A stretch of 64,000 nucleotides of DNA from Tersicoccus solisilvae. GTDB taxonomy: Bacteria; Actinomycetota; Actinomycetes; Actinomycetales; Micrococcaceae. The position numbers and the translations under genes were made by a program. Each line of letters opens with the position of its first letter. Position 1 is the stretch's first letter. The notes beneath the pieces are model-generated. The model searched no databases and was not told the DNA's origin. It saw nothing but the letters and a program-made list of their open reading frames with translations. Where the stretch lies: assembly GCF_014643255.1 (NCBI RefSeq), contig NZ_BMJI01000008.1, positions 1 through 64,000 on the forward strand. Reading direction: 5' to 3'. Of this stretch, positions 1-64,000 are shown piece by piece.

Positions 1-124
1 CCCTGGCACCATGGATGTCCGACGTCGACAGGCGACCCAACCCACATGTTTCTCCCGCTCCACGCGGGCCGCAAGGCCCCAGCCCGCTATTGACGACCTG
101 GCGCAGAAAAGAGGAGGACGAGGG

Positions 125-763
125 TCAGTCGACGACGCCGTAGAGCCGGTCGCCGGCGTCGCCGAGGCCCGGCACGATGTAGCCGTTCTCGTCGAGTCGC
201 TCGTCGATCGAGGCGAGCACGATCGTGACCCGGTCGTTGTCGCCGAGCGTCTCCTCGAGCGCGGCCAGTCCCTCGGGCGCGGCCAGCAGGCAGATGCAGG
301 TGACGTCCTCGGCGCCCCGGGCGAAGAGGAAGTTGATCGCCTCGCGCAGGGTGCCGCCGGTGGCGAGCATCGGGTCGAGGACGAACACCTGCCGGCCGGT
401 CAGGTCGTCGGGCAGCCGCTCGGCGTACGTGACCGCCTCGAGGGTCTGCTCGTTGCGGGCCATGCCGAGGAAGCCGACCTCGGCGGTGGGGACCAGCCGG
501 GTCATGCCCTCGAGCATGCCCAGACCGGCCCGCAGGATCGGCACGACGAGCGGAGTCGGCTTGTCCAGACCGGTGCCCGTGGTGGTGGCGACGGGGGTGA
601 CGACCTCGACGTCGTGCACCCGGACGTTGCGCGTGGCCTCGTACGCCAGCAGCGTCACCAGTTCCTCGGTCAGCTGCCGGAACACCGGCGAGTTGGTGCC
701 CTCGTCGCGAAGCACGGAGAGCTTGTGGGCGACGAGGGGGTGGTCGACGTGGCTGACGCGCAT
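125..763 (-). CDS. upp: Uracil phosphoribosyltransferase
   Basis: Makes UMP from uracil and PRPP in cytosolic pyrimidine salvage. The 212-residue protein has the usual UPRTase length. It opens with [15 protein letters not shown], which is typical of the family, and carries the PRPP-binding loop [11 protein letters not shown] and the uracil-binding C-terminal segment with [16 protein letters not shown]. The ATG at 763 is chosen because family homology starts there; a TAGTTT -10-like box ends 7 nt upstream, so the mRNA is probably leaderless. The gene is divergent from tadA, with only 33 nt between the start codons. Longer upstream frames on this strand are antisense to tadA and were dropped. 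Confidence 0.96.
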
Positions 764-796
764 GGTGCCCAAACTACCAGCGGGCACAATGACACC
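764..796. promoter_or_regulatory. Divergent upp / tadA promoter region
   Basis: Only 33 bases separate the two divergent starts. On the minus strand TAGTTT lies 7 nt before the upp ATG. On the plus strand CACAAT (785-790) lies 6 nt before the tadA ATG. Both spacings fit leaderless transcription, which would put each -35 region inside the opposite gene. Inferred from sequence only. Confidence 0.5.
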
Positions 797-1297
797 ATGC
801 CCATCCCCGAGCCGCGGCCCGCCCCCGGCCCGCCGTCCGACCTGCCCGGACGTCACCGCGCCTGGATGGGGCTGGCCCTGGCGGAGGCGACCGCGGCCCT
901 GGTGCACGACGACGTCCCGATCGGCGCCGTCGTCGTCGGCCCGGACGGCACGGTGCTGGGAGCCGGGCACAACCGTCGGGAGGCCGACGCCGACCCGACC
1001 GCGCACGCCGAGGTGCTGGCGATCCGGGCGGCGGCGGTCCGGCTCGGCCGCTGGCGGCTGGACGACTGCACCCTCGTCATCACCCTGGAGCCGTGCGCCA
1101 TGTGTGCCGGGGCGACCGTGCTCGCCCGCATCCCCCGCGTCGTGTTCGGGGCCTGGGACACGAAGGCCGGTGCCGCCGGGTCCGTGTTCGAGGTGCTGCG
1201 GGAGCCCCGGCTGAACCACTGGGTGGAGGTCTACCCCCGGGTCCGCGAGGACGAGTGCGCCGCCCTGCTGCGGGACTTCTTCGCCGGGCACCGGTAG
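797..1297 (+). CDS. tadA: tRNA-specific adenosine deaminase
   Basis: Deaminates A34 to inosine in tRNA-Arg(ACG), allowing wobble decoding. It is a 166-residue cytidine-deaminase-fold protein. The zinc-binding HAEVL (catalytic Glu) and PCAMCAGA (two Cys ligands) motifs are both present and correctly spaced. The ATG at 797 sits 6 nt after a CACAAT -10-like box. The longer reading frame reaching back to position 11 is antisense to upp and is not part of the gene. Length and motifs fit TadA better than guanine or cytosine deaminase. Confidence 0.93.
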
Positions 1298-1360
1298 CCG
1301 GCGCCGCGAGCGCGCACCGATTCGTCTCCCGCGCCGGCGAGCCGGTACAGTATCCGGGTT

Positions 1361-1447
1361 GGTGACGTGTCCGAGCGGCCGAAGGTGCAACACTCGAAAT
1401 GTTGTTTGGTGTCAAAGCCAACGTGGGTTCAAATCCCACCGTCACCG
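1361..1447 (+). tRNA. tRNA-Ser (anticodon CGA)
   Basis: The acceptor stem GGTGACG pairs with CGTCACC (1440-1446) and the discriminator is G1447. The anticodon stem CAACA/TGTTG encloses the loop CTCGAAA, giving anticodon CGA, which reads UCG. A long variable arm (class II, as in Ser) and a T arm GTGGG-TTCAAAT-CCCAC are present. CCA is not encoded, as the next bases are CCG. A TACAGT box at 1346-1351 is a plausible -10. Confidence 0.96.
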
Positions 1448-1470
1448 CCGATTGATGCGTAGGCATCCTG

Positions 1471-1502
1471 AAGGGCCCCGACCGCCAGGTCGGGGCCCTT
1501 CG
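1471..1502 (+). terminator. Intrinsic terminator after tRNA-Ser
   Basis: GGGCCCCGACC, a 4-nt loop GCCA, then GGTCGGGGCCC form a perfect 11-bp GC stem, extended by AA/TT and followed by CTTCG. It lies about 25 nt after the tRNA end and serves as its terminator. Confidence 0.8.
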
Positions 1503-1667
1503 TGCGTCCGGGACAGTGGGCGACGCGGCCGCGAGAGGCCCGCGGGAGCGTGCGCTGCCGAGTTCCCCGGTGTGACCGGCGCGACACGGTATAGCGTGAG
1601 AGCAGTGTCGGGGCCTGAAGAAGCCCGGGTCCGGCTGTCATCGATCGGACCACCGAGAGGACACCCC

Positions 1668-2699
1668 ATGGACTACCGCACCCTCGGGCGCAGCGGCGCC
1701 GTCGTCTCCGCCTACGCCCTGGGCACCATGACGTTCGGCGCGGAGGCCGACGTCGAGACCTCCCACCAGCTGCTCGACGCCTACGTGGACGCCGGCGGCA
1801 CCCTCCTCGACACCGCCGACGTCTACACGGGGGGCACCTCCGAGGAGATCATCGGCGGCTGGTTCAGCAGCGACGCCTCCCGCCGGGACCGCGTCGTGCT
1901 CGCCACCAAGGGCCGGTTCCCCATGGGCGAGGGCCCGAACGATCTCGGCACCTCCCGCCGGCACCTCCGCCGGGCGCTCGAGGACTCCCTGCGCCGGCTC
2001 CAGGTCGACCACATCGACCTGTACCAGATGCACGCCTGGGACCCCATCACCCCGCTCGACGAGACCCTGCAGTTCCTCGACGACGCCGTCACCGCCGGGC
2101 ACATCGGGTACTACGGGTTCTCGAACTACACCGGCTGGCAGCTGACCAAGGCCGTGCACGAGGCCCGCGCCCACGGCTGGCACCCGCCCGTGACCCTGCA
2201 GCCGCAGTACAACCTGCTGGTCCGGGGCATCGAGGCCGAGGTCGTGCCGGCCGCGCTCGACGCCGGCATCGGCCTGCTGCCCTGGTCGCCGCTGGCCGGT
2301 GGCTGGCTGACCGGCAAGTACCAGCGCGACGCGGAGCCCACCGGCAGAACCCGCCTGGGCGAGAACCCGAAGCGTGGCATGGAGGCCTACGCCGAACGCA
2401 ACGCGCAGGAGGCCACCTGGCGCGTGGTCGATGCCGTCACCGCGATCGCGAAGGACCACGGGGTCAGCCCCGCCCAGGTCGCCCTGGCCTGGGTCGCCGC
2501 GCAGCCCGCGGTCACCTCCGTGATCCTCGGCGCCCGATCCCTGGACCAGCTCACGGACAATCTCGCGGCGGCTGACCTGACGTTGACCGCCGACGAGCTG
2601 GCCACCCTCACCGACGCGAGCGATCCCGGCTGGCCCGACTACCCCTACGGCCCGGCCGGCAGCGCGCAGCGGTCCCGGAAGATCGAGGGCGGACGGTGA
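1668..2699 (+). CDS. Aldo/keto reductase
   Basis: A 343-residue NADPH-dependent oxidoreductase of the AKR superfamily, with a (beta/alpha)8 barrel in the cytoplasm. It starts MDYRTLGRSG, has the catalytic Asp of LLDTADVY and the Tyr in VYTGGTSEE, a Lys in LATKG, and the His in YQMHAWDP. The C-terminal NADP-binding segment contains SVILGARSLDQL. Length is normal. The start was placed by family alignment; upstream is the tRNA terminator. Its stop overlaps the next gene's GTG start by 4 nt, so the two are co-translated. The physiological substrate cannot be read from the sequence. Confidence 0.93.
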   Translation: MDYRTLGRSGAVVSAYALGTMTFGAEADVETSHQLLDAYVDAGGTLLDTADVYTGGTSEEIIGGWFSSDASRRDRVVLATKGRFPMGEGPNDLGTSRRHLRRALEDSLRRLQVDHIDLYQMHAWDPITPLDETLQFLDDAVTAGHIGYYGFSNYTGWQLTKAVHEARAHGWHPPVTLQPQYNLLVRGIEAEVVPAALDAGIGLLPWSPLAGGWLTGKYQRDAEPTGRTRLGENPKRGMEAYAERNAQEATWRVVDAVTAIAKDHGVSPAQVALAWVAAQPAVTSVILGARSLDQLTDNLAAADLTLTADELATLTDASDPGWPDYPYGPAGSAQRSRKIEGGR

Positions 2700-3469
2700 G
2701 TGGCTACGGCCGGGTGCGCCGGCTGATCCTCGCCCGGCACGGGGAGAGCGAGGCGAACCGGGCCGCCGCCGAGGCCGACGCCGCCGGCGCCGAGCGCATC
2801 GCGGTGCCCGCCCGCGACGCCGACGTCGAACTGTCGGCGACCGGACGGGAGCAGGCCGAGGCGCTCGGCCACCACCTCGCCGACGCGGGGGCCCGGCTGC
2901 GGCCGGTGTCCGTGTGGGTGTCCCCCTACGTACGGGCGCGGCAGACCACCGAGATCGCCCTGCGCACCGGCGGGCTCGACCTGACCCCGCGGGTCGACGA
3001 GCGGCTGCGCGACCGCGAACTCGGCATCCTGGACGCGCTGACCGGCCGGGGCGTCCGCGCCCTCCACCCGAGCGAGGCCGAGCGCCGCCAGTACCTGGGC
3101 AAGTTCTACTACCGGCCGCCCGGCGGCGAGTCCTGGGCCGACGTGGCCCTGCGGGTGCGCTCCCTGCTGGCCGACATCGAGAGCTCCGCCGGCGAAGGAC
3201 ACGACGACGACGTGCTCATCGTCTGCCACGACGCCGTCGTGTCCCTGATCCGCTACGTGTGCGAGCGCGTGGAGGAGCAGGACCTGCTCGAGGATGCCCG
3301 GGTCAACCCGATGCCGAACGCCGCGGTCACCGTGCTCGAACGGATCGACGGCGCCTCCGGCACCGAACCGGGCTGGCGGGCCGTCACCGTCAACGACGTC
3401 GCCCACCTCACCCGGCACGATGCCGCCGTCACGCGACACAGTGGAGAGACCGATGACACGACGCCCTGA
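2696..3469 (+). CDS. Histidine phosphatase superfamily protein
   Basis: A 257-residue phosphoglycerate-mutase-like phosphatase. The phospho-accepting motif is ARHGESEAN (Arg14-His15-Gly16), and the second catalytic His is in VCHDAVVSLI. DRELGILD and YRPPGGESWADV are typical of bacterial members and of fungal-type fructose-2,6-bisphosphatase relatives. It starts with GTG inside the stop of the aldo/keto reductase gene and overlaps the downstream nnrD gene by 17 nt, so the three genes form one operon. The substrate is unknown; the family includes phosphosugar, nucleotide and broad phosphatases. Confidence 0.9.
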   Translation: MSGYGRVRRLILARHGESEANRAAAEADAAGAERIAVPARDADVELSATGREQAEALGHHLADAGARLRPVSVWVSPYVRARQTTEIALRTGGLDLTPRVDERLRDRELGILDALTGRGVRALHPSEAERRQYLGKFYYRPPGGESWADVALRVRSLLADIESSAGEGHDDDVLIVCHDAVVSLIRYVCERVEEQDLLEDARVNPMPNAAVTVLERIDGASGTEPGWRAVTVNDVAHLTRHDAAVTRHSGETDDTTP

Positions 3470-4304
3470 CCGCGTGACGCCGCGGACCCTGCGCCGGCAC
3501 CCCCTCCCCGAGGCGAGCGGAGGCAAGCGGCAACGCGGGTCCGTGCTCGTGATCGGTGGCTCCCGCCGCACCCCGGGCGCGGCCGCCCTCACCGGCCTCG
3601 CCGCCCTGCGGGTCGGCGCCGGGCGGCTGACCCTGGCGATCGCCGAGTCCGTCTCCCCCGCGGTCGCCGTGTCCTTCCCCGAGGCCGGGGTGGTGGGGCT
3701 GCCGGAGGACGCGGACGGGTCCGTCCTCGGCGACTGCGCGGACACGCTGCTGGCCGAGGACGCCGACGCCGTCGTGATCGGGCCCGGCCTGACGGACATC
3801 GAGCAGACCACCGTCCTGCTGCGGGGCCTGCTGCCCCGGCTGGCGCCGGACACCGCCGTCGCCCTCGACGCCTTCGCGCTCGGCGCGCTGGCCCACCACC
3901 CGGAGCTGGCCGAGCCCGTGGCCGGCCGGCTGCTGCTCACCCCCAATCAGACCGAGGTCGGGCTGCTGCTCGGCAGGGAACCGCGCGACGAGGCCACGGG
4001 TGCCCGCGACACGGCCCGCCGGTTCGACGCCGTCGTCAGCTGCGGAGGCGTCGTCGCCGGTCCCGACGGACTGTACGAGGTCCGTGCCGGTGGGCCGGGG
4101 CTCGGCACGTCCGGCAGCGGCGACGTGCTCGTCGGGGCGGCCGGCGGCCTGCTCGCCCGGGGCGCCTCGCCGCAGACCGCCGGCCTGTGGGCCACCTGGC
4201 TGCACAACTCGGCCGGGGAGCGCATCGCCCGGCAGGTGGGGCCGATCGGGTTCCTGGCCCGGGAGCTGGCCGACGGGCTCTGGCACCAGCTGGCCGAGAC
4301 GTGA
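3453..4304 (+). CDS. nnrD: ADP-dependent NAD(P)H-hydrate dehydratase
   Basis: Repairs damaged NAD(P)HX back to NAD(P)H using ADP (YjeF C-terminal / ribokinase-like fold). The 283-residue protein carries GSVLVIGGSRRTPGAA near the N-terminus, VVIGPGL, LLLTPNQTEVG and the nucleotide-binding loop GTSGSGDVLVG with the catalytic Asp. The epimerase partner NnrE is not fused here and is not in the window. The ATG at 3453 overlaps the preceding phosphatase gene by 17 nt, implying translational coupling. Length matches stand-alone NnrD. Confidence 0.93.
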   Translation: MTRRPDRVTPRTLRRHPLPEASGGKRQRGSVLVIGGSRRTPGAAALTGLAALRVGAGRLTLAIAESVSPAVAVSFPEAGVVGLPEDADGSVLGDCADTLLAEDADAVVIGPGLTDIEQTTVLLRGLLPRLAPDTAVALDAFALGALAHHPELAEPVAGRLLLTPNQTEVGLLLGREPRDEATGARDTARRFDAVVSCGGVVAGPDGLYEVRAGGPGLGTSGSGDVLVGAAGGLLARGASPQTAGLWATWLHNSAGERIARQVGPIGFLARELADGLWHQLAET

Positions 4305-4368
4305 GCCGATCCCCCGGGCGTGCGCGTGCGGGGGACCGACGCGGGCATCATCGACACGGAGGACTGCG

Positions 4369-4863
4369 ATGGCCGACGGGCCGCACATCTTTCACCCCGA
4401 GTCCCGGCACGTCCCGGAACTGAGCGAGCTGCTCACCGGCTGGAAACCGGGCAAGACGGCGTCCTTCGGACCGCAGACCCCGAACCTCCCGGCGACGGTC
4501 GCGGAGGTGGACGGGCGGCTCGTCGGCTTCCTCACGGGCCACCACCGGTTCCGCGACTGGAACGCCCTCGTCGACTTCCATCATCTCGCCGGCACCGACG
4601 GCTCCTGGCTCGCCGAACTGTTCGTCCATCCCGCCCACCGCCGCACCGGCATCGGCCGCGCCCTCGTCCGGCACTTCATCGGCGCGTCCGTCGCGGCCGG
4701 CTGCAGCATGGTCGTCGTCCGGCCGGACCAGACCGACTCCGCGGAGGAGCAGGCCGCCCGGCAGGCGTTCTTCATCGACCTCGGCTTCACGCCGCTGCGC
4801 CTGGACCCGGGCATCCGGTTCCTGCCCGACTGGTTGATGGGCCGCCCCAACGACCTCGGCTGA
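4369..4863 (+). CDS. GNAT family N-acetyltransferase
   Basis: A 164-residue GCN5-related acetyltransferase that transfers acetyl from acetyl-CoA to an unknown amine. The acetyl-CoA loop (motif A) is LFVHPAHRRTGIGRALV and the C-terminal part contains FFIDLGFTPL. The ATG at 4369 follows an AGGA-like sequence and the start of homology. It lies 64 nt after nnrD and may be the last gene of that operon. A diverged copy of its 3' half is found at about 7577-7780, on the other side of a low-GC insert (see the pseudogene entry). Confidence 0.88.
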   Translation: MADGPHIFHPESRHVPELSELLTGWKPGKTASFGPQTPNLPATVAEVDGRLVGFLTGHHRFRDWNALVDFHHLAGTDGSWLAELFVHPAHRRTGIGRALVRHFIGASVAAGCSMVVVRPDQTDSAEEQAARQAFFIDLGFTPLRLDPGIRFLPDWLMGRPNDLG

Positions 4864-4910
4864 GGGCCCTCCGACGTGCATGAACATCCGATAACGACAC
4901 GCGGCGGTCG

Positions 4911-4986
4911 TTGACCCGGGCAGTACCGGCAGAACACTGTTCAGGTGGGACGCCAACGTTCTTCAGTCGCGGTGGTAACACCGTAG
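4911..4986 (+). pseudogene. Duplicated lipoprotein promoter and truncated gene start
   Basis: TTGACC (4911-4916), a 16-nt spacer, AACACT (4933-4938), 6 nt, then GTG (4945) mirror the intact lipoprotein promoter at 7845-7880, which has TTGACC, 17 nt, AACACT, 6 nt, ATG. The reading frame gives MGRQRSSVAVVTP and then TAG at 4984, against MTSMRSTSAVVLG in the intact gene, so the copy covers about the first dozen codons before homology ends. I read this as the broken 5' end of a former paralogous lipoprotein gene, cut off by the island to its right. Confidence 0.6.
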
Positions 4987-5208
4987 GGGCTCAACATCAC
5001 TCCACGCGACAACGGCACGCAGGCGGGCGCCGTCGAGTGCCACGTGGTCCGGAGTGAATACTCCCGAACTTGCGTCCAGTATCCGATCGGTCTGACGTTC
5101 GCGCCTAAGCTAGCTAGCGCCCCCTAGGCGCAAGCTGGCAGGATATCCGTACCCGCGGCTAGGCGCCGAGGATGAAGTAGAGATTCACGGCTATGGGGAA
5201 GGTCGACA
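4987..5208. other. Left end of low-GC island, non-coding
   Basis: No gene is seen in these 222 bases. GCGCCTA (5101-5107) and TAGGCGC (5125-5131) form a 7-bp inverted repeat, and TAGGCGC recurs at about 5160, just before the metallopeptidase gene. GC is visibly lower than in neighbouring core genes. No integrase, transposase terminal repeat or tRNA is visible. A GGGAAGG Shine-Dalgarno sequence at the right end serves the next gene. Confidence 0.4.
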
Positions 5209-6378
5209 ATGACGCAGGACCCGTATCAGTTTCTTGAGCAATTGCAAGAACACATCTATTCTCAGCTTGGCGAAGCGCCGCAGGTATTCCCGGGGGACTT
5301 CTTGCTCGAGCAGGCTCGCCTTTTTCTGCGCGCTCGGCGACCGACCGCGCCTGCAGAAGAGATTGAGAAGGATGCCGAGGAGCTGGTGCGTGACATGGAG
5401 GAGGGTCCGGCCCCACGGACCCGCTTCGAGCACCCTGGCTGGTACGGCATTCTTCACTCCCTGTCGAACTGGATCGAGACTTCTGTGCAGACAATGGGCC
5501 TGCCTATGCGCGAATCCCCAGCCTTCGGCTCGTTGCCCACTGGTCAGGTCAACGCGATGACCATCGCCGTGCCGAACTCAGCAGATCACCTTGTCCTCTT
5601 TGAGGACCAATTGTTCATCTTCGCACTCCTTTTCAGCAAGGCGTTGGCTCGAGCTCTCCCAGTTAGGCGAACACCCGAGGGGGGACTCTTGTACTCAGTT
5701 GATAAAGATGAAGTGGCTGACCGCATTAGAGCCAAGAAGGACGTGGTCGAGCGCTTTGCAGACGTCGTCCTAGCCTATTCGATTTCAGGCCGCCCCAGCA
5801 ATGCCCGGCAGTATTATGTGGAGAGTGAATACTTTGCTCTGTCCGACACCATCAGAGAGTCAATGGAATGCTTTGTGCTGGGTCATGAGTACGGGCACGT
5901 AATCGGCATGCACCTCGGCGAAGCCGCGCGCAGCGCGGGCATGCTCGCCGCGGACGAGGTGGACGAAATTAACTACAACTGGATGCAGGAGCACGAAGCC
6001 GACATCTACGGTACCGCGCTGACGCTGCAGTCGATACACCGTGAACGACGCATTGAACCGGCTATGTGTTTCATTGGCGTGGATACATTTTTCAGCGCGA
6101 TGGACGTGATGGACAAGGCGACGTCGCTGCTACGTTCTGGCGACGAGAACGCGACGACCCTCGGATCACACCCCCCGTCGAGTCAGCGCCGCGAGGTGAC
6201 CCGACGGTTCCTAGACCGGATACTAGATCCTGAGCACGCGCGCAGTGCCGTCGAACTCGCCGAGAGCCTGCAGTTCGCCATGGAGCAGCTCTGGTCGGCG
6301 ACGCGTCCACTTCTCATGAGCGCCATGGAGCGGGGTGCGACCGCCGCGCCGCGATGGAGCGTTCGGAACTCAGGATGA
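5209..6378 (+). CDS. Putative zinc metallopeptidase (HEYGH), island cargo
   Basis: A 389-residue protein without signal peptide or clear membrane segments. Residues 226-230 are HEYGH, the HExxH zinc motif, and 31 residues later EHEAD (261-265) fits the ExxxD third-ligand motif of gluzincins such as M48. The N-terminal ~200 residues are not recognised. The start ATG follows GGGAAGG with good spacing. Codon use is less GC-rich than in the surrounding genes (many AT-ending codons), suggesting transfer. Its 3' end overlaps the convergent membrane-protein gene by 9 nt. Zinc peptidases in small islands are sometimes defence effectors, for example the Lit-type exclusion protease, but that role is only a possibility here. 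No defined substrate is apparent. Confidence 0.75.
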   Translation: MTQDPYQFLEQLQEHIYSQLGEAPQVFPGDFLLEQARLFLRARRPTAPAEEIEKDAEELVRDMEEGPAPRTRFEHPGWYGILHSLSNWIETSVQTMGLPMRESPAFGSLPTGQVNAMTIAVPNSADHLVLFEDQLFIFALLFSKALARALPVRRTPEGGLLYSVDKDEVADRIRAKKDVVERFADVVLAYSISGRPSNARQYYVESEYFALSDTIRESMECFVLGHEYGHVIGMHLGEAARSAGMLAADEVDEINYNWMQEHEADIYGTALTLQSIHRERRIEPAMCFIGVDTFFSAMDVMDKATSLLRSGDENATTLGSHPPSSQRREVTRRFLDRILDPEHARSAVELAESLQFAMEQLWSATRPLLMSAMERGATAAPRWSVRNSG

Positions 6379-6996
6379 GCAGCGCCCCACTACCTCCATT
6401 GCCACCACATCCTGCAGCGGAACCTTGCTCCTTGTCCCCGAGGCCTCCAGGGTGACCGAAGTGGCCCCTCCCTCGACCAGCTCGCCGCAGGTCCGATGCT
6501 GTTCCTGGTCCGTAATCTCTAGGTAGGCGGGAACCCCGCGGGGCCCATACCAGGTGACCCCTACCCCCGCCGCAAGCAACAAGAGGGTTAGAAACGTTAG
6601 TGTGACGGCCCACCTCAGGTCCCGACTGGCGGACTTTGCCCGCTCCCGCCGACGCTCCCGAAGATCGCCCGGTGATTGGCCCACGGGACGCTGCTTCGGG
6701 AAGCCGTAGGCAGCGCGCAGACTGAGTAGGGTGCCGACCGATGCAGCCCCCAGTGCCAACGCGAGCAGCACACCGACGAGAACCTGGGCACCTTGTGACA
6801 GGCCAACGATGGTGTCCCGCCCCTTGACGATGGAGACGGTGGTTATGAGCCCGAGAAGCGCCGACAGTCCATTCCGCCAGTTGGCCGCGTGCTGCCGGAT
6901 CTGCTCCAGTTCACTGGCTTGTAGTTCTTGGGCGGCCTCTGCGCGAGATCTGGTGAGTGCATCGCTCTCGGGTCCTGGCCGCACCTGAACAGGCAT
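6370..6996 (-). CDS. Two-TM membrane protein of unknown function
   Basis: A 208-residue protein. Residues 1-45 are charged and helical, with a Q/E/A-rich stretch suggesting a coiled coil. Two hydrophobic segments follow (around GAQVLVGVLLALALGAASVG and TLTFLTLLLLAAGVGVTWY) separated by a basic loop, then a soluble C-terminal domain of about 60 residues with YLEITDQEQHRTCGELV. The ATG at 6996 overlaps the TGA of the upstream zinc-ribbon gene by one base (TGATG), so the two are translationally coupled. Its function is not recognised. It is part of the low-GC insert. Confidence 0.7.
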   Translation of the reverse strand: MPVQVRPGPESDALTRSRAEAAQELQASELEQIRQHAANWRNGLSALLGLITTVSIVKGRDTIVGLSQGAQVLVGVLLALALGAASVGTLLSLRAAYGFPKQRPVGQSPGDLRERRRERAKSASRDLRWAVTLTFLTLLLLAAGVGVTWYGPRGVPAYLEITDQEQHRTCGELVEGGATSVTLEASGTRSKVPLQDVVAMEVVGRCSS

Positions 6997-7367
6997 CACG
7001 ATCCCCAGGAAACGTGAAGCACCCAAGATGCACCGCAGCCGCGCCGGGCATCGGGGGTGCTTGGGTGTGCGACGCCGCAGGCGCAGATGACTTCGACGTC
7101 TCTTTCGCTGTTCTTCGCTGCCACCCGCCCAAGCGCCTGCAGTAAGAGATCGCTGCCGGAGGACCTCGCTCGTTCGCCCAGGTTGCTGAAGAGGAGCAGT
7201 GGCTCGACATGTGCGCTGTCGTGATGGCATCGCGGACATGGCCCCGTGACGACAATGGCGGCCGGATCGTTCTCATTGGGTTCGAGCTCCACCAGTGAAC
7301 TCTTGGCCGCGTCCTTGTTCCAAGCGACGCTGTTGGAGACCTCGTACGGCTGGGTGCGATTGGGCAT
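6996..7367 (-). CDS. Small zinc-ribbon-like protein
   Basis: A 123-residue protein. CPRCHHD near the middle and CACGVAHP plus GCGASW near the C-terminus supply four or five Cys, as in a zinc ribbon. ATG 7367 (MPNRTQPYEV) is preferred over the TTG at 7460 because the upstream segment is not protein-like, but no strong Shine-Dalgarno is visible for either. It forms a coupled pair with the two-TM protein. It could be the soluble regulatory or sensing partner of that membrane protein; this is inference from the gene order only. Confidence 0.6.
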   Translation of the reverse strand: MPNRTQPYEVSNSVAWNKDAAKSSLVELEPNENDPAAIVVTGPCPRCHHDSAHVEPLLLFSNLGERARSSGSDLLLQALGRVAAKNSERDVEVICACGVAHPSTPDARRGCGASWVLHVSWGS

Positions 7368-7476
7368 GGTCCAAGACTGCCGCCCGGAAGGAGGGACGTC
7401 CACAACTCCGTGCCGCGTATCGGCGGTGTCGTGGCTACTTGGCTTCACAAGACGCCGCAAACCGTCCAGGATCGAC

Positions 7477-7498
7477 GGTGGCGGTGGCGGTGGCGGTG
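7477..7498. repeat. GGTGGC tandem hexamer repeat
   Basis: Three and a half perfect copies of GGTGGC lie in the ~200-base stretch between the zinc-ribbon gene and the acetyltransferase remnant. The sequence is close to the right end of the island. I see no coding function for it. Confidence 0.6.
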
Positions 7499-7576
7499 TG
7501 ACGGTGGTTGCCCTCAGATGCCGGTGGGTCGGTGGGCCACTGAGTGCACGCGTTCGGCGTTGGACCAGTGGCCCCA

Positions 7577-7780
7577 GGCGGCGGTGCCCTCGTGCGGCAC
7601 TTCATCGGCGAGTCGACGGCCGCCGGGTGCAGCGTCGTCGTCCGACCCGACGCGAGCGACACCCTCGCGGAGCAGGAGGCCCGCAAGTCCTTCTTCCTCG
7701 GTCTGGGCTTTCGGGAACTGGTCCTCGATCCGGGCATCCGGTTCCTGCCCGACTGGTTGATGGGCCGACTCAACGACTGA
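7577..7780 (+). pseudogene. 5'-truncated GNAT acetyltransferase remnant
   Basis: The frame ending at 7780 matches the last ~66 residues of the intact acetyltransferase at 4369-4863. Shared blocks are ALVRHFIG, AAGCS, EQ.AR, LGF and LDPGIRFLPDWLMGR, about 70% identical by eye. Homology begins abruptly near 7577. The acetyl-CoA loop and everything before it are missing, so the product cannot be a functional GNAT, even though an open frame extends back to a GTG at 7544. The right flank continues with the same intergenic sequence as after the intact copy, including the TTGACC promoter. Confidence 0.8.
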
Positions 7781-7844
7781 GCGTGAAGGGGCGCCGAGTG
7801 GCCTCCGACCTGCGCCTGCGTCGCAGGACGACACGGTCAGGTCG

Positions 7845-7873
7845 TTGACCCGGGTAGCACGGAACAGAACACT
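7845..7873 (+). promoter_or_regulatory. Promoter of the lipoprotein gene
   Basis: TTGACC (7845-7850), a 17-nt spacer and AACACT (7868-7873) form a good sigma-70-type promoter. The start ATG is 6 nt after the -10, so the transcript should be leaderless. A near-copy with a 16-nt spacer lies at 4911-4938. Confidence 0.7.
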
Positions 7874-7879
7874 GGACCC

Positions 7880-8635
7880 ATGACATCGATGAGGTCGACG
7901 TCCGCGGTGGTGCTGGGGATCACCGCGGTCGCCCTGACTCTGAGCGCGTGCTCCCCCAGCCCGACCGGCGACACCACCGCCTCCGGCAGCTCCGCCTCCG
8001 CCGGCCCGTCGACCGCCGCGTCGTCGGCCTCGGCGACTCCGTCCACCACCACCGCGGCGCCCACCCCCGGCGCGTCCGGGTCCGGCCCGGCATCATCCTC
8101 GCCGGCCCCGACGCCGAGCGCGACCGCGTCCCCGAGCACACCACCGAGCACACCGGCGAGCCCGCGCCCGACGACGACCCCGTCCACCCCGCCCGCCGGG
8201 AGCGCCCCGGTGTGCACGGCCTCGCGCCTGTCCGGCACGGTCGCCCCGCTGCCCGGTGGCGGTGCGGCGGGCAGCGTCTACACCGGTCTGACGGTCCGCA
8301 ACACGTCCGGTGCGGCGTGCCGGCTCTCCGGCTACCCGGGCGTCTCCTTCGTCGGCGGCGGCACCGGCCAGCAGATCGGCGTCCCCGCCCAGCGGGACGA
8401 GACGCAGGCCCCCGTGGCGATCACCCTGCAGCCGGGTCGCAGCGCCCAGGCGCGCCTGCAGATCACGCGGGCGGAGAACTACGGTCAGGTCTGCAACCTG
8501 ACGCCGGCCGACGGCTTCCGCGTGTACCCGCCCAGCGCCACGGACGCCCTCTTCGTCCCGTACACCGCCGCCAACGCGTGCGGGAACCCGAAGATCATCC
8601 TGCTCCACGTCGGCGCCTTCCAGCCGGTGGGCTGA
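7880..8635 (+). CDS. DUF4232 domain lipoprotein
   Basis: A 251-residue exported lipoprotein. The N-terminal signal ends in the lipobox LSAC (Cys at residue 24). An S/T/P/A-rich linker of about 90 residues, probably disordered or wall-spanning, follows, then a C-terminal DUF4232 domain (from about residue 112) with paired Cys and CRLSGYPGVSF. It is anchored to the outer face of the membrane. The function of DUF4232 is unknown. The start follows a leaderless-type promoter. The gene was apparently once duplicated together with the upstream acetyltransferase. Confidence 0.85.
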   Translation: MTSMRSTSAVVLGITAVALTLSACSPSPTGDTTASGSSASAGPSTAASSASATPSTTTAAPTPGASGSGPASSSPAPTPSATASPSTPPSTPASPRPTTTPSTPPAGSAPVCTASRLSGTVAPLPGGGAAGSVYTGLTVRNTSGAACRLSGYPGVSFVGGGTGQQIGVPAQRDETQAPVAITLQPGRSAQARLQITRAENYGQVCNLTPADGFRVYPPSATDALFVPYTAANACGNPKIILLHVGAFQPVG

Positions 8636-8651
8636 CCACCCGACCCCCGGG

Positions 8652-8689
8652 TCCACCCCGCCGCCCGGTTCTGTCGGTGGCGGGGTGGA
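8652..8689 (+). terminator. GC-rich hairpin after the lipoprotein gene
   Basis: TCCACCCCGCC and GGCGGGGTGGA form an 11-bp stem, extendable by 2-3 pairs, around a 13-16 nt loop, 17 nt after the stop codon. There is no T-tract, which is common in high-GC actinobacteria. The right arm abuts the lhr start. Confidence 0.45.
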
Positions 8690-8699
8690 TGATGGAGCC

Positions 8700-11600
8700 G
8701 TGGACGTCCTCGACCGGTTCAGCCCCGCGACCAGCACCTGGTTCCGGGGCGCCTTCACGGCGCCCACCGCCGCCCAGTGCGGCGCGTGGGAGGCCATCTC
8801 AGGAGGCCAGCACGCCCTCGTCGTCGCCCCCACCGGCTCCGGCAAGACCCTGGCCGCCTTCCTGTGGGCGCTCGACTCCTTCCTCGGCGGCCGCGACGGC
8901 GGGCTCGGCCCCCGGGGTGCCGCCCCGGCGGACGCCGACGACGGCAGGCGCGGCACCCGCGTGCTCTACATCTCTCCCCTGAAGGCGCTCGGCGTCGACG
9001 TCGAGCGGAACCTGCGGGCGCCGTTGATCGGCATCACCCAGACCGCCCGCGGGCGGGGGGAGACGCCACCGGACATCACCGTCGGGGTCCGCAGCGGCGA
9101 CACGACCCCGGCGGACCGCCGGCAGCTGCTGTCCCACCCGCCGGACATCCTCATCACCACGCCCGAGTCGCTGTACCTGATGCTCACCTCACGGGCCCGG
9201 GACACCCTGACGGACGTGCACACCATCATCGTCGACGAGGTGCACGCCGTCGCCGGCACCAAACGCGGCGCCCACCTCGCCCTCACCCTGGAACGCCTCG
9301 ACGCCCTGCTCGACCGGCCGGCCCAGCGGATCGGCCTCTCCGCCACGGTCCAGCCGCGCGAGACGGTGGCGCGGTTCCTCGGCGGCAACGCGCCCGTCAC
9401 GATCGTCGCGCCCCCGTCGGGCAAGTCGTGGGACCTGACCGTCACCGTCCCGGTCGAGGACATGACCGAGCTCGGTCCCGCCCCCGTGCTGGAGGGCTCC
9501 GCCGCCGGCACGACGCCGCAGGCCTCGATCTGGCCGCACGTCGAGGAGAAGGTCGTCGACCTGATCGAGGCCAACCGGTCGACCATCGTCTTCGCCAATT
9601 CCCGGCGCCTGGCCGAACGGCTCACCGCCCGGCTGAACGAGATCCACGCGGACCGGCAGCTGCTCGAGCAGGAGGGCGACGTGTGGGCCACCGGCACGGA
9701 CGGCGGGGCGGCGCCGACGGTCCCGGGAGGGACGGCGGGTACCCGCACCGCCACGAAGCCGCCCGCGCAGCTGATGGCCCAGGCCGGGTCCACCTCCGGC
9801 GCCCCTCCCGTGCTCGCCCGCGCCCACCACGGCTCGGTCAGCAAGGACCAGCGCGCCGAGATCGAGGACGACCTCAAGTCGGGCCGGCTGCGCTGCGTCG
9901 TCGCCACCAGCTCGCTGGAACTGGGCATCGACATGGGCGCCGTGGACCTGGTGATCCAGGTCGAATCGCCGCCGTCGGTGGCCAGCGGCCTGCAGCGCGT
10001 CGGCCGCGCCGGGCACCAGGTCGGCGAGATCTCCCGCGGCGTGCTGTTCCCCAAGCACCGCGGCGACCTCGTCAACAGCGCCGTGACCGTGGAGCGGATG
10101 GTCGCCGGGGCCATCGAGTCCCTGTCCATCCCCGCCAACCCGCTGGACATCCTCGCCCAGCAGACCGTGGCCGCCACCGCGCTCGGCACGATCGACGTCG
10201 AGGAGTGGTTCGACACCGTCCGCCGCAGTGCCCCCTTCGCGACGCTGCCCCGGTCCGCGTTCGATGCGACCCTCGACCTGCTGGCCGGGCGCTATCCCTC
10301 GGACGAGTTCGCCGAGCTGCGGCCCCGGATCGTGTGGGACCGCACCGAGGGCACCATCACCGGCCGCCCCGGCGCCCAGCGGCTCGCCGTCACGAGCGGC
10401 GGCACCATCCCGGACCGTGGCCTGTTCGGCGTGTTCATCGTCGGCGAGGAGACCGGGAAGAACCCGCGCCGCGTGGGCGAGCTCGACGAGGAGATGGTGT
10501 ACGAGTCCCGGGTCGGCGACGTCTTCGCGCTCGGGGCCACCAGCTGGCGCATCGAGGACATCACCTACGACCGGGTGCTCGTCTCCCCCGCCTGGGGCCA
10601 GCCGGGCAAGGTGCCGTTCTGGAAGGGCGACTCACTCGGCCGTCCCGTCGAGCTCGGCCGGGCCCTGGGCGGGTTCGTGCGGGAGCTCTCCGCCGCCGAC
10701 GACGCCGTCGCCCGGGAGCGGCTGGCCGCGAGCGGACTCGACGACTGGGCGTGCGACAACCTCCTGGCCTACCTCGGCGAGCAGAAGGAGGCGACCGGCC
10801 AGGTCCCCGACGACCGGACCCTCGTCGTCGAACGCTTCCACGACGAGCTCGGCGACTGGCGGATCGTCCTGCACTCCCCGTTCGGGATGCCCGTGCACGC
10901 GCCGTGGGCCCTCGCCGTCGGCGCCCGGCTGCAGGAGCGGTACGGCCTGGACGGCGCCGCGATGGCCAGCGACGACGGCATCGTGCTGCGCGTGCCCATG
11001 ATGGAGGACGATCCGCCCGGCGCGGAGCTGTTCCTGTTCGAGGAGGACGAGCTCGACGGGCTGATCACCGCCGAGGTGGGCGGCTCGGCGCTGTTCGCGT
11101 CCCGGTTCCGGGAGTGCGCGGCGCGGGCCCTGCTGCTGCCCCGCCGCAACCCGGGCAAGCGATCCCCTCTGTGGCAGCAGCGGCAGCGCTCCGCCCAGCT
11201 GCTCGACGTGGCCCGCAAGTACCCGACGTTCCCGATCATCCTCGAGACGGTGCGCGAGGTGCTGCAGGACGTGTACGACGTCCCGGCGCTGAAGGACATC
11301 AGCGCGCAGGTCGCTCGGCGCGAACTGCGGCTGGTCGAGGTCAGCTCGACGCAGCCGTCCCCGTTCGCCCGGTCCCTGCTGTTCGGCTACATCGCCGGTT
11401 TCCTGTACGAGGGCGACAGCCCGCTGGCCGAACGCCGCGCCGCCGCCCTGTCCCTGGACCCCACCCTGCTCAACGAGCTGCTCGGCCGCGCCGAGCTGCG
11501 CGAACTGCTCGACCCCGGCGTGATCGAACAGACCGAGGCGCAGTTGCAGCACGTCGCGCCGGGGTGGCGGGTCCGCGGCGCCGAGGGGGTGGCCGACCTG

Positions 11601-13706
11601 TTGCGCCTGCTCGGTCCGCTCACCGCCGAGGAGATCGCCGCCCGCACGGAGGACCCCGACGCGGGGCCGGCCGGACCGCCGGGTGGGGCCACCTCCGACG
11701 TGGCCGCCCTGGCGAGCACGGTGCCGGGGGGCACGGCGCCGGAGCAGCCGACGCCGGAGAACTCGACCTCGGATCCGGCCGACACGGCCGGCGCGGAGCC
11801 CGCCGGCGCCCCCACGGCGTCGGTCGCGACGGTCGCGGCCTGGGCCGACGAGCTGGTCCGGGCCAACCGGGCGCTCGCCGTGTCCATCGCCGGCGTCGCC
11901 CGCTATGCGGCGGTCGAGGACGCCGCCCGGTTGCGGGACGCCGCCGGGGTGCCCCTGCCGATGGGCGTGCCCACCGCGTTCATCGAACCGGTGCCGGACC
12001 CGCTCGGCGACCTGGTCGGCCGCTACGCGCGCACCCACGGGCCGTTCCTGGTCGCGGAGGCCGCGCACCGGTTGGGGCTCGGCGTGGCGGTCGTCGCCAC
12101 CGCCCTGCAACGCCTGGCCACCGAGGGCCGCGTCGCGGAGGGAGAGTTCCGGCCCGCCTCCCTGCAGCCGGCCGGATCCGCCGGAGTCACCGAGTGGTGC
12201 GACGTCGAGGTGCTGCGCCGCATCCGCCGGCGCTCGCTCGCCGCCCTGCGCCACGACATCGAGCCCGTCACCCCGGAGGTGTATGCGCGGTTCCTGCCCG
12301 CCTGGCAGCACATCGGCCCGGAGCGGGGCAGCCTGCGCGGCCTGGACGGCGTCCTCACCGTGGTCGACCAGCTCGCCGGGGTGCCGGTGCCCGCCAGTGC
12401 GTGGGAACCGCTGGTGCTGGCGAGCCGGGTCGCCGACTACGCCCCGGCCATGCTCGACGAGCTGATGGCCACCGGCGACGTGCTGGTCAGCGGCGCGGGC
12501 GAACTGGCCGGCAACGACGGGTGGCTCAGTCTGCACCTGGCCGAGTCCGCGGACCTCACCCTCACCCGACAGCCCCTGTTCGTGCCCTCCGGGCTGCAGC
12601 AGGCCATCATCGACTTCCTCTCCCGGGGCGGCGCGTGGTTCTTCCGGCAGCTGGCCGACGCCGTCCGCGGTGCCGCGGGCGCCGTCATCCCCGCGACCGC
12701 GCCGGACGACGGGTCGTTGCCGGCGTCCCCGGCGCGGCCCGCGACCGACGACGAGGTCGCCGCCGCCCTGTGGGCCCTGGTGTGGGCCGGCGTGGTCGGC
12801 AACGACACGTACGCCCCGGTCCGCTCCCTGCTGGCCGGTGGCCACACCGCGCACACCGCCAAGCGGGCGCCGGCCCGGGCCCGCACCGGCGGGGGCCGGT
12901 TCGGCCGGTCCCGGCTGCCCGGTCACCGGCCGGGCCGCGACGGGCTGGCCGCGGTGGGCCGGGAGTCGACCCTGGGCCGGGGCCCGGATCTGCGGTCCTC
13001 GGCGGTCCGGAACCAGACGTCCCGCCCGTCGGCCCTGCCGACCACCGCCGGGCGCTGGTCGCTGCTGCCCGAGTCCTCACTGGATCCCACGGTGCAGGCC
13101 CACGCCATGGCCGAACTGTTGATGGACCGCTACGGGGTCCTCACCCGCGGCTCGGTCGCGGTCGAGGGCACGCCGGGAGGTTTCGGCACCGTCTACAAGG
13201 TGCTCAGCCGGCTCGAGGAGATGGGCCAGGCTCGCCGCGGCTACTTCATCGACGGGCTCGGGGCCGCGCAGTTCTCCGTGCCCGCCACCGTGGACCGGCT
13301 GCGGTCCTTCTCGGAGGAGACGGAGGTGTCCCGGCGCGACCCGGCGGCCCTGTGCCTGGCCGCCACGGACCCGGCCAACCCGTACGGCTCCGCCCTGGCC
13401 TGGCCGGCGCTCGAGGACACCGGACACCGGCCCGGGCGCAAGGCCGGGGCCCTCGTCGCGCTCGTCGACGGCGCGCTCGTGCTGTACGTCGAACGCGGCG
13501 GCAGGACGCTGCTCGTCTTCGACGAGGATCCCGACACCCTGGCCCTGGCCGCCCGGGCCCTGGTCGCCGTCGTGCGGCGGGGCGCCGTCGACAAGCTCGC
13601 CGTCGAGAAGGTCAACGGCCGGTCCGTGCTGGACACGCCCACCGGGTCCGCGCTGGCCGACGCCGGGTTCTACTCCACGCCGCGAGGACTGAGGATCCGT
13701 GCCTGA
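8700..13706 (+). CDS. lhr: ATP-dependent DNA helicase Lhr
   Basis: A very large superfamily 2 helicase (1668 residues from GTG 8700) with 3'-5' DNA or RNA:DNA unwinding activity, involved in DNA repair in mycobacteria. It begins MDVLDRFSPATSTWF. Walker A is APTGSGKT, Walker B is VDEVHAV, motif III is LSATV, and motifs V/VI are SSLELGIDMG and QRVGRAGHQ. The Lhr-specific winged-helix/OB domains and a long C-terminal region follow. Low-complexity insertions lie after residue ~330 and near residues 990-1040. GTG 8700 is preferred over GTG 8685 because family homology begins there and GATGAT lies 6 nt upstream. It overlaps the glycosylase gene by 8 nt, an Lhr-Nei pairing also seen in other actinobacteria. 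Confidence 0.95.
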   Translation: MDVLDRFSPATSTWFRGAFTAPTAAQCGAWEAISGGQHALVVAPTGSGKTLAAFLWALDSFLGGRDGGLGPRGAAPADADDGRRGTRVLYISPLKALGVDVERNLRAPLIGITQTARGRGETPPDITVGVRSGDTTPADRRQLLSHPPDILITTPESLYLMLTSRARDTLTDVHTIIVDEVHAVAGTKRGAHLALTLERLDALLDRPAQRIGLSATVQPRETVARFLGGNAPVTIVAPPSGKSWDLTVTVPVEDMTELGPAPVLEGSAAGTTPQASIWPHVEEKVVDLIEANRSTIVFANSRRLAERLTARLNEIHADRQLLEQEGDVWATGTDGGAAPTVPGGTAGTRTATKPPAQLMAQAGSTSGAPPVLARAHHGSVSKDQRAEIEDDLKSGRLRCVVATSSLELGIDMGAVDLVIQVESPPSVASGLQRVGRAGHQVGEISRGVLFPKHRGDLVNSAVTVERMVAGAIESLSIPANPLDILAQQTVAATALGTIDVEEWFDTVRRSAPFATLPRSAFDATLDLLAGRYPSDEFAELRPRIVWDRTEGTITGRPGAQRLAVTSGGTIPDRGLFGVFIVGEETGKNPRRVGELDEEMVYESRVGDVFALGATSWRIEDITYDRVLVSPAWGQPGKVPFWKGDSLGRPVELGRALGGFVRELSAADDAVARERLAASGLDDWACDNLLAYLGEQKEATGQVPDDRTLVVERFHDELGDWRIVLHSPFGMPVHAPWALAVGARLQERYGLDGAAMASDDGIVLRVPMMEDDPPGAELFLFEEDELDGLITAEVGGSALFASRFRECAARALLLPRRNPGKRSPLWQQRQRSAQLLDVARKYPTFPIILETVREVLQDVYDVPALKDISAQVARRELRLVEVSSTQPSPFARSLLFGYIAGFLYEGDSPLAERRAAALSLDPTLLNELLGRAELRELLDPGVIEQTEAQLQHVAPGWRVRGAEGVADLLRLLGPLTAEEIAARTEDPDAGPAGPPGGATSDVAALASTVPGGTAPEQPTPENSTSDPADTAGAEPAGAPTASVATVAAWADELVRANRALAVSIAGVARYAAVEDAARLRDAAGVPLPMGVPTAFIEPVPDPLGDLVGRYARTHGPFLVAEAAHRLGLGVAVVATALQRLATEGRVAEGEFRPASLQPAGSAGVTEWCDVEVLRRIRRRSLAALRHDIEPVTPEVYARFLPAWQHIGPERGSLRGLDGVLTVVDQLAGVPVPASAWEPLVLASRVADYAPAMLDELMATGDVLVSGAGELAGNDGWLSLHLAESADLTLTRQPLFVPSGLQQAIIDFLSRGGAWFFRQLADAVRGAAGAVIPATAPDDGSLPASPARPATDDEVAAALWALVWAGVVGNDTYAPVRSLLAGGHTAHTAKRAPARARTGGGRFGRSRLPGHRPGRDGLAAVGRESTLGRGPDLRSSAVRNQTSRPSALPTTAGRWSLLPESSLDPTVQAHAMAELLMDRYGVLTRGSVAVEGTPGGFGTVYKVLSRLEEMGQARRGYFIDGLGAAQFSVPATVDRLRSFSEETEVSRRDPAALCLAATDPANPYGSALAWPALEDTGHRPGRKAGALVALVDGALVLYVERGGRTLLVFDEDPDTLALAARALVAVVRRGAVDKLAVEKVNGRSVLDTPTGSALADAGFYSTPRGLRIRA

Positions 13707-14523
13707 GGGGGACACCGTGTGGCGCAGCGCCCGCAACCTCGACCGGGCCCTGGCGGGCCAGGTGCTCACCCGCTGCGACCTGCGGGTCCCGTCCGTCGCC
13801 ACCGTCGACCTGACCGGGCAGACCGTGCACGGCGTCGTCTCCCGCGGCAAGCACCTGTTGATGAGGATCGGCGAGCAGACCATCCACTCCCACCTGAAGA
13901 TGGAGGGCTCCTGGCACCTTTACCCGCCGCAGGGGCGATGGCGCCGGCCGGCCCACTCGGCGCGTGCGGTGCTCGGGACCGCCACGGCCACCGCGGTCGG
14001 CTTCTCCCTCGGCAAGCTCGAGGTGTTCCCCACCGCGCAGGAGGAGGAGCACGTCGGCCATCTCGGCCCCGACCTGCTCGGCCCGGACTGGGACGCCGGC
14101 GAGGCCCTGACCCGGCTGCGCGCGCACCCCGGTCGCGCCGTCGGCCAGGCGCTGCTGGACCAGCGCAACCTCGCGGGCATCGGCAACATCTACCGCTGCG
14201 AGGTCTGCTTCCTCACCGGCGTGCACCCGCTCACCGCCGTCGCCGACGTGGCGGACCTGGCCCGGCTGGTCGACCGTGCCCACCGGCTGCTGCAGCTGAA
14301 CCGGGAGAGCGCGGTCGCGATCGTGACGACCGGCAACACCCGGCGCGGCGAGGAGAACTGGGTGTACGGGCGGACCGGTCGGCCCTGCCGGCGGTGCGGG
14401 ACGCCGATCGTGCGCGCCGAGGCCGGCAACACCGAGCTCGACGTGCGGGAGTACTGGTTCTGCCCGCGCTGCCAGCCCGTCCCGGAACACCCGGGCGACG
14501 CCGTCGTCCCGGCCGCCGACTGA
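13699..14523 (+). CDS. nei: Fpg/Nei family DNA glycosylase (Nei2-like)
   Basis: Excises oxidised bases and nicks the abasic site (base excision repair). The 274-residue protein begins MPEGDTVWR, giving the catalytic N-terminal Pro2 and Glu3. It has the H2TH segment with LLDQRNLAGIGNIYRCE and a C-terminal zinc finger CRRCGTP...CPRC. The motif order fits Nei2 of actinobacteria better than Fpg. GTG 13699 lies inside the end of lhr (8-nt overlap), so the pair is co-transcribed and probably functionally linked in repair. Confidence 0.93.
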   Translation: MPEGDTVWRSARNLDRALAGQVLTRCDLRVPSVATVDLTGQTVHGVVSRGKHLLMRIGEQTIHSHLKMEGSWHLYPPQGRWRRPAHSARAVLGTATATAVGFSLGKLEVFPTAQEEEHVGHLGPDLLGPDWDAGEALTRLRAHPGRAVGQALLDQRNLAGIGNIYRCEVCFLTGVHPLTAVADVADLARLVDRAHRLLQLNRESAVAIVTTGNTRRGEENWVYGRTGRPCRRCGTPIVRAEAGNTELDVREYWFCPRCQPVPEHPGDAVVPAAD

Positions 14524-14570
14524 TGCCTTCCCCGGCGGCCGCCCCGGACCGCCGCCCCTAGACTGGAGCC

Positions 14571-15491
14571 GTGATGTCCTCGCCGCTGCCCGTGCGCAAC
14601 GGCGTCAACGCCACCCGCGTGCGGTTGCCCGGCGACGGCCCCTGGGCCACGGCGCTGGACTACCTGCTGGACCGGTGGGGGCACGTCGATCCGGACGGCA
14701 TCCGGGCCCGGTTCGACGGCGGCGAGGTGGCCGCCGCCGACGGCACCCGCCTGACCGCGACCACCCCGCTGAGCGCCCACACCTTCATCTGGTACTACCG
14801 TGACCTGCCCACCGAGACGCCGATCCCGTTCGACGTCGACGTCCTGCACGAGGACGACCACCTGCTCGTCGCGGACAAGCCCCACTTCCTGCCCACCACG
14901 CCGGGCGGCGGGTACGTCAGCGAGTCGGCGCTGGTCCGCCTGCGGGTGCGCACCGGCATCGACGACCTCACCCCGGTGCACCGGCTGGACCGGATGACCG
15001 CCGGCGTCGTCCTCTTCGCCAAGGATCCGGCCACGCGCGGCCGCTACCAGGTGCTGTTCGAGCGTCGGCAGGTGCGCAAGGAGTACGAGGCGCTCGCCGG
15101 GGTCCGGGACGACCTGGACCTGCCCGTCACGGTGCGCAGCCGGATCGAGAAGTCCCCTACCTACCTGCTGGCCCGCGAGGTGCCGGGTCCCCCGAACGCG
15201 GAGACCGTCGTCGAACTCGCCGAGGTGCTCGAGGACCGGTCCGACCCGGCCGCGGAGCGGGTAGGCCGGTACCGGCTGCGCCCGCGCACCGGCAAGACGC
15301 ACCAGTTGCGCGTGCACATGGCGTCGTTGGGCCTGGGGATCCGCGGCGACCGGTACTACCCGGTGCTGCAGGACGAGGCGCCCGACGACCACGCCCGGCC
15401 CCTGGGCCTGCTCGCCCGGTCGGTCGCCTTCACGGACCCGATCACCGGCCGCGAGGTCACCTTCTCCAGCCGGCGCAGCCTGGCCCCCTGA
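14571..15491 (+). CDS. RluA-type RNA pseudouridine synthase
   Basis: A 306-residue enzyme converting uridine to pseudouridine in rRNA or tRNA. The catalytic motif is VHRLDRMTAG (Asp within HRLDR), followed by the family signature RPRTGKTHQLRVHMASLG. No clear S4 domain is visible at the N-terminus. TAGACT at 14559-14564 is followed by 6 nt and GTG 14571, so a leaderless start at the GTG is favoured over ATG 14574. The target position in RNA cannot be inferred. Confidence 0.9.
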   Translation: MMSSPLPVRNGVNATRVRLPGDGPWATALDYLLDRWGHVDPDGIRARFDGGEVAAADGTRLTATTPLSAHTFIWYYRDLPTETPIPFDVDVLHEDDHLLVADKPHFLPTTPGGGYVSESALVRLRVRTGIDDLTPVHRLDRMTAGVVLFAKDPATRGRYQVLFERRQVRKEYEALAGVRDDLDLPVTVRSRIEKSPTYLLAREVPGPPNAETVVELAEVLEDRSDPAAERVGRYRLRPRTGKTHQLRVHMASLGLGIRGDRYYPVLQDEAPDDHARPLGLLARSVAFTDPITGREVTFSSRRSLAP

Positions 15492-15535
15492 CCGGTGCCG
15501 GTGCCGGCACCGGCCTGCGGCTCTACACTCGGAGC

Positions 15536-16129
15536 GTGGATCCGGGTGTGCTGGCGTCGTTCCTGCCGGTGCTGTACCCGGCGATCCTCGTCGCGGTGGC
15601 CATCGACGCCTTCATTCCGCCGCTGCCCGCGGAGATCCTCACGATCACCGCCGGCGCCATGAGCGCCCACCGCGATGCCGACCCGCTGTTGACGTGGATC
15701 GCCGCGTTCCTCGGCTGCTGGATCGGGGACCTGGCCGTGTACCTGCTGTTCCGCCGCGAGCTCACCGGACTGCTCGTGCGGTGGCGCTGGGGCCGGGCGG
15801 TGCGACGGCAGCTCGACGCCGCGATCGCCCGGGCCGGCCGGTCCGCCACCGACGCCGCGCTGATCGCCGTCCGCTTCCTGCCCGGAGGCAGGACCGCGTC
15901 GATGGCCGCCGCCGGCATCAGCCGGGTCCCCGGCCGCCGCGTGGTGGTGCTTGATGGCGTCGGCTCCGCCCTGTGGGCGGTGTGGACCGTGGGACTCGGC
16001 TTCGTCACCGGCACCGCGGTGGACCTGCCGGTGTGGGCCGGATCCCTGATCGGCAGCGGCATCGGCCTGATCAGCGGCACGGTGATCGCGGGGGTCCTGG
16101 CCTGGCGCTCCCGCCGGGCCCGGCGCTGA
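15536..16129 (+). CDS. DedA/VTT-domain membrane protein
   Basis: A 197-residue integral membrane protein of the DedA (SNARE-associated / VTT) family, linked to lipid scrambling, probably undecaprenyl-phosphate or phospholipid flipping. The re-entrant segment IDAFIPPLPAEILTITAG and the Arg-rich AVRFLPGGRTASMAAAG are typical. About 5 hydrophobic segments are visible. TACACT (15524-15529) ends 6 nt before the GTG start, with GTGCCG 17 nt further upstream as a possible -35, so the transcript is probably leaderless. Confidence 0.87.
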   Translation: MDPGVLASFLPVLYPAILVAVAIDAFIPPLPAEILTITAGAMSAHRDADPLLTWIAAFLGCWIGDLAVYLLFRRELTGLLVRWRWGRAVRRQLDAAIARAGRSATDAALIAVRFLPGGRTASMAAAGISRVPGRRVVVLDGVGSALWAVWTVGLGFVTGTAVDLPVWAGSLIGSGIGLISGTVIAGVLAWRSRRARR

Positions 16130-16175
16130 CGGGCGTCCCGGTACGCTCTCCCCGGTCCGCCGATACCCTCGTTCC

Positions 16176-17066
16176 ATGAGCTCCACTGCTGACCGTCCCG
16201 GCCCGGATCGATCCGCCCCGGCTCCGGCCGGGCCGCCGGGCGTCGACGGCGGGCGGCACGGGCCCGGACGGCGCTCCGATACGCTCCGGCAGAGCGTCGT
16301 CGTCGTCAGCCTGGTGCTGGCACTGGCCGGTTCCGCGTACGGGTCCGGCGCGTTCGGCGGCACGCCGATCCAGAACGCCTCCAGCGGGGCGCTGGGACCC
16401 GACGCCACGCTGCTCGCCCCCGCCCGGCCGGCGTTCGGCATCTGGAGCGTCATCTACCTCGGGCTGGCGCTCTACGCGATCTGGCAGGCCCTCCCCCGGC
16501 ATCGCGCCGACGCCCGGCAGCGGGTCACCGGCTACCCGGCCGCCGTCTCCATGCTGCTGAACGCGGCCTGGATCCTCATCGCCCAGGCCGGGTGGTTGCC
16601 GCTGACCGTCCCGGTGATCGTGGCCCTGCTCGGGGTGCTGGTCGTGCTGTACCGGCGTCTCGTCACCGGGGCACGTCCTCGCCCGGTGGAGGCCGTGCTC
16701 GTGGACGGCACGTTCGGCCTGTACCTGGGCTGGGTGAGCGTCGCGACGTGCGCGAACGTCACGGCCGCCCTGGCCGCACCGCTGGCCGACGCCGGCGTCG
16801 ACCTCGGTGCCGGCGCGGCCTGGTGGGCGATCCTCGTGCTGGCGGTGGTCGCCGTCGTCGGCGCCGCCGTGGCCCTGGCGGGCGAGGGTCGCGTCGCGCC
16901 CGCGGTCGCCCTGGTCTGGGGCCTGGCCTGGATCGCGGTCTCCCGGCTCGACGGCGAGCTGCGGTCGACGTCGACCGCGGTCACCGCCATCGCGGCCGCC
17001 GTGCTGGTCGCCGGCTGGACCGCCGTCACGCGGGTGAGGGCCACACCGCGCCGTCGGGCAGCCTGA
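16176..17066 (+). CDS. TspO-like (tryptophan-rich sensory) membrane protein
   Basis: A 296-residue membrane protein. Residues 1-45 are a P/G/R-rich cytoplasmic tail, followed by about 7-8 hydrophobic helices. The segment FGIWSVIYLGLALYAIWQ and the later AWILIAQAGW resemble TspO/MBR proteins, but the protein is longer than classical five-helix TspO (about 160 residues), so it belongs to the longer actinobacterial variant. The ligand is unknown. ATG 16176 follows TACCCT by 6 nt. It is convergent with the SRPBCC gene, with 6 nt between. Confidence 0.7.
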   Translation: MSSTADRPGPDRSAPAPAGPPGVDGGRHGPGRRSDTLRQSVVVVSLVLALAGSAYGSGAFGGTPIQNASSGALGPDATLLAPARPAFGIWSVIYLGLALYAIWQALPRHRADARQRVTGYPAAVSMLLNAAWILIAQAGWLPLTVPVIVALLGVLVVLYRRLVTGARPRPVEAVLVDGTFGLYLGWVSVATCANVTAALAAPLADAGVDLGAGAAWWAILVLAVVAVVGAAVALAGEGRVAPAVALVWGLAWIAVSRLDGELRSTSTAVTAIAAAVLVAGWTAVTRVRATPRRRAA

Positions 17067-17072
17067 CCCGGC

Positions 17073-17639
17073 TCAGCCCTCCAGCAGCCGCTTCTCGTAG
17101 CGGGCGTGCAGCCGCTCCCACAACGGGTACCACTGGTCCCACCAGGTGTCCCAGTGCACGGGGTGACCGTCGAGGGCGTCGTGCAGGTGTTCCAGGTGCA
17201 CGTGCCAGCCGGCCAGGACGGTCGCCACCTCGAGGGAGGCGAGGGTCGTGGCGATCGTCAGCCGCACCCGGGATCCGCCGTCGCTCGCGGCCGCGAGGTC
17301 GAACTCGAGCCGCCCGTGCTCACTGTTGGTGATGGCGAAGACCGCGTCCTCGTGGGCGGTCAGCACCGTGCCCTCCCACCAGGGCAGCGGGTCCGGTTGG
17401 CCGTTGAGCCAGCGCAGGTCGAAGGCGGCGCCCTCCCGGGCCTCGCCCCTGGCCTGCGCCCACCACTGCGGGGTGTACGCCGGGTCGGTGATCATCCGCC
17501 ACACCGCGCGCACGTCGTGCCGGTAGTCCCGCTCGAACGTCAGGCGCACCGTGCCGTCGGGATGCTCCGCCGCGGTCCCGAGAGGATGCCGGTTGACGAG
17601 CGTCTGCAATCGCGTGACGTCGCGCCCGGGCGCGCTCAT
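17073..17639 (-). CDS. SRPBCC (START/AHSA1-like) domain protein
   Basis: A 188-residue protein with the hydrophobic-cavity fold used to bind lipids, polyketides or other ligands. [20 protein letters not shown], the Trp-rich [10 protein letters not shown] and the C-terminal helix [12 protein letters not shown] are typical of AHSA1/SRPBCC. The ATG at 17639 overlaps the stop of the SDR gene (ATGA), so the two are co-translated. The ligand is unknown. Confidence 0.85.
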
Positions 17640-18409
17640 CGCGGGGCCATCCGGATGGCGCCGTCGAGGCGGATGGTCTCGCCGTTGAGCATCGGGTTGC
17701 GCACGATGTGCTCCACCAGCGCGGCGTACTCGGCGGGCTTGCCCAACCGGGACGGGTGCGGCACCTGGGCGCCGAGCGAGTCCTGCGCGGCCTGCGGCAG
17801 CCCCGCCATCATCGGCGTCTCGAAGATGCCCGGCGCGATGGTCATCACCCGGATGAGGGAGCGCGCGAACTCGCGGGCCAGCGGCAGCGTCATCGCGGCG
17901 ACCCCGCCCTTGGACGCGGCGTACGCCGGCTGGCCGATCTGCCCGTCGAACGCCGCCACCGACGCCGTGTTGACGATGACGCCGCGCTCGGGGCCGAACT
18001 CCCCCTCGACCGGCTTGACGGCGCTCATCGCGTCGGCCGCGAGCCGGATCACGTTGAACGTGCCGATGAGGTTGACCTGGATGACGCGGCTGAACCGCTC
18101 CAGCGGCAGCACCCCGTCCTTGCCGAGCACCTTGCCCGGCGTGGCCACGCCGGCGCAGTTGACGACGATCCGCAGCGGCCCCAGCTCGCCGGCCGCGGCG
18201 ACCGCGGCGGCGACCTGCGTCTCGTCGGCCACGTCGGTGGGGACGAACCGGGCGCGTTCCCCGAGCTCGGCGGCGGCCTCCGCGCCGCGGGAGGACGGCA
18301 GGTCGACGAGGACGACGGCGGCGCCGGCGTCGTACAGCGTCCGCGCGGTCGCCGCGCCCAGTCCTGATGCGCCGCCCGTGATCAGTGCGACGGAACCCTC
18401 GATCTGCAT
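17636..18409 (-). CDS. SDR oxidoreductase (3-hydroxyacyl-CoA dehydrogenase type)
   Basis: A 257-residue short-chain dehydrogenase. The NAD-binding motif is TGGASGLG (residues 11-18), with NCAGV and the catalytic Ser...YAASK. The sequence pattern [18 protein letters not shown] and [16 protein letters not shown] is characteristic of type-10 17-beta-HSD-like enzymes that oxidise 3-hydroxyacyl- or 2-methyl-3-hydroxybutyryl-CoA in fatty-acid and isoleucine breakdown. An AAGGGGATGG Shine-Dalgarno precedes ATG 18409. It is the first gene of a two-gene operon with the SRPBCC protein. Confidence 0.88.
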
Positions 18410-18568
18410 GCCATCCCCTTCGATGTCGGTGACCGTGGTGACCCCGGCGCGGCGGATGGCGCGGCCGGGGCATGCTCGTGGCGATCGGCCGGCGCCGGTC
18501 GGCCCGCCCGTCCGGGCCAGCCTAGCGCCGGGCCGGTGCGGCGCCATCCGGCTCCGTAGGCTGGGAGG

Positions 18569-19756
18569 ATGAGTGCGCCCACGAACTCCCCCGCGCCCGT
18601 GCGGGCCGCCGTCGCCGCCGGCTCGGTGATCACGCTCTTCGGCCACCGCCTGCTGCACCTGCCCGGCACCCACCTGGCAGCGATCCGGTGGCCGCGCCCC
18701 CGCGCCTCGGACCTGCGCGGGCCCTGGCACTACTGGTGGCAGGCGCACTACCTCGACTGCCTCGTCGACGCCGGCTGGCGCGAGCACGGCGCCGGGCTGC
18801 CGGTGGTGTCCCTGCGGCTCGGTCAGCAGCTGCTGCGTGGCATCCGGGTGCGCAACCTGTTCCGCTACCCGAATCACTACTACGACGACATGGGCTGGCT
18901 CGTGCTGGCCGCCGGCCGGCTCGATGCGCTCAGCCGCGCGGTGACGGGGGCGGGCGGCCGCGGCTGCCGGAACGCCGTCGCCGCGCTGGGCCCGCGGCTG
19001 ATCGGCGCGAGCACCGACGACGCGGGCGGCGGGCTGTTCTGGAACACGCAGCGCACCTTCAAGAACACGCCCGCCACGGCCCCGGCCGCCCTGTTCTTCG
19101 CCCGCGCGGGCGAGCCGGCGCGCACCCGTGCGCTGACCGACTGGCTGCGGGAGAACCTGCTCGACGCCGACTCCGGGCTCTACCTCGACGGCCTGCGCCT
19201 CGGCGGCGCCACCATCGAGACCGTCCGCGACCGGTACACCTACAATCAGGGGCCGGTGCTCGGCGCTTTGCTCGCGCTCGGCGAGCCGGCCGACCTCGAC
19301 GCCGCGGCGCGGCTGGTCCGCGCCGTCGACACGGGGCTCACCCGCGCCTCCCCGGCCGGCGCGCGCGTGCTCGTCACGCACGGGGACGGCGACGGCGGCC
19401 TGTTCACCGGCATCCTCACCCGCTACCTCGCCGCCGCCGCGACCGACGCCCGGCTGGACCCGGCGGCGCGGGCCACCGCCGGCCGGCTGGTGACGGACAC
19501 CGCGGAGGCGCTGTGGGCCGGGCGACGACGGGTGGAGCCGGCCGAGTCGCCGGCGCCACGATCGGGCGGCCCGGACGCCGGCGCGCTGATCTTCTCCGCG
19601 GATCCGGGCGTCGAGGCGGTGACCAGTTACCCGCCCGGCGCCCCCGTCGAGCTCTCGACCCAGCTGCAGGCGTGGATGGCGTTCGAGGCCGCCGCCGTCT
19701 GCGCGGGCGGGACGCCGGCGGACGGGAGGGGAAGCGTCGGCGTGTCAGGAACCTGA
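18569..19756 (+). CDS. Glycoside hydrolase family 76 protein
   Basis: A 395-residue (alpha/alpha)6-barrel enzyme of GH76, which cleaves alpha-1,6-mannan. The catalytic Asp pair lies in [12 protein letters not shown], and the substrate-cleft motifs [14 protein letters not shown] and [11 protein letters not shown] are conserved. There is no signal peptide, so it is probably cytoplasmic, unlike secreted fungal-mannan degraders; a role with the cell's own mannose-containing glycolipids is possible. TAGGCT (18557-18562) lies 6 nt before ATG 18569. Its end overlaps the convergent PAP2 gene by 12 nt. Confidence 0.85.
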
Positions 19757-20554
19757 CCGTCGCCCCGGCGGCGGCGTCGTCCCCGGCCCGGTCACCGCGG
19801 GCACCCGCCGCGCCGTCGGCCGCCACGTGTCGATGCCGACCACCACACCGAGGATGGCGACGGCCAGCAGCGCCGACGCCGTGACGTCGGTCAGCCAGTG
19901 GTAGCCGAGGTAGAGCCGGCTGAAGGCGACGACGATCACCAGCGCCAGTGCACCGACCGCCGCCACCCAGCGACCCGGCCCGCGTCGTCCGCCGTCCTCG
20001 CCCGGGCGGAAGAACACCAGGTAGACGAGCACGAAGGTGAAGGTCGCCGTCCCGAGGGTGTGCCCGGACGGGAAGGAGTAGGACGCGTCGGCGCCCATCA
20101 GCATGTCCGCGACGGGCGGTCGACCGCGCCCCGCGATCGACTTGATGGCGACGATGCACGTCACGGCCACCGCCATCGCCCCGGCCAGCAGGCCCGGACG
20201 CCACCAGTGCCGGCTGCGGGCCAGCCAGAGCACGACCGTCGCGGTGCTGATGATGATCATGCCGGTCGGCGCCGTGATGGTGGTGATGACCTCGAGGACG
20301 CCGGTGAGCACCGGGTCGCGGCGTTCGAGCAGCCAGGCCATCAGCGGGATGTCCCAGCGGGAGAGGTCCTCCTTCTCCGTCCACCAGTCCCAGACGCGGG
20401 TGAAGAGCACGAGGCCGGCCACCACGAGCAGCGCCGCGACGAGCAGCCGATTCCGGCGGGGGTGTCCGCCCGGGACCGCGGGCTCGGCGAAACGGTCGGC
20501 GAGGGAGAGCGGACGCCGGCGGAGCGGACTCGAGGACGACGCGGAGGAAGACAT
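19745..20554 (-). CDS. PAP2 superfamily phosphatase
   Basis: A 269-residue polytopic membrane phosphatase acting on phosphatidic acid or undecaprenyl pyrophosphate. The three signature blocks are present: KSIAGRGRPP, the PSGH of SYSFPSGHTLG, and SRLYLGYHWLTDV. About 6 TM helices are visible, with a Ser-rich N-terminal cytoplasmic tail. On its own strand TACGCT lies 7 nt before the ATG at 20554, a leaderless arrangement. Which lipid is hydrolysed cannot be determined. Confidence 0.88.
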   Translation of the reverse strand: MSSSASSSSPLRRRPLSLADRFAEPAVPGGHPRRNRLLVAALLVVAGLVLFTRVWDWWTEKEDLSRWDIPLMAWLLERRDPVLTGVLEVITTITAPTGMIIISTATVVLWLARSRHWWRPGLLAGAMAVAVTCIVAIKSIAGRGRPPVADMLMGADASYSFPSGHTLGTATFTFVLVYLVFFRPGEDGGRRGPGRWVAAVGALALVIVVAFSRLYLGYHWLTDVTASALLAVAILGVVVGIDTWRPTARRVPAVTGPGTTPPPGRRSGS

Positions 20555-20655
20555 GAGCGGCAGCGTAGACCATCGCCCTCGACGGATTCCGGGACCGGGA
20601 CGTTCGGCTGCGTGGCGGTGAGACGGCCGCGGTCGGATCGGATAGAACAGAGCAC

Positions 20656-21198
20656 ATGAGCAACGTGCGCACGCCCGATCCCTACCCCGGATGGCTCTCG
20701 CCCGAGGACCTCCACGAGGCACGCCAGCGGCTGCCCATGGTGTACGTGGAGGCCCTGCCCGTCCGCGTCGACACGCTCGGGTACGTCACCGAGCTGGGGT
20801 TGCTGCTGACGGCCAGCGACGAGGGCGAGATGGTCCGCACCTTCGTCTCCGGCCGCGTGCTGTACCGCGAGTCGATCCGGGCGGCGCTGCTGCGGCACCT
20901 GGAGAAGGACCTCGGGCCGTTCGCGCTGCCGCAGATCCCGCCGTCGCCCGTGCCGTTCACGGTGGCCGAGTACTTCCCGTCGCCGTCGCCGTCGCCGTAC
21001 ACGGACGACCGGCAGCACGCCGTCGCCCTCTCCTACGTCGTGCCGGTGACCGGCGAGTGCACGCCGCGGCAGGACGCCCTGCAGCTGTCGTGGCTGACCC
21101 CGGACGAGTGCCTCAGCGACGGGGTGCAGGCCGAGTTCGTCGGCGGCCGCGGGAACCTCGTCCGGCAGGCGCTCGCGCACGTCGGCTGGGGACGCTGA
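20656..21198 (+). CDS. DUF4916 / NUDIX-related protein
   Basis: A 180-residue cytoplasmic protein of the actinobacterial DUF4916 family, which has a NUDIX-like fold. VYVEALPVRVDTLGYVTELG and SGRVLYRESIRAALLRHLEKDLG match the family. The classical Nudix box (GX5EX7REUXEEXGU) is not intact, so hydrolase activity is doubtful. A TAGAAC sequence lies 7 nt before ATG 20656. It is convergent with the FUSC gene across a hairpin. Confidence 0.78.
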   Translation: MSNVRTPDPYPGWLSPEDLHEARQRLPMVYVEALPVRVDTLGYVTELGLLLTASDEGEMVRTFVSGRVLYRESIRAALLRHLEKDLGPFALPQIPPSPVPFTVAEYFPSPSPSPYTDDRQHAVALSYVVPVTGECTPRQDALQLSWLTPDECLSDGVQAEFVGGRGNLVRQALAHVGWGR

Positions 21199-21227
21199 CC
21201 CGCCGTCGCGTCAGCGGCGGCGGGTCA
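21196..21227. terminator. Bidirectional hairpin between convergent genes
   Basis: TGACCCGCCG and CGGCGGGTCA form a perfect 10-bp stem around a 12-nt loop. The stem includes both stop codons of the convergent DUF4916 and FUSC genes. There is no T-tract. Confidence 0.5.
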
Positions 21228-22233
21228 CGCGCTCGACGGCGGGTCCCAGCAGCATGACGATCCCCACCGCGACGGCGGCCCCGATGACGGTCTCCACCGC
21301 GCGGCTGAACACCAGCTGCTCGACCGGCAGCGGGTTGCCGAGCTGCATCATGCACAGCGCGAGCGGGGTGATGAAGATCAGCGCCGTCGCGTAGTGCCGG
21401 ATCACGAACAGCTCGCCGAGGAACTGCAGCACGATGACGACGAGGGCGAGCGGCCACGGGTCGGGGTTCAGGCCGAGGATGACGGCCGACACGGCGACGC
21501 CGGCGAGGGTGCCGACCACACGGTGGACGGCACGGCTGACGCGGGCGGGAGCGTCGGGTGCCGCGATGGCCGCGATGCCGGCGACCATCGCCCAGTTGCT
21601 GTGCCCGACGCCCGTGAGCTGGCCGAGGGTCCCGGCGACGAGCGCGACGACGAGGAACTGGCCGCCGTGCCAGGCCAGCTGCGCGCGCGTGAAGGACCCG
21701 CCGAGCACCGGGGCGCCCCCGCCCATACCGGGCAGGATGCGGGCGAGGTAACCCAGCAGCACGCAGAAGGCGACGGTCGCGGCGGCGACGCCGATTCCCG
21801 ACGGGAAGGACGGTGGCGTGGGGAGGGCGGCGATCGAGGTGAACGCGAAAACGAAGAACACCGAGCCGCTGGGCTTGAACCCGACGGAGGCGGCCACGAC
21901 CGCCCCGAGGGCGGCGACGACGGAACCGATCAGCACGATGGTCATCCCGCCGACCTGCGCGTGCGCGCACAGCAAACCCAGGGTCAGGCAGACGAGGATG
22001 ATCGCCCCGGCGAGCGACTGATGGATGACACGACGTCGCAGGGTCTCCCGCTTGGCGTAGATCCCGGTGAAGGAGCCGAAGGCGGCGAACACGGCCAGAT
22101 CGACGCGGCCGAGCGCCATCACGATCAGCAGCGGCGGCGCGATGCCGACGGCGATCCGCGCGGCGGAGAGATGGTCGGCCTGTGCCGGACCGAACCGGAA
22201 GAAGTCGCGTACACCTGCCACGGCTTCCAGCAC
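21211..22233 (-). CDS. FUSC family membrane protein
   Basis: A 340-residue integral membrane protein with about 10 hydrophobic segments in two sets, separated near residues 175-190. Its hallmarks are those of FUSC/aromatic-acid-exporter-like proteins: AFGSFTGIYAKRETLRRR, the second-half counterpart VSRAVHRVVGTLAGVAVSA, and RHYATALIFITPLALCM. It is probably an efflux-type permease; the substrate is unknown. GTG 22233 was chosen where homology starts; no ATG is available in frame nearby. Confidence 0.83.
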   Translation of the reverse strand: MLEAVAGVRDFFRFGPAQADHLSAARIAVGIAPPLLIVMALGRVDLAVFAAFGSFTGIYAKRETLRRRVIHQSLAGAIILVCLTLGLLCAHAQVGGMTIVLIGSVVAALGAVVAASVGFKPSGSVFFVFAFTSIAALPTPPSFPSGIGVAAATVAFCVLLGYLARILPGMGGGAPVLGGSFTRAQLAWHGGQFLVVALVAGTLGQLTGVGHSNWAMVAGIAAIAAPDAPARVSRAVHRVVGTLAGVAVSAVILGLNPDPWPLALVVIVLQFLGELFVIRHYATALIFITPLALCMMQLGNPLPVEQLVFSRAVETVIGAAVAVGIVMLLGPAVERVTRRR

Positions 22234-22434
22234 ATCACATCCGCGGCCTCTCGGCGCCCGCGAACACCCGCATCGTTCCGCACCTCACACGCGAGATCCG
22301 CCACGTCCGTCGCCGCCGGTGCCGACTCCGATCTCACACCGGGCCCGGCGGCGATGTGGTCGAACATCGAGAAAGTGCTGTTCCTGAACGCCCGGAATGA
22401 CCAATCCTCGATTCTCGACCCCGAGTGGTGCCGG

Positions 22435-23400
22435 TCATCGCGACCAGCCGCGCGCCCGGAGGGCGGCCGCCACCTTGGCCACCGCCCGTGGCACGACGCC
22501 GAGGCCCGGCACGACGACGAGTGCGGTCATGTCCGCCGCACCGATCCGTACCTCGATCCACCCGGCGGCCGCCGTCAGGTCTGCACGCTCGATGTCACGC
22601 GCGTGCTGCCGCGGGTCGGCGTGGTGAGCGCCGTCGTACTGGAGGCTGAGTCGGTGCTCGCGGAAGGCGAGATCCGGCTGGATGACGCGACGGGCCGCAG
22701 GAACCGGAATCACCACGTTCGGCACCGGTTCCGGGAGACCGGCCCGGACGATCATCAACCGCAGTCGACTCTCGGGAGGCGAATCGGCACCGACCCGGAC
22801 AAGCTCCAGTGCCGCCCTGGCCGCGACGACACCACGCCGACGTCCGACGACCTGCACCCGGCGACGCAGTTCGCTCAGGGGCGTCAGCGGGACACCGGGC
22901 AGACCGTCGAAGGGGTCGTCGTGGCAGCAGACGATGGCGTCGCCGAGAACGATCAGGTCGTCCAGCGCAAGGGTCCCTGCCAGGTCGAGAAACGTTCGTG
23001 CGGGGTTCGTGACACGGATGCCCCCGACACGGGTGATGTCACCGGCCGGGAGCACGGCGATGTGGCCGGTGACGCCGCGGCGGTGGGCCGAGGAGGTCCG
23101 CCGCCCGCTCCCGTGGGTCACGTGGATGGTCTCGTGGCGCTGCAGCCCGAGGGGGAGCGGCAGTCCCCACAGGGCCGCGGACGTGGCGTGGCTGATGACG
23201 GCGTCCGGCATGACCGTCGTGGCGGCCCGGCAGCGCACGTCCAGGGCGTCCCCGAGGGCGTCCGGGATGCGGACTCCCGTGATACCGGCCTCGAGCGAAC
23301 GATGGCGCAGTCGCGCCCTCGTCATGCCGGCTCGGCGTGCTTCACCGACGGTGAATGGCCGGCCGGCGAGCTCGCCGGGCACCGGGCTCCGCGCCGTCAC
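22435..23400 (-). CDS. DUF559-like endonuclease-fold protein
   Basis: A 321-residue protein of a widespread actinobacterial family. The N-terminal half resembles an AbiEi-type winged-helix region (PFTVGEARRAGMTRARLRHR). The C-terminal part has a Vsr/DUF559-like nuclease core with ESRLRLMIVRAGLP, QPDLAF and LQYDGAHH. In the usual family motif the residue before YDG is Glu (EYDG); here it is Gln, which may reduce or abolish catalysis. GTG 23400 is supported by GGGAAGAG 6 nt upstream. The cellular role of the family is unknown. Confidence 0.75.
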   Translation of the reverse strand: MTARSPVPGELAGRPFTVGEARRAGMTRARLRHRSLEAGITGVRIPDALGDALDVRCRAATTVMPDAVISHATSAALWGLPLPLGLQRHETIHVTHGSGRRTSSAHRRGVTGHIAVLPAGDITRVGGIRVTNPARTFLDLAGTLALDDLIVLGDAIVCCHDDPFDGLPGVPLTPLSELRRRVQVVGRRRGVVAARAALELVRVGADSPPESRLRLMIVRAGLPEPVPNVVIPVPAARRVIQPDLAFREHRLSLQYDGAHHADPRQHARDIERADLTAAAGWIEVRIGAADMTALVVVPGLGVVPRAVAKVAAALRARGWSR

Positions 23401-23618
23401 GTCACTCTTCCCACCCCGTGATCGTCCCGCCGGCCCCGCCCTTCCCGCACCCGTCGCGCCACACCTGTGGACAACGCGCCGGGGATCCTCGGTCGAACAT
23501 CGCCGCATTGCTGCCTGCGACGCCGCCGCACAGCACAACCGCAATGATCAACGGCTTTCGCCGTGCGTCACCACGGAACCCGGAATCCGCCGCCTCCCGC
23601 CGCTGGCAGAATGGACCG

Positions 23619-24890
23619 GTGCCCCCCAGCGACTTCTCCTTCCGCGTCACCGCCCGCCTGAACGAGACGACGTCGTCGCCGGCGGCGGGGCGCGCGGGCA
23701 TCATCGACACCCCGCACGGGCAGATCCGCACGCCCGCCTTCATCCCCGTCGGCACGCAGGCCGCGGTCAAGGCGGTGCTGCCGGAGGCGATCGCGGACCT
23801 CGGCGGCCAGGCCGTCCTCGCCAACGCCTACCACCTCTACCTGCAGCCCGGTGCGGACATCGTCGACGAGGCGGGCGGGCTCGGCCGCTTCATGAACTGG
23901 CCCGGCCCCACGTTCACCGACTCCGGCGGTTTCCAGGTGATGAGCCTGGGCAGCGGTTTCAAGAAGGTCATCTCCATGGACCTGCCGGCCGGCGAGCAGG
24001 GCGCCGACGACGCCGTCGCTCCCGGCAAGGAGCGGCTCGCGAACGTCGATGAGGACGGCGTCTGGTTCCGCTCGCACCTGAACGGCGACCGGCACCGGTT
24101 CACCCCCGAGGTGTCGATGGGCATCCAGCACCGCCTCGGCGCGGACATCATGTTCGCCTTCGACGAGCTGACCACCCTGATGAACTCCCGGGGCTATCAG
24201 GAGGAGTCCCTCGAACGGACCCGCCGCTGGGCCCAGCGCTGCCTCGACGAGCACGCCCGGCTCACCGCGGATCGGAAGAGCAAGCCCTACCAGGCGCTGT
24301 TCGGCGTCATCCAGGGCGCCCAGTACGAGGACCTGCGCCGGAAGGCCTGCGCCGACCTGGCACGGATGACGGACGACGCCGGCCACGGCTTCGACGGCTA
24401 CGGCATCGGCGGCGCGCTGGAGAAGGAGAACCTCGGCACGATCGTCGGCTGGTGCGCGCAGGAGCTGCCCGAGGACCGGCCGCGCCACCTGCTCGGCATC
24501 TCCGAGCCGGACGACGTGTTCACCGCGATCGAGAACGGCGCGGACACCTTCGACTGCGTCTCCCCCACCCGCGTCGCCCGCACCTCGGCGGTCTACACCC
24601 GGGACGGCCGGATCAACCTCGCCGGCGCGAAGTACAAGCGCCAGTTCACGCCCATCGACGAGACCTGCGACTGCTACACCTGCGCGCACTACACGGTCGC
24701 CTACCTGCGGCACCTGTTCAAGGCGAAGGAGATGAACGCGGCCACCCTCGCATCGATCCACAACGAGCGGTTCGTGGTGCGGATGGTCGACGACGCGCGC
24801 CGGGCGCTGGAGGACGGCACGTTCCTCGAACTCAAGGCCGAGGTGCTGGGCCGCTACTACGGGACCCGCTCGACGACGCCGGCGGGCTGA
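23619..24890 (+). CDS. tgt: tRNA-guanine transglycosylase
   Basis: Exchanges G34 for a 7-deazaguanine (preQ1 in bacteria) in tRNAs with GUN anticodons. The 423-residue protein has the nucleophile/general-base segments FTDSGGFQVMSL and GIGGALEKE...FDCVSPTR and the zinc site CDCYTCAHYT...H. GTG 23619 lies 6 nt after CAGAAT, consistent with a leaderless mRNA. No queC-F biosynthesis genes are in the window. The YhhQ-type transporter at 27909-28625 suggests that Q precursor is salvaged. Confidence 0.95.
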   Translation: MPPSDFSFRVTARLNETTSSPAAGRAGIIDTPHGQIRTPAFIPVGTQAAVKAVLPEAIADLGGQAVLANAYHLYLQPGADIVDEAGGLGRFMNWPGPTFTDSGGFQVMSLGSGFKKVISMDLPAGEQGADDAVAPGKERLANVDEDGVWFRSHLNGDRHRFTPEVSMGIQHRLGADIMFAFDELTTLMNSRGYQEESLERTRRWAQRCLDEHARLTADRKSKPYQALFGVIQGAQYEDLRRKACADLARMTDDAGHGFDGYGIGGALEKENLGTIVGWCAQELPEDRPRHLLGISEPDDVFTAIENGADTFDCVSPTRVARTSAVYTRDGRINLAGAKYKRQFTPIDETCDCYTCAHYTVAYLRHLFKAKEMNAATLASIHNERFVVRMVDDARRALEDGTFLELKAEVLGRYYGTRSTTPAG

Positions 24891-24920
24891 CACCGGGCTC
24901 GAACGCTCAGGCGTGAACGT

Positions 24921-26507
24921 TCAGGACGTGATCGGCGGGGTCGTCGCGATGAGGACGACGACGAGGACGACGACGGCCTGCGCCCCGAGCAGCAACGGTG
25001 CGGCCGCCCCGATCAGCAGGGCGACGACGACGGGGACCAGCACGACGACGGCGAGGTCCGGTCCCTGTGACATCGTGGCGAGCGCGGAGGACGGCAGATA
25101 ACCGAACGGGCTGGGGATCGGTGGTGCGGAGAAGTCCACCGGCGGCCGGTACGCCGAACGGACGGCACAGGCCCCGAGACCGACGCCGGCGAGTGCCCCG
25201 AGGACGATGAGACCGGGATTCGCGGCGCCAAGCAGAACCAGGCCTGCGCACCACACCGTCATCATGCCCGCGAGCAGGAGGGCGGGGACCACCGCGTGAA
25301 GCTGCCGGATCCGCGCGGCAGACAGCGGGAGGAGGCCGTCGAGCTCGGTCATCGCCGCGCAGGCCCGCACCGTCCGGGCCGCGACGTCCATCCCGGCCAG
25401 CGCCGCCACGACGAGCGCCAGTGAGATCGGCACCACGCCGTTAGCTCCGGCGACGAACACCGGCGACCAGGCCAGCGCGGGCAGCACCGGGTAGACCCAC
25501 CAGCCGCGCTGCCGCACCGTGCTGATCGCGTCCGCGGCGAGGAGCGCGCCGGCGGCCGTGCGCACGCGGCCGATCCACCGGTGCGCCCGCACCGTCGAGG
25601 CAACGGCACGGGGTCCCGCGCGCACCAGGTCGTCGGCACCGCCGGTGACGGCCCAGAGCTGCAGCATCTGCATGGCCCCGCCACCGCGGGCGAGCTCCCC
25701 CGTGGCGATCGTCCCGAGCCGACGGTGCAACCCCAGCCACAGCGCGACGACCACGGCCGCGAGCGCCCCCGGTGGCCACGCCGCGCCCCCGGCCGCGATC
25801 ACGAACCACCCGGTGGGCGCCACGGTGAGAACATGCGCGATCACCGGCACGGCGGCGGGCAGGAGCCACCCGCAGAGCACCAGGGCGACTGCGACCGACG
25901 CGGTCACCACACCCAGCCCCGCCGCCACCCGTCGCATCCGCCGGACGTGCCCGGCGGCCTGCGCGGCGACGGCGACCTCGGCGGCGATGGCGGCCAGCAG
26001 TCCGCCGCTGACCGAGCCGAGCATCAGCCCGGGACCGAGGGTGAGGATCGCGAGCACCGGCAGCAGGCCCAGTGCGCCCACGGCCCCGGCAGCCAGCACC
26101 CGGCTCGCACCCAGGCGCGCCAGCATGCCCGCCCGGGGAACGGGAGCCCACAGCCACCAGGTCAGCTGGGCGCGGTCCGGCCCGATGGGCCCGAGCCGCA
26201 GGGCGGCGTCGAGCACCGCAGCCGTGACGATCAGACCCAGGAGGGGCAGGCACGCCCCGGCAGGCAGCACCGCCGCGGCCTCATCGGTCACCGGGCGTAG
26301 GACGGTCACCGCGCCGAGCTGCTGGTTCAGTGCCGTCAGCAGGCCGTAGCCGAACAGTCCCGCGACACCGACGGAGAGTACGGCGGTGTAGCCGTCGAGG
26401 ACGGCCGAGGCGACCGAGCGGTCACGGTGCCGTCGCGCGGCACGGCGGGTGAACGCGGCAGGATCGAATCCGGTGACCGCGTGGGCGTCCAGCTTCGCCG
26501 CGTTCAC
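24921..26507 (-). CDS. ABC transporter permease, DUF6297-like
   Basis: A 528-residue polytopic membrane protein with about 12 hydrophobic helices. There is no ATPase domain. The sequence resembles the actinobacterial DUF6297 group, which sits next to ABC ATPases. GTG 26507 overlaps the TGA of the ATPase gene (GTGA), so the two form one exporter. The substrate is unknown; such pairs are often drug or peptide exporters. It is convergent with tgt across 30 nt. Confidence 0.75.
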   Translation of the reverse strand: MNAAKLDAHAVTGFDPAAFTRRAARRHRDRSVASAVLDGYTAVLSVGVAGLFGYGLLTALNQQLGAVTVLRPVTDEAAAVLPAGACLPLLGLIVTAAVLDAALRLGPIGPDRAQLTWWLWAPVPRAGMLARLGASRVLAAGAVGALGLLPVLAILTLGPGLMLGSVSGGLLAAIAAEVAVAAQAAGHVRRMRRVAAGLGVVTASVAVALVLCGWLLPAAVPVIAHVLTVAPTGWFVIAAGGAAWPPGALAAVVVALWLGLHRRLGTIATGELARGGGAMQMLQLWAVTGGADDLVRAGPRAVASTVRAHRWIGRVRTAAGALLAADAISTVRQRGWWVYPVLPALAWSPVFVAGANGVVPISLALVVAALAGMDVAARTVRACAAMTELDGLLPLSAARIRQLHAVVPALLLAGMMTVWCAGLVLLGAANPGLIVLGALAGVGLGACAVRSAYRPPVDFSAPPIPSPFGYLPSSALATMSQGPDLAVVVLVPVVVALLIGAAAPLLLGAQAVVVLVVVLIATTPPITS

Positions 26508-27193
26508 GCGCGGGTGCCGGAGATGAGCGCCGCGCCCTCGGCGACCGGGACCCGGCGGACCTCGTCGGCGATCACCAGACATGTGCTCGCCGTCGCCAGC
26601 AGAAGATCGGGGGCATGGGTCACGACGACGACGGCACACCCGCCGGCCGCCCGGGCGCGGATCCGGTCCCCCATGAGTTCGCGCATGACCGGATCGAGCC
26701 GCTGCTCCGGCTCGTCCAGCACCAGCAGCTCGGCGGGGCGGATGAAGCCGGCGGCCAGGAGGAGCCGCCGCCGTTGCCCGGACGACAGCTCCGTGGGCAA
26801 CGCGTCGGCGACGGCCGTGATCCCGAAGGCGTCGAGCTCGCGGCGGACGGCCTGGACGGGTTCGGGGACCCCGTGGCCCCGGGCCACCAGCTCGAGGTGC
26901 TCGGCAGCGGTCAGCGAGGGGAAGAACGCGTCCTCGTCGAACACGCAGGACACCGCCGCCCGGAACGAGGCGGCACGGTCGTCGACGAGCAGATCGCGGA
27001 AGCGGCACTCGCCGTCGAGGGGCGGTTGGCGCCCGATCATGGTGCGCACCACCGTGGACTTGCCCGCCCCGTTGAAACCGACGATGCCGAGCACCTCGCC
27101 CGGCGCGACCGACGTCGTCACCGGCCCGCAGACCGGCGTCGCTCCGTACCCGCAGCGCAGGTCACGGGCGCTCAGGACCGCGGGGGCGCTCAT
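26504..27193 (-). CDS. ABC transporter ATP-binding protein
   Basis: A 229-residue nucleotide-binding domain. Walker A is GFNGAGKS, the signature is ELSSGQRRRLLLAAGF, Walker B is LLVLDEPEQRLD, and the H-loop is VVVTHAPDLL. It is translationally coupled to the downstream DUF6297-like permease. ATG 27193 is preferred; a GTG three codons upstream at 27202 is possible. The complex probably exports an unknown substrate. Confidence 0.9.
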   Translation of the reverse strand: MSAPAVLSARDLRCGYGATPVCGPVTTSVAPGEVLGIVGFNGAGKSTVVRTMIGRQPPLDGECRFRDLLVDDRAASFRAAVSCVFDEDAFFPSLTAAEHLELVARGHGVPEPVQAVRRELDAFGITAVADALPTELSSGQRRRLLLAAGFIRPAELLVLDEPEQRLDPVMRELMGDRIRARAAGGCAVVVVTHAPDLLLATASTCLVIADEVRRVPVAEGAALISGTRA

Positions 27194-27219
27194 GCGCGCC
27201 ACGTTACCCGCCAGAGCGC

Positions 27220-27240
27220 AGCCGGCCGGGTCGGCCGGCT
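27220..27240 (-). terminator. Hairpin after the DUF4126 gene
   Basis: AGCCGGCC, a 5-nt loop and GGCCGGCT form a perfect 8-bp GC stem ending at the DUF4126 stop codon. It separates that gene from the ABC exporter operon. Confidence 0.45.
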
Positions 27241-27833
27241 CAGGCCGCCGCCCGGGCCCGCCGCCGGCGCCGGAACCCCCGGTACAGCAGCCCGAGCCCG
27301 ACCGCGGCGACGACCAGAACCACCAGCACGAGCACCGGGAGCAGCACCGCGGCGACGGACAGGGCGATCGCCGAAGCGTCCTCCGCGGTGCTCAGCACGG
27401 GCGCCGCCGTCCCGAGGGAGGCCGCGTTGGCCACGGGGCGGGCGGTCGCCTTGACGATGTGCACCGCGAGCGCCGTCACCACCCCCACCACGATGGGCAC
27501 CCACTGCTGGGACGTGAAGAAGGACGCCGGGTCGGTCACGGTGGCGGTCTGGGACGCGGATCCGGCGCCGAAGACGATGCCGCCCGAGGTCGGCCGCACG
27601 AGGGTCTGGATCCAGTCGTTGACGGTGTCCACGGCGGGAATCTTGTCGGCGACCACCTCGAGCACGAGCAGCACCCCGAGGATGACGAGCACCCAGCCGT
27701 TGGACAGCCACGCGAATCCCGGCGGCAGGTGGACCAGGTCGGTGAACCGGTCGAGCAGGCCGAGCACGAGCAGCGGGATGTAGGCGTTCAGGCCCGACGA
27801 CGCGGCCAGCCCGGCACCGGTCAGGATCTCCAC
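27240..27833 (-). CDS. DUF4126 membrane protein
   Basis: A 197-residue membrane protein starting MEILTGAGLAASSGLNAYIPLLVLGLLDR, with about 4 hydrophobic helices and an Arg-rich C-terminus (RRRRRARAAA). The N-terminal SGLNAYIP pattern is diagnostic of DUF4126, whose function is unknown. GTG 27833 is supported by GGGAGGGAGC upstream. It lies downstream of the YhhQ-type gene in the same direction. Confidence 0.82.
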   Translation of the reverse strand: MEILTGAGLAASSGLNAYIPLLVLGLLDRFTDLVHLPPGFAWLSNGWVLVILGVLLVLEVVADKIPAVDTVNDWIQTLVRPTSGGIVFGAGSASQTATVTDPASFFTSQQWVPIVVGVVTALAVHIVKATARPVANAASLGTAAPVLSTAEDASAIALSVAAVLLPVLVLVVLVVAAVGLGLLYRGFRRRRRARAAA

Positions 27834-27908
27834 GTCGTGCTCCCTCCCCGGGCCGAACGGACGACCGCGTGCCGACGACGGCCGGAGCCGCCTGCGCTCA
27901 GGGTAGCG

Positions 27909-28625
27909 TCAGGCGGCGGCCGGCGTCGCGTAGTCCGGCTCGCGTGCCTTGATCGCGCGGATCACCACCATGGTGAGCGGGCTGACGACGATCTCCACGG
28001 CGCACTTGTACAGGTACCCGGCGATCACGTAGTTGACGAACTGGCCGGCGTCGGCGATGCCGATCACCGGGGCGGCGATCGAGCAGAAGATCAGCGTGTC
28101 CGCGAACTCGCCGACCCCGGTGGAGCCGATCAGCCGGGCCCACAGCGCGGACTCCCCGGTGCGCTCCTTGAGCCGGACGAGCACCCACGAGTTGAGCAGC
28201 TGGCCGACGACGTACCCGGCCATGCTCGCGAGCACGATCTGCGGCACCTGGCCCAGTGCGCCCTCCAGGGCGGATTGTTTGGCGGTGCCGTAGTCGTCCG
28301 TGAAGCCGGGCAGGGCGATGATGACGACGAACGCCAGGGAGGCGAGCAGGGAGAGGGCGAACCCGGTGATGACGGTCCGCCGGGCGGTCGCGAAGCCGTA
28401 CACCTCGCTGAGCACGTCGCCGAGGATGTAGGCCAGGGGGAACAGGAAGAACCCGCCGTCGGTGACGATGGTGAAGTCGCCGACGATCGGCCCGATCAGC
28501 ACGCCCTTGGAGGCGCCGATGTTGGACAGGATCAGCACGACGCAGAACAGGGCGACGATGACGTCGACGTACCGGCGGTTGCGGGTGGCGAACGCGGCGC
28601 GATGAGGCGTGACGGCGACGCTCAT
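27909..28625 (-). CDS. Queuosine precursor transporter, YhhQ family
   Basis: A 238-residue inner-membrane protein of the VUT family, which imports 7-deazaguanine precursors (preQ0/preQ1) for queuosine. The family pattern is visible in DVIVALFCVVLILSNIGASK, GFFLFPLAYILGDVLSEVYG and the C-terminal YKCAVEIVVSPLTMVVIRAIK. About 6 helices are visible. An AGAGGT Shine-Dalgarno precedes ATG 28625. Together with tgt 3 kb away it indicates a salvage route to Q-modified tRNA. Confidence 0.9.
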   Translation of the reverse strand: MSVAVTPHRAAFATRNRRYVDVIVALFCVVLILSNIGASKGVLIGPIVGDFTIVTDGGFFLFPLAYILGDVLSEVYGFATARRTVITGFALSLLASLAFVVIIALPGFTDDYGTAKQSALEGALGQVPQIVLASMAGYVVGQLLNSWVLVRLKERTGESALWARLIGSTGVGEFADTLIFCSIAAPVIGIADAGQFVNYVIAGYLYKCAVEIVVSPLTMVVIRAIKAREPDYATPAAA

Positions 28626-28836
28626 GACAGGGGACCTCTCGGGAGGACGACGGCGGACGGCCCACGACCGAGCGGGGACCGGGATGCGGGGATTCGTGCG
28701 CCGGACCGCCTGCCACCCGGTCGACGCGCGCCCGCGTGACGGGCAGAGCCATTCTGCCACGCAGGGATCCGAGCGTGGCCGTCGCCGGGTCGCTCCCGAT
28801 GCTGCCCGGGTCCGGGGCGAGGTGAAGAATGGGGGC

Positions 28837-29661
28837 ATGGCACAGCTCCCCTCGACCCCCGATGCTCCCCCCGTCGTCCTGACCATCGCCGGTTCCGAGG
28901 CGACCGGCGGCGCCGGCGCCCAGACCGACCTGAAGACCTTCCAGCAGTCCGGGGTGTTCGGCATCGCCGCCCTGACGTGCATCGTCTCCTTCGACCCGAA
29001 GCACGACTGGAACCACCGCTTCGTTCCCGTGGATCCGCAGGTGATCGCCGATCAGCTCGAGGCGATCGGGTCGGCGTATGCGATCGACACCGTCAAGATC
29101 GGCATGCTCGGCACGCCCGCGACCATCGAGGTCGTCGCCGGCTGGCTGGCCGAGACGCAGCCGCGCACCGTCGTCCTGGATCCGGTGCTGATCTGCAAGG
29201 GCCAGGAGCCCGGTGCCGCCCTGGACACCGACCAGGCCCTCAGGCAGCACATCCTCCCCCGCGCCACGTTCGTCACGCCCAACCACTTCGAGTCGGTTCA
29301 GCTGTCCGGACGGGAGGACATCGCCTCGATCGAGGACCTCACCGATGCCGCCCGCCGCATCCACGACGCGAGCGGGGCCGTCGTCCTGGCCAAGGGTGGC
29401 GTCCGACTGGCGGGCGAGGCGGCCCAGGACGTCTTCGACGACGGCAGCCGCGTCGACATCCTGACCGCCCCGAAGATCGGCGAGGTGGCCGTCAGCGGCG
29501 CGGGCTGCACGCTCGCGGCCGCGGTCGCCGCGGAACTGGGCAAGGGCGCCGACCCGCTGACGGCGGCGCGCTCGGCCAAGTCGCTGGTGACGGCGTCCAT
29601 CCAGGGCCGGATCTCCTCGAACGCGCCGTTCGACGCCGTGTGGCAGGGCGCCGCAGGCTGA
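28837..29661 (+). CDS. pdxK: Pyridoxal/pyridoxine kinase (PdxK, ThiD fold)
   Basis: Phosphorylates vitamin B6 vitamers (or HMP) with ATP. The 274-residue protein closely follows the Bacillus PdxK pattern: LTIAGSEATGGAGAQTDLKTFQ, then DPKHDWNHRF, DPVLICKG, TPNHFE and the anion-hole motif SGAGCTLAAAV with catalytic Cys. The WNH and CKG features favour PdxK over the classical HMP-P kinase ThiD, but dual specificity is possible. ATG 28837 lies 6 nt after AAGAAT (probable leaderless transcript). Confidence 0.88.
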   Translation: MAQLPSTPDAPPVVLTIAGSEATGGAGAQTDLKTFQQSGVFGIAALTCIVSFDPKHDWNHRFVPVDPQVIADQLEAIGSAYAIDTVKIGMLGTPATIEVVAGWLAETQPRTVVLDPVLICKGQEPGAALDTDQALRQHILPRATFVTPNHFESVQLSGREDIASIEDLTDAARRIHDASGAVVLAKGGVRLAGEAAQDVFDDGSRVDILTAPKIGEVAVSGAGCTLAAAVAAELGKGADPLTAARSAKSLVTASIQGRISSNAPFDAVWQGAAG

Positions 29662-29733
29662 GAGAGGATCTTCAGCACCCCGTCGCCGGCATCGCGGCAG
29701 GTCACAGCATGGCCAAGATCCGGCCGCGCATCG

Positions 29734-29762
29734 TTGACATGTGACCGATTCGACATGAGGGT
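29734..29762 (+). promoter_or_regulatory. Promoter of the subtilase gene
   Basis: TTGACA (29734-29739), a 17-nt spacer and GAGGGT (29757-29762). The start ATG is 145 nt after the -10, giving a leader of about 138 nt, unlike the leaderless genes nearby. No known riboswitch is recognised in the leader. Confidence 0.5.
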
Positions 29763-29906
29763 AGGACTCATCCGCCGTCGGTCGACGGCGGTCACCGGAT
29801 CATTTCCGGGTCATCACCGCATGCGAGCAGAAGCTTTCCCGTCGCGCCGCTGCGTCCCGATCGGACACACGGCGCGATGTTCTGCCCGCCCTTGTCGAGG
29901 AGAACC

Positions 29907-32900
29907 ATGAAAAGAGCGCGCAATCGGGGCCTGGGACGGGCCCTGTTGGCGACCTTGACCGGAGCCGCACTCGTCTCGAGTTTCGCGACACCCGCCATGG
30001 CCGACCAGAAGTCCGACCCGACCACCCCGGCGCCGGGGCTGAAGTCCCAACCCGTGAAGGCCACCAAGATCTCACCCCGACTCGCCAGCGCGTCGGGGCA
30101 GATCTCGGTCTTCGTCCAGTTCACCGGACAGGGCGCGTTCGACCGCACCCAGCCCGTCGCCGTCAAGCGCGGCACTCAGAAGCCGCTCGCGAAGGCCGCC
30201 GAGGTGCGGTCCATCCGCGCCTCGATCCAGGCGGCGGGCCGAGCCGCCGCGAGTGCGGCAGGCGCACAGACGCTCTACACCACCACCAACACCATCCCCG
30301 GCGTCGCCCTGCGCGGCGACGCTGCCGCCCTGCGGGCGCTGGCCCAGCAGGCCAACGTCGTGAAGATCACCCCGATCGTCACCAAGAAGGTGAACAACAA
30401 GGGCACGGACATCGACACCCGGGCCCTGGATTCGTGGGTGCAGCAGAAGGCGACCGGCGAGGGCACCACCATCGCCGTGATCGACACCGGTATCGACTAC
30501 ACCCACACCGATTTCGGCGGTCCGGGCACCGCCGCGGCGTTCACCCAGGCCAAGGGGTCGTCGACGGTCCCGGCCGGACTGTTCGACGGGCGCAAGTTCG
30601 CCGGCGGGTACGACCTGGTCGGCGACGACTACAACGCCGACCCCGACGACCCCGCGTACCAGCCGGTGCCGAAGCCGGACGGGAACCCGCTCGACTGCAA
30701 CGGCCACGGTTCCCACGTGGCGGGGACCGCCGCCGGGTACGGCGTGGCCAGCGACGGGTCGACCTTCGGCGGCGGGACCGGCAACTACGGCGCCCTCACC
30801 GCCGCCACGGTCAACGCCATGCGCATCGGCCCCGGCTCCGCGCCGAAGGCCAAGCTCGTCGGCCTGCGCGTCTTCGGCTGCGAGGGTTCCTCGGACGTCG
30901 TCGGCGATGCCCTCGACCGGGTGCTCGATCCCAACGGTGACGGCGACTTCAGCGACCGCGCCCAGATCGTGAACATGTCGCTGGGCAGCGACTGGTCCCC
31001 GACCGACGACCCCGAGAACGCCATCGTCGACAACCTGACGGACCAGAACATCCTCTCCGTGGTGGCCTCCGGCAACGCCGGCGACAGCTACGACATCGGC
31101 GGTTCGCCGGGCAACGCCCGCTCCTCGCTCACCGTGGCGAACAGCATCGGCTCCCAGGTCACGCTGGATCGGATCGACGTACTCGCCCCGTCCGGCGTGG
31201 CCGGTGCGGCGCAGGGCCAGTACTCGGTCAACTTCGACTACAACGCCGCGGGCGTCACCCAGGCGCAGCTGACCGGCACCGTCATCGCGCCCCCGGCCGG
31301 CACCACCAACCCCTACGGGTGCAGCAACGCCGACGGGTCCAACCCGTTCCCGGCCAACTCCCTCGCCGGCAAGTGGGTCTGGCTGCAGTGGGAGGACGCC
31401 TCCGGCACCTTCCCGTGCGGATCGGTCGCGCGGTTCAACAACGCGCAGGCGGCCGGCGCCAAGGGTGTGGTGCTCGACTCGCCGCGCGACGTGTTCGACG
31501 CCGGCATCTCGGGCAACGCGACCATCCCGGGTGTCCAGCTGAACCGGACGTCCTCCGACAAGCTGCGCCCGGCGGCCACGGCCGGCACCCTGCAGGTGCG
31601 GCTGAGCCCGGACTACATCGGCACCGCCGACGGTCCCTCGGGGCAGAAGGACCAGCTCAACTCCAGCTCCTCGCGCGGAGTGCACGGTTCGAACGGCATC
31701 GTCAAGCCCGACGTCGCCGCGGCGGGCACCCTGATCGGCTCCGCCGCCGTCGGCAGCGGGAACAAGCCGAACGTCAAGACGGGCACCTCGATGGCGACCC
31801 CGCACGTGGCCGGCATCGCGGCGCTCGTGCGCGGCAAGTACCCGTTCCTCACGGCGACGCAGACCAAGGCGCTCGTGATGAACACCGCCAACCGCGACGT
31901 GGTGACCGCTGACGGCGCCGTCTACGGGCCCAACCGCGTCGGCTCCGGCCGGGTGGACGCGCTCGACGCGTTGAACTCCCCGGCGTACGCGTTCGCGGCC
32001 GCTGATCCGACGCTGACCAGCGTCAGCTTCGGCGTCCTCGAGGTGGCCGATCAGCCGGTGACCGTGACGAAGAACGTCACCGTGCGGAACAACACCACGA
32101 CGGCGATCACCTACGCGGCGGCCTACCGGGCCTCCAGCACGGTGCCCGGCGTGACCTACACGGTGCCGGCCAGCGTCGCCGTCCCGGCCGCCGGCTCGGC
32201 CACCGTGCCGGTGACCATGACCATCAGCGACCCGAAGGCGCTGGCGAAGTCGAAGGATCCGTCCCTCGAGGCCGTCCAGGGTGGCGTCACGCGGCAGTTC
32301 ATGGCGGAGGCCGCCGGCCGGCTGACGCTGACCGCCGCCGGCAAGCCGAGCCTGCGGGTGCCGGTGTACGCGTCGGTCAAGCCGGTCTCCGCCATGTCGG
32401 CCGGCACCGTCGCGTTCGGCGCCGACCCGACCAGCACGCTGGTTCCGCTGAGCGGTCGAGGCACCACCCAGAGCGGGTTCAACGCCGTCGTCGGCGGCTT
32501 CCAGCTCGGCGCGGGCAGCACCAGGCTGCCGGCCTCGACGCAGCCGCAGCGCGACGTCGTCGATCTGCAGTACGTGGGCGCGAACAGTTCCGTGCCGGCG
32601 GTCGCCGCCGCCAAGGGGGACGTCGCCGAGAACGGCGTGGTCAACTTCGGCATCTCGACATGGGCCAACGCTCCGGCGCTCGCCGCGAACACGGAGTTCG
32701 ACGTCGAGGTCGACACGAACCGGGACGGCAAGGCCGACTTCCTCACCGTGCTGACCCGGCTGACCGACGTCGACCTGGCCGTGGCGAGCACCTACGAGAT
32801 CGTCAACGGCAAGCTCTCCGCCGACCCGGTGGACCTGCAGGCCGTCAACGGGCAGACCGGCGAGGTCGACACCAACACGTTCGACACCAACGCCTTCTCC

Positions 32901-33986
32901 CTCCCGGTGCGGGCGGCGGCCTTCAAGCTGGACCTGACGAAGTCGGCACCGGTCCAGTACCGCGTGTCCACCTTCAACGGCTACAGCAGTGCCGCGATCG
33001 ACTCGACGAGCTGGATCGCGTACAACCTGACGCAGCCGAACGTCGCGTTCGGGAACGCGGACGGCTCCGTCCTGTTCGCGGATGTGCCGGGCACCGGACT
33101 GCCGGCCCAGCGGACGGCGGCGGGCGCCAGCACCCAGGCGCTGTTCCTGCACCTGCACAACGCCACCGGCGACCTGTCCGGCAAGGGCACGGACGACGGC
33201 GGCAAGGCGCAGGTCGTGCCGGTGACGGTGACGAGCGCCCCACCGGCGGCGACGCCGTCGATCCCGTCCCGCAGCACGGTGACGACGGTCGACCGGTCCG
33301 GCCGCCTGCTGGCCTACCCGGCCACGGGCACCGGCAAGCTCGGCACGCCGAAGGACATCATGCCCGGGTCGAACTGGTCGACCGTCGTGTCCACCACCGT
33401 CATCGACTGGAACCAGGACGGCGTCCTCGACATCGTCTCCCACTGGAAGAGCGGCGTCGTGGCGGTCTACACCGGCAAGAGCGGCGGCGGGTTCAACGCC
33501 GGCGCCACGGTGGCGACCGGGTGGACCGGGTGGACGGTGGTCGCGGCGGCCGGCGCCAACGGCCGTCCCGGCCTCTACACGATCGAGACGAACGGCGACC
33601 TGCGGTTCCGGGGCACCGGCTCGACCGGCAAGCTGGCGGCCTCGGGCGTGCGGATCGGTGGCGGCTGGAAGGGCTTCGAGCTGACCCCGGCCGACTTCGA
33701 TCGCAACGGCACGACCGACCTGCTGGCCCGGAACACGCAGGGTCACCTGCTCGTGTACAAGGCGTCCAGCACCGGGCTCGCCTCGGCTCCGGCCAAGGAC
33801 ATCGGGAAGGCGTGGGACACGATGTCGTCCATCGTCGCGCGTGAGGGCTTCACCGGGTCGGGTTCGCTCAGCGTGCTCGGCATCGACCGGGACGGGAACC
33901 TGCGCAACTACCGGGTGGTCAACCAGTCGCTCGCGACGCCCGACCGGGTGGGCGGCGGCTGGACCGGGTACCGGCTGAGCGAGTAG
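29907..33986 (+). CDS. Secreted S8 subtilisin-like serine protease
   Basis: A 1359-residue exported protease. A Sec signal peptide ends near AMA/DQ (residue 32-33), followed by an I9-like propeptide to about residue 165. The catalytic triad is D193 (VIDTGID), H267 (NGHGSHVAG) and S628 (GTSMATPHVAG), with oxyanion N390 (ASGNAG). A PA-type insertion (about residues 425-570) separates His and Ser, as in lactocepin-like subtilases. Fn3-like domains follow, and the last ~240 residues resemble FG-GAP/VCBS repeats (DWNQDGVLDI, DFDRNGTTDL, GIDRDGNLR). No LPXTG anchor is present, so it is probably released. GAGGAGAACC precedes the ATG. It degrades proteins extracellularly. Confidence 0.93.
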   Translation: MKRARNRGLGRALLATLTGAALVSSFATPAMADQKSDPTTPAPGLKSQPVKATKISPRLASASGQISVFVQFTGQGAFDRTQPVAVKRGTQKPLAKAAEVRSIRASIQAAGRAAASAAGAQTLYTTTNTIPGVALRGDAAALRALAQQANVVKITPIVTKKVNNKGTDIDTRALDSWVQQKATGEGTTIAVIDTGIDYTHTDFGGPGTAAAFTQAKGSSTVPAGLFDGRKFAGGYDLVGDDYNADPDDPAYQPVPKPDGNPLDCNGHGSHVAGTAAGYGVASDGSTFGGGTGNYGALTAATVNAMRIGPGSAPKAKLVGLRVFGCEGSSDVVGDALDRVLDPNGDGDFSDRAQIVNMSLGSDWSPTDDPENAIVDNLTDQNILSVVASGNAGDSYDIGGSPGNARSSLTVANSIGSQVTLDRIDVLAPSGVAGAAQGQYSVNFDYNAAGVTQAQLTGTVIAPPAGTTNPYGCSNADGSNPFPANSLAGKWVWLQWEDASGTFPCGSVARFNNAQAAGAKGVVLDSPRDVFDAGISGNATIPGVQLNRTSSDKLRPAATAGTLQVRLSPDYIGTADGPSGQKDQLNSSSSRGVHGSNGIVKPDVAAAGTLIGSAAVGSGNKPNVKTGTSMATPHVAGIAALVRGKYPFLTATQTKALVMNTANRDVVTADGAVYGPNRVGSGRVDALDALNSPAYAFAAADPTLTSVSFGVLEVADQPVTVTKNVTVRNNTTTAITYAAAYRASSTVPGVTYTVPASVAVPAAGSATVPVTMTISDPKALAKSKDPSLEAVQGGVTRQFMAEAAGRLTLTAAGKPSLRVPVYASVKPVSAMSAGTVAFGADPTSTLVPLSGRGTTQSGFNAVVGGFQLGAGSTRLPASTQPQRDVVDLQYVGANSSVPAVAAAKGDVAENGVVNFGISTWANAPALAANTEFDVEVDTNRDGKADFLTVLTRLTDVDLAVASTYEIVNGKLSADPVDLQAVNGQTGEVDTNTFDTNAFSLPVRAAAFKLDLTKSAPVQYRVSTFNGYSSAAIDSTSWIAYNLTQPNVAFGNADGSVLFADVPGTGLPAQRTAAGASTQALFLHLHNATGDLSGKGTDDGGKAQVVPVTVTSAPPAATPSIPSRSTVTTVDRSGRLLAYPATGTGKLGTPKDIMPGSNWSTVVSTTVIDWNQDGVLDIVSHWKSGVVAVYTGKSGGGFNAGATVATGWTGWTVVAAAGANGRPGLYTIETNGDLRFRGTGSTGKLAASGVRIGGGWKGFELTPADFDRNGTTDLLARNTQGHLLVYKASSTGLASAPAKDIGKAWDTMSSIVAREGFTGSGSLSVLGIDRDGNLRNYRVVNQSLATPDRVGGGWTGYRLSE

Positions 33987-33992
33987 TCCCCT

Positions 33993-34078
33993 CCGCGGTC
34001 CCTCCCCGGAGGGACTGCGGACCGGATTCGAGCGAGGAACCGAGGGCCGGTGGCGTCATGCCACCGGCCCTCGGTTCC
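33993..34078. terminator. Two strong hairpins between convergent genes
   Basis: The first hairpin at 33993-34020 has the core GTCCCTCC/GGAGGGAC. The second at 34036-34078 is a perfect 19-bp stem (arms 34036-34054 and 34060-34078) with loop GTCAT. They lie between the subtilase stop and the convergent LytR_C gene, and can act in both directions. Confidence 0.8.
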
Positions 34079-34091
34079 GTTCAGGGGTGGT

Positions 34092-34730
34092 TCAGGGGGC
34101 GCACCGCAGCCGGCCGGCCGCGGTCGCGTTCACCCCACCGGCATCGGCCACGCGCTGGAAGCCCGTGCCCAGGAGCAGGTCGACGGCGGTGCCGGTGCGG
34201 CCGTCCTCCCGGTAGACCGAGCCGGGGATGCGGCGCTGGACGGCGAGCGCGGCGGGACGCCCGGCCTTGCCGGCGACGACGACGACGGGCACCCGGTCGG
34301 TGACGGTCCGGTTGCCGATGCCGCTCACCACCATGCCCTGGCTCCGCAGCCGGGCGGCGACGGCGGCCGCGAGTCCCGGCGTCGTCGTCGTGTTGAACAC
34401 CCCGACCCGGACCCGGCCGGGCGCGGCGGGCACCACCGGCACGACCGGGCAGCCGGCGGCATTGACCGTCGGCGCGGGCGTCGCGGAGGGGGTCGACGCC
34501 GGCGCGGCCTCGGGGAACGGGCGGTACCCCTGCAGCATGGCGAGCACCAGGATCAGCGACGACGCGAGCACCACGAGGGCGACGATGAGCACGAGACCGT
34601 GCAGGAGCCGGCGGCGGTGCCGCGCCCGTTCGCGGTCGGCCTCGTCGGCGTGCAGAACCTGCCCCAGCTCCTCGTTGGTGACGATGTGGTGACCGTGCAG
34701 GTCGAGGGGGTCGCGCGGTCGTCGCGCCAC
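34092..34730 (-). CDS. LytR C-terminal domain membrane protein
   Basis: A 212-residue protein with a basic cytoplasmic N-terminus, one TM helix (about residues 47-68, LLHGLVLIVALVVLASSLIL), a short P/T/A linker and an extracytoplasmic LytR_C domain (VRVGVFNTTTTPGLAAAVAARL and AVDLLLGTGF). The domain accompanies cell-wall ligases of the LytR-CpsA-Psr group, but the ligase domain itself is absent. GTG 34730 follows AAAGGCGG. It lies downstream of the small conserved protein gene, in the same direction. Confidence 0.85.
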   Translation of the reverse strand: MARRPRDPLDLHGHHIVTNEELGQVLHADEADRERARHRRRLLHGLVLIVALVVLASSLILVLAMLQGYRPFPEAAPASTPSATPAPTVNAAGCPVVPVVPAAPGRVRVGVFNTTTTPGLAAAVAARLRSQGMVVSGIGNRTVTDRVPVVVVAGKAGRPAALAVQRRIPGSVYREDGRTGTAVDLLLGTGFQRVADAGGVNATAAGRLRCAP

Positions 34731-34765
34731 GGGGTCCGCCTTTCTCCGCCGACCGTCGGTCGGGA

Positions 34766-35065
34766 TCAGTCGTCGAGCTCGAGCACCCGGGCGTGCATCA
34801 CCGCGCGCCGGTGCAGCGCCGAACGGACCGCCCGGTGCAGCCCGTCCTCCAGGTACATCCGCCCCTGCCACTTCACCACGTGGGGGAACAGGTCGCCGTA
34901 GAAGGTGCTGTCCTCCGCGAGCAGCGCCTCGAGGTCCAGCGTCCGCCGGGTCGTGACCAGCTGGTCGAGGCGCACCTGCCGGGGCGGGACGGCCGCCCAG
35001 TCCTTCGGTGTGGACAGCCCGTGGTCCGGATAGGGCCGGCCCTCACCGACCGCCGCGAAGATCAT
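34766..35065 (-). CDS. Conserved actinobacterial 99-aa protein
   Basis: The start MIFAAVGEGRPYPDHGLST and the segments PPRQVRLDQLVTT and FYGDLFPHVVKWQG are typical of a small actinobacterial family that databases often label VapB-family antitoxin. No toxin gene lies beside it, so that label should not be trusted. TAGCAT lies 7 nt before the ATG at 35065, suggesting a leaderless mRNA. It sits 35 nt upstream of the LytR_C gene and is divergent from the HAD gene. Confidence 0.75.
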   Translation of the reverse strand: MIFAAVGEGRPYPDHGLSTPKDWAAVPPRQVRLDQLVTTRRTLDLEALLAEDSTFYGDLFPHVVKWQGRMYLEDGLHRAVRSALHRRAVMHARVLELDD

Positions 35066-35123
35066 GGGGACCATGCTAGGCAATGCCCCCGACACCCCGG
35101 CGGCCGGCTGCCACACTGGTCCC

Positions 35124-36029
35124 ATGCCCACCGCTGCGCTGCCCTTCGCGTCCACCCCCGCACCGTTCGGTCTCCTGCTCGACGTCGACGGGCCCATCGC
35201 CAACACGGTCACCCGCACCATCACGGTCGGCAGCATCGTCACCGATCTGGTGGCGCTGGCGAACACGGGCGTGCCGATCGCCTTCAACACCGGCCGCTCG
35301 GCCGACTTCCTGTGGCGGGAGGTGGTGCCGCCGCTGCGGGCGGCGGGGCTCGACCCGCGGGCACGGCTGCACGCGGTCGGCGAGAAGGGCGGCACCTGGT
35401 TCAGCTGCACCGAACCGGCCGGCGCGGTGCACGTGGACGAGTCCGTGTGCCTGCCCACGGTGGTGGCCGAACTCGTTCGGCCGTTGCTGGCCGGCCGCTA
35501 CGGTGCCCACATGTTCCTCGACGAGACGAAGCTGGCGATGGTCTCCCTGGAGCAGGCCACCGCCGTGTCCAACGACGCCTATCTTCGCGTGCAGGGCGAC
35601 TTCGAGGCGGAGCTCCTCGCGGCCCTGACCGGGGCGGGGCTCGGGTGGATCCACGAGCTGTACGACCGTCGGTCCCACCCGGACGCCGACGGCGCCACGC
35701 CGATCCGGGTCGAGCCGACGATCATCTCGACCGACGTCCAGCACGAGCGGTCCGGAAAGGCCCTCGGCGCGGAGCGGGCCCTGGAGCTCTTCGCCGCGGA
35801 CGGCCCGGGGCCGCACCGCTGGTACACGGTGGGCGACACCCCGTCCGACTACGCGATGGCCGACTGGCTGCACCAGCACGGGCACGACGTCGTGCACGTC
35901 GACGTGCGGGCGGTGCCGCGCCGGGACGACCCGCCGTACGCCGTCGTGCTGGTGGACGACGTCGACCCGGACCTGGCGACCGCCCGGTTCCTGCGGGAGC
36001 GGGTGGAGGAGATCAGCGGCACCCGCTGA
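35124..36029 (+). CDS. HAD superfamily hydrolase
   Basis: A 301-residue phosphatase-fold protein. Motif I is LLLDVDGPIANT (nucleophile and acid/base Asp), motif II is AFNTGRS, and motif IV is YTVGDTPSDYAMADWL. A Cof-like cap lies in the middle. The start at ATG 35124 is 6 nt after CACACT. The substrate is unknown. The two long antisense frames opposite it are artefacts of GC-rich coding. Confidence 0.85.
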   Translation: MPTAALPFASTPAPFGLLLDVDGPIANTVTRTITVGSIVTDLVALANTGVPIAFNTGRSADFLWREVVPPLRAAGLDPRARLHAVGEKGGTWFSCTEPAGAVHVDESVCLPTVVAELVRPLLAGRYGAHMFLDETKLAMVSLEQATAVSNDAYLRVQGDFEAELLAALTGAGLGWIHELYDRRSHPDADGATPIRVEPTIISTDVQHERSGKALGAERALELFAADGPGPHRWYTVGDTPSDYAMADWLHQHGHDVVHVDVRAVPRRDDPPYAVVLVDDVDPDLATARFLRERVEEISGTR

Positions 36030-36056
36030 CGGCGGCTCACTCGCGACCCGGGAGAC

Positions 36057-36092
36057 GACGATGGCCCCGACCGATCCGGTCGGGGCCATCGT
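36057..36092. terminator. Bidirectional hairpin between HAD gene and tRNA
   Basis: ACGATGGCCCCGACCG and CGGTCGGGGCCATCGT form a long perfect stem with a 3-4 nt loop. It can terminate the HAD gene on the plus strand and the tRNA-Ser on the minus strand. Confidence 0.75.
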
Positions 36093-36094
36093 GG

Positions 36095-36182
36095 TGGCGG
36101 AGGATGGGGGATTTGAACCCCCGAGGGCGTTAACCCAACACGCGTTCCAGGCGTGCGCCATAGGCCGCTAGGCGAATCCTCC
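36095..36182 (-). tRNA. tRNA-Ser (anticodon GGA)
   Basis: Read on the minus strand from 36182. The acceptor GGAGGAT pairs with ATCCTCC, and discriminator G is followed by an encoded CCA (36097-36095). The anticodon stem CACGC/GCGTG has the loop CTGGAAC, so the anticodon is GGA (reads UCC/UCU). The variable arm is long, and the T arm is GGGGG-TTCAAAT-CCCCC. This differs from the other Ser tRNA in the window, which lacks an encoded CCA. Confidence 0.96.
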
Positions 36183-36329
36183 TGGCTGTGCCCGCGCACG
36201 AGCACCGTCTCACGATACCCGATGGCGGCGGTCCCGAGCCAATCGGGGCCGGTCAGGGGCGCCGGAGGTCGACATCGCGCCGGAAGGCGATGCGAAGAGC
36301 GGCGTCCCGGATCCGTTAGACTGGTTCCC

Positions 36330-36418
36330 AGCCCCTCGTGCGGCGTCATCCTGTTGAACTCCCCCAGGACCGGAAGGTAGCAAGGGTAAACGGGCTCTGG
36401 CGGGTGTGCGAGGGGTCT
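36330..36418 (+). ncRNA. ffs: Signal recognition particle RNA (4.5S type)
   Basis: The outer stem GCCCCTCG...CGAGGGG closes the molecule. The conserved domain IV tetraloop region CAGGACCGGAAGGTAGCAAGGGTA is clearly present, with the GGAA tetraloop and the AGCA internal loop. TAGACT at 36317-36322 lies 7 nt before the predicted 5' end and should be the -10. Short bacterial form without an Alu domain. It is immediately upstream of dnaX. Confidence 0.92.
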
Positions 36419-36503
36419 CTACGTTTCCCCTCCGGCTCGGCCCGTTCCGTGCGCCGGAACCGGCCGGCCGGTTCCGTCAGTGCCAGTCGATAGGGTTTCA
36501 TCC

Positions 36504-39500
36504 GTGAGCACCGCCCTGTACCGCCGCTACCGTCCCGAGACGTTCGCCGACGTCATCGGGCAGGAACACGTCACCGAACCGCTGATGACGGCGCTGCGCA
36601 AGAACAGGGTCAACCACGCCTATCTCTTCTCCGGACCGCGCGGCTGCGGCAAGACGACGTCGGCGCGCATCCTCGCCCGCTGCCTCAACTGCGCGCAGGG
36701 CCCCACCGACACCCCGTGCGGCGTGTGCGACAGCTGCCGGGAGCTGGCCCGCGACGGGTCCGGCAGCCTCGACGTCATCGAGATCGACGCGGCGAGCCAC
36801 GGCGGCGTCGACGACGCGCGGGACCTGCGGGAGCGCGCCACGTTCGCCCCCGTCCGGGACCGCTACAAGGTCTTCATCATCGACGAGGCCCACATGGTCA
36901 CGTCGGCGGGTTTCAACGCGCTGCTGAAGATCGTCGAGGAGCCCCCGGAGCACATCCTCTTCATCTTCGCGACCACGGAGCCGGACAAGGTGATCGGCAC
37001 CATCCGGTCCCGCACGCACCACTACCCGTTCCACCTGGTGCCCCCGGAGCCGCTGCTCGCCTACCTCGAACGGCTGTGCGCCGAGGAGAACGTGCCCGTG
37101 GCCCCCGGCGTCCTCTCCCTGGTGATCCGTGCCGGCGGCGGCTCGGTCCGCGACACCCTCTCCGTGCTGGACCAGCTGATGGCCGGCGCGGGCGACGAGG
37201 GCCTGAGCTACGAGATGGCCATCGACCTGTTGGGCTACACGCACGCCTCGCTGCTCGACGACGTCGTCGACTCCCTCTCCGCCGGGGACGCGTCCACGGT
37301 GTTCGGCGCGGTGGACCGCGTCATCCAGACCGGGCACGACCCCCGCCGCTTCGTCGAGGACCTGCTCGAACGGTTCCGCGACCTCATCATCGTCGGCGCG
37401 ATGGAGGAATCCGCCCGGCACGTGCTGCGCGCCGTGCCCGAGGACGCGATCGCCCGGATGCAGCACCAGGCCCGCCAGCTGGGCCGCGCCGAACTCTCCC
37501 GCGCCGCCGACATCACCAACGCGGCGCTGACCGAGATGACGGGCGCCACGTCCCCCCGCCTGCACCTCGAGCTGCTGTGTGCCCGGCTGCTGCTGCCCGG
37601 CGCCGACGTCGGGGAGCGCGGCGTCGCCGCCCGGGTGGACCGGATCGAACGGCGGCTGAACTATGCGGCGCCGGACGCCGGACGCGGCCCCGCGTCGGCC
37701 ATCTCCGGAGCCGTCGAGGGCGGGACCGGCCACGTCGGCCTCACCCCGGCGGCCGGCGCTCCGGCGGCCGCCGCGACCGACGGTGCCCGCCCGGCCACGA
37801 CGGACGCGGATTCGCGACCCGATTCGCGTCAGGGCGGTGCTCGGGGTGACGGTGCTCGGGGCGACGGTGCTCGGGGCGACGCGCCTCGGGACGACCGTCC
37901 CGCCGAGCCCGCTGCCGCGCGACCCGCTCCCGCGCGGCCCGCGCCGGCCCGTCCGGCGCCCGCCCGGCCCGCCCCGGAGACGGCTGCCCCCACGCACGCG
38001 GAGGACCGTCGGGACGCCGCGGCCGCCGCCGACGAGGCGACCCCGGACGCCGCGGCCGCCGCCCCGGTGCAGAATGCCGAACAGGGGCTCGCGCGGCCGT
38101 CGGCCGAGGACGACGCGGCCGCCGAGAGCCCGGAGACCACCAAGAGCGCCGCCGAGGACAGCGAGTCCGCGGACCCTGCGGTGCCGGTCGACGACCGGGA
38201 CGTCCCCACCGACCACGATGAGTCCCCCGTCGCGGCCGCTCCCGTGGCGGCCGACGACCTGCCCGAGCCCCCGGCGTCCCGGCGTCCCGGCGGCAACGCC
38301 GCGGCGGACGACGAGGCCACCGATGCCGGATCGTCTCCGCAGCGCGGTGCGCCGGCCGAGTCGTCAGGGTCGGACGTGGACATGGTGCGGCGCGCGTGGC
38401 CCGAGGTGCTCGAGGCCCTGGGACGGGCCAAGAAGGTGGCCTGGATCCTCGTCAGCCAGAACGGCACCGTCCGAGCACTGCGGGACAACACCCTCTACCT
38501 CGAGTTCCCGACGCCGGGCATCGCGGACCAGTTCGGACGGCACGAGGACCACGTGCGCGAGGCCCTCGGTGCCGTCCTGGGGTTGCAGGTGCGTGTCGTC
38601 GCCGTGCACCCCGGCTCGGCACCGCCGTCCGGCGGCACCGCGACCGACGAGAACGTGGCCGGGGGCGGCCGCCCAAAAGCACCGACTGAGTCCGCCGGCC
38701 GCGTCCCGCGTCCGGCCGGTTCCTCCCGTCCTTCCCCGCAGGAGGCGGCCGCCCGGCCCACCGGGCCGACGAACCCGGACGACCAGACCAACCGGCGCGC
38801 GCCCCGGCCCGAATCGGCGCCGTCCGCCGATCGACCCGCCACCACCACCTCCTCGGCAGCCACCGCTCCGGCGGCCGCGAACCCCCGGGAACGGGTGTGG
38901 TCACCCTCCGGGCCCACGGCGGCACCCACCACGCCCGCCGGACCGCCACCCGCAGCACCGGGGCGTGACTCGTCCGCGGAACCGGCACGGCCGCGTGCCG
39001 CGGAGCAGCCCGCCCGTGCGGTCCCGGCCGGGGCACCGGAGCCGTCCGCCCCGACCGCTGTCTCCGCGGCTCCCTCGCCGTCCTCATCCCCGGCGTCGAG
39101 GGGATCCGCGCACGACGGCGCGGCCACGGCGCCGTGGGACGACGAGCCGCCGCTGCCGGACGAGCCCGATCCGGAGGAACCACCGTTCCCCGACGACGAG
39201 GACCCCGGACGCCGCCCCGGCGCCCCGGGACGGGGACCGTCGCCCGCGCCCGAGCGGCAGTACCGCACCCGCGAGCGCCCCGAGTCGTCGTCGCGAACGG
39301 CGCGACCCGCACCCACGAACGGCCAGGCCGCGGAGGGCGACCGACCCGCGCGGCCCGCCCCGGGAGCGGCACCCTCGGAGCCGCCCGTCCGCCCGGCCCG
39401 CGGGACCGACGGACCGTCCGCCGCGCCGCCCGCGCCGTCCGAGGCACCCGCGCGACCGGGCGCGCCGGCGACCGGGACACACGCCGCCAGTGACGCGCCA

Positions 39501-39653
39501 CCGTCCGCCCCGGCCGCCGTGCCCACGCCGATGGAGGACATCCCCAGCGAGGACGACCAGGTCCTCGAGGACTCGGGCCGGGCCGGTCGAGCCGCCGCGG
39601 AACGGATCCTCGGCGCCCAGCTGATCGACGAACGCGAGCTGTTGCGGGACTGA
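36504..39653 (+). CDS. dnaX: DNA polymerase III subunit gamma/tau
   Basis: The clamp-loader ATPase that ties the replisome together. Residues 1-370 are the conserved AAA+ part, with STALYRRYRPETFADVIGQ, Walker A FSGPRGCGKTTSARIL, zinc-binding Cys (CLNC...CGVCDSC), Walker B IIDEAHM and sensor ATTEPDK. Residues ~390-620 and ~710-1020 are A/P/D/E/R-rich and apparently disordered, flanking a short ordered tau-like domain (about 625-705, MVRRAWPEVLEALGRAKKVAW). At 1049 residues the protein is long for the family because of these tracts. GTG 36504 follows TAGGGT by 7 nt. It is followed by recR. Confidence 0.95.
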   Translation: MSTALYRRYRPETFADVIGQEHVTEPLMTALRKNRVNHAYLFSGPRGCGKTTSARILARCLNCAQGPTDTPCGVCDSCRELARDGSGSLDVIEIDAASHGGVDDARDLRERATFAPVRDRYKVFIIDEAHMVTSAGFNALLKIVEEPPEHILFIFATTEPDKVIGTIRSRTHHYPFHLVPPEPLLAYLERLCAEENVPVAPGVLSLVIRAGGGSVRDTLSVLDQLMAGAGDEGLSYEMAIDLLGYTHASLLDDVVDSLSAGDASTVFGAVDRVIQTGHDPRRFVEDLLERFRDLIIVGAMEESARHVLRAVPEDAIARMQHQARQLGRAELSRAADITNAALTEMTGATSPRLHLELLCARLLLPGADVGERGVAARVDRIERRLNYAAPDAGRGPASAISGAVEGGTGHVGLTPAAGAPAAAATDGARPATTDADSRPDSRQGGARGDGARGDGARGDAPRDDRPAEPAAARPAPARPAPARPAPARPAPETAAPTHAEDRRDAAAAADEATPDAAAAAPVQNAEQGLARPSAEDDAAAESPETTKSAAEDSESADPAVPVDDRDVPTDHDESPVAAAPVAADDLPEPPASRRPGGNAAADDEATDAGSSPQRGAPAESSGSDVDMVRRAWPEVLEALGRAKKVAWILVSQNGTVRALRDNTLYLEFPTPGIADQFGRHEDHVREALGAVLGLQVRVVAVHPGSAPPSGGTATDENVAGGGRPKAPTESAGRVPRPAGSSRPSPQEAAARPTGPTNPDDQTNRRAPRPESAPSADRPATTTSSAATAPAAANPRERVWSPSGPTAAPTTPAGPPPAAPGRDSSAEPARPRAAEQPARAVPAGAPEPSAPTAVSAAPSPSSSPASRGSAHDGAATAPWDDEPPLPDEPDPEEPPFPDDEDPGRRPGAPGRGPSPAPERQYRTRERPESSSRTARPAPTNGQAAEGDRPARPAPGAAPSEPPVRPARGTDGPSAAPPAPSEAPARPGAPATGTHAASDAPPSAPAAVPTPMEDIPSEDDQVLEDSGRAGRAAAERILGAQLIDERELLRD
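37836..37895 (+). repeat. 15-bp tandem repeat in dnaX
   Basis: Three near-perfect copies of GGTGCTCGGGGYGAC (37836-37880) and a degraded fourth encode GARGD repeats in the disordered part of tau. An ARPAP repeat follows at about 37920-37980. Such arrays can vary in copy number. Confidence 0.75.
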
Positions 39654-39657
39654 CGTG

Positions 39658-39685
39658 TCGACGACGGACCCGACCCCGTCGTCGA
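39658..39685 (+). terminator. Hairpin after dnaX
   Basis: TCGACGACGG, an 8-nt loop and CCGTCGTCGA form a perfect 10-bp stem 4 nt after the dnaX stop. There is no T-tract. recR has its own promoter-like box downstream. Confidence 0.4.
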
Positions 39686-39749
39686 TCCGTGCCGACCCGC
39701 TCCCGGCCGATGCGGCCGATTCCCCGACCCCGAAGGATAAGGTGACCCC

Positions 39750-40343
39750 GTGTACGAAGGAGCCGTCCAGGAACTGATCGACGAGCTCGGTCGCCTTCCC
39801 GGCATCGGCCCCAAGTCGGCCCAGCGCATCGCCTTCCACATCCTCGAGGCGGACACCGCGGACATGCGCCGCCTCGCCACCGCCATCACCGACGTCAAGG
39901 ATCGCGTCAAGTTCTGCTCGATCTGCGGCAACGTCTCCGAGTCGGACACCTGCTCGATCTGTCGTGACCCCCGCCGCGACCCCAGCGCCCTCTGCGTCGT
40001 CGAGGAGTCCAAGGACGTGATGGCGATCGAGCGCACCCGTGCCTTCCGCGGCCGCTACCACGTGCTCGGCGGCGCCATCAACCCGATCGGTGGCGTGGGC
40101 CCCGAACAGTTGCGGATCCGCGAACTGCTCAACCGGCTCTCCGACGACGCCATCACCGAGGTCATCATCGCGACCGACCCCAACCTCGAGGGCGAGGCCA
40201 CCGCCACCTACCTCGGCCGGATGCTCGGCACCCTCGGCATCCGCATCACCCGGCTCGCCTCCGGGCTGCCGGTCGGCGGCGACCTCGAGTACGCCGACGA
40301 GGTGACCCTCGGTCGGGCCTTCGAGGGCCGCCGCAACCTCTGA
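39750..40343 (+). CDS. recR: Recombination mediator RecR
   Basis: Loads RecA with RecO and RecF at gaps. The 197-residue protein has the N-terminal HhH ([15 protein letters not shown]), the four-Cys zinc finger ([17 protein letters not shown]) and a Toprim domain ([13 protein letters not shown]...[13 protein letters not shown]). GTG 39750 sits 6 nt after TAAGGT, so it can be transcribed independently of dnaX as a leaderless mRNA. The dnaX-recR-lysC order is common in Actinobacteria. Confidence 0.96.
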
Positions 40344-40487
40344 CCATCCGTTCGCACGCCGCCCCGGCGGCCACACTCCGGACACAGATGAACCCCGCTC
40401 GGGGTGCGGACTACACTTTCGGTGGCGTCCGCGCGCCTGCGCGCGTGCCCCGTCCCGCGTCCGTGAACCGGCAGGAGTGCAGCACCC

Positions 40488-41771
40488 GTGAGCCTGATCG
40501 TCCAGAAGTACGGCGGTTCGTCCGTCGGCGACGCCGAGGGCGTCAAGCGCGTCGCGCGCCGGGTCGTGGACACCCAGCGCGCCGGGCACGACGTCGTCGT
40601 CGTGGTCTCCGCGATGGGCGACACCACGGACGAGCTGCTGGACCTGGCCGGTCAGATCACCACCGCTCCGCCCGCCCGCGAGATGGACATGCTGCTCACC
40701 GCCGGCGAGCGGATCTCCATGGCCCTGCTGGCCATGGCCGTCACGGACCTCGGTGCGAAGGCGCAGTCGTTCACCGGCAGCCAGGCGGGACTGATCACCG
40801 ACAGCCTGCACGGCCGCGCCCGCCTCGTCGAGGTGGACCCGCACCGGATCCGCACGTCCGTGGACAAGGGCAACATCGCGATCGTCGCCGGCTTCCAGGG
40901 CATGAGCCGGACCACCAACGACATCACCACGCTGGGCCGCGGCGGCTCGGACACCACCGCGGTGGCGCTGGCCGCCGCGCTGCACGCCGACGTGTGCGAG
41001 ATCTATACCGACGTCGACGGCATCTACACCGCCGACCCCCGCATCGTGCCCAACGCGCAGAAGATCGCCCGGATCAGCAGCGAGGAGATGCTCGAGATGG
41101 CGGCGTCCGGGGCGAAGGTGCTGCACCTGCGGTCCGTCGAGTACGCCCGCCGCTTCGGCCTCACGCTGCACGTCCGCTCCTCGTTCAGCCACCACGAGGG
41201 CACCTGGGTCATCCCCGACCCCGCCACGGCGCACGACATCAGTGAAGGAATCACCTTGGAACAGCCCATCATCTCCGGCGTCGCCCACGACCGGTCCGAA
41301 GCCAAGCTGACCGTCGTCGGCGTCCCGGACGTGCCGGGCAAGGCCGCCCGCATCTTCGAGGTGATCGCCGCCGCGGCCGTCAACATCGACATGATCGTCC
41401 AGAACGTCTCCACCACCCGCGGCCGCACCGACATCTCCTTCACCCTCGGGATGAGCCAGGGCACGACGGCGGTCGAGGCGCTCGAGGCGGCGCAGGAGGA
41501 GATCGGGTTCGAGTCGCTCTCCTATGACGACTCCATCGGCAAGCTGTCGCTGATCGGCGCCGCCATGCGCTCCAACCCCGGCGTCTCCAGCCAGTTCTTC
41601 TCCGCGCTCTCGCAGGCGGGCATCAACATCGGGATGATCTCCACCTCCGAGATCCGCATCTCCGTCACCACCCGCGCCGACTCGCTCGACGACGCCGTCC
41701 GCGCCGTGCACCAGGCGTTCGGCCTGGACAGCGAGACGGAAGCGACCGTGTACGGCGGCACCGGCCGCTGA
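40488..41771 (+). CDS. lysC: Aspartokinase (alpha, probably with in-frame beta)
   Basis: Phosphorylates aspartate, the first step to Lys, Thr and Met. The 427-residue protein has the kinase motif [14 protein letters not shown], the Asp-binding [20 protein letters not shown] and two C-terminal ACT domains for feedback control. Inside the gene, TTG 41256-41258 is preceded by AAGGAA (41245-41250). It would start a ~171-residue ACT-only beta subunit beginning with MEQPIISGV, matching the known alpha2beta2 layout of Corynebacterium LysC. GTG 40488 follows GGCAGGAG. An upstream TACACT suggests its own promoter. Confidence 0.95.
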
Positions 41772-41799
41772 GGCGGGTCGGCATCGCGATCGCGCGCTC

Positions 41800-42735
41800 A
41801 TGACGGCGGCAGCTCCCGAGCACGTCGGGCTCGTCCTGGTGCCCGACGCCATGGCGGACGACCGCGCCGCGCGGCACCGTGAGCACGCCGCACGGTACAC
41901 GGAGCCGCACCGTGCCCGCCGCTCGGCCGGGATCAAGCACCCGGTGGCGGACTTCCTCTTCACGTACTACGCGCTCAGCCCGGGCAAGCTGGAACGCTGG
42001 CACCCCGGCGCCGGCGCCGTGCTGACCGGTGCCGCGGCGGTGGAGCGCGCCGCCTGGAAGGACCACCGGTCGCTCGACGCCGCGGAGCGGGACGCGCTGG
42101 GGCTCTCCGCCGACGAACCGGCGGTGACCGCCGACGTGGCGGGCTTCCTGGACCGGCGCTCGGCGACCGTCGCCTTCGTGCGCCGACTGCTCGGCGCGAC
42201 GGCGTCACGGCCCGGCCAGTTCGGGTGCTTCGGCCTGCACGAGTGGGCCATGGTGTATCGGCAGGACCCCGACGAGCGGCGGCACGAGGAGCTGCCGCTG
42301 CGGCTGAGCGGCGAGCAGACCGACGCCGTCGTCGAGGCCCACCGGATCCGTTGCTCGCACATCGACGCGTTCCGCTTCTTCACGCCCGAGGCGACCGGCC
42401 GCAATGAACTGCGGCCCACGCGCCGGACGCAGCCCGACCTGGAGCAACCCGGCTGCCTGCACGCGACGATGGATCTCTACAAGTGGGCGTTCACGCTGCT
42501 GCCACTGGTGTCGAGCGACCTGGTCCTCGCCGCGCTCGATCTGGCGGCGGACGTGCGGGAGGTCGACATGCGCGCCTCCCCGTACGACCTCAGCGGGCAC
42601 GACCTGACACCGATCCGGATCGAGACCCCCGCCGGCAAGGCGGAGTACGTGGCCGCCCAGCGCGGCTTCGCCGACCGGGGCGCCGTCCTGCGCCGCCGGC
42701 TGCTCGCCGTGCTCGATCGCGTAACCGCGGCCTGA
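41800..42735 (+). CDS. Conserved actinobacterial protein, often labelled 3-methyladenine glycosylase
   Basis: A 311-residue protein with no recognisable helix-hairpin-helix or AAG-type glycosylase motif. Conserved-looking blocks are HPVADFLFTYYALSPGKLERWHPG, FGCFGLHEWAMVYRQ, RCSHIDAFRFF and LEQPGCLHATMDLYKWAF, with many His, Cys and Trp residues. These could indicate a metal or other cofactor site. Homologues are frequently annotated as 3-methyladenine DNA glycosylase, but nothing in the sequence supports that activity. It lies 28 nt after lysC on the same strand and may be co-transcribed. Confidence 0.7.
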   Translation: MTAAAPEHVGLVLVPDAMADDRAARHREHAARYTEPHRARRSAGIKHPVADFLFTYYALSPGKLERWHPGAGAVLTGAAAVERAAWKDHRSLDAAERDALGLSADEPAVTADVAGFLDRRSATVAFVRRLLGATASRPGQFGCFGLHEWAMVYRQDPDERRHEELPLRLSGEQTDAVVEAHRIRCSHIDAFRFFTPEATGRNELRPTRRTQPDLEQPGCLHATMDLYKWAFTLLPLVSSDLVLAALDLAADVREVDMRASPYDLSGHDLTPIRIETPAGKAEYVAAQRGFADRGAVLRRRLLAVLDRVTAA

Positions 42736-42851
42736 GGCGACGGCGGACGCACGCCGAGTGTGCGGACGATGTCGTCATCGCGGCCGGATGGCTGCGCCGT
42801 CCGGCCACTCGGCGAGCCGGACCCCAGCCGGGCCGCTTCAGCCGGTTGGAC

Positions 42852-43070
42852 TCAGGCGGGACGGTCGGTGGCCGACGGCGTCGCCGGATCCGGGCGGCGC
42901 AGCGGGTGGTCGCCGTGCCGCTGCTGCGCCTCCCGCAGGGCGTCCTGCACCCGCCGTCGACGGTCCTCCTCACGCTGACGGCGAGCCTGCGAGAACAGGA
43001 TCCCGCCCAGCCCGACGACGACCGCCCCGGCCATGATGAACGGCAGCGCTGACTTCGATTCCTCACCCAT
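42852..43070 (-). CDS. Small single-TM membrane protein
   Basis: A 72-residue protein with one TM helix (about residues 9-27, LPFIMAGAVVVGLGGILF) followed by a very basic/acidic helix (RRQREEDRRRRVQDALREAQ) facing the cytoplasm. TAGGCT lies 6 nt before the ATG at 43070, the same leaderless pattern as neighbouring genes, which supports this short gene as real. Function unknown. Confidence 0.7.
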   Translation of the reverse strand: MGEESKSALPFIMAGAVVVGLGGILFSQARRQREEDRRRRVQDALREAQQRHGDHPLRRPDPATPSATDRPA

Positions 43071-43151
43071 GCGTTCAGCCTAATGGCGCACGAGTGCCGC
43101 ACTCCCGGCAGGATGGAGGCGAGACCGACGCGACCACCGGCGAAAGGCACC

Positions 43152-44771
43152 ATGAGCGCGCTCCTCTACACCGCGGCGACCATCCACACCCTGACCGGCC
43201 CGGTCGACGGCACCGGCGACGCCCCGCCCGTGCGCGGCGTCCTGGTCGACGACGAGCGGGTGGTCGCCACCGGGGATCCGACGGCGCTGGCCGCGCACGC
43301 CCCGGCCGGCACCCGGACGGTGGACCTGGGCGACGCCGTCGTCGTCCCCGGCCTGACCGACGCCCACGTGCACCTGACCCACCTGGCGGACGAGCTCGCC
43401 GGCGTCGACCTGCGCTCGGCCACCTCGGAGGCGGCGTGCGTGCGCCGGATCGCCGACCACGTGGCCACCCTGCCGGCCGGCGACTGGGTGTTCGGCGGAT
43501 TCTGGAACATCAACCGCTGGGAGCGCACCGACCTGCCCCACCGGCGCAGCCTCGATGCCGTCACCGGTGGCCGTCCCGTCGCCGTCGTCAGCTCCGACGC
43601 CCACACCATCTGGGCCAACAGCGCGGCCCTGGCCGCCCTCGGCGTCACTCGTCACACCCCTGACCCGGAGGGCGGGGAGATCGTCCGGGACGCGGACGGC
43701 GAACCCACCGGCGTGCTGCGCGAGTCCGCCGTGTTCCCCGTGCGGGCGCTGCAGGACGGTCCGGCGGGCGGGGATCCGGTCGCCCGGCTCGCGCGCGTGC
43801 AGCGGCACCTGCTGGCGCAGGGGCTGACCGGCGTGCACGACGTCGACGGGATGACGGTGCTCACCTCCGCGCAACGACTGCGCGAGCGCGGGGAGCTGGA
43901 CCTGCGGCTGGTCAAGCTGCTGCCGGTGGCCGCGCTGGACGAGCACATCGCCACCGGCCGGCGCACCGGTGACGGTGACGCGTGGATCCGGATCGGCCCC
44001 GTGAAGATCTTCGCCGACGGCGCCCTGGGCTCGCACACCTGCCTGATGAGCCACCCGTTCCCCACCGACGATCCGCGCGTCGCCGTCGAGGCGGCCGCCG
44101 CGCACGGGGTGGAGGTCACGGGCCCGGCGGCCCTGGACGGCCTGCTGGCCCGGCTGGTCGAGCACGGCCTGGCCGCCGCCGTGCACGCGATCGGCGACCT
44201 CGCCAACACCCACGTGCTCGATGCGCTCGACCGCGTCGCGGCCGCCACCCGGGCCCACGGGCTGCGGCACCGCATCGAGCACGCCCAGTTCGTCCGCCGG
44301 GAGGACCTGCCCCGGCTGGCCCGGCTCGGCGTCATCGCCTCGATGCAGCCGCAGCACTACGTCGCGGACCTGGGACTGCGCCACCTCGTGCCGGACCCCG
44401 ACATCGCCGCGTACGCCTGGCGGTCGGTGCTCGACGCGGGCGCGATCCTCGCGTTCGGCTCCGACGCGCCGGTCGAACCGCCGCGCCCCCTGCACGGCAT
44501 CGCCGCCGCCGTCACCCGCTGGGGGACGGACGGGACGCCCGGCTCCTGGCAACCGGACGAGCGGCTCACCGCCCGGCAGGCCCTCGCGGCCTACACGACG
44601 GGGGCCGCGGCCGCTTCGGGGGAGAGCGCGGTCAAGGGCACCCTGGCGCCCAGCATGACCGCCGACCTGACCGTGCTCGACGTCGACCCGCTGACCGCCC
44701 ACCCCGAGGCGATCCGCGACGCCACCGTGCTGGCCACGGTGGTCGGAGGGCGGATTCGGTACGAGGCCTGA
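43152..44771 (+). CDS. Amidohydrolase family protein (YtcJ-like)
   Basis: A 539-residue metal-dependent hydrolase. The first metal motif is PGLTDAHVHLTHL, later metal/catalytic residues lie in VKIFADGALGS, VHAIGD, RIEHAQF and AFGSDAPVEPP, and the C-terminal beta-sandwich includes GTLAPSMTADLTVLDVDP. Length and motif order match YtcJ-type amidohydrolases (formamide/amide hydrolases). The substrate is unknown. The ATG at 43152 follows GAAAGG. It may be monocistronic. Confidence 0.9.
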   Translation: MSALLYTAATIHTLTGPVDGTGDAPPVRGVLVDDERVVATGDPTALAAHAPAGTRTVDLGDAVVVPGLTDAHVHLTHLADELAGVDLRSATSEAACVRRIADHVATLPAGDWVFGGFWNINRWERTDLPHRRSLDAVTGGRPVAVVSSDAHTIWANSAALAALGVTRHTPDPEGGEIVRDADGEPTGVLRESAVFPVRALQDGPAGGDPVARLARVQRHLLAQGLTGVHDVDGMTVLTSAQRLRERGELDLRLVKLLPVAALDEHIATGRRTGDGDAWIRIGPVKIFADGALGSHTCLMSHPFPTDDPRVAVEAAAAHGVEVTGPAALDGLLARLVEHGLAAAVHAIGDLANTHVLDALDRVAAATRAHGLRHRIEHAQFVRREDLPRLARLGVIASMQPQHYVADLGLRHLVPDPDIAAYAWRSVLDAGAILAFGSDAPVEPPRPLHGIAAAVTRWGTDGTPGSWQPDERLTARQALAAYTTGAAAASGESAVKGTLAPSMTADLTVLDVDPLTAHPEAIRDATVLATVVGGRIRYEA

Positions 44772-44791
44772 GGCCGGCATGCCGCCGGGGG

Positions 44792-45364
44792 TCAGCGCAG
44801 CAGTGCGGCGACGGTCGCGTCGAGCCGGACGCGGACGTCGGCCTCGGGTTCCGGCCGGTAGAGCAGCTGCATAGCGAGCCCCTGCGCGAGTGCGAGCACC
44901 GCCCAGGCGGTGGTCACGGGATCCACGTGCGCGGGGACCTCGCCCTCAGCGCGGGCGCGGGTGACGAGCGAGGCGAGGAGGCCGCGCACCTCGGCGTCGC
45001 TGTCGGCGATCGCCGCGGCGATGGCCGGATCGGTCAGGGCCTGCTGGGCGAAGGCATCCCCCTGGCGTTGCGTGGCCCGCCGTCGCGCATCCAGCGGGAG
45101 GATCCCGAGCAGCAGCGCCACCAGCCACGCGCGCAGCGTCGGCCGTCCCGGTTCGCCCGGCGGCAGCGGTGCCGCCTCCTGGCGGAGCCGCGCGAATCCC
45201 GCCGCGAGCATGAGGTCCTTCGACGCGAAGGCCTTCTGCACCGAGCCGAGCGAGCACGCCGCCTCCGCCGCGACGGCGCGGAACGAGAGGGCCGCCATCC
45301 CGTCGCGGGCGATGATCCGCAGTGCTGCGTCCGCCAGTTCACTCTGGCGTCGGGTCAGATCCAC
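44792..45364 (-). CDS. TetR family transcriptional regulator
   Basis: A 190-residue repressor-type protein. The N-terminal helix-turn-helix is ALRIIARDGMAALSFRAVAAEAACSLGSVQKAF, read across residues ~13-45. The C-terminal ligand-binding domain is variable, with a TetR_C-like 'TTAWAVLALAQGLAMQLLY'. GTG 45364 is the best start. It lies 62 nt downstream of the CPBP protease gene in the same direction. Paired GGAATAC inverted repeats upstream of that gene are the probable operator, so the regulator likely controls the protease and itself. Confidence 0.87.
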   Translation of the reverse strand: MDLTRRQSELADAALRIIARDGMAALSFRAVAAEAACSLGSVQKAFASKDLMLAAGFARLRQEAAPLPPGEPGRPTLRAWLVALLLGILPLDARRRATQRQGDAFAQQALTDPAIAAAIADSDAEVRGLLASLVTRARAEGEVPAHVDPVTTAWAVLALAQGLAMQLLYRPEPEADVRVRLDATVAALLR

Positions 45365-45426
45365 GTCGATCAGGATGCCACGCGGGCCGGTGACCGCTGT
45401 GCTCGAGCCGACCGTCGCGCTCGGAC

Positions 45427-46203
45427 TCACCGTCGCGCTCGGCTCGCGCGGCGCCACAGCAGCACCGCGTAGGCCAGCATCACCGCGCAGGCGAGCGCGA
45501 TCCCGGTGAGCGCGGTCGCGGTGGTGGCGTTCCCCCCGAGGAAGTTGGCGAAGTCCCAGGCTGCGTGCCAGACGACGGCGGGCCACAGGCTCCCCGTCAC
45601 CAGGGTCAGCTCCGCGGCGACGACGCCGAACAGGACGGCGAAGACCACCTGGAGGACCGATTCGGCCGCGCCCGCACCGCCGGCGAGATTCGCCAGGTGC
45701 AGCACGCCGAAGACGAGGGAGCTGCCGATCACGGCCACGCGCACGCCGGAGGGACGCAGGACGGCGAGGATGATCCCCCGGAACCAGACCTCCTCGTTCA
45801 CCGCGACCATGAGGACCAGCACCGCGTACGCGGCGAGCACGCCGGCGCGCACGTGGATCCCCTGCGTCGCGACCGCGATCACCACCGTGAGCAGCAGCGG
45901 CAGGAACCACCAGACGGCCCGCACCCGACGCGGGACGCCGAAGCGGACCGGTGTGAGACCGAACGGCGCGACGGCCAGGACCACGACGCCGATGGCGGCC
46001 GAGACCGCCGCTCCGGCCCCGATCACGAGGGCGGCGGACGCCTCGTCCAGGCCCAGGATCTGCGCCGCGGCGGACGCGACGGCCGTGCAGAGCACCGGGA
46101 CCAGGGCGAGGGCGACGGCGAGGAGGCCCGCCATGACGGTGCGGGGGCGGCGGTGCTCCGGTGAGCGGCGGCCGTCCGCCCGCTCGATCATCTGGGACAT
46201 CAT
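45427..46203 (-). CDS. CPBP family intramembrane metalloprotease
   Basis: A 258-residue membrane protein with about 8 helices. The Abi/CAAX-protease motifs are present: EExxxR in NEEVWFRGII, FxxxH in VFGVLHLAN and HxxxN/D in WHAAWDFANFLGG. Such proteases act in the membrane plane, often for bacteriocin self-immunity or protein maturation; the target here is unknown. ATG 46203 is followed by a second ATG at 46200 with better Shine-Dalgarno spacing (GAGAGG). It is the first gene of an operon with the TetR regulator. Confidence 0.88.
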   Translation of the reverse strand: MMSQMIERADGRRSPEHRRPRTVMAGLLAVALALVPVLCTAVASAAAQILGLDEASAALVIGAGAAVSAAIGVVVLAVAPFGLTPVRFGVPRRVRAVWWFLPLLLTVVIAVATQGIHVRAGVLAAYAVLVLMVAVNEEVWFRGIILAVLRPSGVRVAVIGSSLVFGVLHLANLAGGAGAAESVLQVVFAVLFGVVAAELTLVTGSLWPAVVWHAAWDFANFLGGNATTATALTGIALACAVMLAYAVLLWRRASRARR

Positions 46204-46216
46204 GTCCTCTCTGCGT

Positions 46217-46262
46217 GGAATACACTCGTATTCCGTCAGTGCCGAGAGTACGAGCGTATTCC
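46217..46262 (-). promoter_or_regulatory. Paired inverted-repeat operator of the CPBP-tetR operon
   Basis: GGAATAC-actc-GTATTCC (46217-46234) is a perfect 7-bp inverted repeat. A second, half-degenerate copy AGAGTAC-gagc-GTATTCC (46245-46262) is centred 28 bp away. Both lie just upstream of the CPBP start, where a TetR dimer pair would block transcription. The assignment to the adjacent TetR is inference. Confidence 0.65.
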
Positions 46263-46307
46263 TGGGGGTGTCAAGCGTCTCGGTCCGGGCGGCCCGAGGG
46301 TGGGCGA

Positions 46308-46313
46308 TAGACT
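46308..46313 (+). promoter_or_regulatory. -10 box upstream of purS
   Basis: TAGACT is a good actinobacterial -10 hexamer, 94 nt before the purS ATG, predicting a leader of about 88 nt. No clear -35, PurR box or purine riboswitch core is visible. Confidence 0.35.
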
Positions 46314-46407
46314 GGACCGGCAAGCTCGCGGAGCGCCGATCCGGCGTGAGACGGCATTCCTCCGACGAGCGCTGTCCTGAATTCCCTCAGCCGCAGGAGT
46401 CGCCCGC

Positions 46408-46677
46408 ATGCAGCGGATCGTCGTCGAAGTCATGCCCAAGCCCGAGATCCTGGACCCGCAGGGCAAGGCGATCGTGAACGCCCTGCCCCGGATCGGCATC
46501 GAGGCCTTCAGCGGTGTTCGCCAGGGGAAGCGGTTCGAGCTGACGGTCGACGGCGAGGTGACCGACGCGCACCTGGCCGCCGCCCGCGAGGCCGCCGAGA
46601 CCCTGCTCTCCAATCCGGTGATCGAAGACGTCGTCTCCGTGTACGCGGTCGACGCGGCCGCGGACGCCACCCGATGA
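46408..46677 (+). CDS. purS: Phosphoribosylformylglycinamidine synthase subunit PurS
   Basis: An 89-residue structural subunit of the FGAM synthase complex PurSQL (fourth step of purine synthesis). It has [34 protein letters not shown] and [13 protein letters not shown], as expected. GCAGGAG precedes the ATG. Its stop overlaps the purQ start (ATGA). Confidence 0.95.
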
Positions 46678-47432
46678 GCACCCCGACGGACCTGCCCCTG
46701 ATCGGGGATTACGGCACCGGCGGACCCGAGTTGACCGATGCCCGCATCGGCGTCGTCACGTTCCCCGGCACGCTCGACGACCGCGATGCCGCCCGCGCGG
46801 TGCGCCTGGCCGGCGCCACCCCGGTCGCCCTGTTCCACGCGGACGCGGACCTGCAGGGCGTCGACGCCGTCGTCCTGCCCGGCGGTTTCTCCTACGGCGA
46901 CTACCTGCGCGCCGGCGCCATCGCCCGGTTCGCGCCGCTGATGGAGCGGCTCGTCGACGCCGCGAGTGGCTCCGGTTCCTCCGCCGGTGGGCCCCTCCCG
47001 GTGCTCGGCATCTGCAACGGCTTCCAGATGCTCACCGAGGCGCACCTGCTGCCCGGCTCGATGATCAAGAACGATCACCTGCACTTCATCTGCCGCGACC
47101 AGGCCCTGCGCGTCGAGAACACGGACACCGCCTGGACCGGCGCGTTCGAGCGCGGCCAGCGCATCGTCGTGCCCCTGAAGAACCAGGACGGCCAGTACGT
47201 GGCCGACGACGCCACGGTCGAGGAGCTCGAGGGCGAGGGCCGCGTCGTCTTCCGCTACCTCGACGTCAACCCGAACGGCTCGCGCCGCGACATCGCCGGC
47301 ATCACCAACGCCGCCGGCAACGTCGTCGGCCTCATGCCCCACCCGGAGCACGCCGTGGAGGACGGGTACGGCCCGTCGCTGGACGGTCTCGGCCTGTTCA
47401 CCTCCGTGCTCACCACGCTCGTCCACGCCTGA
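46674..47432 (+). CDS. purQ: Phosphoribosylformylglycinamidine synthase subunit PurQ
   Basis: A 252-residue class I glutamine amidotransferase supplying ammonia to PurL. The nucleophile elbow is [11 protein letters not shown], and the catalytic His/Glu are in [26 protein letters not shown] and [14 protein letters not shown] are characteristic. It is translationally coupled to purS and followed 17 nt later by purL. It is about 25 residues longer than many PurQ proteins owing to an N-terminal extension and a Gly/Ser insertion near residue 97-106. Confidence 0.95.
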
Positions 47433-47449
47433 GGAGACCCCGCTCCCCC

Positions 47450-49840
<2,391 letters not shown>

Positions 49841-50128
49841 TCCGCAGACCGCGACCCGCGGAGCTCCACATCGCCCGCCGCATCTGCCGATCGTTCAGAC
49901 CCGCGAGGCGCCCCTGCTCCACGGCGAAGCTGGTTCTCCGGCCGATGGCATCAGGAATGGGAAGCATGCCTCATGGTGCGCCGAACCTCGACCACGCTGC
50001 CGTCGTCGTCCACAGCCTGCCGTCGACTGGTCACCAGCTGACCGTCTGTGGCGCCGAACTCGAGCACAACCGACATCTATCGACCAGTCGGCTTGACCAG
50101 CCAGCGGGCCGTGCCGAAGGATCGACGG

Positions 50129-50635
50129 ATGGATGCACGCGATGTCTACCGCACGATCTTCGACGCGATCGCCGAGTCGGTCGAGCGCACCGTCGACGGA
50201 CTGAGCGCCGAACAGCTGAACCTCCGGCCGTTCGACGACGCCAATTCCGTCGCCTGGCTCGTCTGGCACCTGACCCGGGTGCAGGACGACCACCTGGCCG
50301 ACGCGTTCGGTCACCGGCAGGTGTGGCCGCAGCGCTGGAGCGCCGAGTTCGCCCTCGGGCTGCCGGAGGGCGACACCGGCTACGGGCACTCCTCGGCGCA
50401 GGTGGCCCAGGTCCGGGTGACCAGCGCCGATCAGCTGCTCGGCTACCACGCCGACGTGCACCGGCAGACGCTCGTCGACCTCGAGAGCGTCACCGCGGAG
50501 TCGCTCGACGAGGTGGTCGACGAGCGGTGGGACCCGCCCGTCACCCGCGGGGTCCGCCTGGCCAGCGTCATCGGCGACTGCCACCAGCACCTCGGCCAGG
50601 CCGCCTACGTCCGCGGCCTGGCTCCCCACCTCTGA
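50129..50635 (+). CDS. DinB-like / DUF664 protein
   Basis: A 168-residue four-helix-bundle protein of the DinB/DUF664 superfamily. In actinobacteria this superfamily includes mycothiol-dependent transferases and isomerases. Candidate metal-binding His residues are in VWHLTRVQDDHLADAF and DCHQHLGQAAYVRG. The start MDARDVYRTIF matches the family; the longer upstream frame to 50048 is not conserved-looking. It precedes the bacteriocin cluster by 155 nt and is probably unrelated to it. Confidence 0.8.
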   Translation: MDARDVYRTIFDAIAESVERTVDGLSAEQLNLRPFDDANSVAWLVWHLTRVQDDHLADAFGHRQVWPQRWSAEFALGLPEGDTGYGHSSAQVAQVRVTSADQLLGYHADVHRQTLVDLESVTAESLDEVVDERWDPPVTRGVRLASVIGDCHQHLGQAAYVRGLAPHL

Positions 50636-50790
50636 CCCGCACGCCCCCGGGCCGAGCACGAGATTCCTCCTTCTGGCGCATCGGATGCACCACTTTCGTG
50701 GCTGCCGGTCGACGCCGGTCCGTTCCTAGGCTCGAAACCGAGCACGGCGCACCGGTCGTCTCACCCGCACCAGGCAACGCAGGAGGAACC

Positions 50791-51084
50791 ATGACCAGCA
50801 CCACCGCATCCCGGAAGACCACGCCGCAGAACCGGAAGGCCGCGGCCGTCGTCACCGGTCTCGCCGTCCTCGGCCTCGTCGTCGGCACGGCCGCCATCGG
50901 CGTCCTGGCCGCGGCGCTCGGCGGCAACGCCGTCCTGGCCGCCAAGGTCGTCGACGCGATCATCGCCGGCTCGACCGCGGCCACCATCGCCGCGATCCTG
51001 CTCTCCGGCGGCTTCGCCGGCATCGGCCTCTTCGCCGTCAAGTGGGCGCTGAAGACCGCCGGCCGCAAGGCGGCCATTGCCTGA
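50791..51084 (+). CDS. Circular bacteriocin precursor (carnocyclin/AS-48-like)
   Basis: A 97-residue precursor with perfect Shine-Dalgarno AGGAGG. Residues 1-16 are basic and hydrophilic and 17-37 hydrophobic (probable leader). From about residue 38/39 the sequence looks like a mature circular bacteriocin: small hydrophobic residues, KVVDAIIAGSTAATIAAIL (52-70), SGGFAGIG (72-79), cationic VKWALKTAGRKAAIA (83-97). Aligned at KVV, carnocyclin A (60 residues, KVVSLINAG) gives matching spacing to both ends, and the C-terminus resembles that of AS-48 (KRAVIAW). Predicted product: a ~59-60 residue head-to-tail cyclised, membrane-permeabilising saposin-like peptide. The cleavage site is inferred. 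The next gene is the DUF95/SpoIIM type always found with this family. Confidence 0.82.
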   Translation: MTSTTASRKTTPQNRKAAAVVTGLAVLGLVVGTAAIGVLAAALGGNAVLAAKVVDAIIAGSTAATIAAILLSGGFAGIGLFAVKWALKTAGRKAAIA

Positions 51085-51085
51085 G

Positions 51086-51676
51086 ATGGCGCTCTCGATC
51101 GGAACGAACCCGGTGAGCGGAGCGCTGCGCGCCCCGTTCACCGGGTTCATCGCCGTCGTCGGAGCCGTCTGCCTCGCCCTGTGCACCGCCGGGTACCTCG
51201 CCGGCGCGGACCTGTCGTCGCTGGCCGGTGAGCCCGGGCGCACCGGGTACGCCGGGCCGATGGACGCCCTGACGGAGATCGCCCTCCGCAACGGCAGCGC
51301 GGCGCTGGGCCTGCTGGCCGGGATCGTCACGTTCGGCCTGTTCTCGGGCGTGCTGCTTGGGGTGATCTGCCTGTACTTCGGGGTGCTCGCCCGGATCGCC
51401 CTCGACCTGCGCGGCTCGTCCTGGTGGTGGGAGTACCTGCCGTTCGCCTCGGTCGAGCTGCTGGGATTCCTCGTGATCGCGAGCGGCGGCATGTACCCGG
51501 CCGTCCGCAGCATCGCCGCCGTCCTCCGTCGCCCGCCCCGCGGGGGCGTGCTCGCCACCATCCTGCGGACCTACCTGACGACGACGGGCCGCCTGCTCGT
51601 CCCCCTCGCCGTCGGCGTCGGCCTGCTGGTCCTCGCATCCGTGCTCGAGATCCTCTGGGGAGTGACCTACTCATGA
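51086..51676 (+). CDS. SpoIIM/DUF95 membrane protein of bacteriocin cluster
   Basis: A 196-residue membrane protein with about 5 helices and the DUF95/SpoIIM pattern: AALGLLAGIVTFGLFSGVLL and LPFASVELLGFLVIASGGM, where the acidic residue in a mid-helix HxxxE/ExxxF-type motif is retained (VELLGF). Members of this family are required for maturation and secretion of circular bacteriocins (for example As-48C, CclD-like) in Firmicutes. ATG 51086 lies 1 nt after the precursor stop; a TTG at 51077 would overlap it. It ends overlapping the next gene (ATGA). Its role here is inferred from family and context. Confidence 0.82.
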   Translation: MALSIGTNPVSGALRAPFTGFIAVVGAVCLALCTAGYLAGADLSSLAGEPGRTGYAGPMDALTEIALRNGSAALGLLAGIVTFGLFSGVLLGVICLYFGVLARIALDLRGSSWWWEYLPFASVELLGFLVIASGGMYPAVRSIAAVLRRPPRGGVLATILRTYLTTTGRLLVPLAVGVGLLVLASVLEILWGVTYS

Positions 51677-52230
51677 GTGCATCCGCCCTGCCGTCGCTGC
51701 ACGCCGTTCCCGCGGGCCGCGATTCCTCCCGCCTTCCGGCCCGCGGGCGCTTGGTGCGCGCCGTCGTCGCCCTGGTTCCGTGGCTCGCGACGCTCGCCTA
51801 CGCGGCGGTGTCCCTGCCGCTGCTCGAACGGACGATCGCGACCGGCGGCACCGCCGCGGCCCGCGACCTGCCCGCGGTGGCCCTGACCGCGGCCACCGTC
51901 ACCACGGTGCTGATCGTCTGGTTCGGCGTCGGCATCAGCCAGTTGATCGCGGTCCACCTCGACCGCGGTTTCCGGCGCGCCGCGACGGCGCACCGGCCCG
52001 GCGTCGTCGGTCACGGACCGGCCCTGCTCGCCGTCAGCGGCGCCCTCGTCGTCGCGATGGCGGGCAACCTGATCAGCGCGGGCGCCGGAACGCCGCTGCC
52101 CGCCAAGATCGGCGTCGGCCTCGCCCTCGCCGCCGCCTACCTGCTGCTCACCCGCCGCGGCGGGCGCGGCACCACCGCCTGGCGGATCCCGTCCGCCGCC
52201 CTCGTCCTCGCGGTCGGGCTGTTCGCCTGA
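51673..52230 (+). CDS. Membrane protein of bacteriocin cluster (5 TM)
   Basis: A 185-residue hydrophobic protein with about 5 TM segments: LVRAVVALVPWLATLAYAAV, LTAATVTTVLIVWFGVGISQ, ALLAVSGALVVAMAGNLISA, IGVGLALAAAYLLL and AALVLAVGLFA. There are no recognised motifs. The ATG overlaps the SpoIIM stop (ATGA), so translation is coupled. It probably belongs to the export or immunity machinery of the circular bacteriocin; the exact job is unknown. Confidence 0.7.
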   Translation: MSASALPSLHAVPAGRDSSRLPARGRLVRAVVALVPWLATLAYAAVSLPLLERTIATGGTAAARDLPAVALTAATVTTVLIVWFGVGISQLIAVHLDRGFRRAATAHRPGVVGHGPALLAVSGALVVAMAGNLISAGAGTPLPAKIGVGLALAAAYLLLTRRGGRGTTAWRIPSAALVLAVGLFA

Positions 52231-52265
52231 CCGCTCCACCGATCCCCGACCAGGAGGTCTCCCCC

Positions 52266-52649
52266 ATGTCCACCACCGCACCCGCTCCGGCCCACCCCGC
52301 CCTGCGCGTCGGCGCCACGGCCCTGCTCACCGTGCAGGTGCTCGCCGCCGTGATCCACGGCGCCCTGGAGCTGACCGCCGGCGGACCGGGCTCGGGGGAC
52401 GGGGCGCTGCCCGCCCTGCGCTGGATCGCGCTGGTCGGCGTCGCCCTCACCGTGGTGGCCGGCGGCATCGCCCTGGCCACCCGCCGGGTGTGGGGGCCGC
52501 TCGCCGTGACCGCGGGCATCGCCTCCCTCGTGGCCGGCGTGATCATCTCCCGCCTGCCCGACGGCGGTGCCGTCGGCATCGTGCTCGCCATCGCGGCCAT
52601 CGGCTCGCTCTGCGTCGCCTTCGCCCGCCGGACCCCGTCCTCGTCGTGA
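52266..52649 (+). CDS. Small membrane protein, candidate immunity protein
   Basis: A 127-residue protein with four hydrophobic segments (about residues 11-31, 43-65, 67-89 and 96-118). AGGAGGT precedes ATG 52266, the strongest ribosome site in the cluster after the precursor. Small hydrophobic proteins of 50-130 residues in circular bacteriocin loci often confer producer immunity, so this is the best candidate, though it is less cationic than most known ones. Its stop overlaps the permease GTG (GTGA). Confidence 0.6.
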   Translation: MSTTAPAPAHPALRVGATALLTVQVLAAVIHGALELTAGGPGSGDGALPALRWIALVGVALTVVAGGIALATRRVWGPLAVTAGIASLVAGVIISRLPDGGAVGIVLAIAAIGSLCVAFARRTPSSS

Positions 52650-54202
52650 TCGATCCCGGCGGCCCGGCGTCGTGGTGTCGGGCGGTGCGCTTCGTGGCCA
52701 CCGCCGACGCCCGGCTCTGGGCACGCCGCCACAGCCTGCCGATCGGCGGGGCGACGCTGCTCGTCGCCGCCGCCGTCGCGGCCGGGTGCGGGGCGGTCGT
52801 CGCGGTCGCGGTGGCCTCGCTGGGGGTGCCCTGGCTGCGCGGCACCACCGTCCTCGACGCCGTGCTCCCGGCGGACCTCGACCGGGGCGGCGCCCTGCTC
52901 GGGATCGCCGTGGCCGGCGTGCTCGGCCTCAGTGTGGGGCGCGTCCTCGGCGCGATGCTGCCGGGCCGGCGGCGGGAGGTCTGGCTGCCGGCCGACCGCC
53001 GCGTGCTCCGGCAACTCGGCGTGCCCGTCGGCGCCGTGGCGCTCGTCCGGGTCGGCATCGCCGCGGTCCCCGGACGACTGCCGGTCGTCGCGGCCGCGGC
53101 CGGCGTCCTCGGCGTCCTCGCGGGGCCGGCCGTCGCGGTCCTCGCCCTCGCCCTGATCCTCACCGCCGAGATCACCGCCCTGGCCGTGCTCCGGTCGTCC
53201 CCGCCGGCCGCGGCGAGGCGGGGCTGGGCGCCGCATCCGGGCGTCCTCGCCGTCGCCGCGATCGCCGGCGTCGCCCTGGGCGTCGCCGTGCGCCCGTGGC
53301 TGCGCACCCCGGAGGCGCTCGTCGCGACGCTGAACCAGCTCAGCAGCGCCATCGGCGCGGCACTCGCACCCCTGTTCGGCTCCGCCCTGGCGGCATGCGC
53401 CCTGCTCGCCGTCGCGCTCCTCGTCCGCGACCGCGGCGGGCGACGACGGCACCGGCTCGTGGTCGAGCACCAGCCCGCGGCTGCCCGGACGCCCCTGCGG
53501 CCCACCCGCACGATGCTGCTGGCCCAGTGCCTGGACCGGTCCGCGAACGGGGGCGCCGACGCCATCCGCGGCCTGTTCCGCGCCCTGATGGTGGCGGGTT
53601 GGGCCGGCCTGGGGCTCGCGATCGGGCTGAACGGCGCCGTCGCCTCCGTGGTCGACCACCAGGTCGTGGTGAGCCTGATCGTCCTGCTCGTCGTCACGGT
53701 CACCATCACCATCGCCGCGATCGTCGGCGCCCGCCGGCACCTGCCCACGATGCAGTGGCTGGTCCGCAGCGGCGCCGCCCAGGGCGACGTCGTCCGGATC
53801 TTCCACGGCGGCTACGCCCTCGTCGTCGTGGCCGTCACCGCGCCGGCGACCCTGGCGGCCGCCGTGCTGGCCGCGTCCGGCGAACTGGCGGTCGTCGCCG
53901 TCGCCGCCCCCGTCCTCGGCGTCGCCGCCGCCCAGCTGTGCGGCCTCGCCGACCCCGCCCCGGTCCGGGAGCCTGACGGCACGGTGCAGCCGGGTCTGCT
54001 GGGCGTCCTGGGCGGCCCCCTGCTGACCATGGCGGGCTGCGCGCCCGCGCTGGCCCGCGGCGTCGTGCCAGCGACCGCCGTCCTGCTCGTCACCGGCGTC
54101 GTGGCCCTGGCCGCCGTCCTGTATCTGAGGAGAGTTCTGACATGGACACCGTCATCACCGTGGACCGGCTCACGGCCGGCTACACCCAGCATCCCGTCCT
54201 GA
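52646..54202 (+). CDS. Large polytopic permease of bacteriocin cluster
   Basis: A 518-residue membrane protein with about 12 hydrophobic helices in several blocks and Arg-rich loops (GRRREVWLPADRRVLRQLG; DRGGRRRHRLVVEHQ). It has no ATPase motifs. It is probably the membrane partner of the downstream ABC ATPase. GTG 52646 overlaps the upstream stop (GTGA). The 3' end runs 61 nt into the ATPase gene in another frame. The family is not recognised beyond general ABC-2-like character. Confidence 0.7.
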   Translation: MIDPGGPASWCRAVRFVATADARLWARRHSLPIGGATLLVAAAVAAGCGAVVAVAVASLGVPWLRGTTVLDAVLPADLDRGGALLGIAVAGVLGLSVGRVLGAMLPGRRREVWLPADRRVLRQLGVPVGAVALVRVGIAAVPGRLPVVAAAAGVLGVLAGPAVAVLALALILTAEITALAVLRSSPPAAARRGWAPHPGVLAVAAIAGVALGVAVRPWLRTPEALVATLNQLSSAIGAALAPLFGSALAACALLAVALLVRDRGGRRRHRLVVEHQPAAARTPLRPTRTMLLAQCLDRSANGGADAIRGLFRALMVAGWAGLGLAIGLNGAVASVVDHQVVVSLIVLLVVTVTITIAAIVGARRHLPTMQWLVRSGAAQGDVVRIFHGGYALVVVAVTAPATLAAAVLAASGELAVVAVAAPVLGVAAAQLCGLADPAPVREPDGTVQPGLLGVLGGPLLTMAGCAPALARGVVPATAVLLVTGVVALAAVLYLRRVLTWTPSSPWTGSRPATPSIPS

Positions 54203-54810
54203 CCGACGTCGGGTTCACCACCGGGCCCGGCATCACGACGCTGACCGCCCCCAACGGCCGCGGCAAGTCCCTGCTGCTCTCCGTGATCGCCGGGGTGATC
54301 GCCCCCCTGGCCGGCTCGGCCACCGTGCTGGGTCGCCCGGCCGAGGACCCCCGGCTGCACCGTGAGCGCACCTGGACCCCCGCGGAGCCGCCCCTGTTCC
54401 CCGAGCTGACGGTGCGCGAACACGTGGACCTGCTGGCCGGGTTGGCCGGCCGGCCCACGGCGCCGTGGGTCGAGGCCGCCGAGCGGTACGGCCTGCACCC
54501 GTGGTGGGACTACCCGGTCGGCGATCTGTCGACCGGGAACCGGCAGAAGGCCAACCTCGTGCTCACCTCGTCCGCGCCCGCCGTCGTCCGGCTGCTGGAC
54601 GAGCCGTTCAACGGCCTCGACACGGCGGCCCGGGCCGTCCTCGCGGGGCAGGTGCAGGCGTGGGCCGACGCCGGCGCGTGCGTGCTGCTCACCCACCACG
54701 GTGCGGACCTGCCGTGGCCGCAGGCCCGCCGGGTCGATCTGCTCGAGACCGGCACCGCGGCCGGCACCGCTGCCGGCACCGCTGCCGAGGCGCCCGCCGG
54801 GCCGGCCTGA
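54142..54810 (+). CDS. ABC transporter ATPase of bacteriocin cluster
   Basis: A 222-residue ATP-binding protein. Walker A reads APNGRGKS, with Ala instead of the usual first Gly. The signature is DLSTGNRQKANL, Walker B is VVRLLDEPFNGLD and the H-loop VLLTHHGADL. The C-terminus ends in a GTAA repeat. GAGGAGAG precedes the ATG. The gene overlaps the permease by 61 nt. Circular bacteriocin clusters typically include such a cytoplasmic ATPase, acting with the DUF95 protein and permease in export and self-protection. It ends the operon, convergent with the amylase gene. Confidence 0.82.
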   Translation: MDTVITVDRLTAGYTQHPVLTDVGFTTGPGITTLTAPNGRGKSLLLSVIAGVIAPLAGSATVLGRPAEDPRLHRERTWTPAEPPLFPELTVREHVDLLAGLAGRPTAPWVEAAERYGLHPWWDYPVGDLSTGNRQKANLVLTSSAPAVVRLLDEPFNGLDTAARAVLAGQVQAWADAGACVLLTHHGADLPWPQARRVDLLETGTAAGTAAGTAAEAPAGPA

Positions 54811-54832
54811 CGGACCGGCCCGGCGCCGCGCG

Positions 54833-57328
54833 TCAGGTGACGCTGACGACGTGGGTGGCGTGGTCGTACGTGAACGTCACCGACCGCGGCGCCGCCACGT
54901 GCAGGGCGATGTTGCCGCCGTTCGGAGCCCCGCCCTCCCCGTAGTTCTCGTCCCACTTCTTGTTCAGCGCCGCCTTGTACTCGTAGTCCCCGGCGGGCAG
55001 GGTGACGGTCAGCTTCCACAGCCCGGTGGCCGGGTCCTTCGTCATCTGCGCTTGGTCGCAGGTGGGATCCCAGTCCCCCGCGCAGCCCATCTCGGAGTTC
55101 AGCGATCCCGCGACGGCGACGTTCGTCGGCTCCGGGGTCGGCACCGGGCCCGGCGGCGTCGGCGTCACCGGCGTGGGCACCGTCCCGGTCGCCGGGGCGC
55201 TGGCCGACACGTGCCTGGCGTTGTCCAGGACGAGGGACCGGTACTCGACGGTGGTGCCCGGCGTCAGGGCGCTCGTGTCGTGGAACACCTGGTAGGGCGC
55301 GGTGTCGTCCGTGCCGATGTTCTGCCACGCCCCGCCGGGGGTGCGCGCCTGGAACGTCACCTCGTAGAAGGATGAGCCGGCGACGTCCGACCGCACGTTC
55401 ACCCGGGTGTGGTCCGCGCCGGCCGTCTCGACGGCGCTGATCCGCGACGTCGGGGCGGCGTGCGAGGGCCGGATCCGCCCGTTGGACGCGTACACGGTGG
55501 CCGAGAGGGCGGACGCGCTCAGCCGCACGGTCCCGGCCCGGTCGCTGAGCGCGTGCTTCGCCCCGGTCCCGTAGACGCGGGTGAACATGCCGCGCGGGAC
55601 GAACGTGGTGATCGGCGCCGTCCTGGCCGTGGTGCTGTTGTTGAGGACGACGACGTACTCGCGCTGGGTCGCCCGGTCGATCCGGGAGAAGGCGTAGATG
55701 CCCGGGCCCGAGTCCGCGTACCGGTTCTGGTGGGCACCGTTGCGCAGCGCCGGGTACCGCTTCGTCAGCGCCGACAGTTCCGCGATGCTGCGGTACAGCG
55801 GCCGGGACGTCACGAAGTTGTCGGTCGCGTGGGTGGCCGTGGTGCCGATCAGGTCGTCGTCCAGGTAGTCGGAGACCTTCGAGGCGAACATGGTCTGCCG
55901 GGCGAACTGGTCGCCGCCCGATCCGGTGAAGCCCTGCTCGTCGCCGTAGTAGATCACCGGGTTGCCGCGCGAGAAGTACATCAGCTCGTGCGCCAGCCGG
56001 TCCTTCGCCAGCCAGACGCCGTCACCGGCGTTCGGGTTGTCCGCCTGCAGGAAGGACCCGATCCGGCCCATGTCGTGGTTCCCGAGGAACGTGGGCAGCT
56101 GGTAGACGTTCGAGTCGGCGTCCGTGTACCAGTCGTCGCCCGCGAAGAACGCCTGCAGGTCGGCCGCGGACGTGCCCTTCGACGCGAAGTTGCGGGCCGC
56201 GTCCTGGAACGGGAAGTCGAGCACCGACTGCATCCGGTTCGTCGTCGTGTACCGGCTGGTGAAGTCCCGCGTGGTGTCGTACACCTCCCCGAACATGAAG
56301 AACTGGCTCTTGCCCACGTCGTGCGCGAACTGCAGCACCTGCGGCCCGAACTTCTGCCAGAACTCGTCGTTGACGTGCTTCATCGTGTCGATGCGGAAGC
56401 CGTCGATGCCGAAGTCCTTGATCCAGGTCTCGTAGATGTCGATCATGCCGTCGACCACCTGCGGCTTCTCGGTGAACAGGTCGTCCAGGCCGGCGAAGTC
56501 GCCGTACGTGGAGTTCTCGCCCTGATAGGTCGTGTTGCCGCGGTTGTGGTAGTTCGTGACGTCGTTGAGCCAGGCCGGGACCTTGAGCGTCTTCTCGGCC
56601 GGGTCGAGCACCGGGGTGTACGGGAAGGAGACCGCCGGATCCAGCGGCGGGAAGGTGGAGGTGCCGGCGTAGTCCCGGTCGTCGAACGGGGTGCCGTCGG
56701 CGGCCTTGTAGGGGAACAGCGCCTTGGTGATGTAGTTCGTCCGGTCGCCCTGGGTGTAGCCGATGACGTCGGCGGTGTGGTTGGTGATGATGTCGAAGTA
56801 CACCTTCATGCCGCGCCGGTGCGCGGCGGCGATGAGGGTCTTCAGCTCGTCATTGGTGCCCAAGTGCGGGTCGATCTTCGTGAAGTCGGTGATCCAGTAC
56901 CCGTGGTACCCCGCCGACGGACCGTCCTCCTGCTGGACCGCCTTGTTGGTGAAGCTGGGGGTCAGCCAGATCGCCGTCGTGCCCAGCCCCTTGATGTAGT
57001 CGACCTTGGAGGTCAGGCCCTTCAGGTCGCCGCCGTTGTAGTAGCCGCGATTCGTCGGGTCGAAGCCGGAGACGTCCGGGTCCGCGCCCAGGTTGCCCGT
57101 GTCGTTGGCGGTCGAGCCGTTGGCGAACCGGTCCGCCATCACGAAGTAGAAGTTCTCGTTGGTCACGGGCGCCCGCAGGGAGTGGCCCGCGACGGCGGCG
57201 GACGACGGCGGCGAGGGGTGCGGGCGCGGCCGGGCCTGCGCGGGACCACCCGCCCCCAGCAGTGTCGTCGTCAGGGCCGCCGTCAGCACGGCGGCCAGGG
57301 CAGCGCGAGAGAAGCGTCGAGGGCGCAC
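54833..57328 (-). CDS. Secreted GH13 alpha-amylase with C-terminal starch domain
   Basis: An 831-residue exported glucosidase that cleaves alpha-1,4-glucans. A signal peptide ends near AQA/RP (residue 32). GH13 catalytic residues are D314 (GFRIDTMKHV), E348 (MFGEVYDT) and D419 (LGNHD), and ITNHTAD is the conserved first region. An amylase beta domain follows. After about residue 640 come an Fn3-like stretch, a P/T linker and a C-terminal SusE/X25-like domain (NSEMGCAGDWDPTCDQAQM, YEYKAALNKKWDENYG) as in amylopullulanases. GTG 57328 is preceded by GGAGGT. No maltogenic-amylase N domain is evident, so endo-type alpha-amylase is preferred. Confidence 0.92.
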   Translation of the reverse strand: MRPRRFSRAALAAVLTAALTTTLLGAGGPAQARPRPHPSPPSSAAVAGHSLRAPVTNENFYFVMADRFANGSTANDTGNLGADPDVSGFDPTNRGYYNGGDLKGLTSKVDYIKGLGTTAIWLTPSFTNKAVQQEDGPSAGYHGYWITDFTKIDPHLGTNDELKTLIAAAHRRGMKVYFDIITNHTADVIGYTQGDRTNYITKALFPYKAADGTPFDDRDYAGTSTFPPLDPAVSFPYTPVLDPAEKTLKVPAWLNDVTNYHNRGNTTYQGENSTYGDFAGLDDLFTEKPQVVDGMIDIYETWIKDFGIDGFRIDTMKHVNDEFWQKFGPQVLQFAHDVGKSQFFMFGEVYDTTRDFTSRYTTTNRMQSVLDFPFQDAARNFASKGTSAADLQAFFAGDDWYTDADSNVYQLPTFLGNHDMGRIGSFLQADNPNAGDGVWLAKDRLAHELMYFSRGNPVIYYGDEQGFTGSGGDQFARQTMFASKVSDYLDDDLIGTTATHATDNFVTSRPLYRSIAELSALTKRYPALRNGAHQNRYADSGPGIYAFSRIDRATQREYVVVLNNSTTARTAPITTFVPRGMFTRVYGTGAKHALSDRAGTVRLSASALSATVYASNGRIRPSHAAPTSRISAVETAGADHTRVNVRSDVAGSSFYEVTFQARTPGGAWQNIGTDDTAPYQVFHDTSALTPGTTVEYRSLVLDNARHVSASAPATGTVPTPVTPTPPGPVPTPEPTNVAVAGSLNSEMGCAGDWDPTCDQAQMTKDPATGLWKLTVTLPAGDYEYKAALNKKWDENYGEGGAPNGGNIALHVAAPRSVTFTYDHATHVVSVT

Positions 57329-57369
57329 GGTGTACCTCCGCAGGAGAAAGGCCCGGGTGATGATGCCTC

Positions 57370-57399
57370 AGCGTGACCTGTCTCACATCGGGGTGTCAA
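57370..57399 (-). promoter_or_regulatory. Promoter of the amylase gene
   Basis: On the minus strand TTGACA (57399-57394), an 18-nt spacer and CACGCT (57375-57370), giving a leader of about 35 nt before GTG 57328. Divergent from the cls promoter 30 bp away. No catabolite or MalR-type operator is recognised with confidence. Confidence 0.45.
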
Positions 57400-57440
57400 C
57401 CGCGGCGCGAGGGTGAGGAGCGCGTCGATACACTGCGACA

Positions 57441-58919
57441 GTGGATCTGTCCATCGTCAACCTCAGTGCACTGCCGCTGGGGTGGGCGATCGCGGTGGCC
57501 GCGACCGAGTTCGTGATCCGGCTCGTGGTGCTGGGCATCGTCCCGCACAAGCGGCGCCCCTCCGTGGCGCTGGGCTGGCTGCTGGCGATCTACCTGATCC
57601 CCTTCGTCGGGTTGATCCTGTTCCTGCTGCTGGGCAGCCACAGGCTGCCCCGGGCCCGGCGGGAGAAGCAGGTGGAGATGAACCGGCTGATCCGGGAGAA
57701 CTCCCCGCCCGACGCCGTGATCGGCGACGACCGGCCGTTGCCGATCTGGGTGCGCTCGACCGCGGTGATGAACGACCGGCTGGGGGCGCTGCCCATGACC
57801 GCCGGCAACGACCTGACCCTGCTGGACGGCTACGACACCGCCTACACGGCGATGGTGGAGGCGGTCCGCGCGGCCCGGCGCTACGTGCACGTCGAGTTCT
57901 ACATCGCCGCGGAGGACCCGGCGACGGCGCCGCTGCTGGACGCCCTCGACGACGCCGTCGCCCGCGGGGTCACCGTCCGGTTCCTGCTCGACCACCTCGG
58001 CTCGGCCGGGTACCCGGGCTACCCGGAGCTGGTGCGGCGGCTCGACGCGTCGGGGGTGCAGTGGGCCCGCATGCTGCCCTTCCGGCCGTGGAAGCTGGAG
58101 TACACGCGGCCGGACCTGCGCAACCACCGCAAGATCGTCGTCATCGACGGCGACGTCGCGTTCACGGGGTCGCAGAACTGCATCGACCGGTCCTACAACA
58201 AGCGGCGCAACCGGCGCCGGGGCCTGCGGTGGGAGGACCTGTGGGTGCACGCCACGGGGCCCGTCGTGGACGCGCTGAACGCCCTCTTCGTCACCGACTG
58301 GTATTCCGAGACGGACGAGCTGCTCGTGCACGAGGCGCAGGACGAGCTGCCGGCAGAGGCGTCCGGCGGCCTGATGTGCCAGGTTGTCCCGTCCGGACCC
58401 GGCTTCGAGAACGAGAACAACCTGCGGATGATCAACACGGTGCTCTACCACGCCCAGGAGCGGGTGGACATCGTCAGCCCCTACTTCGTCCCGGACGAGT
58501 CGTCCCTGTCCGCCGTCACCAGCGCGGCCCAGCGCGGCGTGCGGATCAACCTCTACGTCAGCGAGATCAGCGACCAGTTCTTCGTCTACCACGCGCAGCG
58601 CTCCTACTACGAGGAGCTGATGGAGGCCGGCGTGACCATCTACCTGTACCGCTCGCCGACCATCCTGCACACCAAGGCGATCCTGATCGACCAGGAGGTC
58701 GCCGTCGTCGGGTCCTCCAACATGGACATGCGCTCGTTCGCCCTCAACCTCGAGGTGTCCACCCTCGTGCACGGCGGCGCCTTCGTCACCGACCTCGACC
58801 GCGTCGTGGCCCGCTACCGGGCGAACAGCGCCGTGCTCGAACTCGATCAGTGGCGCCAGCGTCCCCTCGGCGTGAAGTTCCTCGACAACGTCTGCCGCCT
58901 CACCAGCGCCCTGATGTGA
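57441..58919 (+). CDS. cls: Cardiolipin synthase
   Basis: A 492-residue phospholipase-D-type enzyme that condenses phospholipids into cardiolipin at the membrane. Two N-terminal helices and a PLDc_N region (GIVPHKRRPSVALGWLL) precede two HKD motifs: NHRKIVVIDGDVAFTGSQN and HTKAILIDQEVAVVGSSN. GTG 57441 is 6 nt after TACACT. Its 3' end overlaps the convergent acs gene by 20 nt. Confidence 0.94.
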   Translation: MDLSIVNLSALPLGWAIAVAATEFVIRLVVLGIVPHKRRPSVALGWLLAIYLIPFVGLILFLLLGSHRLPRARREKQVEMNRLIRENSPPDAVIGDDRPLPIWVRSTAVMNDRLGALPMTAGNDLTLLDGYDTAYTAMVEAVRAARRYVHVEFYIAAEDPATAPLLDALDDAVARGVTVRFLLDHLGSAGYPGYPELVRRLDASGVQWARMLPFRPWKLEYTRPDLRNHRKIVVIDGDVAFTGSQNCIDRSYNKRRNRRRGLRWEDLWVHATGPVVDALNALFVTDWYSETDELLVHEAQDELPAEASGGLMCQVVPSGPGFENENNLRMINTVLYHAQERVDIVSPYFVPDESSLSAVTSAAQRGVRINLYVSEISDQFFVYHAQRSYYEELMEAGVTIYLYRSPTILHTKAILIDQEVAVVGSSNMDMRSFALNLEVSTLVHGGAFVTDLDRVVARYRANSAVLELDQWRQRPLGVKFLDNVCRLTSALM

Positions 58920-61083
58920 CGGGCCCTCGCCGGGCCGCCACCGCGCGCGCGATGCCGTCGACCGACGACTCGTCCTGCAGGCTCGTGGTGTCCCCGAGCG
59001 TCGTGCCCTCCCACAGCTGGGTGAGGAGGCGCCGCATGATCTTCCCGGACCGGGTCTTGGGCAGGTCCGGCACCGGGACGAGCACCTTCGGCTTGGCGAT
59101 CGGGCCGATCACCGCGCCGACGTGGGCGCGCAGCTCGTCCGCGGACACCGTGGATCCCGGGCGCAGCACCACGAAGGCGGCGACGGCGTGGCCCGTGAGC
59201 GGGTCGCCGACCGGCGCGCAGCCGGCCTCGATCACGTCCGGGTGGGTCACGAGCGCCGACTCGATCTCGATCGTCGAGAGCCGGTGCCCGGAGATGTTGA
59301 TGACGTCGTCCACCCGGCCGAGGATCCAGATGTCACCGTCCTCGTCGTACCGGCCGCCGTCGCCGGCGAAGAACCAGCCCTGCTCGGCGTACTGGCGCCA
59401 GTAGGAGTCGGCGTAGCGCTGCGGGTCCTTCCACACGGTGCGCGCGATCGAGGGGCCGATGGCGTCGACGACGACGAAGCCCTGCGCGCCGGGCGCGGTC
59501 CGGTTCCCCTCCTCGTCGACGACGGACGCGTTCACGCCGGGCAGAGCCCGCGTCGCGCAGCCCGGCTTCGGGCCGCCCGGCTCGCCGTCCTCGCGGTCGA
59601 ACGCGGCGTCGTGCGGGCGGGGCGAGAGGATGGTGGACCCGGTCTCGGACTGCCACCACGTGTCGATCACGGATGCCGCGCCGCCGCCGATATGCTGCCG
59701 GAACCAGCGCCACGCCTCGGGGTTGGTCGCCTCCCCGACGGTGCCGATCAGGCGGATCGAGTCGAGGTTGTAGGTGGCCGGGATGCCGTCCGGGAACGCG
59801 CCCATCAGGGAGCGGACCAGGGTCGGCGCCGTGTAGTAGGTGGTGACGCCGTAGCGTTCGATGATCTCCGGGTGCCGGCCGAAGTGCGGGGTGTTCGGCG
59901 TGCCCTCGTAGATCACCTCGGTGACGCCGTTGACGAGCGGGCCGTAGATCTCGTAGGTGTGGGCGGTGACCCACGCCAGGTCCGCGGTGCACCAGTGCAC
60001 GGTGGCGTCCCGGCGGGCCGGGTCCACGGCGGTGGAGAGCTCGTCGACCTTCCTCTCCCCGGCTGCGCCGGCCGCCTCGGGCAGCAGGTCGAACAGCAGC
60101 GCGTGCGTGTACGCGGTCTGCACCAGGTAGCCGCCCATCGTGTGCACGAGCCCCTTGGGCCGGCCGGTGGTGCCGGACGTGTACATGAGGAACAGGGGCG
60201 ACTCGGCGTCGAACGCGACCGGGGTGTGCGTGTCCGGGACGGTGGCGAGCAGCTCGTGCCACCACACGTCCCGGCCCTCGGTCCAGGGCACCGCGCTCTC
60301 GGCGGTGGACCTGGCGCCACGGGCGCCGACCGGGACGACGCCGGGGCGCGCGCTCGCGGCGCCGGGCTTGGCGGTGCGGCGCACGACGACGACGTGCTCG
60401 ATGCTGTTGGTGCCGCTGACGGCCTGGTCCGCGTTCTGCTTCACCGGCACGGCCGCGCCACGGCGGTACTGCCCGTCGGAGGTGACGAGGACCTTCGCGC
60501 CGGTGTCCTCGACCCGGAAGCGCAGCGCCTCGGCGGAGAAGCCGCCGAACACGAGGGAGTGGACGGCACCGATCCGGGCGCAGGCGAGGGTGATGATGAC
60601 GGTCTCGGGGATGACGGGCAGGTAGACGACCACCCGGTCCCCCGCCACGACGCCGAGCGTCTCCAGCGCGTTGGCGGCGCGGCTGACCTCCCGCTGCAGG
60701 TCCGCGTACGTGTAGGTGTGCCGGTCGCCGGGTTCGCCCTCGAAGTGCAGGGCCACGTGGCCGCCGCGGCCGGCCTCGACGTGCCGGTCCACGCAGTTGT
60801 ACGCCACGTTCAGCGTCCCGCCGGCGAACCACTCGATCACCGGCGGTGCGAACACGGGCTCGCCGTCATCGGTGACCTGCCCGGGAAGCGCCACGGCCGG
60901 CTCGAACCGGTGCGCGGTGTGCCAGGGCTGCGCCCAGTCGAGGCGCTGCGCCTGCCGCTCCCAGAATGCGACCCGCGCGTCGTCGCCGGCGTGCGCCGGA
61001 TTGACGACGTCCCCGCGCCGCTCGTCCGCGACGGTCAGGGCGTTCACCTGCGCGTCGTCCATCTCGATCGCTCCCTGCGTCAT
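58900..61083 (-). CDS. acs: Acetyl-CoA synthetase (AMP-forming) with two insertions
   Basis: Activates acetate (possibly another short acid) to its CoA thioester via an acyl-AMP. The 727-residue protein has YTSGTTGRPKG (residues 301-311), WWQSETG, the hinge GRVDDVINISGHRLST and the C-terminal acetylatable Lys in KTRSGKIMRR. Two extra A/R/P-rich segments (about residues 238-266 and 335-360) make it ~70 residues longer than the usual Acs. The ATG at 61083 overlaps the TGA of the upstream permease gene (ATGA), with GGAG at proper distance, so the synthetase is translationally tied to a sulfonate/nitrate-type importer. A sulfo- or haloacetate-CoA ligase role is conceivable but unproven. Confidence 0.88.
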   Translation of the reverse strand: MTQGAIEMDDAQVNALTVADERRGDVVNPAHAGDDARVAFWERQAQRLDWAQPWHTAHRFEPAVALPGQVTDDGEPVFAPPVIEWFAGGTLNVAYNCVDRHVEAGRGGHVALHFEGEPGDRHTYTYADLQREVSRAANALETLGVVAGDRVVVYLPVIPETVIITLACARIGAVHSLVFGGFSAEALRFRVEDTGAKVLVTSDGQYRRGAAVPVKQNADQAVSGTNSIEHVVVVRRTAKPGAASARPGVVPVGARGARSTAESAVPWTEGRDVWWHELLATVPDTHTPVAFDAESPLFLMYTSGTTGRPKGLVHTMGGYLVQTAYTHALLFDLLPEAAGAAGERKVDELSTAVDPARRDATVHWCTADLAWVTAHTYEIYGPLVNGVTEVIYEGTPNTPHFGRHPEIIERYGVTTYYTAPTLVRSLMGAFPDGIPATYNLDSIRLIGTVGEATNPEAWRWFRQHIGGGAASVIDTWWQSETGSTILSPRPHDAAFDREDGEPGGPKPGCATRALPGVNASVVDEEGNRTAPGAQGFVVVDAIGPSIARTVWKDPQRYADSYWRQYAEQGWFFAGDGGRYDEDGDIWILGRVDDVINISGHRLSTIEIESALVTHPDVIEAGCAPVGDPLTGHAVAAFVVLRPGSTVSADELRAHVGAVIGPIAKPKVLVPVPDLPKTRSGKIMRRLLTQLWEGTTLGDTTSLQDESSVDGIARAVAARRGPVTSGRW

Positions 61084-61931
61084 GCCCATCTCCGTTCCGC
61101 GGCGCGCTGCGCCAGGCCCAGCAGCGCGTCGGTGACCTTCCCGATGACGGCGAGCAGCACGATCGCGAGCAGCAGCCGGTCCGTCCGTCCATTGTTCTGC
61201 GAATCGATGAGCAGGAAGCCCAGGCCCATCGAGGAGGCGAGCAACTCGGCCGCGACGAGGAACAGCCAGGCCTGGGCCAGCGCCAGCCGCAGACCGGAGA
61301 CGACGGCGGGCAGGATGGCCGGCAGCTGGACCGCGCCCAGCAGCCGCACGCCCCGGTAGCCGAAGGCCCGGCCGGCCTCGACCAGGTGCGGGTCGACGTG
61401 CCGCAGCGCCGTCGCGACCGTCGTGTAGACGGGGAAGAACGCGCCGATGGCGATGAGCAGGACCTTGGAGTTCTCCCCGATGCCGATCCACAGCAGCAGC
61501 AGCGGCACCCAGGCCAGCGAGGGGACCGCCCGGAAGGCGCCGATCGTCGGGGCGAACAGCAGCGAGGAGACGCGGGAAAGCCCGATCAGCGCGCCGGCGG
61601 CCAGGCCGGCCGCGGCGCCGAGGACGAAGCCGAGCAGCACCCGCTGCGTGGAGATCCCGATGTGGGTGCCGAGCTGGCCGCGCCGGAGCAGGTCGGCCCC
61701 GGCGGCGAGGACGTCGCCGGGCGGGGGCAGCTGCACGGGTGTGAACACGCCGAGCGCCGTGACCGCCTGCCACAGGGCGAGCAGGAGCAGGGGGACGACG
61801 AGGCCGGCGGCCCAGCGGATGCCGCGCGGCAGGACCCGGCGACGTCCCGGCACCACGGGCGACAGGTGGCGTGGCGGTGCCGGGACCGCCGTGGGGGCGT
61901 CGACCCGGGCGCCGGGGGCAGGGGTGCTCAC
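61080..61931 (-). CDS. ABC transporter permease, SsuC/TauC type
   Basis: A 283-residue inner-membrane permease with about 6 helices. It has the binding-protein-dependent transport motif (EAGRAFGYRGVRLLGAVQLPAI spread around residues 195-216). FRAVPSLAWVPLLLLWIG matches sulfonate/taurine/nitrate permeases. GTG 61931 overlaps the substrate-binding protein stop (GTGA), and its own stop overlaps the acs start. The substrate is probably an aliphatic sulfonate or related anion. Confidence 0.87.
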   Translation of the reverse strand: MSTPAPGARVDAPTAVPAPPRHLSPVVPGRRRVLPRGIRWAAGLVVPLLLLALWQAVTALGVFTPVQLPPPGDVLAAGADLLRRGQLGTHIGISTQRVLLGFVLGAAAGLAAGALIGLSRVSSLLFAPTIGAFRAVPSLAWVPLLLLWIGIGENSKVLLIAIGAFFPVYTTVATALRHVDPHLVEAGRAFGYRGVRLLGAVQLPAILPAVVSGLRLALAQAWLFLVAAELLASSMGLGFLLIDSQNNGRTDRLLLAIVLLAVIGKVTDALLGLAQRAAERRWA

Positions 61932-62995
61932 TTGGTGGTCACCGCCGACGGGTCGGCCGCCTCGACGAGGTCGTCGTCGAGCAGGGCGTTCAGCGCGGAG
62001 TCGACGGTGGCGGCGTCCTTGACGTCCCCGGAGTCGACGATGATCGTGCCGACCTTCTCCAGCACGGCGCGCTGCTTCGCGCCCGGGGCCGGGTCCACGC
62101 CGAGGTTCGTGCGGGCGATGACCTTCGTGGCGACGGCCTGGTCGATGCCGGCGGTCTCGGCGAGGATGCCGGCGGTCTCCGCCGGGTGCGCCTTGGCCCA
62201 CGCCCTGGCCGCCTCGTACGTGTTCACGACGGTCTGGGCGATCTCGGGCTGGTTCTTGAGGAAGTCCTCGCGGGCGTTGAGGAACCCGTAGGTGTTGAAC
62301 GCGACGTTGCGGGAGAAGAGTTTGTCGCCGTCCTTCTCGGCGGCGGCCATGATCGGGTCGAGCCCGGCCCACGCCTGGACGGAGCCGTTGTCGAGCGCGG
62401 TGCGGCCGTCGGCGTGCTGCAGGTTCTGCACGGTGACGTCGGAGGCCTTCAGGCCGTTCGCGGCGAGGGACTGCAGCAGGAAGAAGTAGGGGTCGGTGCC
62501 CTTCGTCGCGGCCACGGACTTGCCCTTCAGGTCGGCCACCGAGGTGATGCCGGAGTCCCTCGTCGTCACCAGTGCGGACCACTCGGGCTGGGAGTAGATG
62601 TCGACGGTGCGGATCGGGGAGCCGTTGGCGCGGGCCAGCAGGGCGGCCGAGCCGGCGGTGGAGCCGACGTCGATGGCGCCCGAGCGCAGGGCCTCGTTGG
62701 CCTTGTTCGAGCCGGCCGACTGCACCCAGGTCACGCTCACGCCCTGCTTCTTCAGCGCGTCCTCGAGCCAGCCCTTCTGCTTGATCACCAGGGAGAGCGG
62801 GTTGTAGGTGGCGAAGTCGATGGTCAGGGTCTTCGCGCTGCCCCCGGCGCCACCCGCGGCCGCGGCGGTCGAGGTGCCGGAGCCCTCACCCGCGCAGCCG
62901 GTGAGGGTGAGGGTGAGGGTCGCGGCGGTGACGACGGCGACGGCGGTGAGGGCGGAGCGGACGAGACGAACGGGACGAACGGCACGGCGGGTCAT
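61928..62995 (-). CDS. ABC transporter substrate-binding lipoprotein, SsuA type
   Basis: A 355-residue lipoprotein. The lipobox is LTGC (Cys at residue 34), followed by a Gly/Ala linker and the periplasmic-binding fold: IDFATYNPLSLVIKQKGWL, GAIDVGSTAGSAALLARANG and KGKSVAATKGTDPYFFLLQSL, characteristic of the aliphatic sulfonate/taurine/nitrate class. It is first captured outside the membrane, then handed to the coupled permease. The ligand cannot be fixed from sequence. Confidence 0.87.
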   Translation of the reverse strand: MTRRAVRPVRLVRSALTAVAVVTAATLTLTLTGCAGEGSGTSTAAAAGGAGGSAKTLTIDFATYNPLSLVIKQKGWLEDALKKQGVSVTWVQSAGSNKANEALRSGAIDVGSTAGSAALLARANGSPIRTVDIYSQPEWSALVTTRDSGITSVADLKGKSVAATKGTDPYFFLLQSLAANGLKASDVTVQNLQHADGRTALDNGSVQAWAGLDPIMAAAEKDGDKLFSRNVAFNTYGFLNAREDFLKNQPEIAQTVVNTYEAARAWAKAHPAETAGILAETAGIDQAVATKVIARTNLGVDPAPGAKQRAVLEKVGTIIVDSGDVKDAATVDSALNALLDDDLVEAADPSAVTTK

Positions 62996-63110
62996 GGTGA
63001 TCCTGTCGATGGCAGTGGACGGTGAGCGCAGAACGGGCAGAACGGGGTGGAGCGGACGACGGCCGGCACGGACGAGCTACGGCGGACGGCGGCGTCCGGT
63101 GCGGGACCGG

Positions 63111-63962
63111 TCAGTGGGTGTCGACGCCGAGGGCGGTGAACAGATCGGCCCGCATGCGGGCCAGGTCGGCCGAGCCGCGGTCGCGCGGCCGGTCGCCGGG
63201 CACCACGTGCACGGACCGGACGCCCGCCGGTGCGGCGGAGGATCCGGTGTCGCCGTCGGCGGGGCCGAGCAGCACGATCCGGTCGGCGAGCTGGAGGGCC
63301 TCGTCGACGTCGTGCGTGACGAGCAGGATGGTGGCCGGGGAGGCGGCGTGCACCGAGAGCAGCAGGTCCTGCATCTTCAACCGGGTCAGGGCGTCGAGCG
63401 CGCCGAACGGCTCGTCGAGCAACAGCACGTGCGGGTCGCGGGCCAGCGCCCGGGCCAGGGACGCGCGCTGCGCCATGCCGCCGGAGACGGCACGGGGCCG
63501 GTGACCGGCGAACTCGGAGAGGCCGACCAGCGCGAGCAGCTCGTCGATGCGGGCGTCCTCGGCGGCCGTGCGCCGGCGGTGCGTGCGGGGCAGGCCGAGG
63601 GCGACGTTCTCGCGCAGGGTGCGCCACGGTAGCAGCCGCGGCTCCTGGAACGCGACGGCGCAGCGCGGGTCGAAGGGCCGGACGGCGACGTCGCCGATGG
63701 CGACGGAGCCGGTGGTCGGGGCGTCCAGGCCCGCGGCGAGGCGCAGCAGGGTGGACTTGCCGCAGCCGCTGGGCCCGAGCACGGCGATCACCTCGCCCGG
63801 CTCGACGTGGAGGTCGACGTCGACGAGGACGTCGTGGGGACCGAAGCGGCGACCGACGCCGCGCAGGGTGATGCCGGCGTCGGCGCCGCTCCAGAAGTCC
63901 GGGGCGTCCGCCGGGTCGGCGACGCCGGAGGCAGCGCTGCGCGCGGGAGAGAACAGGGACAC
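63111..63962 (-). CDS. ABC transporter ATPase, SsuB/TauB type
   Basis: A 283-residue ATP-binding subunit. Walker A is GPSGCGKST, the Q-loop is AFQEPRLLPW, the signature is VSGGMAQRASLARAL, Walker B is VLLLDEPFGALD, and the H-loop is LLVTHDVDEAL. PRLLPWRTLRENV is diagnostic of the sulfonate/nitrate/taurine importer class. GTG 63962 is the apparent start and lies 39 nt from the window end, so its promoter is outside. The gene order ATPase, binding protein, permease, acs forms one probable operon; 115 nt separate ATPase and binding protein. Confidence 0.9.
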   Translation of the reverse strand: MSLFSPARSAASGVADPADAPDFWSGADAGITLRGVGRRFGPHDVLVDVDLHVEPGEVIAVLGPSGCGKSTLLRLAAGLDAPTTGSVAIGDVAVRPFDPRCAVAFQEPRLLPWRTLRENVALGLPRTHRRRTAAEDARIDELLALVGLSEFAGHRPRAVSGGMAQRASLARALARDPHVLLLDEPFGALDALTRLKMQDLLLSVHAASPATILLVTHDVDEALQLADRIVLLGPADGDTGSSAAPAGVRSVHVVPGDRPRDRGSADLARMRADLFTALGVDTH

Positions 63963-64000
63963 GTCAGATCAACTCCATCGATCCTGGCGGTAGCACCCTT

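Follow-up and report, generated by a model that had tools for sequence, protein, structure and literature searches.

Circular bacteriocins are stable antibacterial peptides, nearly all described cases of which come from Firmicutes, and the mechanisms by which their leaders are removed, their rings closed and the products exported are still unsettled. A locus in Tersicoccus solisilvae raises the question of whether an actinobacterium encodes such a system of its own. Within the window (the whole 64,000-nt stretch analyzed), six genes at 50791–54810 very likely make and export a head-to-tail cyclized bacteriocin of the AS-48, circularin A and uberolysin kind, as judged from their sequences and relatives.

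A compact six-gene cassette

The preliminary description had listed a precursor followed by five genes: a SpoIIM/DUF95 protein, two membrane proteins, a permease and an ATPase. We confirmed all six open reading frames, which run head to tail in the order precursor, SpoIIM/DUF95-like protein, two small membrane proteins, polytopic protein of ∼518 aa and ABC ATPase:

50791..51084, + strand: precursor, 97 aa, with hydrophobic leader (residues 1–38) and predicted core (39–97); from profiles and homologs
50905..51081, + strand: predicted core peptide L39–A97, 59 aa; from the register against mature NKR-5-3B and AS-48
51086..51676, + strand: SpoIIM/DUF95-like polytopic membrane protein, 196 aa, putative As-48C counterpart; from family hhalign comparison
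51673..52230, + strand: membrane protein, 185 aa, in the position and of the size of As-48C1; from the Haematomicrobium copy
52266..52649, + strand: small membrane protein, 127 aa, candidate immunity or accessory protein; from hydropathy and position
52646..54202, + strand: polytopic membrane protein, 518 aa, GTG start, putative processing or export role; from hydropathy and hhalign
54142..54810, + strand: ABC-transporter ATPase, 222 aa, putative As-48D counterpart; from PF00005 and hhalign
50639..54831, no strand: entire cassette, with bounds set by the empty site of a congener; from alignment to G002

The strong ribosome-binding site claimed for the precursor is an AGGAGG at 50781–50786, 4 nt upstream of the ATG. 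Gaps or overlaps of 1–36 nt had been described between genes, and most junctions agree: a 1-nt gap separates the precursor from the SpoIIM-like gene, which overlaps the 185-aa gene by ATGA; a 35-nt gap precedes the 127-aa gene, which shares 4 nt with the permease (start, GTG at 52646). The exception is the last junction, where the permease frame ends at 54202 and overlaps the ATPase gene by 61 nt. GC3 was 0.94–0.97 in all six genes, typical of genuine genes in this genome. A scan of the locus for consensus promoters and terminators found none.

Presence and absence at this site could be observed directly. Both congeners lack the cassette there, and the alignment to G002 extends to 50638 and resumes at 54832, with everything between absent.

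The precursor and its predicted core

Taken singly, the window precursor scored below the curated cut-offs, with 17.1 bits against TIGR03651 (E 0.005; cut-off 30.7) and 14.7 bits against PF09221 (Bacteriocin_IId; cut-off 23.6), yet both sub-threshold matches spanned the whole core in the correct register. When the window lineage was left out of the family profile, the precursor scored 32.4 bits, versus 12.7 for the best of 20,000 composition-preserving shuffles. Among its homologs, 19 of 20 family members matched PF09221 and TIGR03651 at E ≤ 0.1 and several exceeded the PF09221 cut-off; the TIGR03651 cut-off was passed by none of the nine other members of the six-gene type, each scanned singly. 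The precursor-family profile also matched enterocin NKR-5-3B (PDB 2mp8; E 8.6e-7) and AS-48 (E 4e-4). The proposed circular-bacteriocin profile match is thus borne out by the family, with the window precursor itself sub-threshold. The precursor and the SpoIIM-like protein each miss curated cut-offs alone, and the assignment rests on the homolog family.

The best solved relative is NKR-5-3B, an enterocin of Firmicutes origin, which has the same start register, a core of 64 residues versus 59 here, and one residue more at the C-terminus, beyond the Ala that ends the Micrococcaceae cores. Because it is in register with mature NKR-5-3B, AS-48 and PF09221, the predicted core starts at Leu39, not at residue 38 as originally placed. 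This divides the precursor into a predicted 38-aa leader (class range, 2–48 aa) and a 59-aa core, homologous at the family level to known circular peptides. The predicted core has a net charge of +4 and a calculated average mass of 5548.6 Da if linear and 5530.6 Da if cyclic. The class is expected to show a saposin-like bundle of four or five helices. A structural model of the core was helical with low confidence (pLDDT 64.8); AS-48 was its sole bacteriocin match, and a weak one (E 9.3, TM 0.53/0.46). A repeat structure comparison with AS-48 (Z 4.1, 48 aligned residues, rmsd 4.0) tied with unrelated bundles.

Membrane proteins and ATPase

The SpoIIM/DUF95 assignment fared similarly to that of the precursor: the window protein had no Pfam match at E ≤ 1, PF01944 included, and its membership comes through the family. 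It aligned to the family from other loci with 98.9% probability (hhalign, E 2.4e-17), and 15 of 19 SpoIIM-like family members match PF01944. When relatives were scanned as single sequences, the AS-48-type one alone passed PF01944 (60.2 bits), the others scoring 17.9–24.2 against a cut-off of 26.9 or not matching. A PF01944 search of the window's own genome returned only a different SpoIIM gene, on another contig, and a Foldseek search with the model of the SpoIIM-like protein gave no significant match. By family membership, then, a DUF95/SpoIIM protein lies beside the precursor, as it does in most loci.

None of the four membrane proteins had a direct assignment in Pfam or NCBIfam. The three besides the SpoIIM-like protein are polytopic by hydropathy and recur in relatives. 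The 518-aa protein aligned to the permeases of other loci with 95% probability over 387 columns (hhalign). The 185-aa protein is 41% identical to the Haematomicrobium copy, with a weak match to same-position proteins of other loci (hhalign, E 0.005, probability 7%). The 127-aa protein is 21% identical to the Haematomicrobium protein at its position, which in most loci is occupied by a membrane protein of ∼135 aa. The ABC ATPase was recognized by PF00005 (58.5 bits) and matched those of other loci (hhalign, E 8.5e-40) as well as the homologous ATPase of an AS-48-type Micrococcaceae cluster (E 5e-19).

The enterocin AS-48 cluster comprises as-48A, B, C, C1, D, D1 and EFGH. The window's cassette resembles it in having a precursor, a DUF95/SpoIIM protein, an ABC ATPase and further membrane proteins, and differs in its gene order, A-C-(C1)-x-(B)-D, and in lacking recognizable D1 or EFGH immunity genes. 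Against As-48B and As-48C1, the polytopic and 185-aa proteins showed no detectable similarity in a weak comparison, with single-sequence profiles on the AS-48 side. The cassette contains no immunity protein of the usual kind (50–100 aa, cationic), and the 127-aa protein has no similarity to D1 of the AS-48-type cluster; some known clusters likewise have no small immunity gene (PMC5695211).

By analogy with characterized relatives, we infer cyclization, cleavage site, export route, activity and immunity as follows. The 97-aa precursor would enter, or sit at, the membrane via its hydrophobic 38-residue leader. Removal of the leader ahead of Leu39 would expose a new N-terminus, to be joined to Ala97 by membrane machinery formed by the SpoIIM-like and polytopic proteins. 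The ABC ATPase would power export together with at least one of the membrane proteins. The resulting 59-residue, +4, very hydrophobic helical ring may permeabilize the membranes of competing Gram-positive bacteria, with self-protection possibly provided by the SpoIIM-like protein, the 127-aa membrane protein or both.

Distribution of the family

Homologous precursors numbered 22, in 19 of 395 Micrococcaceae genomes (∼5% of species, about one in twenty). All precursor loci carry a SpoIIM-like gene, and all but one a related ABC ATPase, the exception lying on a 3.9-kb contig. Eighteen further Micrococcaceae genomes have a precursor together with SpoIIM-like and ATPase genes, so the genes of the cluster are not grouped by chance. 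Haematomicrobium sanguinis has the identical full gene order. The expectation that related genomes would keep the precursor next to a DUF95-like gene therefore held. An order- and phylum-wide search added just two solid matches, both from Micrococcales families other than Micrococcaceae, and a single weak match elsewhere; the precursor family is therefore concentrated in Micrococcaceae. A pattern search of the named genomes with the single precursor gave no match, and a search of them with a three-sequence alignment matched Haematomicrobium alone; a plasmid collection gave no match. A weak P0002 match in genome G054, with no precursor adjoining, was judged unrelated.

Selection and alternative explanations

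Comparison with Haematomicrobium revealed 26 synonymous versus four nonsynonymous differences in the core codons, so the predicted core is under strong purifying selection. In 198 of 210 pairs of loci, it was also better conserved than the SpoIIM partner. Conservation of the core above its machinery is unusual for an arms-race peptide and counts against a bacteriocin; together with the strongly synonymous divergence and the lack of an apparent small dedicated immunity gene, it favors a cyclic peptide that shares the ancestry of circular bacteriocins and yet has a role other than killing competitors, for example as a signal or as a membrane-active peptide directed at the producer itself. We consider such a role improbable: presence in about one species in twenty, with congeners lacking the cassette at this site, better fits a dispensable competition trait than a core cellular function, and the precursor, processing and export content is that of characterized bacteriocins.

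Still less probable is a peptide that is processed and exported yet stays linear, as a leadered or leaderless-like helical bacteriocin. Leaderless bacteriocins do have the same fold without cyclization (PMC6131525), and membrane-associated proteins are encoded alongside them (PMC11580447), but a DUF95/SpoIIM-type protein has been described as class-defining for circular bacteriocins and absent from leaderless clusters (PMC11580447); moreover, this precursor has a long leader and is homologous in sequence to circular peptides. A third reading, in which the operon is unrelated, encodes small membrane proteins rich in Ala and Gly plus an ABC transporter and resembles a bacteriocin locus in composition alone, would account for the sub-cut-off scores of single profiles and for a precursor of low sequence complexity. 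The shuffle scores, the recurrent linkage to SpoIIM-like and ATPase genes and the whole-core register with NKR-5-3B largely refute it; we rejected such an artifact and assign it a negligible chance. A cyclized bacteriocin, the reading of the preliminary description, is thus supported by the homolog family and locus conservation, with cyclization argued from relatives.

A little-reported actinobacterial lineage

The locus had been thought to be of a type with no experimentally described member. The literature indeed yielded no experimentally characterized actinobacterial circular bacteriocin, but a few actinobacterial clusters had already been predicted: earlier mining reported two Actinobacteria precursors (PMC8534725), and five propionibacterial clusters together with an AS-48-like cluster of Micrococcus luteus (PMC5695211). 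These share phylum and kind of system with the six-gene lineage. Judged by sequence, the locus is very probably a divergent member of a known family, from a lineage rarely reported in prior surveys. Several of the 22 precursors fall under thresholds used in earlier mining, and the window member was missed by standard profiles in its own genome.

With somewhat less than even probability, Micrococcaceae hold a lineage of their own: compact loci of six genes whose precursor leaders follow one pattern and whose distinct membrane proteins replace As-48B, C1 and D1. If so, the common leader would provide a way, at the sequence level, to study recognition for leader removal and ring closure. One published view is that circular-bacteriocin leaders differ too much for a motif to emerge (PMC6131525). 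With leaders that can be aligned and a single compact gene set, the 22 actinobacterial precursors offer comparative material for cleavage and cyclization as well as new candidate peptides. The leader pattern of the six-gene type consists of an invariant Gly at position −11 and Trp or Tyr at position −1 in 19 of 21 loci.

A six-gene cassette for a putative circular bacteriocin

The window is contig C8 of a 3.34-Mb Micrococcaceae genome. Its positions 50791-54810 hold six genes, all in one direction:

Precursor, 97 aa; AGGAGG lies four bases 5' of the ATG
SpoIIM-like gene; starts 1 nt past the precursor end
Membrane protein, 185 aa; ATGA overlap with the SpoIIM-like gene
Membrane protein, 127 aa; 35-nt gap from the 185-aa gene
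Polytopic protein, 518 aa; 4-nt overlap with the 127-aa gene, frame ending at 54202
ABC ATPase, the last gene; 61-nt overlap with the 518-aa frame

All six genes have a third-position GC of 0.94-0.97, and the GC content of the cassette (0.71-0.80) is no lower than that of the surrounding DNA.

The precursor and its core

We asked whether the small first gene, described preliminarily as a circular-bacteriocin precursor, belongs to a known family. Taken singly it stayed below threshold for both TIGR03651 (17.1 bits, E 0.005, cut-off 30.7) and PF09221 (14.7 bits, cut-off 23.6), with both matches covering the C-terminal ∼58 residues. A profile built from 18 other precursors, leaving out the window and Haematomicrobium, recovered the window peptide over its full length at 32.4 bits; the best of 20,000 shuffles of the peptide scored 12.7 bits and the reversed sequence −1.0. 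Both TIGR03651 and PF09221 were matched by 19 of 20 family members at E ≤ 0.1; none of nine members scanned singly passed the TIGR03651 cut-off, and several passed that of PF09221. Against solved structures, a 20-member profile matched enterocin NKR-5-3B (E 8.6e-7) and AS-48 (E 4.3e-4 and 2.8e-3) and no other below E 0.1. Alignment column 31 of the family meets residue 2 of these mature peptides, which places the predicted core at Leu39 to the C-terminal Ala97. An AlphaFold2 model of the core, made from two sequences, was helical with low confidence (pLDDT 64.8); its sole bacteriocin match was a weak one to AS-48 (Foldseek E 9.3), and in a second comparison this low-confidence model tied AS-48 (Z 4.1, 48 aligned, rmsd 4.0) with unrelated bundles.

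The second gene as SpoIIM/DUF95

None of the four cassette membrane proteins, the supposed DUF95 protein included, matched Pfam or NCBIfam at E ≤ 1, so the direct test of the second gene was negative. The assignment is transitive: the window protein and its Haematomicrobium counterpart, taken together, aligned by hhalign with the family found at the other loci (98.9% probability, E 2.4e-17), and 15 of 19 members of that family matched PF01944 at E ≤ 1. Scanned singly, only the member from an AS-48-type cluster passed the PF01944 cut-off of 26.9 bits, others scoring 17.9-24.2 or giving no hit. PF01944 served as a filter in earlier genome mining (PMC5695211), which may be why loci of this kind are little reported.

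Recurrence across Micrococcaceae

Among 99 relatives, the SpoIIM-like protein had matches in Haematomicrobium sanguinis DSM 21259 (44% identity), which keeps the complete six-gene order, and in one further genome (G028), each with a precursor-like small gene directly upstream. A search of 395 Micrococcaceae genomes with a profile of these three precursors gave strong matches (E<1e-8) in 19, amounting to 22 precursors, and the 12-kb surroundings were retrieved. Every precursor locus had a SpoIIM-like gene, bearing out the proposed conservation of the precursor beside a DUF95-like gene, and all but one, on a 3.9-kb contig, had a related ABC ATPase. In 19 of 21 six-gene-type loci the SpoIIM-like gene directly follows the precursor, usually with membrane proteins of ∼190 and ∼135 aa, a ∼520-aa permease and an ATPase downstream. 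By profile comparison with the other loci, the window permease (95% probability) and ATPase (100%; taken singly, an ordinary ABC ATPase) matched; for the 185-aa protein the match was weak (probability 7%, E 0.005), and for the 127-aa protein none was convincing. A PF09221 scan matched 20 of the 395 genomes, 15 above cut-off, and missed the window's own.

G263 has two tandem precursor genes (locus L050, 5720-6313), the second diverged, and G187 and G432 each have two separate precursor loci. Two loci have a response-regulator-like gene, as read from sequence only, just upstream (L054, 7089-7748; L037, 4976-5653), and in a third (L006, 1490-2800) a sensor-kinase-like gene lies downstream; neither kind adjoins the window cassette. 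Another Micrococcaceae genome holds a complete AS-48-type cluster (L053; G184 C2:155500-167700) with a precursor (5824-6288; 79.9 bits to TIGR03651) ending in RKAVIAW, followed by a 617-aa B-like protein, SpoIIM, a C1-like protein, an ATPase, a 54-aa D1-like protein and a second ATPase. G343 holds a second PF09221 match about as strong as that of this precursor.

Earlier surveys placed circular bacteriocins almost entirely in Firmicutes (PMC8534725, PMC5695211), one with two Actinobacteria precursors (PMC8534725), another with five propionibacterial clusters and an AS-48-like Micrococcus luteus cluster (PMC5695211). The open-access literature searched yielded no experimentally proven actinobacterial circular bacteriocin.

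If the system works as in AS-48, garvicin ML, leucocyclicin Q and NKR-5-3B (PMC6131525, PMC5695211), removal of the leader, ring closure and export would fall to the DUF95 protein together with the polytopic membrane proteins and the ABC ATPase. The SpoIIM-like and 518-aa proteins are candidates for maturation, and the ATPase with the 185-aa protein, by the positions of As-48D and C1, for export; the field has no settled answer on which protein closes the ring. Immunity might fall to the 127-aa protein, the SpoIIM-like protein or both.

Constraint on the core

Across the 59 core codons, the window and Haematomicrobium differ by 26 synonymous and four amino-acid changes; their other five cassette proteins are 21-43% identical. 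An excess of synonymous change in the core was also seen in other locus pairs. Over 210 pairs (21 precursor loci), mean identity was 0.55 in the core, 0.30 in the preceding 29 residues and 0.36 in the SpoIIM partner, and the core was more conserved than the partner in 198 pairs, the opposite of what an arms race would predict. The core is therefore a genuine product under constraint rather than DNA exchanged recently.

In six-gene-type leaders, Gly at −11 is invariant and Trp or Tyr occupies −1 in 19 of 21. The window and Haematomicrobium precursors, with Val at −1 and cores about 35% identical to the others, are a divergent branch of this Micrococcaceae type, which may itself be a separate lineage with an alignable leader.

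The cassette site in congeners

The alignment of congener G002 to the window ends at 50638, just past a DinB-type gene, and restarts at 54832 at an amylase-like gene; G002 has a different gene in place of the cassette. Congener G001 (L064 against window 50648-57422) lacks both the cassette and the neighboring secreted alpha-amylase-like gene, and its flanks meet within about 50 bp. The cassette thus forms a discrete unit that has been gained or lost. No inverted-repeat copies with CATCTATTGACGAGCTGGC arms were seen near the cassette site in the window. The G002 region (L063) has a ∼70-bp inverted-repeat pair with CATCTATTGACGAGCTGGC arms in three copies (5069-5139, 5693-5762 and 6754-6824), which flank both the DinB-type gene and the occupant of the cassette's site.
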